From NCBI GenBank assembly GCA_017882345.1, contig JADGPT010000010.1, positions 1 through 32,203 of the forward strand: 32,203 nucleotides of DNA. Direction: 5' to 3'. Under the pieces are notes generated by a model. It made no database searches, was not told where the DNA came from, and was given only the letters and a program-made list of their open reading frames with translations. Numbering within the stretch: position 1 is the first letter of the stretch; each line of letters opens with the position of its first letter. Positions 1-32,203 of the stretch are shown here, piece by piece. The stretch is from Bacteroidales bacterium. GTDB lineage: Bacteria; Bacteroidota; Bacteroidia; Bacteroidales; VadinHA17. The position numbers and the translations under genes were made by a program.

Positions 1-1205
1 TCAATTATATTGCCAATATCATCAACTGTTTCCTGAGTATCTTTTTTTATCTTAACTGCCAATACTCCTGTTAATCCAAATATAGGACCGTTCTGAGGCA
101 AAAACTTCATCCTTTGATCAGCTCGCATTGCCTCTTGTTTGGCAATAACTAATGCCCGTTCCTTTTCTATCTGTGTATCTGTCAGATCAATTAAATCCTG
201 TTTTTCTTTCTTATCTCCAAAAGATGCAAGCCGACCGGCTACTCTTAGATTATGTTCTGCATCAACCCTATTTAACTCAATCATTTTTGCTGTATATTGA
301 TCGAGTAACTGGGTATCTTTTGGCCTTAGTACAAGCATCGCTTGTATGAGTAAAAGTTCTTCTGCTAAATGATCTTTTTTTATTTTAATGATTCCATTTT
401 CATTTTTTTCAACTTGTGTTAATATTTTTATTTGCTCAGCCTCTGTTATGCCAGCCCTCGCCGATTCCTGTCTTAATAATAAATTTTTTGTTTCAAGATC
501 TGCTACCTTATACGATTCATTCCTTTCCTCTATTCTAAGCTCATTCATTTTATCGGCAAGTTCCTGAGCTTTTGCCACATTACGGTCAAAAAAAGCACCC
601 CATACGTTGCCGCTTGCCAACTCCTGAAAAAATGTTTTCATACCAGCAGTAAAGCGAGTCTGAAATCTTAAACCCTCCTCAGTAGCAAAAAAAGCTTCTT
701 TTAACTTACCTAACGCAACCGTGACTAATGCAATAGGAGAAACAAATCCTATCAACGATCCTGCTGCTTTTACAATTGACTGGGTATAACTGCCAACACC
801 CCGGCTATGAACTCCAATAGCCTGTTCCGCTTTACTAACTTCTCCTGTAAGTTTATTAATTCCCGGTGTCATTTTCTCCCTGACTTCTGCGGAGGCATTT
901 GCATAGTCATCTTTCAATTTAATTAATTCAGTACGCATCCTATTGAGTGAGTCCTTCGCAGATCCTTGAATTTTGTCAAGTTCCTTAATCTGCGTTTTGT
1001 GATTATCAATTTCGTTATTCAATGCAGCCAATTGTTGCAACTGTGTATTTGAAGCTAATCCACCCTGATCTTTTACAGTCTTCTGCAGGTCTTTATACTC
1101 TTTATTAAGATTCTGAAGTTGTAAAGTTAGTTTCTGAAGTTCCATTGCTTCATTTGAAACTCCATTTATAACTATTGAAAACCCAAGTACTTTTTCGTCT
1201 GCCAT
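1..1205 (-). CDS. Phage tail tape-measure-like protein (partial, runs off left edge)
   Basis: Manual reverse translation from ATG at 1205-1203 gives an open frame to the window edge (absent from the ORF track): MADEKVLGFSIVINGVSNEAMELQKLTLQLQNLNKEYKDLQKTVKDQGG...SLNRMRTELIKLKDDYANASAEVREKMTPGINKLTGEVSKAEQAIGVHSRGVGSYTQSIVKAAGSLIGFVSPIALVTVALG...; N-terminal coiled coil, then a GxY motif and hydrophobic segment as in Bacteroidetes phage tape-measure proteins. Confidence 0.7.
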   Translation of the reverse strand, partial: MADEKVLGFSIVINGVSNEAMELQKLTLQLQNLNKEYKDLQKTVKDQGGLASNTQLQQLAALNNEIDNHKTQIKELDKIQGSAKDSLNRMRTELIKLKDDYANASAEVREKMTPGINKLTGEVSKAEQAIGVHSRGVGSYTQSIVKAAGSLIGFVSPIALVTVALGKLKEAFFATEEGLRFQTRFTAGMKTFFQELASGNVWGAFFDRNVAKAQELADKMNELRIEERNESYKVADLETKNLLLRQESARAGITEAEQIKILTQVEKNENGIIKIKKDHLAEELLLIQAMLVLRPKDTQLLDQYTAKMIELNRVDAEHNLRVAGRLASFGDKKEKQDLIDLTDTQIEKERALVIAKQEAMRADQRMKFLPQNGPIFGLTGVLAVKIKKDTQETVDDIGNII

Positions 1206-1218
1206 GATATTTCGTTTT

Positions 1219-1593
1219 TTAATTAGTGCCTATTTTATTTAAAATATATTGCTTACAGTATAAGTCAAACACAATCTGAAGAAATTCCCCCACCGGAACA
1301 GTAACATTGATAGTTGTATAAATAAAGCTCGGACAGCTCTCAGGTAAACTGTCTGGAGGATTACCAAGGTTCCAAAGATCCCATGCAGGGGATTTAAGTT
1401 TTTCTTCTGCCTCATCTGCCGGGATCTCTGTCAACCAATCATTTTTAACTGCATGATATAAGTGATCAAAATAAAAAATAGTCTTATCAGGATTTAGATA
1501 CTTTATTAAATCCTTCGCCTCATCAATTCGGTTGTCTGGTAAATCTTTCATTTGTTCTATGTTTTGCAGTTTGTCATAATTCACTTTTGCCAC
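1219..1593 (-). CDS. Hypothetical protein of the mobile element
   Basis: 124-aa ORF between the tape-measure-like gene and the 234-aa ORF, overlapping the latter; no motif recognised. Confidence 0.6.
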   Translation of the reverse strand: MAKVNYDKLQNIEQMKDLPDNRIDEAKDLIKYLNPDKTIFYFDHLYHAVKNDWLTEIPADEAEEKLKSPAWDLWNLGNPPDSLPESCPSFIYTTINVTVPVGEFLQIVFDLYCKQYILNKIGTN

Positions 1594-2278
1594 TCTTCGA
1601 TCCTATATTATCAACTTCAAGTAAGGCAGTCTTTAAAATGGTTTCAATTGTATTTAATTGTTCCGTATTGAGCCTCTTTACCACTTCCTGATTCAAGATT
1701 ACCCCATTGATCTGAATGTAATTATTCTGATTTTGTATTGAAGTTTTATTTGTCAGTTGCCCATTCAAATTACCCATGACATCGAAATAAAGCCGTGCTG
1801 CTTTCATATTGCCATTTACAGCAAAGTGAAACACTTTTGCCAATACTTTAGATGTCAAAAATCGGAATTGTTCTATATGCTGCAAATAAAGGGGGTGGCT
1901 TAAATATTCTTGTAAATGTTTATGAACTGTCTGTCTGCTTAATTCTGCTTTGAGTGCAATTTCATTTTTAGAAGGCATACGATTTGATTCCTGGATTAAT
2001 GTTGAAATTGCATACGTTATTTGATTATGATTGTATTCCCAAAGTTGGTTTTTACAGTCGTCTTCTAAAAGAACCTCAATTTTATAGATAAAACTATCCC
2101 TTTCCACACCATCTAACTCGTTAAGTTTTTCCTTCATTGCATCGATTAATAACCCTAATTCCTTAGTGTTTAATCCCCGAATGTCATTAATTGCAATTTG
2201 CCTCTTTAGAGACAATAAATTATTAATCTTGGTTTTGGATTCTGTAAACTTTTGTAAACTTTTTTGTTGCTCTTTCAT
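1574..2278 (-). CDS. HTH-containing hypothetical protein of the mobile element
   Basis: 234-aa ORF; HTH-like segment MPSKNEIALKAELSRQTVHKHLQEYLSHP. Confidence 0.6.
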   Translation of the reverse strand: MKEQQKSLQKFTESKTKINNLLSLKRQIAINDIRGLNTKELGLLIDAMKEKLNELDGVERDSFIYKIEVLLEDDCKNQLWEYNHNQITYAISTLIQESNRMPSKNEIALKAELSRQTVHKHLQEYLSHPLYLQHIEQFRFLTSKVLAKVFHFAVNGNMKAARLYFDVMGNLNGQLTNKTSIQNQNNYIQINGVILNQEVVKRLNTEQLNTIETILKTALLEVDNIGSKSGKSEL

Positions 2279-2496
2279 CTCATTTCCGCAATTGATAACT
2301 TTTTAAATCCTTCTCTTTCAAGTCTTTCGATCCTGCTGGGAAGATCTGATTTTATTATCTGGCAATAATATGTTTCCTTCTTGTTGACATAGTATCTGAG
2401 ATCAAATATCCAGCCGTCAACGTCTTTAAATTCGACCTTTGTTTTCTTCTTTACCAGAATAATATTTTTACTTTTTTTCATCATTTTTTCGACCAA
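2275..2496 (-). CDS. Small hypothetical protein
   Basis: 73-aa ORF overlapping the next start by 4 nt (ATGA-type coupling). Confidence 0.45.
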   Translation of the reverse strand: MVEKMMKKSKNIILVKKKTKVEFKDVDGWIFDLRYYVNKKETYYCQIIKSDLPSRIERLEREGFKKLSIAEMR

Positions 2497-2521
2497 AATA
2501 TTATTTTTATCATTTCATTGA

Positions 2522-3973
2522 TTAATTGAGACTTACAAGGTTTGTAGCAACATATTGGTTAGAGATTGTACGCTTTCTTACTTCTTCTTTCTTCTCTTCT
2601 TTCTCTTCAATAATACCTTCAATATTAGTTTTGGGTGCAATTCCTACAAATAAGGTCAACTCTTCAGTTATGATTTTGCGGACGGCCTCAACATTGTTTG
2701 TCAATACTCCTGTCATAATAGAATCATGAACCGTTACTGCAATGGTCCCTGGTAACTCTTTATAAATTCTTTTCAGGATAATATTTAACATCAGAAATGA
2801 TTCAATCCTTTGCAGGAGAATAGCAAATCTTTTAAAGTTTTGGAATTTGTCTCCCTTTTCATGTCCCCTCACTTTTGAAAATATCCGGTGAACCTTCGGG
2901 AATGACTTAATAAAAATCTGTCTGGCTTTTTTTATTTTTGGATAATCCCTTATAAATTCCTCTCTCTTTCTTTTTTCTTTTTCTGTAAGCTTGGAAATAA
3001 ATACTTCAGTATCATTTATTGGATTTCTAGGCATCCGATTCCGGGCAAATAAGATCCTTAATACCTGTACTTTTGTTTCTGTTCTGGTAAGGTGTAAACC
3101 TTCTTTTGAAAATTCAGCCATTAAAAACTCATAAAGCTGGCCTGAAGCGACCAAAAATATATATTTCTTAACGTCCTCAGTATCTTTATATTTCAAGGTT
3201 TGTAGCAACATAGCAAAAGCAGGGTTTTTTGTCATGTTTGAAACCTTCCCCGGATCAGTCAGAATAATAGTACTCAAATAAGGCTGGCTGTTCTTGATAT
3301 CGATATTTGCAAGCGGTTCACCTTTGATTCTTAGATACGGCCTCAATCCCTTTGCCATATTGGTAATATTTGAATGAAACCGGCCTGAGGTGTTATCTAC
3401 ACTATAAACTATTTCCCCGTTAATTATCCGGGTTGCTGATCCCATTACAGAATTATATTGATCTGTTTCCTCAGTATAGTTAGTTTTAATAAACTCATTG
3501 AAATTATCTGAAATAGTCAGTTGCTTCAGGTATGTTGCTTGCTCTGAATGTCCCCTAATTGATTTTGCAGCCTCTTTTCTGAATGATTCCTGAGCTTTTT
3601 CAATCCTTCTGATAAGGCTGGCATTATTAAGAGGAAATGATAAATATCTGCTTTGATATTCAGGTGAAAAATTATACTTATAACTTGTTTGTCCTTTGAT
3701 CGCAATTCCCGAACGTTCAATTATTCCAAGGTCAATAAGCCCTGATAAATATTTGTCACCCTGAGGGACCAGCTTTTTAATATAGGTAATTTGAAGCTGT
3801 GCGGGTTCACCTTCTTTTCGTACATGACAGGAAACTATTGAAATAACTTCCTTCAGGTTATCAATTGAATATCCTTTTATTCCGGGCCTCAGTAAATCTT
3901 CAATAGTGTTAAGATTCTGAAATACTTTCTCAGGGATCAATTGATAATATTTCTTCCCTGTATTCATAACCAC
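2522..3973 (-). CDS. Divergent family A (PolA/T7 RNAP-fold) polymerase-like protein
   Basis: 483 aa; SGRFHSNITNM...LRPYLRIKGEPLANIDIKNSQPYLSTII resembles PolA TGRLSS...motif A (DYSQIELR); RTETKVQVLRILFA resembles motif B RxxxK; FPKV resembles FPGV; TVHDSI resembles motif C (VHDE/VHDS). Confidence 0.65.
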   Translation of the reverse strand: MVMNTGKKYYQLIPEKVFQNLNTIEDLLRPGIKGYSIDNLKEVISIVSCHVRKEGEPAQLQITYIKKLVPQGDKYLSGLIDLGIIERSGIAIKGQTSYKYNFSPEYQSRYLSFPLNNASLIRRIEKAQESFRKEAAKSIRGHSEQATYLKQLTISDNFNEFIKTNYTEETDQYNSVMGSATRIINGEIVYSVDNTSGRFHSNITNMAKGLRPYLRIKGEPLANIDIKNSQPYLSTIILTDPGKVSNMTKNPAFAMLLQTLKYKDTEDVKKYIFLVASGQLYEFLMAEFSKEGLHLTRTETKVQVLRILFARNRMPRNPINDTEVFISKLTEKEKRKREEFIRDYPKIKKARQIFIKSFPKVHRIFSKVRGHEKGDKFQNFKRFAILLQRIESFLMLNIILKRIYKELPGTIAVTVHDSIMTGVLTNNVEAVRKIITEELTLFVGIAPKTNIEGIIEEKEEKKEEVRKRTISNQYVATNLVSLN

Positions 3974-4470
3974 GGAAATGCTAATTGTCTGGCCTCTCTG
4001 GAACTTTGGAAGTTTACGAATGCGTAATCTTTGAATACCTCCAGAGCACGGCTGTCATAAACTTTAGCAGCTGTGATCTCGTTATTGTACCTTCCTAGAT
4101 TCTTTACTTTGGCATTCTGCATAATTTGAACATGCCAGCGACCTAGATCATTATAAATGCCCTTAAATTGTGAATGAGCTGTTGGCTTTAGCTTCCTGGC
4201 ATTTCTCCGGTTTTCAGAATGACTGCAGGCCCGGAGTTTTCCCTTTCGATTATCTAGACGGTTGTGAAACCGGTGATCAACTTCAATTTCGGGATTGTCA
4301 ACTATTCCCAAAACAAGCCTGTGCATCAAAACAGTTTTGCCGTTTATCGTTGTTTGTGCATACCCCTGAGAATGTAAAGACCAGGAATACAGGCTTATTA
4401 ACTCCTGATCCTCCTGGTCAAATAGACATGGATACTCTTTGCCCTTTGATATTATAATGATCTCAGGCAT
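3964..4470 (-). CDS. HNH endonuclease with C-terminal AP2-like DNA-binding domain
   Basis: 168 aa; VLMHRLVLG...EVDHRFHNRLDNRKGKLRACSHSENRRNA is the HNH/AP2-associated core; FKGIYNDLGRWHVQIMQNAKVKNLGRYNNEITAAKVYDSRALEVFKDYAFVNF is AP2-like. Confidence 0.8.
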   Translation of the reverse strand: MPEIIIISKGKEYPCLFDQEDQELISLYSWSLHSQGYAQTTINGKTVLMHRLVLGIVDNPEIEVDHRFHNRLDNRKGKLRACSHSENRRNARKLKPTAHSQFKGIYNDLGRWHVQIMQNAKVKNLGRYNNEITAAKVYDSRALEVFKDYAFVNFQSSREARQLAFPWL

Positions 4471-4762
4471 TGCAAAGTATTTTTTCTAAATCACTCCTCC
4501 GGTACCTCTTTGCGTTTCCGATTCTTAGGGGTCTGGTAATTCCTTTTTTGTCCCAGCTCCAGAGAGTAACCAGGGAGACTTGCAATGCCTCAGCAAATTG
4601 CGCCGGAGTTAAATACTCTTCCGGATCCTTTTGATCGGGCTTTTCCTGTTTTCCTCTTTTTATACAGAGCTCAGCGAAGTCCTGCAAATCAGAAGCGCTG
4701 ACATTAATAGTCAGGTTTCCTGCTAATTCCGGGTTGGTCTTTAAGATTTCTGTGATACTCAT
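4463..4762 (-). CDS. Helix-turn-helix (excisionase/MerR-like) DNA-binding protein
   Basis: 99 aa; LTPAQFAEALQVSLVTLWSWDKKGITRPLRIGNAKRYRRSDLEKIL is an excisionase-type wHTH. Confidence 0.8.
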   Translation of the reverse strand: MSITEILKTNPELAGNLTINVSASDLQDFAELCIKRGKQEKPDQKDPEEYLTPAQFAEALQVSLVTLWSWDKKGITRPLRIGNAKRYRRSDLEKILCNA

Positions 4763-4817
4763 TTGCCTTATAATTGGTTTTATAAGACAAAATTGAGTTA
4801 CTTAGAAGTGTTTGAAT

Positions 4818-4843
4818 GTCCGGAGCGTCCGGGCGGACGTCCG
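4818..4843. repeat. GTCCG-repeat / palindrome cluster
   Basis: GTCCG at 4818, 4827 and 4839; perfect inverted repeat CGTCCG-GG-CGGACG at 4826-4839 inside AT-rich DNA. Confidence 0.6.
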
Positions 4844-4855
4844 ATTTAATAACAT

Positions 4856-5611
4856 TTAATTAATCCAATCGAAACGATCTATTAAAGCCCTTTCGGGTCT
4901 GAAGGTTCTATCATCTTTTAGATCGAATTTTACTTCAAAATAAGAGCAAAAGATTTTTGCTAATTGCTGACCTGAATTAATACTGTCAATGAGTTTGTAT
5001 TTGTTCAAGAGTTTAAAGGCAAGTCCAGATAATAAATTTTTTTTGCCAATCCACTTGTATTTTTCATTATCTACTTTCTCATATTGGTCTTTTAATCTAG
5101 GATCCAGTAAGAGTGCATTCCAAAATTTAGCATCAATAAAACATTCAGGTAGAGGAGGCAGTATGTCATTTTTGGTATTGTTTTCTTTTTGTTGAGCTGG
5201 TAAGTTAATTAGTACGACTCTTTTTTGAATCCATTTTTCAATTACCGGGGAATATAACTTATCCAATCTTGAATAATGGCTTGCTAGTCTAGGAATAAGA
5301 TAGTTTAGTGTTCCAGGGCTAGGGTGACCACTATTGTTAGTGCTTATAATTAGATCCTTTAGGCATAAAAAGAATTGTTCGGGATTGCCTTTGTACTTAC
5401 TAAAATGATAATTAAGAAATTCATTTATAAATTCTACTTTATTATCAGATAGATCAATTCTTTTCCCTTTATCATCTGTCATCTCATCTTGAAATAACAT
5501 AAAAAAAAGCCAACCATTTATAGTATTTATACCATTATACTGATATTTATTTTCAGGCTTTTTGCCCTCCGGTACACTTTCAAAATATAATGAGTAATCC
5601 ATGTTACACAA
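4856..5611 (-). CDS. Hypothetical protein of the mobile element, overlapping integrase stop
   Basis: 251-aa ORF; start overlaps the 3' end of the integrase gene by 8 nt. Confidence 0.65.
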   Translation of the reverse strand: MCNMDYSLYFESVPEGKKPENKYQYNGINTINGWLFFMLFQDEMTDDKGKRIDLSDNKVEFINEFLNYHFSKYKGNPEQFFLCLKDLIISTNNSGHPSPGTLNYLIPRLASHYSRLDKLYSPVIEKWIQKRVVLINLPAQQKENNTKNDILPPLPECFIDAKFWNALLLDPRLKDQYEKVDNEKYKWIGKKNLLSGLAFKLLNKYKLIDSINSGQQLAKIFCSYFEVKFDLKDDRTFRPERALIDRFDWIN

Positions 5612-6956
5612 CTTTTAAGTGACGACTATCCCAATGGAGCTGCAGTTTCTTAGCGTGTTCGTCGGGAGTGACTTTGATATATTTGAGGAAGCTTTTCTCA
5701 GTGACATGACCGGTAATTGCCATAATTGATATTGAAGGAAACCCGGATTTATAAAGATTCGTTGCAAAGGATCTCCGGGCCGTGTGTGTGGTTACAAGTT
5801 TAAACTTTTTATATGCTGTACTAACTTTAACCCCGCCTTTGGTTATCGCTTTATGAGTCATTTCGTTTATTTTGGCAGCTTCCGCAATATCTTTTAAAGC
5901 TCTATTGAATTGCTGGTTTGTGGTTACTTCGGGTAACGTGCCTTTATATTTGTTCAGAATAGCTGTTACAATAGGGTGCAAAGGGATTAAAACCTTTTTG
6001 CCAGTCTTATACTGCTTCATGTGGATCATGCCCTCAGAAACATTCTCAGGGATGATCTGTGAGTAATCAGAAAACCGGCATCCCGTCCAGCAACCAATTA
6101 AAAATAAATCCCGGATCTGTTCATTAATTGGATCCTTACTAAAATCATGTTCATATATTTTTGTCAATTCTTCCTCATTCAGATAAATAGTTTCTGACTC
6201 CTCAGCCATTACAACAAACTTTTTGCTTCTGTATGCTTCATAAGTATTTTTGCCTTCCTCTTTGGCAGCATTAAGAAATATTTTTAAGGTTTGGATTTTC
6301 TTGCCTATTGTGTTTACAGCAAGTTTTTTGCCTGCCGGCTGATCAGGATCAGTCTCACTTGAAACCGCTTGTTTATCCGGGGGAACATTTTGAAGATACT
6401 GCACAAAACCATCATAAAAATTAAGGTCAATATCTTTAAAGTCAATTATTATATTCTTTTCGGCTGCATAATCCTTCAGGTATTTGAAAGTAACCTCATA
6501 TTCTCGTCTCATCTTATAACTGACAGGTCGCCCGGTTTTAGGATTAGGCTTTGTTTCTGATTTGTCAATGAATGATCGTATAAAGCTGAATAATGAAGTT
6601 TTATATTTATCCGGGTGCCAGCGCTTATCAATAACAGTTTTAAGCCATTCTGAAGTAATATCTTCCTGGTGTGCCTGCATGACTTCAGATTCAAGATAAG
6701 ATCTCAGTAGAGTAATCTTATCATTGAATTTCTGCCTGCCTTTTTGTTCGTCTTTAGATTCCCCGGAAATAAATTTAAATACGTCTGCCCTTTGATTAGC
6801 CTTCTGAGTTTCGTTGCTCCAATTCTCAGGCTTTATTAAAATGTCAGCCTTTGAAACAATGTCAATTTTCCGTCCTGACTTTAATCTAACGTAGATTGGA
6901 ACCAAAGCGTTTTTGTCCTTTGTTATTGTACGGGTAAAGAATCTGATTGTTGCCAT
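5604..6956 (-). CDS. Tyrosine recombinase / site-specific integrase (Bacteroidetes Arm-DNA-bind + SAM-like + catalytic)
   Basis: GCWTGCRFSDY, HTARRSFATNLYKSG, ITGHVTEKSFLKYIK carry the R..H-x-x-R..H..Y residues. Track ORF begins at 6998 but MATIRFFTRTITK (ATG at 6956) is the usual N-terminus of this family. Confidence 0.93.
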   Translation of the reverse strand: MATIRFFTRTITKDKNALVPIYVRLKSGRKIDIVSKADILIKPENWSNETQKANQRADVFKFISGESKDEQKGRQKFNDKITLLRSYLESEVMQAHQEDITSEWLKTVIDKRWHPDKYKTSLFSFIRSFIDKSETKPNPKTGRPVSYKMRREYEVTFKYLKDYAAEKNIIIDFKDIDLNFYDGFVQYLQNVPPDKQAVSSETDPDQPAGKKLAVNTIGKKIQTLKIFLNAAKEEGKNTYEAYRSKKFVVMAEESETIYLNEEELTKIYEHDFSKDPINEQIRDLFLIGCWTGCRFSDYSQIIPENVSEGMIHMKQYKTGKKVLIPLHPIVTAILNKYKGTLPEVTTNQQFNRALKDIAEAAKINEMTHKAITKGGVKVSTAYKKFKLVTTHTARRSFATNLYKSGFPSISIMAITGHVTEKSFLKYIKVTPDEHAKKLQLHWDSRHLKVV

Positions 6957-7167
6957 GTGGGTAAGAATTATTAAACAAATATAGAACTTGTTCCGCAATT
7001 TCCCCGCTTTTTCTTAATCTATATTAATCGTATTTATGAACAGTTAACTTTGACATTTGATCCAAAGCCACTAATACTGTTAAGATGAGGCAATGATTTA
7101 TTGATTTTTCAGGAGCTTCTAAAATGTATCGATTAAGGCATGGGGAGTTTGGCCACCCCGACAAAAG

Positions 7168-7202
7168 AAAAAACCTGACACAAAAGTGCCGGGCTTTTTC
7201 TT
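7168..7202. terminator. Terminator-like hairpin with flanking A/T tracts
   Basis: aaaaaaCCTGACACaaaaGTGCCGGGcttttt: imperfect stem flanked by A6 and T5 runs, near the likely element boundary. Confidence 0.5.
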
Positions 7203-7395
7203 TTAGTCTCACCCTCGCCTCCAACAGGTGTATTCCATTTATTCCATCGATCATAATGTATTGGCTTTTTAAAGTCGAAGAGAAACAACATAATATTTGC
7301 AATAAATTTCTTACTCATATAATACTTTTAGGTTACCTTTAGGCGGATTGCTCTATTAATAAAGTAATCTTGTACTTAGATTTTATTATCTCCGG

Positions 7396-10026
7396 ATGAA
7401 AAAAATAAGCAATAAAAAGGAACCAAAAGAAAAAACTGGTTTGGAAGATGTTAACAAGCATACCTCCGCTACCCCTGGTTTTCCTATTGTTGGGATCGGT
7501 GCATCTGCTGGCGGGCTGGAAGCATTAGGACAGTTTTTTGAGAATATGCCTATAGGTAACGGCATGGCATTCGTAATTATTCAACACCTTGACCCCAGCC
7601 ATGTAGGAATTATGCCCGAACTACTTCAACGAACCACAGTTATGAAGGTAATTCAGGTAACTGACAACCTGGTAGTGAAACCAAACCATGTGTATGTGAT
7701 ACCACCAAACAGGAGTATGGCAATTTTGAATGGCTACCTGCATTTGTTCGAGCCAACTGAATTGCGGGGTTTACGCCTGCCAATAGATATTTTTTTCCGC
7801 TCATTAGCAGATGATCAAATGGGAAAAAGTATTGGCATCATTCTTTCGGGTATGGGTTCCGATGGCAGTCTGGGATTGAAAGCTATTAAAGAAAAAAACG
7901 GAATTGTGTTGGTACAAGACCCTCTGACCTCAAAATTTAGTGGTATGCCAAGTAGTGCAATTGCAGCAGTTTCAGTGGATATTGTAGCATCGGCAACCGA
8001 ATTACCTGCCAAACTTCTTTCTTTTCTCAAATATAGTCCTGATGATACGAATAAAATTGCAGTTGAAGATAAAAACAAAAACAATCTCGAAAAAATAGTC
8101 ATCTTACTTCGTGCACAGACAGGGCATGATTTTTCTTTGTATAAAAAAAACACTTTGTATAGGCGTATAGAAAGGCGAATGAATATTCATCAGTTAGATA
8201 AAATTACCAATTATGTCCGCTTTCTACAGGAAAACCCAAAAGAATTGGAGATTCTTTTCAAAGAGTTATTGATTGGTGTAACTAATTTTTTTCGTGATGC
8301 AAAAGTGTGGGAGAAGCTAAAGGAACGAGTTCTTCCCGATTTATTTAATGAATTACCTGACGGACATGTTCTTAGAGTATGGATCACAGCTTGTTCCACA
8401 GGGGAGGAAGCCTATTCATTTGCAATTATTTTTAAGGAGGCCTACGAAAAGGTTAAGCAAACTAAAAATTTAACTTTGCAGATATTTGCCACTGATATCG
8501 ATAGCGATGCCATTGAAATAGCTCGCAAAGGAGTTTTTGGCTCAAATATTACTAACGATGTGTCACCTGAGCGGATAAACCAGTTTTTCACAAAAAATGA
8601 AACAAATTATTCTGTTAATACTTCCGTACGTGAATTGATAGTATTTGCACCACATGATGTGATAAAAGACCCTCCATTCACCAAATTGGATTTTCTTTTG
8701 TGCCGTAATTTATTGATATACATGGAATCTGAATTACAGAAAAGACTTATGAATTTATTTTATTACAGTCTTGGTGCAGGAGGAATAATGATACTTGGCA
8801 GTGCCGAAAATGTAAACTTGCAGGATTTGTTATTTACCGCGATTGATTCGAAAATAAAAATCTACAAACGGACAATTACTCCTATAGAAATTGAAAAGAT
8901 GGATTTCCCCAGCTCCTTATCTCATTCAAATAAACCAAAACTGAGAGATCTTACACCTCTTAAAGTTGATTATAATCTTCAGACATTTGCTGACCAATTA
9001 ATATTGCAACGATTTGCACCTGCAAGCGTACTGATAAATCAGGAAGGCGACATACTGTATATTACCGGAAGGACCGGTAAATACCTGGAACCTTCTGCGG
9101 GGAAAGCTAATATGAATATCTATGCAATGGCTCGTGAAGGTTTGCGTAATAAACTTTTAAGCGCTATTCGTAAAACAAAACAAAATTTTGAACCAATTAT
9201 ATTACGAAACATAAAGGTAGGAACCAACGGATCTACTCAGCTGGTAGACGTTACTGTTCAGCCAACTGAAAAACCTGATGCATTTAAAGGAACAATTATG
9301 ATAGTTTTTGCAGATGCTACTGTCGTACCAAATCCCTTAAATAGAAAATTGAAATCTGGAAAACAGAATTCAACTATCCTGGAGAATGACCTTGAGATTG
9401 AATTACAACGTACCAATGATGAGTTGCAAAGTACACGGGAAGAAATGCAAACTTCACAGGAAGAATTAAAGTCAACAAACGAGGAGCTGCAATCCACAAA
9501 TGAAGAGCTACAATCTACCAATGAAGAACTAACTACATCAAAGGAAGAAATGCAAAGCCTGAATGAAGAATTGCAGACAGTAAATATTGAATTACAAAGC
9601 AAAGTAGCTGATTTTATAGAGACAAATAGCGACATGAAAAACCTTCTCAACAGTACCGACATTGCTACCTTGTTTCTCGACAAAAGCTTGAATATTAGAA
9701 GGTTTACTAACGAATTAACTAAAATAATTAAACTTAGACTCTCTGATATTGGGAGACCTTTTACTGAAATGGTTTCCGATTTGCAGTATCCGGAAATAGC
9801 CGACCATACAATAGAAGTATTGCGCACTCTGATATTTAAAGAAAGTGACATCTCTACCCAGGACCAAAGGTGGTTTAAGGTTCGAATAATGCCTTACCGT
9901 ACGTTAGATGATAAAATTGATGGTGTAGTTATCACATTTATTAATATTACGATTGCTAAAAAATTAGAAGAAGAATTAAATAAAACAATTAATATTCTTC
10001 GTAAACATAATTTATACCAACCTTGA
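7396..10026 (+). CDS. CheB methylesterase-CheR methyltransferase fusion with coiled coil and PAS domain
   Basis: GIGASAGGLEALGQFFENMP...HLDPSHVG...SGMGSDGSLGLKAIKEKNGIVLVQD (CheB); ITNFFRDAKVWEKLKERVLP...ACSTGEEAYSFAII (CheR); C-terminal PAS. Confidence 0.95.
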   Translation: MKKISNKKEPKEKTGLEDVNKHTSATPGFPIVGIGASAGGLEALGQFFENMPIGNGMAFVIIQHLDPSHVGIMPELLQRTTVMKVIQVTDNLVVKPNHVYVIPPNRSMAILNGYLHLFEPTELRGLRLPIDIFFRSLADDQMGKSIGIILSGMGSDGSLGLKAIKEKNGIVLVQDPLTSKFSGMPSSAIAAVSVDIVASATELPAKLLSFLKYSPDDTNKIAVEDKNKNNLEKIVILLRAQTGHDFSLYKKNTLYRRIERRMNIHQLDKITNYVRFLQENPKELEILFKELLIGVTNFFRDAKVWEKLKERVLPDLFNELPDGHVLRVWITACSTGEEAYSFAIIFKEAYEKVKQTKNLTLQIFATDIDSDAIEIARKGVFGSNITNDVSPERINQFFTKNETNYSVNTSVRELIVFAPHDVIKDPPFTKLDFLLCRNLLIYMESELQKRLMNLFYYSLGAGGIMILGSAENVNLQDLLFTAIDSKIKIYKRTITPIEIEKMDFPSSLSHSNKPKLRDLTPLKVDYNLQTFADQLILQRFAPASVLINQEGDILYITGRTGKYLEPSAGKANMNIYAMAREGLRNKLLSAIRKTKQNFEPIILRNIKVGTNGSTQLVDVTVQPTEKPDAFKGTIMIVFADATVVPNPLNRKLKSGKQNSTILENDLEIELQRTNDELQSTREEMQTSQEELKSTNEELQSTNEELQSTNEELTTSKEEMQSLNEELQTVNIELQSKVADFIETNSDMKNLLNSTDIATLFLDKSLNIRRFTNELTKIIKLRLSDIGRPFTEMVSDLQYPEIADHTIEVLRTLIFKESDISTQDQRWFKVRIMPYRTLDDKIDGVVITFINITIAKKLEEELNKTINILRKHNLYQP
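9399..9600 (+). repeat. Heptad coiled-coil repeat (about 21-nt period) in the CheB/CheR fusion
   Basis: ELQRTNDELQSTREEMQTSQEELKSTNEELQSTNEELQSTNEELTTSKEEMQSLNEELQTVNIELQS. Confidence 0.85.
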
Positions 10027-10097
10027 AAAAGCAACGTACCAATTTAACTGATGCCAGGATACTTCGCCAAAAGGCAGAAGAGAAACTGAACAAGTAA
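10023..10097 (+). pseudogene. Relic of a downstream PAS/histidine-kinase-type gene N-terminus
   Basis: TTG-initiated frame overlapping the CheB/CheR stop: LKKQRTNLTDARILRQKAEEKLNK*; resembles the 'LRxKAEExL' N-terminus of Bacteroidetes PAS/kinase proteins next to cheB-cheR. Confidence 0.4.
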
Positions 10098-10178
10098 CCT
10101 GATAATTAAAATTAAAGTGTAATATTTATAAATATGGTCACTTTAAACGTTTGAATATTTATAAAAAATTAGTACACA

Positions 10179-11060
10179 ATGAAAAATCTACATGTCAGGA
10201 ATTTAGCTGCTACAGGATTGACCCTGATATTAGCCGGGATCTGTTCATTAGGTTATTCCCAAAAGAAATCTCAGGAGTCGCCTATAAAAGGAAGCATAAA
10301 ACTTGAATACAATTATCCTGCAGATAAAACATTTAAATATGTTGCCGACACTAAAATAGTTCAGGATATGGATGTAAATGGCCAATCAATGCTGGTAAAC
10401 GTATCTATGTATATGGGTTGCGAGGTAAAAGCCGCCGGGAAAATTGGTGAAAACCTGAAACTTGAGATTAAGATCGACTCAATGGCACAGAATGTTGAAT
10501 CGCCACAGGGAAGTGCAGGCGGACCAATAAATGATGTTAACGGGAAAGTTTTTAATATGATAATCTCACCGGCAGGAAAGACTATAGACCTAACCGAAGC
10601 TTCTAAAATTGTATATACTATTCAAGGGAGTGGAGAAAGCAGTCTGACCGAGTCATTTTTCAACTATTTTCCCGTCTTGCCTAAAAATGGAGTTAAGCCG
10701 GGTGATACATGGGTTTTAAAGGATACCATTGACACCAAGACTCCTACAAATACAATATGGATGCCGGTTGAATCAAATTTTAAGTTTGAAGGGATAGAAA
10801 ACGTAGATGGGATTGAATGTGCCAGGATAACTGCCACCCTTTCCGGCACCCGCAAAATGACTACACAATCACAGGGTATGGAAATACACACTTCCGGACC
10901 ATATACCGGAACTCAGGTTTTGTATTTTGCAGTAAAAGAAGGGTATTTGATCAAGGAAGCGGTTAATACTAAAATGACAGGGAATATTGAAATACCAGAT
11001 CAGAATATGTCATTCCCTGTTGTAATGAATATCACCTCCTCAAATGGAGTCGTAAAATAG
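10179..11060 (+). CDS. Secreted hypothetical protein (DUF6263-like)
   Basis: N-terminal signal peptide; beta-rich sequence with KVFNMIISPAGKTIDL and PKNGVKPGDTW motifs. Confidence 0.6.
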   Translation: MKNLHVRNLAATGLTLILAGICSLGYSQKKSQESPIKGSIKLEYNYPADKTFKYVADTKIVQDMDVNGQSMLVNVSMYMGCEVKAAGKIGENLKLEIKIDSMAQNVESPQGSAGGPINDVNGKVFNMIISPAGKTIDLTEASKIVYTIQGSGESSLTESFFNYFPVLPKNGVKPGDTWVLKDTIDTKTPTNTIWMPVESNFKFEGIENVDGIECARITATLSGTRKMTTQSQGMEIHTSGPYTGTQVLYFAVKEGYLIKEAVNTKMTGNIEIPDQNMSFPVVMNITSSNGVVK

Positions 11061-11069
11061 GAATCTTAA

Positions 11070-12056
11070 CTATCTTTTAACTTTAAGCACAATACCACTT
11101 TCCGGCGTCTTTCCTTTTGTATTGAGAGACGCTGGTTTGGTTATTTCTTTTTTATCGGAAAAAATCTGAATATAATATAAACCTTCCTCCGAAAAAGTAA
11201 GTGGGATCTTATAGATTGTTCCGTTCCTGTACTTTGAAAGATCCCATGCTGTCATATCTTTATACTCCTCATTTGTATAGTCTCTATAGCTTCCTTTTTT
11301 GCTGATTTGTGCCGGGGTAAGAGGTTGTGGCCAATTCTCCCTGTAAATTGTAATGAAGTATAAAAAACTGTTTCCATCCGTTTTGATAGTTATATTGCAA
11401 GGTTCTCCTACTTTTACCTCACCAGGGATATTCTCGAATTTTAAATACCTGTCAATAAACTCTTCATAGTATCTGAACTGTTTTCCTTCAAGATAGTAGC
11501 CGATACCAACAAAATTATGTGATTTGTCAATAATGTTTTCTTTATGACCATCGTCCGGCGCTCTCTCAGCCATGAATTTTCCATGTCCTGTTTTCATCAT
11601 TGAACTGATAACCTGAGAGGATTTATAATATTTGTCAGAGGACCATTCCCCATAAGCGTTTTCAGAGACATGGTCATATCCCCCGGCAAAAGCGTACCTG
11701 AGATATGGTTCTTCTCCGGCCATATTCCAATGTCCGAGATACTCATTTACAGCAGCTTCCCTGCATATCTTATTTGCAACCCTTGAAGCAAGGATGTCGA
11801 GATTAACAGGTGAAGCATTGCTTCTCTTCCTGCTATTATTAATGATATCCAGCTGAATAATCTTTAGTTTCATGGCTTCATCATCATCTTTAAATTCAAT
11901 GAGTCTTCTTTCAGATTCATTTAGTTTCTTATAGCTCTCCAAATCATAATTCCCGGTATTATCAGTCCGGTGTGGAAGTATTGAATGAGGAAGACACACT
12001 AAAATGATGATCAGTATTATTAAAATTTTTATTTGTTTCCACGTCTTCTTGAACAT
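11070..12056 (-). CDS. CAP/SCP-domain secreted protein
   Basis: ANKICREAAVNEYLGHWNMAGEEPYLRYAFAGG...SENAYGEW...GHGKFMAERAPDDGHKENIID...VGIGYYLEGKQFRYYEEFIDRY. Confidence 0.8.
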   Translation of the reverse strand: MFKKTWKQIKILIILIIILVCLPHSILPHRTDNTGNYDLESYKKLNESERRLIEFKDDDEAMKLKIIQLDIINNSRKRSNASPVNLDILASRVANKICREAAVNEYLGHWNMAGEEPYLRYAFAGGYDHVSENAYGEWSSDKYYKSSQVISSMMKTGHGKFMAERAPDDGHKENIIDKSHNFVGIGYYLEGKQFRYYEEFIDRYLKFENIPGEVKVGEPCNITIKTDGNSFLYFITIYRENWPQPLTPAQISKKGSYRDYTNEEYKDMTAWDLSKYRNGTIYKIPLTFSEEGLYYIQIFSDKKEITKPASLNTKGKTPESGIVLKVKR

Positions 12057-12100
12057 AACTCTCTACGGATTGTTAAAAAGACAAAAGTAAATTAATAGAT

Positions 12101-12646
12101 ATGAAAAAGATTAAATTGAGCTTACTATTTTTTCTGATGGTTTTTTCTGCAACAGCTTTCTCCCAGACATCAGGATTTTATGATTTTAAAGTAAAGACCC
12201 TCGACGGAGGCAATTTTGATTTCAGTTCACTTAAAGGGAAAAAGGTGATGATAGTCAACACAGCTTCCAAATGTGGAAATACTCCACAGTATAAGGATCT
12301 TGAGGCATTGTATGAGAAGAACCATGATTATCTTGTAATTATAGGATTTCCTGCTAATAATTTTGCAAGTCAGGAACCGGGAACAGCTGTGGAAATAAGG
12401 AAGTTCTGTACTGATAACTATGGTGTTACATTTCCTATGATGGAAAAAATATCCGTTAAGGGTGATGATATGGCTCCTATTTACAAATGGCTGACTTCTA
12501 AAAAGGAGAATGGAGTTATGGACTCAGAAGTAAAATGGAATTTTCAGAAATATCTGATAGACGAAAATGGAAAGCTTGTTGAGGTATTGGATCCAAAAGA
12601 AAAGCCGGCATCTGACAAGGTTTTAACCTGGCTTTCTTCGAAGTAA
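12101..12646 (+). CDS. Glutathione peroxidase family protein with signal peptide (Cys type)
   Basis: VMIVNTASKCGNTPQYKDLEALYEKN...GFPANNFASQEPGT...VKWNFQKYLIDENGKLVE. Confidence 0.93.
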   Translation: MKKIKLSLLFFLMVFSATAFSQTSGFYDFKVKTLDGGNFDFSSLKGKKVMIVNTASKCGNTPQYKDLEALYEKNHDYLVIIGFPANNFASQEPGTAVEIRKFCTDNYGVTFPMMEKISVKGDDMAPIYKWLTSKKENGVMDSEVKWNFQKYLIDENGKLVEVLDPKEKPASDKVLTWLSSK

Positions 12647-12672
12647 GTCGTATTTTTCTAAATGATTTGAAT

Positions 12673-12708
12673 GAAGGTTGTACATTGTAACCCAGTGTGA
12701 CAACCTTC
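12673..12708. terminator. Bidirectional terminator-like hairpin between convergent genes
   Basis: GAAGGTTGT (12673-12681) and ACAACCTTC (12700-12708) perfect 9-bp inverted repeat, extendable past a 1-nt bulge, followed by TTTGATTT. Confidence 0.75.
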
Positions 12709-12714
12709 TTTGAT

Positions 12715-13176
12715 TTACAAGGTGATTGTAAGAATGTTTCCCGTTTGGCTGACCGGGTATGAATGCAAAGGTGAGAAAGCAGGACCCTTAATAACACTTC
12801 CTGTAGTTGAAAATACTGATCCATGACATGGGCATTCTATATCACCAGCTCCGGAATAATACCCTACAGTACATCCCTGGTGTGTACAGATAGCGGACAG
12901 AGCCACTATTTTAGTGCCTGTATTTATAATTAAAATATTTTGGACAATCTTTGAATTGCCTATAGTCTTTAAAGCAGTGTTTTCTGCGAGCGATAGGTCC
13001 AGATCAATACTGGTTCCCGTGGGAGGATTATTACCCTGATTTGTTCCGGAATTCGTTGTACCTTTTGAACAACTCTTAAGGACTGATGGAACAAGTACCA
13101 GAACTGTACCTCCCAGTAAAAATTTGTGGATTACTTCTCTTCTGTTCATTTGTGTCGTTTTTAAATTCCAATACAC
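12715..13176 (-). CDS. Rieske [2Fe-2S] domain protein with export signal
   Basis: MNRREVIHKFLLGGTVLVL leader region; CTHQGCTVGYYSGAGDIECPCHGSVFSTTGSVIKGPA. Confidence 0.92.
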   Translation of the reverse strand: MYWNLKTTQMNRREVIHKFLLGGTVLVLVPSVLKSCSKGTTNSGTNQGNNPPTGTSIDLDLSLAENTALKTIGNSKIVQNILIINTGTKIVALSAICTHQGCTVGYYSGAGDIECPCHGSVFSTTGSVIKGPAFSPLHSYPVSQTGNILTITL

Positions 13177-13287
13177 TTAAATTAACAATCCGTAAATCAG
13201 ATTGTTCAGGAGAAGTAATGAAGAAGGCTTTAGAGGTCGATCTGAAAGATTACACGACTGCAGGACAATCAGTTGCAAAAGTTCATG

Positions 13288-15351
13288 TTATTTGGAAGCC
13301 GGTTTTTCATTTGTCTTCCTTAGCCAGTTGTATATTTCAATCTGAGATTGGTTTATGATATTTTTACCTGGCTTAACAAATGTATTTGATTGATTAGCAT
13401 CAAATATTCTTGCCTTAACATTATCTTCCCATTGGATATCAAATATCTTCCTTATTTCACACTTGATATTTTTGTCAAAGATGGGGCACGTAACTTCGAT
13501 TCTGTGATCAAGGTTCCTGGTCATAATGTCTGCAGAAGTAATATAGATCTGATCATTTCCTCCGTTGCAGAAAATAAAATATCTTGAATGTTCAAGAAAC
13601 CTGTCAACTATTCCGATAGCATCAATTTTTTCACTAAGATTCTTCACACCAGGGATAAGCGATAACATCCCTCTGACGATTAACTTTATTTTGACACCTG
13701 CCTGACTGGCCTCGTAGAGGTAGTCAATAATCTCACTGTCGGTAAGGTTATTAAGTTTAAGGTAGATAAAGGCTTTTTTACCGGCCCTGGCATTCTTAAT
13801 TTCATTTTCAATCAGCAGAACTATCTTATTCCTTAGGAAAAATGGTGACAGAATCAGATGATAAAAGTTATCTTTTTTATAGTTAACACTGAAGAAGTTA
13901 AATGCTTTGAAGACTTCATTTGTGATCTTTTTATCAGTGGTAAACAGGAGAAGGTCTGTATAAACTCTGGCGGTATCTTCATTAAAATTACCTGTACCGA
14001 CAGCGGCATAACGCTGAGTAACATCACTTTTCACGCGTGTTATAAGACAAAGCTTGGAATGCACTTTTAATCCCGGCACTCCATAAATTACTTTTACCCC
14101 CTCTTCGAGAAGTTTATTACCCCATAGAATATTAGCTTCTTCATCAAACCTGGCTTGAAGCTCTACTACAGTTGTCACAGACTTACCGTTTCTCACAGCA
14201 TTTAAAAGAGCATTAATAACGCTTGAGTTTCTCGCAAGTCTGTAGAGGGTGATTTGAATTGAAGTAACATAAGGATCAATTGATGCTTCCCGGAGAAGAT
14301 CAATGAAATGGTCGAATGGGTGATATGGGAAAAAGAGCATAATGTCTTTCCTTTTTATCACCGATAAGATACTCCTGCCTGGCTGAATATCCCTATGAGG
14401 AATTGCAATGAGAGGTTCATTAAATAACTTCTTGCGACCCGGATTCGGGAATTTCATGAAATCTTTAAAATTGTGATACCTGTTACTGGGGATAATAACA
14501 TCATCTGGTCCGAAATTCAGTTTTTTGGTTATTATTTTTAGCAGGTCGCGGGGAATAGTGCGATCGTAGATAAATCGTACAGGTGTGCCCATTTTACGCA
14601 GCAGTAAACTCTTGGAAAGTTTATCAATATAGCTTTCCGATATGTCATCTGCTATTTCAAGCTCAGCATCCTTTGTGAGTTTAATGGTATAGGCGGAAAT
14701 ATCGTCAAAATCGAAGATAAAAAATATCTCTTTCAGACCAAACCGGATTATATCATCGAGGAAAATAATGTACTTGCCATCATCTTTTTCAGGAAGTATT
14801 ATAAATCTGGGAAGCACATTAGTTGGAATCTCAAGAAGTGCATATCTTCTTTTTTGAGTGTCAGTTTTAGACAGGTAGATTGCCAGGTAAATAGCGTCAT
14901 CGGTAAGATTTGGCAGGCTTGAATTCTTTTCAATCAGGAAAGGCATAAGCCTGGTTCTTACCTCTTTATGGAAGTATTTCCTGACAAATTCAGCTTGCTC
15001 ATTATTCAGCTGTTTCTCATTAATAATATGTGTATTATGCTTTGCAAGCTCATGGAGAAGGCCTGCGTAGATCTTTTCAAATTTTTCGTTATGGGCAAGA
15101 ACAATTTCATGAATGGTCTTAAGGGTAGTTTTTGGATTGTATCCAAGTATTTCTTTTGACTTTGAACTATACAGCGATAACCTTTTAAGCGTTGCAACCC
15201 TTACTCTGAAGTATTCATCAAGGTTGTTAGAATAAATCCCAAGAAATTTAAACCTTTCCAGTAGTGGTACCTCTTTGTTTTCAGCTTCCTGTAAAACGCG
15301 TTCATTGAATGACAACCAACTTATTTCCTTTGGTATGTATAACTTACTCAT
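13288..15351 (-). CDS. ppk1: Polyphosphate kinase 1
   Basis: ISWLSFNERVLQEAENKEVPLLERFKFLGIYSNNLDEYFRVRV; FPYHPFDHFIDLLREAS; ELQARFDEEANI; GLKVHSKLCLI; VGTGNFNEDTARVYTD. Confidence 0.97.
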   Translation of the reverse strand: MSKLYIPKEISWLSFNERVLQEAENKEVPLLERFKFLGIYSNNLDEYFRVRVATLKRLSLYSSKSKEILGYNPKTTLKTIHEIVLAHNEKFEKIYAGLLHELAKHNTHIINEKQLNNEQAEFVRKYFHKEVRTRLMPFLIEKNSSLPNLTDDAIYLAIYLSKTDTQKRRYALLEIPTNVLPRFIILPEKDDGKYIIFLDDIIRFGLKEIFFIFDFDDISAYTIKLTKDAELEIADDISESYIDKLSKSLLLRKMGTPVRFIYDRTIPRDLLKIITKKLNFGPDDVIIPSNRYHNFKDFMKFPNPGRKKLFNEPLIAIPHRDIQPGRSILSVIKRKDIMLFFPYHPFDHFIDLLREASIDPYVTSIQITLYRLARNSSVINALLNAVRNGKSVTTVVELQARFDEEANILWGNKLLEEGVKVIYGVPGLKVHSKLCLITRVKSDVTQRYAAVGTGNFNEDTARVYTDLLLFTTDKKITNEVFKAFNFFSVNYKKDNFYHLILSPFFLRNKIVLLIENEIKNARAGKKAFIYLKLNNLTDSEIIDYLYEASQAGVKIKLIVRGMLSLIPGVKNLSEKIDAIGIVDRFLEHSRYFIFCNGGNDQIYITSADIMTRNLDHRIEVTCPIFDKNIKCEIRKIFDIQWEDNVKARIFDANQSNTFVKPGKNIINQSQIEIYNWLRKTNEKPASK

Positions 15352-15869
15352 TATGATTTATCTGGTTTAAGAAAATATTCCATCTTTCCGTTGTTCCGAC
15401 CAATCTCCGACCATGTTCTGATATTAAATGAAATACAGACTATTCCGGTTTTAGGCATAAAATCACAACCTTCTTTACATAGCATATTTGCAATCTGTGT
15501 GAAGGAAGGGTTATGTCCAAACATTGATACTGTTTCAGTCTCTTCATTGATTGTTGAAAGTATAGCTGGCAGATTCTGGAAGCTCATCCTATTATAAAGA
15601 TCACTGTTCATAATGACATTATCGGCATTTATCCCAAATTTACCCGCGAAGATTAATGCTGTTTCCAGGGCTCTGAAAGCAGGGCTCGTCAGAAAAACAC
15701 CCGGGGATTTTTCTTTTTCCAAAAGTTTATGGGCCATAAGTCCCGCGATTACTTTCCCCTTCAGAGTCAGTGATCGTTCGAAGTCAGAAATTTCAGAAGA
15801 CTCGTCTTCTGCTTTTCCATGACGGATTAAAATTAATCTTTTCATTCTCTTCTGTAAATTGAATAACAA
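15351..15869 (-). CDS. SixA-type phosphohistidine phosphatase / histidine phosphatase
   Basis: RLILIRHGKAEDESSEISDFERSLTLKGK...TSPAFRALETALIF...VSMFGHNPSFT; stop overlaps ppk1 start. Confidence 0.88.
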   Translation of the reverse strand: MLFNLQKRMKRLILIRHGKAEDESSEISDFERSLTLKGKVIAGLMAHKLLEKEKSPGVFLTSPAFRALETALIFAGKFGINADNVIMNSDLYNRMSFQNLPAILSTINEETETVSMFGHNPSFTQIANMLCKEGCDFMPKTGIVCISFNIRTWSEIGRNNGKMEYFLKPDKS

Positions 15870-15884
15870 ATGTTCAATGAATAA

Positions 15885-16928
15885 TCAGTTACCGAAGTTT
15901 GTTCCCATATTTTGTGCCTGGATCACAAGAGGATCGTTTGGATCTACGAGTTTTAGTTTTCCTGAAACTTCTGCAAGAGGAACAGCTACAATTTCGGTAT
16001 TCCTGAGAGCAACCATTTTACTGAAGTTGCGCTCTGCAATCAAATCGGCGGCAGCAGAACCATATCTTGTAGCAAGTACGCGGTCCATAGGGGAGGGTGT
16101 GCCTCCTCTCTGGATATAACCCAGAACGGTCTCCCTGGTTTCGAGTCCGGTCAGCTCATTTATTCTTTTGCTTAATGATTGAGCAGCGGAACAACTGTCT
16201 TTGATTGGATTCCTGATGCCCTCCGCAACAACTACGATAGAGTAGGGTTTATTCTCTGCGACCCGGTGAAGAAGATACTCTGCAATCTTTTTATCATCAT
16301 ATTGAATCTCTGGAATGAGTATTACATCACCACCTCCTGCTATACCGGAATACAGTGCGATCCATCCTGCATTATGGCCCATTAGTTCAATTATCATTAT
16401 CCGTTTATGGGAGTTAGCCGTTGAATGCAGACGATCAATAGCTTCAGTGGCAATATTTACCGCTGAATCAAATCCGAAGGTGAGGTCGGTGCCCCAAACA
16501 TCGTTATCAATCGTCTTTGGTATACCTACAACATTTAATCCTTCCATGGAGAGAAGATGAGCAGTTTTAATAGTGCCATTTCCACCTATACAGACAAGAC
16601 AATCAAGACCCATCTGTTCATAATGCTCTTTAATAAGTACCGGTTTACTTATTTCATTCTTCCCTTTCCCGATGCCTTTAAAAGGTTTCTCCCTTGATGT
16701 CCCGAGAATGGTCCCCCCAACAGTGAGTATACCGGAAAGATCATGCTCTGTAAGTTCTCTGTATTCCTTATTTATCATCCCGGTAAATCCGTCGCTTATT
16801 CCAACCAGAGTCATCCCGTATTTGACTATCGCAGTTTTACCGACCCCACGTATGGCTGCGTTGATTCCCGGGCAATCGCCTCCTGCAGTAAGTATCCCAA
16901 TCCTCTGGCCTCTCGTTATTTTACCCAT
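15885..16928 (-). CDS. 6-phosphofructokinase (ATP or PPi donor uncertain)
   Basis: GILTAGGDCPGINAAIRG; CIGGNGTIKTAHLL; PKTIDNDVWGTDLTFGFDSA; ELMGHNAGWIAL; YIQRGGTPSPMDR. Confidence 0.95.
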   Translation of the reverse strand: MGKITRGQRIGILTAGGDCPGINAAIRGVGKTAIVKYGMTLVGISDGFTGMINKEYRELTEHDLSGILTVGGTILGTSREKPFKGIGKGKNEISKPVLIKEHYEQMGLDCLVCIGGNGTIKTAHLLSMEGLNVVGIPKTIDNDVWGTDLTFGFDSAVNIATEAIDRLHSTANSHKRIMIIELMGHNAGWIALYSGIAGGGDVILIPEIQYDDKKIAEYLLHRVAENKPYSIVVVAEGIRNPIKDSCSAAQSLSKRINELTGLETRETVLGYIQRGGTPSPMDRVLATRYGSAAADLIAERNFSKMVALRNTEIVAVPLAEVSGKLKLVDPNDPLVIQAQNMGTNFGN

Positions 16929-17110
16929 TTTTAAGCTTTTAATATAATTTTAAACAAATTTAACGCTTTATAAGTAGATTGAAGTTAATAAATTGTTACA
17001 AATATCCGGATTTTCTCTGTGACTCTCAGTGTCTTCCCGGGGCAACCTTTGTCAGTATAATCAGATTTGCTTAACTTTAGGAGATCCTTTTTAAAAAATC
17101 AGGTACAACT

Positions 17111-17992
17111 ATGGAACTGGATTATGTGAAATTAAAGCAGATCAAACCTGCAATTGCAGCATATATCAGAGAATCCCGGGCTTTACTGAATAAGTCTGCT
17201 ATACCTGATGATAGAGCTGTTCATGATGTACGTGTCCTGATGAAAAAATCCAGAGCGCTATTGAAACTTGCAGCTCCTCAGTTGGATCAGGCATATCATG
17301 ACAGGAATATGGCTGATTTAAGGGATGTTGGAAAAATAATATGTTCATGGCGGGAAGCATCAGTACAAAGAAAAACGCTTAAAACACTTAGAAAAGAATA
17401 TCCTGATATTTTTTCCCAACTTCATGAAAATGAAGTTCTGTCTCTTTTGCTTGAGAAACAGGTACCCATTGCAGAACTTTCTGATGAGATAAAAGCTGAA
17501 CTGGAACATGTTGATATTCTTTTGAATAAAACCGGTTACAGGTTACGATTTCAATCTATGAATATTATTGACCCTCAGACTCTATTAAAAGAACTTGAGT
17601 TTACATTTATAAAGGTTACTGATATTTATTTGTCGTGCAGAAATAACCCCAAACCGGAAACAATGCACAAGTTCAGAAAAAAGGCCAAGGATTTTCTCTA
17701 TCAACTTTACATATTCAGGTCATTAAACCAATCAGTAATTAAGTCCCTTGAAAAAAAGCTTGACAGTATGACTCAGAATCTTGGAAAGTTCAATGATCTT
17801 GATCAAACCATTAAAGCTTTAGGTTATAGTTATAAGGAAGCATCAAATCTGCCTGCTATGGATGAACTAATAGTTAAGATTCGCGAAAAGCAGGACAGGT
17901 TTCTAAGTAAAGTATGGCCTTCTGCTTATCAGATTTTCTGTCCGGGTCAGAAACTGGTAAATGTACTTGGATTCAAGTTGCTGGTTATTTAA
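17111..17992 (+). CDS. CHAD domain protein
   Basis: DRAVHDVRVLMKKSRALLKLAAP...MADLRDVGKIIC...PETMHKFRKKAKDFLYQLYIF...LGKFNDLDQTI. Confidence 0.9.
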   Translation: MELDYVKLKQIKPAIAAYIRESRALLNKSAIPDDRAVHDVRVLMKKSRALLKLAAPQLDQAYHDRNMADLRDVGKIICSWREASVQRKTLKTLRKEYPDIFSQLHENEVLSLLLEKQVPIAELSDEIKAELEHVDILLNKTGYRLRFQSMNIIDPQTLLKELEFTFIKVTDIYLSCRNNPKPETMHKFRKKAKDFLYQLYIFRSLNQSVIKSLEKKLDSMTQNLGKFNDLDQTIKALGYSYKEASNLPAMDELIVKIREKQDRFLSKVWPSAYQIFCPGQKLVNVLGFKLLVI

Positions 17993-17995
17993 AAA

Positions 17996-18691
17996 TCACC
18001 CTTTGCGGCTTATTTCCAGTAATTCATTTTGATTAATTATTTGTATATCCTTCTCTTTCAGTTTAATCAATCCGTCCTTTTCAAAAGTTTTTAGGAGCTT
18101 CACGGCACTTTCAGTTGAAATGCCTGCAAAGTCGGCGAGATCTTTCCTTGAAAGAAGTTGAAATATCTCTGGTTTTTCGTTTTTTAAGCTGTCAATATAT
18201 AGTAAGGTATCCGCCATCCTGCCATTCATCTGCTTGTACATAAGGTTACGGACAGTGTTAATAAGATTGGTGTTTTGTTCGCAGTACCTTTTTATAATAT
18301 TGAATCCAAACATGCCATTTTGTTTAATCACCTTTGAAATTGCTTGTTTTTCAATCAGGAAGACATGGCAATCCGTTAAAGCTACAGAGGAATAATTAAA
18401 GGTACTTTCAGAAAAAACGACTGAAAGCCCAACAAATTCACCTGGTTTTATTATGCGAAGGTTATAGTTCTTTATTCCGTCACCCTCAAGATATTGTTTT
18501 GCAAAACCATCTATGATAAACAATATGTACGACGCAAATGCGCCCTGCTTAGTCAGATTATCATCTTTACGGAAGAGCACCTGCGTTTTGCTTGACCTGA
18601 CAAGTTCTGCCTCCTCAGATGAAAGCATCTGAAAACAGGGTGCCTGTATATCACAAATAAATTCAGTATCGTTTTCAAGAATGGGTTTCAT
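17996..18691 (-). CDS. Crp/Fnr family transcriptional regulator
   Basis: Cyclic-nucleotide-binding-like N-terminus (KDDNLTKQGAFASYILFIIDGFAKQYLEG) and HTH_Crp LSRKDLADFAGISTESAVKLLKTFEKDGLIKLKEKDIQIIN. Confidence 0.93.
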   Translation of the reverse strand: MKPILENDTEFICDIQAPCFQMLSSEEAELVRSSKTQVLFRKDDNLTKQGAFASYILFIIDGFAKQYLEGDGIKNYNLRIIKPGEFVGLSVVFSESTFNYSSVALTDCHVFLIEKQAISKVIKQNGMFGFNIIKRYCEQNTNLINTVRNLMYKQMNGRMADTLLYIDSLKNEKPEIFQLLSRKDLADFAGISTESAVKLLKTFEKDGLIKLKEKDIQIINQNELLEISRKG

Positions 18692-18715
18692 AGCTTAACA
18701 ATTCATTTAAAAATT

Positions 18716-18723
18716 CAAAGTTA
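18716..18723 (-). promoter_or_regulatory. Candidate Bacteroidetes -7 box (TAACTTTG) for the Crp/Fnr gene
   Basis: CAAAGTTA on + = TAACTTTG (TAnnTTTG) on -, just upstream of the start at 18691. Confidence 0.45.
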
Positions 18724-18725
18724 AC

Positions 18726-18819
18726 TTAAATCAACAAAAAAGTTGTCCTGATTCAATTGGCAAGTTGTCGTACAATACTCACAATTCCGATATTGATGAG
18801 AAATTTCATAGTACTTTTG
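18726..18819 (+). promoter_or_regulatory. Composite cis-element copy 1: TTAAATCAA-N5-AAGTTGTCC-N-GAWTCA-N6-AAGTTGT plus -7 box TACTTTTG
   Basis: TTAAATCAA 18726-18734; AAGTTGT 18740-18746 and 18762-18768; TACTTTTG 18812-18819. Spacings match copy 2 exactly. Confidence 0.7.
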
Positions 18820-18850
18820 TTTAATAATAATAAACTAAAAAAGAATCAAA

Positions 18851-19054
18851 ATGAAAAAAAACATGGGTACAGTCGACAAAGTAATCAGGATTCTGGTTGC
18901 AGTCGTAGTTGTTACACTTTATTTTACTAATATAATTTCAGGTACCCTTGCAATAATATTGCTGGCCTTGTCTGCAATTTTTATAGTCACAAGTTTTTTA
19001 AGTTTTTGTCCGCTTTACCTGCCATTTGCTATCAGTACAAGGAAGAAAGAATGA
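18851..19054 (+). CDS. DUF2892 (YgaP-like) inner-membrane protein
   Basis: MKKNMGTVDKVIRILVAVVVVTLYFTNIISGTLAIILLALSAIFIVTSFLSFCPLYLPF: conserved NxGxxDRxxR-like start and FCPLY motif. Confidence 0.88.
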   Translation: MKKNMGTVDKVIRILVAVVVVTLYFTNIISGTLAIILLALSAIFIVTSFLSFCPLYLPFAISTRKKE

Positions 19055-19172
19055 AGGAGAATTCTGTATTTCAACTACTTAATGTTTTATAAGATGATGC
19101 CTTCTCCCCGTCACTGAGGGAATCCATATCGTGGAAGTTATAATGCAAATATATAGATATATAAATAGATAA

Positions 19173-19412
19173 ATGGAAAATAATTGTAAGATTACAGTAA
19201 GACCAAATAGTTTAAAAGAATTTTTAAGATCCTGGTATTTCTGGAGACCATTTCTAGGTGTTTTGGCAGGAGGGACTGCAGGATTTCTCTATTACCATTT
19301 TGTGGGCTGTTCAACCGGCTCTTGTTTTATTACAAGCCACTCATATAGCACAATTATATTTGGAGGATTGGCAGGTTATTTTATAACAAGCGGCCCTTGT
19401 ACCAGATGCTGA
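19173..19412 (+). CDS. Small membrane protein, DUF6132-like
   Basis: 79 aa; GVLAGGTAGFLYYHFVGCSTGSCFITSHSYSTIIFGGLAGYF. Confidence 0.75.
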   Translation: MENNCKITVRPNSLKEFLRSWYFWRPFLGVLAGGTAGFLYYHFVGCSTGSCFITSHSYSTIIFGGLAGYFITSGPCTRC

Positions 19413-19458
19413 AGAATGAAGCATTATTTGTAAGTATTGAACTTAGTTGATATAAATA

Positions 19459-19569
19459 TGATATATGCAGAGATAAACAAACGATACAGCGAACTGGCGG
19501 AATCTACCTTTTTAAGGGCGTTGTGCTATCAGCAGGAAAACATTAAACTGTTTTATTTTCGCAACTGAG
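19459..19569 (+). pseudogene. Possible relic of an ArsM-type methyltransferase N-terminus
   Basis: MIYAEINKRYSELAEST followed by unrelated codons to TGA at 19569; the 3' part overlaps the convergent methyltransferase gene. Confidence 0.3.
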
Positions 19570-20129
19570 ATTTCTTTATTAATAACAAAGCATTGATGAT
19601 GGGTTATATTTTGGAAGCCTGACTTTAAAAGCAAACCTGACAATTCTGCCGGATCAAAACCTTTATGACCTGCAAAATCTTCACCATGAAATGAACCATC
19701 TTCAGTATACAGATCGGCAATTGCAAGAAAACCTCCGGGATTGAGAAGATTATAAAATTTTGTTATAATATTTTTAATATCAGTGATATGATGAAGTACC
19801 ATCTGGTTAAAGATAAAATCAAACTTTGCATCTTTAAAGTCGTCCTGTTCAAGATTGAAATTTAATGTTTTGAGATTTTCGACCTTGGATGTCTTTATTT
19901 TGTTATTCATCACCTTCACCATTTCTGATGAATTGTCCATTAAAGTGATTTCTTTTAAAAAATCTTTCAGGATAAAACTGGTTACTCCCGTACCGGCACC
20001 GAATTCAAGAGCTGTCATCTGCTTTTTTAACGGGATAAGTCTTTTAATCTCATTTGCAATAGCTTCAGCACGCTCCCATATTATTGGATTCTGGTCCCAT
20101 TCGGCTGCTTTCAGATCAAATTCGTTCAT
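19512..20129 (-). CDS. Class I SAM-dependent methyltransferase
   Basis: ALEFGAGTGVTSFIL...FDFIFNQMVLHHITD...LNPGGFLAIADLYTEDGSFH. Confidence 0.88.
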   Translation of the reverse strand: MNEFDLKAAEWDQNPIIWERAEAIANEIKRLIPLKKQMTALEFGAGTGVTSFILKDFLKEITLMDNSSEMVKVMNNKIKTSKVENLKTLNFNLEQDDFKDAKFDFIFNQMVLHHITDIKNIITKFYNLLNPGGFLAIADLYTEDGSFHGEDFAGHKGFDPAELSGLLLKSGFQNITHHQCFVINKEISVAKIKQFNVFLLIAQRP

Positions 20130-20207
20130 TAAGTTTTATTTATTAAGTGAAATTTGTAATCTATTTTCCGGAATATTTCACTTCCAGGCTGTCATCGTTT
20201 CATTGAA

Positions 20208-22154
20208 TTATAAATTTTTCTTAGCTTCAATACCGAATTTATACCCGGCTTTTACACGCTCAATTAATTCCGGTATGATATCAGCATATTCACCTACGAT
20301 TCCAAAATCTGCATAATGGAAGATGTGTGCTTTAGGATTGTGATCTATGGCAATGATTTTTTCAGATTCTTTCATGCCGGCTATATGTTGAATTGCCCCT
20401 GATACGCCAACAGCAATATATATTTTAGGCCGGATGGTTTTACCGGTTTGTCCCACTTGTCTTGCATATTCGACAATACCTTCGTCAACTACGGGACGGC
20501 TGGAAGCCCATTCAGCATTTACGCCCTGACTTTTTAATGCTTCGGCAAGCGTTTTTATAAGGCCTAAATTATCGGCTAAGGTACCTCTGCCTCCAGAAAT
20601 TATTATATCAGCGCTGAATAGATTTTGTAATCCGCCTTCCCCTCTTTCTGTTTTCAGAATTTCAACAACAAAATCTTTATCATTTAAAACAGGGCTGAAA
20701 ACTGAGATAATACCTTTTCTTCCTTCAATCAGTTTTGGGACCTCGAAAGTACCAGCCCTGGCTGTTGAAATCTGTGGACAAACAAAACCGAGAATAGTGG
20801 CAAGTTTGCTTTCACCATAAGTAGGTCGGCGCGATTCAAGAATAGGCTTATAAATAACTTTTTCTTTTTTATCCACATACTCTCCAATTTCAAGTCCGGT
20901 ACAATCTGCTGTAACTCCGCTGTCTGTTTTCATACCGATTCTTGGAGCTAATTCACGTCCGGAAGTGGTTGCAGCAAAAAGGGCAATTTCCGGGTTTCTT
21001 GCCTTAATAACTTGTGCAAAAATTGATGAAAATGGAAGTACCAGATATTCTTCAAGCTTATCATTTTCAACAAGTATAACTTCATCGGACCCATGTTCAA
21101 TAAGAGTTTGAGCTAAAGGTTGAACATTTTTTCCTATGACTACTGTCATTACTTTGGTATCAATTCCTAACTGAAGTGCCAGGTTCCTTGCAGGAGTTAA
21201 CAATTCGAGTGAAGGTCTTGAAATCTTACCGTTAGTTACCTCAGCCCATGTGAGAATTCCCCGTGCACCTTCTCTGAAGTCTTTTTCGGGGAAGTCCGGA
21301 CGTTCGATTTCTTTTTTATCCGCTTTCTCCTTCTTCTCCAATACATTTCCGCCTTTTTTAAAGTTCGAGATCAAACTATCAACTAATGCAGCTTCATTGT
21401 GACCTACTGACATTGTTATCGGCGGACGTTCGCTGATGATATTAACTACTTTTGCAACAATAGTCGGGGACCCGTTAATTCCGATTTTCTCTGTTCCTAA
21501 ACCTATATCATCAATTCCAAAAGTTGTGATTTTCAAGGTACGGGCTTTGATGGCTCCGCTTAATGAAGGCTTACGGGGGGGTATTCCTGTAGGAGTTAAT
21601 GAAATAACACAGGGGAAGGGTAATTTCAGCATTTGGTATCCACCTTCTATGATCCTTTTTGCAATAACATTGCCAGAGCCATCAGGTTTTACGCTCTCTA
21701 CAAAGGTAGCCTGAGGTATTCCTATGTTTTCGGCTACTTGTGAAGGAACATGTGCAGTATCGCCATCGCTGGTTTGCCTTCCGGCTAAAATTATAAAAGG
21801 TTCTTTAGAATCTTTTGTAAAACCTAAATGTTTAAGCATGGTGGAAATTGCCAAACCTGTAGCATACGTATCACTTCCGGCAAGTTTCCGGTCAGATAAC
21901 AGGAATGCTTCGTCATAGCCCATTGAAATTGCAGTTCTCAGTGAGGTCTCAAATGAACCAGGACCCATTGAGCAGACGATTAATCTTGCATCAGGGTATT
22001 GTTTTTTGAGTTGCAATCCGGCTTCCATACCAAACTGACAATCAATATTAATAATTGATTTTGCTTTTGTCCGGTCCATCAGCCCATCTTCTCCCATTCT
22101 CATTTCGCTGGGGAGTGGCACTTGTTTTATTAAACTTATTATTGTTAAAGCCAT
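20208..22154 (-). CDS. Fused electron transfer flavoprotein beta-alpha
   Basis: N-terminal EtfB (IISLIKQVPLPSEMRM...ILAGRQTSDGDTAHVPSQVAENIG) and C-terminal EtfA (SGGRGTLADNLGLIKTLAEAL...SRPVVDEG...IYIAVGVSGAIQHIAGMKESEKIIAIDHNPKAHIF) in one 648-aa frame. Confidence 0.93.
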   Translation of the reverse strand: MALTIISLIKQVPLPSEMRMGEDGLMDRTKAKSIINIDCQFGMEAGLQLKKQYPDARLIVCSMGPGSFETSLRTAISMGYDEAFLLSDRKLAGSDTYATGLAISTMLKHLGFTKDSKEPFIILAGRQTSDGDTAHVPSQVAENIGIPQATFVESVKPDGSGNVIAKRIIEGGYQMLKLPFPCVISLTPTGIPPRKPSLSGAIKARTLKITTFGIDDIGLGTEKIGINGSPTIVAKVVNIISERPPITMSVGHNEAALVDSLISNFKKGGNVLEKKEKADKKEIERPDFPEKDFREGARGILTWAEVTNGKISRPSLELLTPARNLALQLGIDTKVMTVVIGKNVQPLAQTLIEHGSDEVILVENDKLEEYLVLPFSSIFAQVIKARNPEIALFAATTSGRELAPRIGMKTDSGVTADCTGLEIGEYVDKKEKVIYKPILESRRPTYGESKLATILGFVCPQISTARAGTFEVPKLIEGRKGIISVFSPVLNDKDFVVEILKTERGEGGLQNLFSADIIISGGRGTLADNLGLIKTLAEALKSQGVNAEWASSRPVVDEGIVEYARQVGQTGKTIRPKIYIAVGVSGAIQHIAGMKESEKIIAIDHNPKAHIFHYADFGIVGEYADIIPELIERVKAGYKFGIEAKKNL

Positions 22155-22174
22155 TATTACTGTATCTTTTTATG

Positions 22175-23833
22175 TTACATATTTAGGAAATCAGGGCCAT
22201 TACCGCCATTCGGTACTACCCAGGTAATACCTTTTCCCGGAGATTTTATATCGCATGTTTTGCAATGCATACAATTTTCGGCATGAATTCTTAGCTCTTT
22301 CTGACCGGCTTTGTTGACATGAAGTTCATATACCTCTGACGAACAACAGAATTGCTCAGGTGCTCCGTATTGTTCAATGTTAACAGCAGCGAAGTTCTCT
22401 TTGTCGTTAATCTGAAGATGCACAACCTGCTGTTCATCATGGTATACTCCTGAATGGTAAACATCGGTTGATTTATCGAATGTCAAAACTTTGTCGAACT
22501 CCAATTTGCCTTTAAAGCGCTCTTTAAAAGGTCTCTTTTTAAGTTCGCTCACTTTAAGTGTGGTCTTATAGTCGGCCTGGGATCTCAGTCTGCCAAAGAA
22601 ACCAGCTCCACCGGTTATTAATTGAGTCCCAAAATGTAATCCTCCAATAATCAGACCTTTCGCTAATCCTTGTCTGAAATTACGAACAGCATACATTTCT
22701 TTATAAATAGCACTGTTATTTATCAGTTTCTCATATTGTTGAAGGCTTTTTTCCGATGTGTCGTTGTTTAACAAGGCGTCGGCTGTTGTTTGTGCGGCTA
22801 ACATTCCGGATCTGATTGCCAGGTGTATGCCTTTTAATGCCGGCATAGCAACCAACCCTGCACTATCACCAACGATTAGAGCATTGTCGACAAATAATTT
22901 TGGAATAGCATAATGACCTCCTTCAGGAAGTGTCTTGGCCCCATATTCCACCAATTTGCCACCTTTTAAAATCTTAGAAACAAAAGAACTGGTTTTCCAT
23001 ATCTGGAATGCATCATGAACATCGAATGAAGGGTCTTGGTAATCAAGTCCGACAACCAGGCCAACAGCCACTTTATTATCATTTAATCCGTAAATGAAAC
23101 CTCCGCCAAACTCATCATTATCGAGAGGATAACCCATGGTGTGATAAATCCGGCCTGCTTCAATATTGCCTTCCGGAACTGACCATAATTCCTTACAGCC
23201 TAAAGAGAAAACCTGCTCATTTCTGTCTTTGTTAAGGTTAAACTTTTTAATTAGCATTTTGGTCAGACTGCCACGTGTTCCTTCGGCAAAAATGGTAAGC
23301 TTCGCTTCAATACTTGTACCAGCCTGGAAGTTTTCTAATTGGTTTCCATGATGATCCAAACCCGTATCTTTGGTTTTTGCACCAATTACTTTTCCGTCTT
23401 TGTACAAAATCTCATCTACTGCAAAACCTGTATATATCTCAACGCCTTTTTCCTCTGCCTTCTGAGCTAAATATCTGCATATCTGGCCCAATGAGGCGGT
23501 ATAATTTCCACTATTACTCATGTAGGGCAGGTGAAATGGCAACGCGATAGAGCTCTTTTCAGAAAGTAATATTGTACTGTCTTTTGTGACTTTAGCGTTG
23601 AATGGAATCTCAGATAAATCCACTTCAGGCAACAACTCTTTAAAAACGGATGGTTTAATTATTGCACCTGATAATATGTGACTGCCGATTGAACGACCTT
23701 TTTCTATAAGTAATATTTTTTTGCTCTGGCCTCTTTGTTTTAAGATATCAGCCAGATGAATTGAAGCTGCTAAACCGGATGGACCGCCTCCGATTATTAA
23801 CACATCCGTTGATACGGTATCAATATAACTCAT
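22175..23833 (-). CDS. Electron transfer flavoprotein-quinone oxidoreductase (ETF-QO/FixC-like)
   Basis: DVLIIGGGPSGLAASIHLAD; AGLVAMPALKGIHLAIRSGMLAAQT; C-terminal CMHCKTCDIKSPGKGITWVVPNGGNGPDF 4Fe-4S motif. Confidence 0.95.
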   Translation of the reverse strand: MSYIDTVSTDVLIIGGGPSGLAASIHLADILKQRGQSKKILLIEKGRSIGSHILSGAIIKPSVFKELLPEVDLSEIPFNAKVTKDSTILLSEKSSIALPFHLPYMSNSGNYTASLGQICRYLAQKAEEKGVEIYTGFAVDEILYKDGKVIGAKTKDTGLDHHGNQLENFQAGTSIEAKLTIFAEGTRGSLTKMLIKKFNLNKDRNEQVFSLGCKELWSVPEGNIEAGRIYHTMGYPLDNDEFGGGFIYGLNDNKVAVGLVVGLDYQDPSFDVHDAFQIWKTSSFVSKILKGGKLVEYGAKTLPEGGHYAIPKLFVDNALIVGDSAGLVAMPALKGIHLAIRSGMLAAQTTADALLNNDTSEKSLQQYEKLINNSAIYKEMYAVRNFRQGLAKGLIIGGLHFGTQLITGGAGFFGRLRSQADYKTTLKVSELKKRPFKERFKGKLEFDKVLTFDKSTDVYHSGVYHDEQQVVHLQINDKENFAAVNIEQYGAPEQFCCSSEVYELHVNKAGQKELRIHAENCMHCKTCDIKSPGKGITWVVPNGGNGPDFLNM

Positions 23834-24068
23834 TCTATGACCTCCAGGTTTAAGTTTTCTTTTAACAATTATTCATTAAACACCATTTCCAATAAATAGT
23901 TCTTTCTGATCTGTTCAAATTGAGGGCTCAAAATTATTATTATTTATTCAGATTCAAGCAATCTGTTCTATTATATTTTGAAATATCCATATATGTGGAT
24001 AATACAATTATGTTACCGGACTGTTATTATGCCTAATAAGAGAGTAATGCATGCCTGACGCTATTAAT

Positions 24069-24162
24069 TTAAATCAATTTAAAAGTTGTCCGGAATCAGC
24101 CTGTAAGTTGTAATGCTGAACATTCAAATCCTATATTTATAAGTTCATACACACTATTTTTG
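24069..24162 (+). promoter_or_regulatory. Composite cis-element copy 2, same architecture as copy 1, plus -7 box TATTTTTG
   Basis: TTAAATCAA 24069-24077; AAGTTGT 24083-24089 and 24105-24111; TATTTTTG 24155-24162. Confidence 0.7.
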
Positions 24163-24188
24163 TATTGTAAATTTAAATATAAAAAGTC

Positions 24189-24545
24189 ATGTTGTATACA
24201 AATTTGAAACACATCGAATCAGCTTCTGATCATAAAAAAGCGATCAGCGAAAACGAAAATGTAATGGTAATCTGCGGGCGCATGGGTCCCATGTGTATTC
24301 CCGTTTACGGAATAGCCGAAGAAATTGAAGAAGAATATAAACATGTTAAGTTCTATGATATGGAGTTTGATAATCCTGAATCACATGTAATCCGCTCAAT
24401 TCCTGAAGTAGATGGTTTTATGGGAATTCCATTTACAATCTATTACAAAAACGGGAAGGTGGTAAAAGCTACTTCCAGCATCCAGAGTAAAGACCAGATA
24501 AAAGCAATACTGAACAAAGAATTTTCTGCAACAGTGCCGGTCTGA
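24189..24545 (+). CDS. Atypical thioredoxin-fold protein (C-x6-C, no CxxC)
   Basis: VMVICGRMGPMCIPVYGIAEEIEEEYKHVKFYDMEFDNPESHVIRSIPEVDGFMGIPFTIYYKNGKVV: thioredoxin pattern including cis-Pro region GIPF. Confidence 0.8.
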   Translation: MLYTNLKHIESASDHKKAISENENVMVICGRMGPMCIPVYGIAEEIEEEYKHVKFYDMEFDNPESHVIRSIPEVDGFMGIPFTIYYKNGKVVKATSSIQSKDQIKAILNKEFSATVPV

Positions 24546-24574
24546 ACAAATGAACACAAAATGAACGATCAAGC

Positions 24575-24721
24575 TGGTGCGCACCCTGCCGGATGATGGC
24601 TCCTGTTTTAAATGAAGTAGCAGCTGAACTTGGAGAACGTGTGAATGACAAGCTGGTCTGGAGACAGTCGGGTGTGGTTAGCAAAAATCAGTTGATCAAT
24701 GTTTTATTTCAAAATATTTAA
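24575..24721 (+). pseudogene. Internally deleted canonical thioredoxin relic
   Basis: In-frame WCAPCRMMAPVLNEVAAELGERVNDKLVWRQSGVVSKNQLINVLFQNI*: WCxPC active site and C-terminal helix present, central beta strands and N-terminus missing, no ATG before the WCAPC in this frame. Confidence 0.75.
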
Positions 24722-24757
24722 AAGGTATCTTTAAAAAATAATTTCAAATGGATTACA

Positions 24758-25375
24758 ATGACAATAAATAAGTATCATTGGTACGATGGATGGTTTTACG
24801 ACATTGTTATTGCACCAAATCAGGATAAGCTATTTGGTCAAATTAAGAATCTGATTGAGCCAAACTCAAAAATTATTGATATTGGCTGTGGAACAGGACG
24901 TTTAGAATTTGCTCTTGCTGATAAATGCGAATCTGTTTTGGGGATAGACCTGTCGGAGAGGAATATAGAAAGGGCACATCTTACATTAACTAAGCATCCA
25001 AATGATAAAATATCGTTTCAGCATAACAATCTGAATGAAGTAATTAACGACGGAAAGAAACATTTTGATTACGCTATACTTACCTATGTTATCCATGAAG
25101 TTAATGAAGAAGAAAGAATAGATCTCCTGAATGAAATGGCCCGGGTTGCCGATAAAATTATCATCGGTGATTATCTTGTTCCAAAACCCAAAGGGTTTGG
25201 TAGCTATTTAAGTGAAGTAATAGAGTTTATTGCAGGTGATGAACATTATAGAAACTATAAAAGCTATGTGGCTAATGGAGGTATTTATCATTTGGCGAAT
25301 AAAGCCGGCTTAAGAATTATTAATGAAATATCGAATAACCCGTTAACAACTCATATAGTTTTATTAGCAAAATAG
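24758..25375 (+). CDS. Class I SAM-dependent methyltransferase
   Basis: KIIDIGCGTGRLEFALADKCESVLGIDLSERNIERA...FDYAILTYVIHEVNEEERIDLLNEMARV. Confidence 0.9.
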   Translation: MTINKYHWYDGWFYDIVIAPNQDKLFGQIKNLIEPNSKIIDIGCGTGRLEFALADKCESVLGIDLSERNIERAHLTLTKHPNDKISFQHNNLNEVINDGKKHFDYAILTYVIHEVNEEERIDLLNEMARVADKIIIGDYLVPKPKGFGSYLSEVIEFIAGDEHYRNYKSYVANGGIYHLANKAGLRIINEISNNPLTTHIVLLAK

Positions 25376-25421
25376 CATCTCAATAATTTTATTCTTTATT
25401 AACTTTTAAAAAATAAGTTAT

Positions 25422-26444
25422 ATGAATGTATTGATTTTAGTTTTGGGATTCTTGTTCGGTGCAATTCTGCAATATGCTAAACTTAACCGTTACAATGTAA
25501 TAAGTGGAATGGCAACACTTGAAAACTTTGCCGTTGCTAAAGCTATCGCGGTTGCAATAGGAGTAGGAGCAATGATTATAGCCATTGAAATCGGACTTGG
25601 ATTTGCTTCCTTTCATATAAAGCCATTTTTATTAGGAGGAATTGCTTTGGGTGGAATTATTTTTGGTGTTGGGATGGCAATTTTAGGATACTGTCCGGGA
25701 ACATTGGCTATTTCACTTGGTGAAGGTTCAGTAGATGCTCTGGTGGGAATAGCAGGCGCCCTGGTTGGTGGTTTTGTTTACACTATATTATTACCTTCAA
25801 TTCAAAATATTCTGGGTCCTGACCTGGGTAGTAATTCTTTATTTACCCTCACCGGGAATCACAGATTCATTTTTTATATTTTGGATATTATCATTGGTGC
25901 GGCATTTATCCTGGCAGCTTTTCGATTGAATAAAGTAGAAAACGCTCCGGATTACAAATGGTTATATTCAGGTATAGGATTAGCCATTTTAAATGCAGTA
26001 GTATTTCTTTCAGTTATTTCAAATCGTATAATAGGAGCATCTACCGCATATCCGTTTGTAGCTGACCTGATTACAGGCAATACCAGCAACAATTACTATT
26101 CAAAAATTCAGGAAGCCGGACGCTGGGAATTTGTGTTTTTAATTGGCGCTTTTATTTCCGGCTTTGTGATATCGATATTACGGAAAGAATTCAAAATCAC
26201 AATTATTCACAGTAACTGGAAAAAATATAAGGGTAATAATGTTTCAAAAAGACTCATCTGGTCATTCATTGGTGGATTTATCCTGATTTTTGGCGCAAGA
26301 ATGGCGGGTGGCTGCACAAGTGGTCACATACTTTCAGGAGGAATGCAGCTTTCAGTAAGCAGCCTGGTATTTGCTCTTTTCGTTTTTGCAGGATTACTTA
26401 TAACAGGAAAATATTTTTATAAGTCACATGCTGGAGTTTCTTAG
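25422..26444 (+). CDS. YeeE/YedE family sulfur-compound transporter
   Basis: Two repeat halves: GVGMAILGYCPGTLAISLGEGSVDALVGIAGALVGG and GFILIFGARMAGGCTSGHILSGGMQLSVSSLVFALFVFAG. Confidence 0.92.
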   Translation: MNVLILVLGFLFGAILQYAKLNRYNVISGMATLENFAVAKAIAVAIGVGAMIIAIEIGLGFASFHIKPFLLGGIALGGIIFGVGMAILGYCPGTLAISLGEGSVDALVGIAGALVGGFVYTILLPSIQNILGPDLGSNSLFTLTGNHRFIFYILDIIIGAAFILAAFRLNKVENAPDYKWLYSGIGLAILNAVVFLSVISNRIIGASTAYPFVADLITGNTSNNYYSKIQEAGRWEFVFLIGAFISGFVISILRKEFKITIIHSNWKKYKGNNVSKRLIWSFIGGFILIFGARMAGGCTSGHILSGGMQLSVSSLVFALFVFAGLLITGKYFYKSHAGVS

Positions 26445-26492
26445 ATTGGTTGAGTATGTTTTCTGATAATAGCCAACTGTTTAATGAAATTA

Positions 26493-28886
26493 TCAATGGG
26501 TTAACTTTAGTTTTGCCCAATCGTTAAGAGTGAAACTGCAAACAGCAAAATAAAAAAGACTACTGACAGTTACAACGATTGGTAACGTTGTGAATCCGGG
26601 TAATCCCAGCAATATAATAGTGCAGGCCAGTATTATATCAGCTATTATTGCAAACAGTAAATTCTTACCAATAGGTTGTTTGTAAAATCGGATCGGTGTG
26701 CGTACAACAAATATATTGAAGATCCCGGCAAAGAACAGAGTTGCAAAACCAAATGAATGCAATTGTTTTAGGTCCGTAATCTCAAAATATTTCTTGCCGA
26801 TATAAAGCCATACCAATGCCTCTACAGTAAGCAACAATCCTAAAATAAAACCTTGTTTAACCAGGGGTTTTATATTCCAGGTTTCCGGTTTTTTTGACCA
26901 GCTTACGATATCGGTTGATAATGTAAGAGTTACGAAATCGATTATAAATAATAATAAAACCATATCAAATGCACCTACCACAAATTTCCCGGTTACAAGG
27001 TAAGCAACACATACAAACAGAACGGTGAACAAGGTTTTTGAAATTTTACTTACAACCCAATTGGTTATGCGATGATGTATTGTACGACCAACGGTTATAA
27101 GGTTAATAATGCTCTCTAGTCCTTCATGCAATAAAACTACACTGGCGGCTTGCTTGGCTGCATCAGTAGCTGATTTGACTGCAATCCCTACTTCAGCCTG
27201 TTTTAATGCTGGTGCATCGTTAACACCATCACCTGTCATACCTGTAATCTCTTTGTGCTGCTGTAAGGTTTTGACGATGGTAAATTTATCCTCGGGTAAC
27301 ACTTCTGCAAATCCGTTGTGGCCAATAATAATGGTATGACTGTCGCCACCATCTGGCCTTTCCCTTAACAATCCCGCAGGAACAATGTCATTCCCAATTC
27401 CTACCTGGGTAGCTATCTCTTTAGCAATCTGAAGTGCATCGCCTGTGAGCATTTTTATAGTTACTCCCAATTCCTTTATTCCGGCTATCATCTTCGAAGA
27501 ATCTTTTAGTGGTGGGTCGATGAGAGCCAAAATACCTGCAAAAGTTGTAATATTGTTTTTCTGAATAGCAACAGCAATTGTTTTATATCCCTTTGAAGCC
27601 CAGGTATCGACAGTCATATCAAGATCAGGTTGTTGCAGGTTACATAAACCTTTTATTGTATTATAGGCACCTTTCATTACTTTAAACTGGGTACCGTCTT
27701 TTTGTACAATCGCTTCGGTTCTTTTGATAACTGCTGAAAAAGGAATGAAGGTGATTTGCCTGTAACCTGAATTATCTATTTTATTTTCCTCTGCTTTTTG
27801 AAGAAATGCCATATCGATCGGATCATTATTTGCTGCTACAGAAGCCAGTACCCCATACCTTAAAATATCTTCAGGAGTAAAATTCTCTGTGGTTCTAATA
27901 TCCTGTACAGATAATTTATTTTGAGTAATTGTCCCTGTTTTGTCAATGCAGAGTGTTGTCATTGTTGCTGCATCTTCTGAGGCACTTAAACGGCTTACCA
28001 GAATACCTTTTGTAGCTAATTGCTGAGACCCTTTTGCCATACTTACAGTAAACATGGCTGGCATAGCCACTGGAACAGCTGTTACCAGTAAAATCAGCAC
28101 TAATGGGAGCATGGATAGAATGGTTTCCCCCCGCAATAAAGAAACAACAATAGTGATACCAACAAATACCAGAACAATTAAAAATAATATCTTCACCACA
28201 CTGGCTACAACTTCTTCCATATGAAGTCGTGGTTTGGCCATTTGCACCAATTGGATCGTTTTACCAAAAAATGTATTAATCCCTGTTGCTGTGACCACTG
28301 CATTGCACTCACCATTTTTAATGACTGATCCTGAGAATAACATGTCACCCTCTTTTTTGCTAAGAAGCATTGACTCTCCGGTAAGTGCTGATTGATCTGC
28401 TCCGGCTATTCCATTGATTATTTTAACATCAGCCGTAATGAAATCTCCGGTCCGTATTCGTATTATATCTCCTGGAACCAATTGGTTTCCGGTAACTTGT
28501 TCCCACTTATTGTTTCGAAGAACGCGTACAAGCACCTGCAAACTTTGCTTTAATGCAGCCACTGTTTTGGCGGCTTTACTTTCCTGTACAAAGCCAATAA
28601 TGGCATTGAACAACATTAACCCTCCGATTAAATATACGTCTACATATTTTTTGAGTAAAAAAGAAATAATAATAGTTAGTTCCAACATAATGGCTGTAAG
28701 TCCCCAAAAGTGTTTCAGAAACAACAGAACCATTCGTTGTTTTTTTTCAACAACTTCATTAAGACCATACCTGATTTGTCGTTCTTTTACATCTTTATCT
28801 GAAAGACCAGCTTCAGCCTGTACTTTAAAATCAGATAAAACATCCGATACTGTCATTGTTTCATATGGATTGACTCGATCTGGCAC
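26493..28886 (-). CDS. P-type ATPase, plasma-membrane H+-ATPase (P3A)-like
   Basis: ADQSALTGESML; TLCIDKTGTITQNKL; MLTGDALQIAKEIA; MTGDGVNDAPALKQAEVGIAV; single 797-aa frame. Confidence 0.93.
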   Translation of the reverse strand: MPDRVNPYETMTVSDVLSDFKVQAEAGLSDKDVKERQIRYGLNEVVEKKQRMVLLFLKHFWGLTAIMLELTIIISFLLKKYVDVYLIGGLMLFNAIIGFVQESKAAKTVAALKQSLQVLVRVLRNNKWEQVTGNQLVPGDIIRIRTGDFITADVKIINGIAGADQSALTGESMLLSKKEGDMLFSGSVIKNGECNAVVTATGINTFFGKTIQLVQMAKPRLHMEEVVASVVKILFLIVLVFVGITIVVSLLRGETILSMLPLVLILLVTAVPVAMPAMFTVSMAKGSQQLATKGILVSRLSASEDAATMTTLCIDKTGTITQNKLSVQDIRTTENFTPEDILRYGVLASVAANNDPIDMAFLQKAEENKIDNSGYRQITFIPFSAVIKRTEAIVQKDGTQFKVMKGAYNTIKGLCNLQQPDLDMTVDTWASKGYKTIAVAIQKNNITTFAGILALIDPPLKDSSKMIAGIKELGVTIKMLTGDALQIAKEIATQVGIGNDIVPAGLLRERPDGGDSHTIIIGHNGFAEVLPEDKFTIVKTLQQHKEITGMTGDGVNDAPALKQAEVGIAVKSATDAAKQAASVVLLHEGLESIINLITVGRTIHHRITNWVVSKISKTLFTVLFVCVAYLVTGKFVVGAFDMVLLLFIIDFVTLTLSTDIVSWSKKPETWNIKPLVKQGFILGLLLTVEALVWLYIGKKYFEITDLKQLHSFGFATLFFAGIFNIFVVRTPIRFYKQPIGKNLLFAIIADIILACTIILLGLPGFTTLPIVVTVSSLFYFAVCSFTLNDWAKLKLTH

Positions 28887-28936
28887 GGATTTTTTGTTCT
28901 AATAAAAAGTTGTACACACTTATGTGTAATGAGTTA

Positions 28937-30442
28937 TCAGGTTAATTTAAACCAGTCTGAATAAATGGATTTGTTCATTTCAGAGAATTTGCAGTGAGAG
29001 AATTCATTAGTATGGCGATCATAGCAGTAATCTTTTTTCCACACCTCTGCTTTTTCAACTGTTTGCCGTATAGCAGCTATAATAAATAATAACTCAGCAT
29101 TGGTCATAGTAGGATGAAGTGATAATCTTATCCAGCCAGGCTTCATTGAAAGGTCTCCGGCATCAATTTTATCTGTTATCTCTTTCGACATTTTAATATC
29201 AACGTCTAAAAGGAAATGACCATAGGTACCGGCACAGGAACATCCTCCTCTTACCTGTATCCCAAAATGGTCGTTAAGAAGACTTGTAAAAAGGTTGTGA
29301 TGTATATTATCAATATAAAATGAGAATACCCCGAGTCTTTCTGTTACATTGGGAGCAAGTATATGAAGTCCTTCTATAGAGGATAATTCATTGAATGCTA
29401 TGTCAATCAGTTCTTTCTCACGCAGTTTTATGTTTGAGGTGCCCATCTTTTCTTTTAGTGAGATAGCCAGGGCAGTTTTGATCCCCTGAAGAAATCCCGG
29501 AGTCCCTCCATCTTCTTTTACTTCAATATCGGTAATATAGCTGTAGCCACCCCATCTGTTTGTCCATTTTACAGTACCTCCTCCGGGGCTGTCAGGAATA
29601 TTATTTTTGTATAGTTCTTTGTTGAAAATCAGGACTCCTGCACTACCGGGACCCCCAAGGAACTTATGAGGGGAGAAAAAGATCGCGTCAAGTTGACGCA
29701 TTTTATCAGCAGGGTGCATATCAATATCGACATACGGAGCTGAGGCAGCAAAATCTACAAAACAATACCCATGATGCTCATGCATAATCTCTGCCAGTTC
29801 ATAGTATGGAGGGAAATAACCGGTTACATTGGAACAGGAAGAAAAAGATCCTATCAGTAATGGCCGGTCTTTATACTTAACTATCTCTTTGCGCAATGCA
29901 TCAGGATTAACCGTTAGATCAGAAGATGGTTCCAAAACAACAACATCAGCAAGGGTTTCAAACCAGGACGTATGATTCGAATGATGCTCTGTATGAGTTA
30001 AAAAAACAACCGGACGCTTAGCATTTGGTATGTCCTTACAGTTATTGTAATTTCCATTTGAATAAGAACAGTATTTAATGGCCTGTTCCGGAACTTTTAA
30101 TCCAAGTAGTCTCTGGAGTTTGGCAATTGCAGAGGTCATTCCTGTACCGGTAAAGATCAGAATATCATTATCATTGGCGTTAACATGCCGCTTGACAATT
30201 TTCTGCGCGAGATGATAGGCATCAGTCATTGCTTTCCCCGTAGCAGTAGAAACAGAATGGGTGTTGCCTACCATCGGGCCGATTTCTTCCGAAATCCGTT
30301 TTTCTATTTGTGAGTATAGTCTGCCGCTTGCTACCCAGTCTGCATAAATAAGTTTCCTTTTTCCGTCAGGTGTTTCAATTTCTGCATCAATACCAATGAT
30401 ATTCCGTCGATACTGGTCAAAATATATTTCAAGCTCGCTCAT
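28937..30442 (-). CDS. Aminotransferase class V / cysteine-desulfurase-like PLP enzyme
   Basis: THTEHHSNHTSW; VDFAASAPY; FFSPHKFLGGPGSAGVLIF (PLP Lys); IQVRGGCSCAGTYGH (Cys loop). Confidence 0.88.
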   Translation of the reverse strand: MSELEIYFDQYRRNIIGIDAEIETPDGKRKLIYADWVASGRLYSQIEKRISEEIGPMVGNTHSVSTATGKAMTDAYHLAQKIVKRHVNANDNDILIFTGTGMTSAIAKLQRLLGLKVPEQAIKYCSYSNGNYNNCKDIPNAKRPVVFLTHTEHHSNHTSWFETLADVVVLEPSSDLTVNPDALRKEIVKYKDRPLLIGSFSSCSNVTGYFPPYYELAEIMHEHHGYCFVDFAASAPYVDIDMHPADKMRQLDAIFFSPHKFLGGPGSAGVLIFNKELYKNNIPDSPGGGTVKWTNRWGGYSYITDIEVKEDGGTPGFLQGIKTALAISLKEKMGTSNIKLREKELIDIAFNELSSIEGLHILAPNVTERLGVFSFYIDNIHHNLFTSLLNDHFGIQVRGGCSCAGTYGHFLLDVDIKMSKEITDKIDAGDLSMKPGWIRLSLHPTMTNAELLFIIAAIRQTVEKAEVWKKDYCYDRHTNEFSHCKFSEMNKSIYSDWFKLT

Positions 30443-30762
30443 TTACCGGACTATGATATTTCTTTTTATTAGTCTTCAAAATTAGGTTTAACTATTCATT
30501 TGTCAAAACAGGAAGAGATTTTACTTTAAAAACTCATAACGCTCGGTGAAGCATGTCTCGAAAACTCCTCTGTTTTAATCCCATTTAATAGGAATGTGGA
30601 TATTACCCGGGGCACCCTAAACTGGTTTGTGTAATTTATACAAATTCTAAATAACTAGCATTTATCAGACTGTTAATTATTTAACAGAAGGTAGTTAATC
30701 TCTCTGCTTATCAATATATTTATTTATATAAATACGTGAATACAAGCTTAAAATTTTTTACC

Positions 30763-30770
30763 TAATTTTG
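30763..30770 (+). promoter_or_regulatory. Candidate -7 box TAATTTTG for the molybdopterin oxidoreductase gene
   Basis: TAnnTTTG match 22 bp upstream of the start at 30792. Confidence 0.4.
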
Positions 30771-30791
30771 GGATGTTATTATACTTAATGA

Positions 30792-32203
30792 ATGACGAGC
30801 AGGAGAGATTTTATTAAAATTTCGGCAATGGGAGTCGGTGTCCTGGCTATGACCAAAGGAACATTTGGTGCTACAAAATTATTTTCCTCCCCCGATGAAG
30901 TAAAAAAACTCAAATTAGATCTAAAGAGAACACCTACTTACTGTGAAGTGTGCTTCTGGAAATGTGCAGGATGGGTTTACAAAACTTCCGAGGGCAAAAT
31001 CTGGAAAATCATTGGAAATGATGAAGATCAGCATTGTAACGGTCGTTTTTGCCCGCGCGGGACAGGCGGTGTAGGAATGTATTATGATGAAGACAGGCTG
31101 AAAACACCACTGATAAGGGTTGAAGAACGTGGCAAACAGGTCTTTCGTGAGGTATCCTGGGATGAGGCCCTGGATTATATTGCAGGCAAAATGAAGAATA
31201 TTTCTTCAAAATATGGTCCGGAAAGTATGGCGCTATTCACACATGGTTCAGGCAGTGCCTATTTTACAAATTTATTAAAAGCGTATGGTTCAGCGAATAT
31301 CGCTGAACCATCCTACGCACAATGCCGCGGACCAAGAGATGAGGCCTTTCTTGCGACATTTGGAGAGGAAGTTTATTCTCCTGAAATTACTGATATCCGC
31401 GACACAAAATGTCTTGTACTGATAGGATCACATATTGGTGAGAATATGCATAACGGTCAGATTCAGGAAATGTCTGATGCAATTGATAAAGGAGTCACAA
31501 TAATTACAGTAGACCCAAGGTTCTCAACTGCTGCGGGGAAATCAAAATATTGGCTTCCTATTAAACCTTCGACCGACATTGCATTGCTTCTGGCATGGAT
31601 GCATGAAATAATCTATAATGATTACTTCGATAAAAAATACGTCGAAAAATATTGTAACGGGTTTGATAAACTGAAAGAACATGTCAGGGATTTTACTCCT
31701 GAATGGGCTTACGGGATAACAACTATACCTCCGGACAAGATACGCAAAACTGCAAAAGAGATGGCAGATGCGAGTCCTTCTGTCCTGATCCACCCCGGAC
31801 GACATGTTACATGGTACGGCGATGATACACAAAGGATCCGTGCAATTGCGATTTTAAACGCACTGCTTGGATCGTGGGGTAGGCGCGGAGGTTTTTACAG
31901 ACCTGCAAAATTTGATGTTCCCTCAGCTAAAATACCCAAATACCCTGAACCTAAAAAAAGCTGGACAGACGCATTTCCGGGTAAATTTCCTATTGCAAGT
32001 TCTCCTGTTTCAAATGCTCTGATTGATGCTTCAATTCCTGACAACAAGCCAGGTTTATTAATTAAAGGGTGGATCGTTAACGCAACAAACCTGGTATCAT
32101 CAATTCCCGATCAGGTAAACACTCTGAAAGCAATTCAGAACCTCGACCTGCTCGTATCTGTCGATACGATGCCGATGGAAATCACCGGATGGGCTGATGT
32201 GGT
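30792..32203 (+). CDS. Tat-exported molybdopterin oxidoreductase, PsrA/PhsA-like catalytic subunit (partial, runs off right edge)
   Basis: Manual translation (absent from ORF track): MTSRRDFIKISAMGVGVLAMTKG (Tat SRRDFIK); TPTYCEVCFWKCAGWVYKTSEGKIWKIIGNDEDQHCNGRFCPRG (4Fe-4S); EPSYAQCRGPRDEAF candidate Mo-ligand Cys; VDPRFSTAAGKSKYWLPIKPSTDIALLLAW. Confidence 0.93.
   Translation, partial: MTSRRDFIKISAMGVGVLAMTKGTFGATKLFSSPDEVKKLKLDLKRTPTYCEVCFWKCAGWVYKTSEGKIWKIIGNDEDQHCNGRFCPRGTGGVGMYYDEDRLKTPLIRVEERGKQVFREVSWDEALDYIAGKMKNISSKYGPESMALFTHGSGSAYFTNLLKAYGSANIAEPSYAQCRGPRDEAFLATFGEEVYSPEITDIRDTKCLVLIGSHIGENMHNGQIQEMSDAIDKGVTIITVDPRFSTAAGKSKYWLPIKPSTDIALLLAWMHEIIYNDYFDKKYVEKYCNGFDKLKEHVRDFTPEWAYGITTIPPDKIRKTAKEMADASPSVLIHPGRHVTWYGDDTQRIRAIAILNALLGSWGRRGGFYRPAKFDVPSAKIPKYPEPKKSWTDAFPGKFPIASSPVSNALIDASIPDNKPGLLIKGWIVNATNLVSSIPDQVNTLKAIQNLDLLVSVDTMPMEITGWADV

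Follow-up and report, generated by a model that had tools for sequence, protein, structure and literature searches.

Predicted primase-polymerases of mobile elements

TV-Pols, described by Iyer, Abhiman and Aravind in 2008, are predicted primase-polymerases of transposons and viruses (PMC2579912). They consist of a minimal A-family core and are encoded in phage LMM01 and in mobile elements from Bacteroidetes, Proteobacteria and other groups, with the Bacteroidetes members already included in the original set (PMC2579912). The hallmarks of these proteins are a hairpin with an absolutely conserved arginine preceding the palm, two palm aspartates, an RxxxK signature and an aspartate in the fingers, linkage to a recombinase, a transposase or a D5-like helicase, and the lack of any fused or linked proofreading nuclease; the elements themselves carry an integrase, a resolvase or a serine recombinase (PMC2579912). 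Judging from its place beside transposases, MAP_030 is probably the LMM01 protein meant in that study. One proposal views TV-Pols as present-day models of the enzyme ancestral to Pol I and T7 RNA polymerase, endowed with both primase and polymerase activity.

In the literature surveyed, the only biochemically tested TV-Pol is the Pol I-like CcPol. Jointly with MP, this polymerase of SCCmec primes DNA de novo (PMC7581432), and on its own it is limited to primer extension (PMC10061031). CcPol retains the Pol I residues E710 and F762, the former being the residue at position +5 of motif A that blocks ribonucleotides in Escherichia coli Pol I (PMC7581432).

A polymerase gene in a small integrated element

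The gene analysed here belongs to a 32,203-nucleotide stretch of a Bacteroidales genome (contig JADGPT010000010.1), the whole of which is referred to below as the window. It is the last in a series of five genes on the minus strand, namely, integrase, X, HTH_17, HNH and polymerase, followed by several smaller genes and the contig end:

5604..6998, minus: tyrosine integrase (Phage_integrase E 1.9e-12, Phage_int_SAM_5 E 4.9e-12)
4856..5611, minus: protein X, 251 aa, no family match
4463..4762, minus: HTH_17 or excisionase-like protein (domain match; recurs beside the polymerase elsewhere)
3964..4470, minus: HNH homing endonuclease (domain match; HNH_3 with an AP2-like C-terminus)
2522..3973, minus: predicted palm polymerase of the TV-Pol type, 483 codons
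2275..2496, minus: 73-aa protein just downstream of the polymerase, no match
1574..2278, minus: 234-aa protein, weak HTH match
1219..1593, minus: 124-aa protein, no match
3..1202, minus: tape-measure-like protein (TIGR01760 E 2.2e-5, below the cut-off; phrog_167 E 0.024)

These data support the presence of a small integrated element that carries the polymerase gene. An earlier note on this DNA placed the gene in a phage-like integrated element, together with an HNH-AP2 nuclease and an excisionase-like HTH protein; both neighbours are indeed found upstream on the same strand, joined by an integrase. The integrative part of that description stands, and the phage part rests on the weak tape-measure match, the only hint of phage structure genes in the window, in a gene that is cut by the contig end and lacks a second copy in the genome. 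No helicase gene, of the D5 type or any other, was detected in the window. The search for attachment sites yielded, at the right end, nothing but a terminator-like hairpin that resembles one found on contig C51, and the left end lies off the contig. The 73-aa protein is, by its position only, a possible candidate for an accessory subunit or partner of the polymerase.

The 483-codon open reading frame is confirmed as a real gene that starts with GTG at 3973 or with ATG at 3967, two codons in, and ends with the stop codon at 2522-2524. The gene is present in a single copy in its own genome, and the host carries a separate, ordinary PolA. The nearest relative, at locus L002, shows 64% identity over 362 codons, with dN of 0.29 and saturated synonymous sites, which indicates that the protein is maintained by strong purifying selection. 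The DNA similarity between the window and L002 is confined to the polymerase gene, the integrase, X and HTH genes being not alike.

The HNH-AP2 gene, which is inserted between the HTH_17 and polymerase genes and shares 10 bases with the start of the latter, is absent at L002. Homing endonucleases are often found within or beside conserved replication genes. Within the polymerase gene, there is a 22-nucleotide direct repeat (window positions 2533-2554 and 3191-3212, 21 of 22 bases identical) whose two copies are each translated in a different frame. At L002, 21 of the 22 positions of the inner copy are retained despite the saturation of synonymous sites there. The repeat is possibly a homing site, an iteron or a recombination site.

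Conserved motifs of the polymerase

The motifs that the earlier note had listed for the 483-aa protein without giving its strand are all present in the order described, on the minus strand: SGRFHSNITNMAKGLRPYLRIKGEPLANIDIKNSQPYLSTII at residues 196-237, RTETK at 297-301, FPKV at 358-361, LLQRIESFLML at 386-396 and AVTVHDSIMTG at 412-422. The layout of the protein can be summarised as follows:

Residues ~1-150: putative winged-helix-like N-terminal region, suggested by the sequence pattern
Residues ~185-455: palm and fingers core, delimited by profile and motif alignment
3359..3388, minus: arginine segment SGRFHSNITN, with R198 invariant (39/39 rows)
3284..3301, minus: motif A, DIKNSQ, with the predicted catalytic D225 and Q230 (gapless profile alignment to DYSQIE of PolA)
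3047..3085, minus: motif B in the fingers helix, RTETKVQVLRILF, with R297, K301, L305 (K+4) and F309 (K+8)
2798..2818, minus: LLQRIES, with Q388 conserved and E391 invariant among 39 relatives
2720..2728, minus: motif C, HDS, with the predicted catalytic D417 (aligned to HDE of Taq and PolA)

In the alignment of 39 sequences from which all conservation counts were derived, K301 and E391, like R198, are retained in every member, D225 and D417 in 38, and P359 and Q388 in 37; such retention in 37 to 39 of the 39 relatives indicates that the motifs are not due to chance. R297, the arginine of the fingers RxxxK, is found in 33 of the 39. There is no invariant aspartate in the fingers region of the members, where the near-invariant residue is Y281. 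The LLQRIE string is also present in MAP_030 of the Microcystis phage LMM01. A search for Pfam-type domains detected no exonuclease domain in the 483-aa protein, in agreement with its initial description as exonuclease-less. The single-sequence AlphaFold model of the polymerase is of low confidence (pLDDT 32).

Relationship to A-family polymerases and TV-Pols

Single-sequence searches of Pfam, PHROGs, NCBIfam, PADLOC and PDB produced no credible match for the polymerase; there was no Pfam match to the RNA_pol domain and none of the PADLOC models of anti-phage defence matched. The matches to Imm42 (E 0.05) and DUF4633 (E 0.24) were dismissed as being at chance level. When the family profile was compared with 177,635 PDB sequences, all 18 matches were to Taq-type DNA polymerase I, with the best E-value of 5.9e-5 and an alignment that spans RxxxK, FPxV, the Q of the Q-helix and HD. 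In the whole-core profile alignment, LRPYLRIKGEPLANIDIKNSQPYLS is opposite IRKAFVPGKGHVFLSADYSQIELRLM of PolA, with no gaps in motif A. In this extended alignment, the PolA motifs A, B and C are matched by D225, R297/K301 and D417, respectively, and two of these residues, D225 and K301, also coincide with their counterparts in T7 RNA polymerase. The two aspartates that had been singled out in NIDIKNSQ and VHDSI fall, in the alignment, on the catalytic carboxylates of motifs A and C. Because this extension was forced past the part aligned with confidence, matching motif A to PolA depends on the motif layout no less than on the score. Direct comparison of profiles gave E-values of 0.0014 for T7 DNA polymerase, 0.002 for PolA and 0.012 for T7 RNA polymerase; for the control profiles (integrase, methylase and serine recombinase), the values were 0.44-0.85. 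The proposed homology with palm polymerases of the A-family/T7 type is borne out by the PDB matches and the extended alignment, and the predicted fold and family are well supported.

Comparison with a set consisting of MAP_030 of LMM01 and two plasmid relatives (the LMM01/Polaromonas/Calothrix set) resulted in an E-value of 2.7e-7 and a probability of 93% (E 4.8e-6 with a larger alignment); the N-terminal region and the surroundings of motif A gave the strongest match. A second TV-Pol-like group (L082 and L085-L088) scored even better, at E 3.2e-12, a value that is partly circular because this group was itself found with the family's own profile; the LMM01 set without L083 is free of that circularity. 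By these profile comparisons, TV-Pols are the nearest named relatives of the family. The divergence of the protein that had been pointed out earlier is real, but it is neither new as a kind nor isolated, belonging with the TV-Pol family of 2008 (PMC2579912). In the phylogenetic tree, the family forms a single group (support 91/74) apart from the LMM-type, TV2 and PolA sequences; the deep order of the tree is unsafe because of long branches. The second, unnamed TV-Pol-like group displays the motifs GGRxY and E-[IVL]-D-[YF]-x-x-LH, and relatives of its member L087 were detected in 4 of 299 Bacteroidota genomes, including that of L087 itself.

Distribution and gene neighbourhoods of the family

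Homologues in other Bacteroidota integrative elements, the existence of which the earlier note had left to be sought, were found in considerable number. They are present in 24 of the 395 sampled genomes of the host's class, its own genome included, mostly as open frames of 400-550 aa, and a profile search detected additional ones in other classes of the phylum. Six records of huge phages (595-735 kb) and one Hymenobacter plasmid also contain homologues, as identified by tblastn. The sequence identity is low, 18-28% to most members; no DNA_pol_A domain above the Pfam cut-off was found in 28 members, and the sole library family that touches some of the members is phrog_4756, with the annotated function unknown. 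This Bacteroidota branch of TV-Pols is widespread and has no name in Pfam, NCBIfam or PADLOC.

A recombinase is encoded within four genes of the polymerase at 20 of 30 homologous chromosomal loci (a raw count, uncorrected for background). The order integrase, X, HTH_17, polymerase, without the HNH gene, recurs in four other genera (L037, L040, L052 and L054), and a large serine recombinase gene adjoins the polymerase at L035, L043 and L057, in keeping with what has been published on TV-Pol elements (PMC2579912). Seven of 32 loci, including a phage, a plasmid and a 3.3-kb contig, have no recognised recombinase or HTH_17 gene. The proteins that occupy the slot of protein X have no common identity, those from elsewhere being dissimilar and 214-461 aa long.

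Several neighbourhoods show additional features. Genes for cytosine-5 DNA methylases recur directly upstream of the polymerase (L035, L041, L051 and L053). At L006 (958-3015), a GIY-YIG/NUMOD1 homing endonuclease is fused to the C-terminus of the polymerase. At L034 (5848-8291), on a phage record of 595 kb, a separate DNA_pol_A gene (E 1.2e-19) comes immediately after the homologue, an arrangement that suggests a primase plus a replicase. At L049 (11767-14242), the genes after the homologue encode a protein that weakly matches DNAG_N, a P-loop protein and then an integrase.

Sugar-selecting position and predicted function

The identification of phenylalanine rather than tyrosine at the K+8 position of motif B (Phe309), and of HDS in place of HDE in motif C, had been put forward in the earlier note as the features that leave the choice between DNA and RNA synthesis undecided by eye. 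Both residues are as described, and the K+8 position is occupied by Phe in 24 and by Tyr in 11 of the 39 members, but the more telling position is +5 of motif A. Here the family has Gln in 36 of the 39 members (Q230 in the window protein) and His in three; the equivalent residue of the other TV-Pols examined is likewise His or Gln, whereas PolA and T7 DNA polymerase have Glu and T7 RNA polymerase has Gly. The branch differs, then, at the very position that distinguishes DNA from RNA synthesis, and with Q230 in place of the ribonucleotide-excluding Glu of Pol I, the window polymerase may have a relaxed choice of sugar and accept rNTPs in priming.

The most plausible interpretation, to which we assign a probability of about 65%, is that the protein is a TV-Pol-type palm polymerase that starts and copies the DNA of its small integrated element. 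The integrase and the HTH_17 protein would excise the element from the chromosome, and the polymerase, a minimal core without exonucleases, would bind the single-stranded DNA of the element via its winged-helix-like N-terminal region, make primers de novo and then copy the excised circle, so that the element would not be lost at division and would be able to move on. In the predicted active site, D225 and D417 would hold two metal ions, R198, R297 and K301 would hold the template and the incoming nucleotide, and Q230 would allow rNTPs to be accepted during priming. A role in element replication is likely; the polymerase and priming activities are predictions. Given that no helicase gene lies in the window, replication would need a host helicase or genes past the contig end. 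Against this role, the only proven primase activity is that of CcPol-MP, an enzyme that retains the steric-gate Glu and depends on a partner, and the seven loci devoid of a recognised recombinase or HTH_17 gene also count against it. More tentatively, the branch with the Gln/His gate might be a self-sufficient primase-replicase built on the A-family fold. It would synthesise primers of RNA, or of RNA and DNA mixed, and elongate them with dNTPs; its users would be minimal integrate-and-replicate elements of Bacteroidota and, for the priming step, some huge phages.

Of the alternatives, a polymerase that only extends primers, as a replicase or gap filler, with priming left to the host DnaG or another protein, is unlikely, though the most probable of them. 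Such an enzyme would behave like CcPol alone (PMC10061031), and its case is helped by the residue at K+4, which is Leu305 in the window protein but Phe in 19 and Tyr in four of the 39 members, comparable to F762 of Pol I, and by the fact that no partner protein was identified. It is, however, hard to square with the loss of the steric-gate Glu in all 39 members, with the published displacement arguments that tie TV-Pols to priming (PMC2579912), and with the huge-phage locus L034, where the adjoining DNA_pol_A fits a division of labour with the homologue as the primase. Transcription of the element by the protein, acting as a single-subunit RNA polymerase of the T7 type, is in our view quite improbable: the protein and T7 RNA polymerase share HDS in motif C and the lack of Glu in motif A, whereas the profile score is the weakest among the polymerases tested, a 483-aa protein leaves little room for the promoter-binding parts of an 883-aa enzyme, and position +5 of motif A is Gln or His, not Gly. 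Identity with T7 RNA polymerase itself was rejected on length and profile score. The least probable option, with only a very slim chance, is that the polymerase has degenerated and now plays a DNA-binding or structural role, as might be surmised from the strong divergence of the family; R198, D225, K301 and D417 are nevertheless retained in 38-39 of the 39 members, and dN is far below dS.

Comparison with known systems

The polymerase gene can serve as a marker for small integrative elements of this common type, and given that the branch is compact and has no Pol I steric gate, a single purified protein could be used to test ribonucleotide use by the ancestral type. With T7 RNA polymerase, the protein has in common HDS in motif C and the lack of Glu at motif A +5, but differs in size (483 against 883 aa) and in the weak profile match. 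Its motifs A, B and C, as well as the glutamine of the Q-helix, can be aligned with those of PolA and Taq, but it has no exonuclease domains and no Pfam DNA_pol_A match, and the steric-gate Glu is replaced. CcPol, which was counted among the TV-Pols in 2008 and works as a primase, is likewise a mobile-element A-family polymerase core without exonucleases; compared with its E710 and F762, however, the window protein has Gln230 and Leu305, and no MP-like partner was identified at the window locus.

The closest resemblance is to the TV-Pols, with which the protein shares a minimal palm core of 400-600 aa without proofreading domains, the conserved arginine (R198, in a predicted hairpin), the two palm aspartates and RxxxK, a mobile-element setting with a recombinase and, among those examined, Gln or His at motif A +5. 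Unlike the TV-Pols that are accompanied by a D5-type helicase, it has none in the window, and the family differs from other TV-Pols in forming its own Bacteroidota-centred tree group with the motif A signature DIxNSQP. The kind of protein is already known as TV-Pol; the novelty lies in a Bacteroidota branch that is widespread, has no name as yet and is unusual at the position that selects the sugar.
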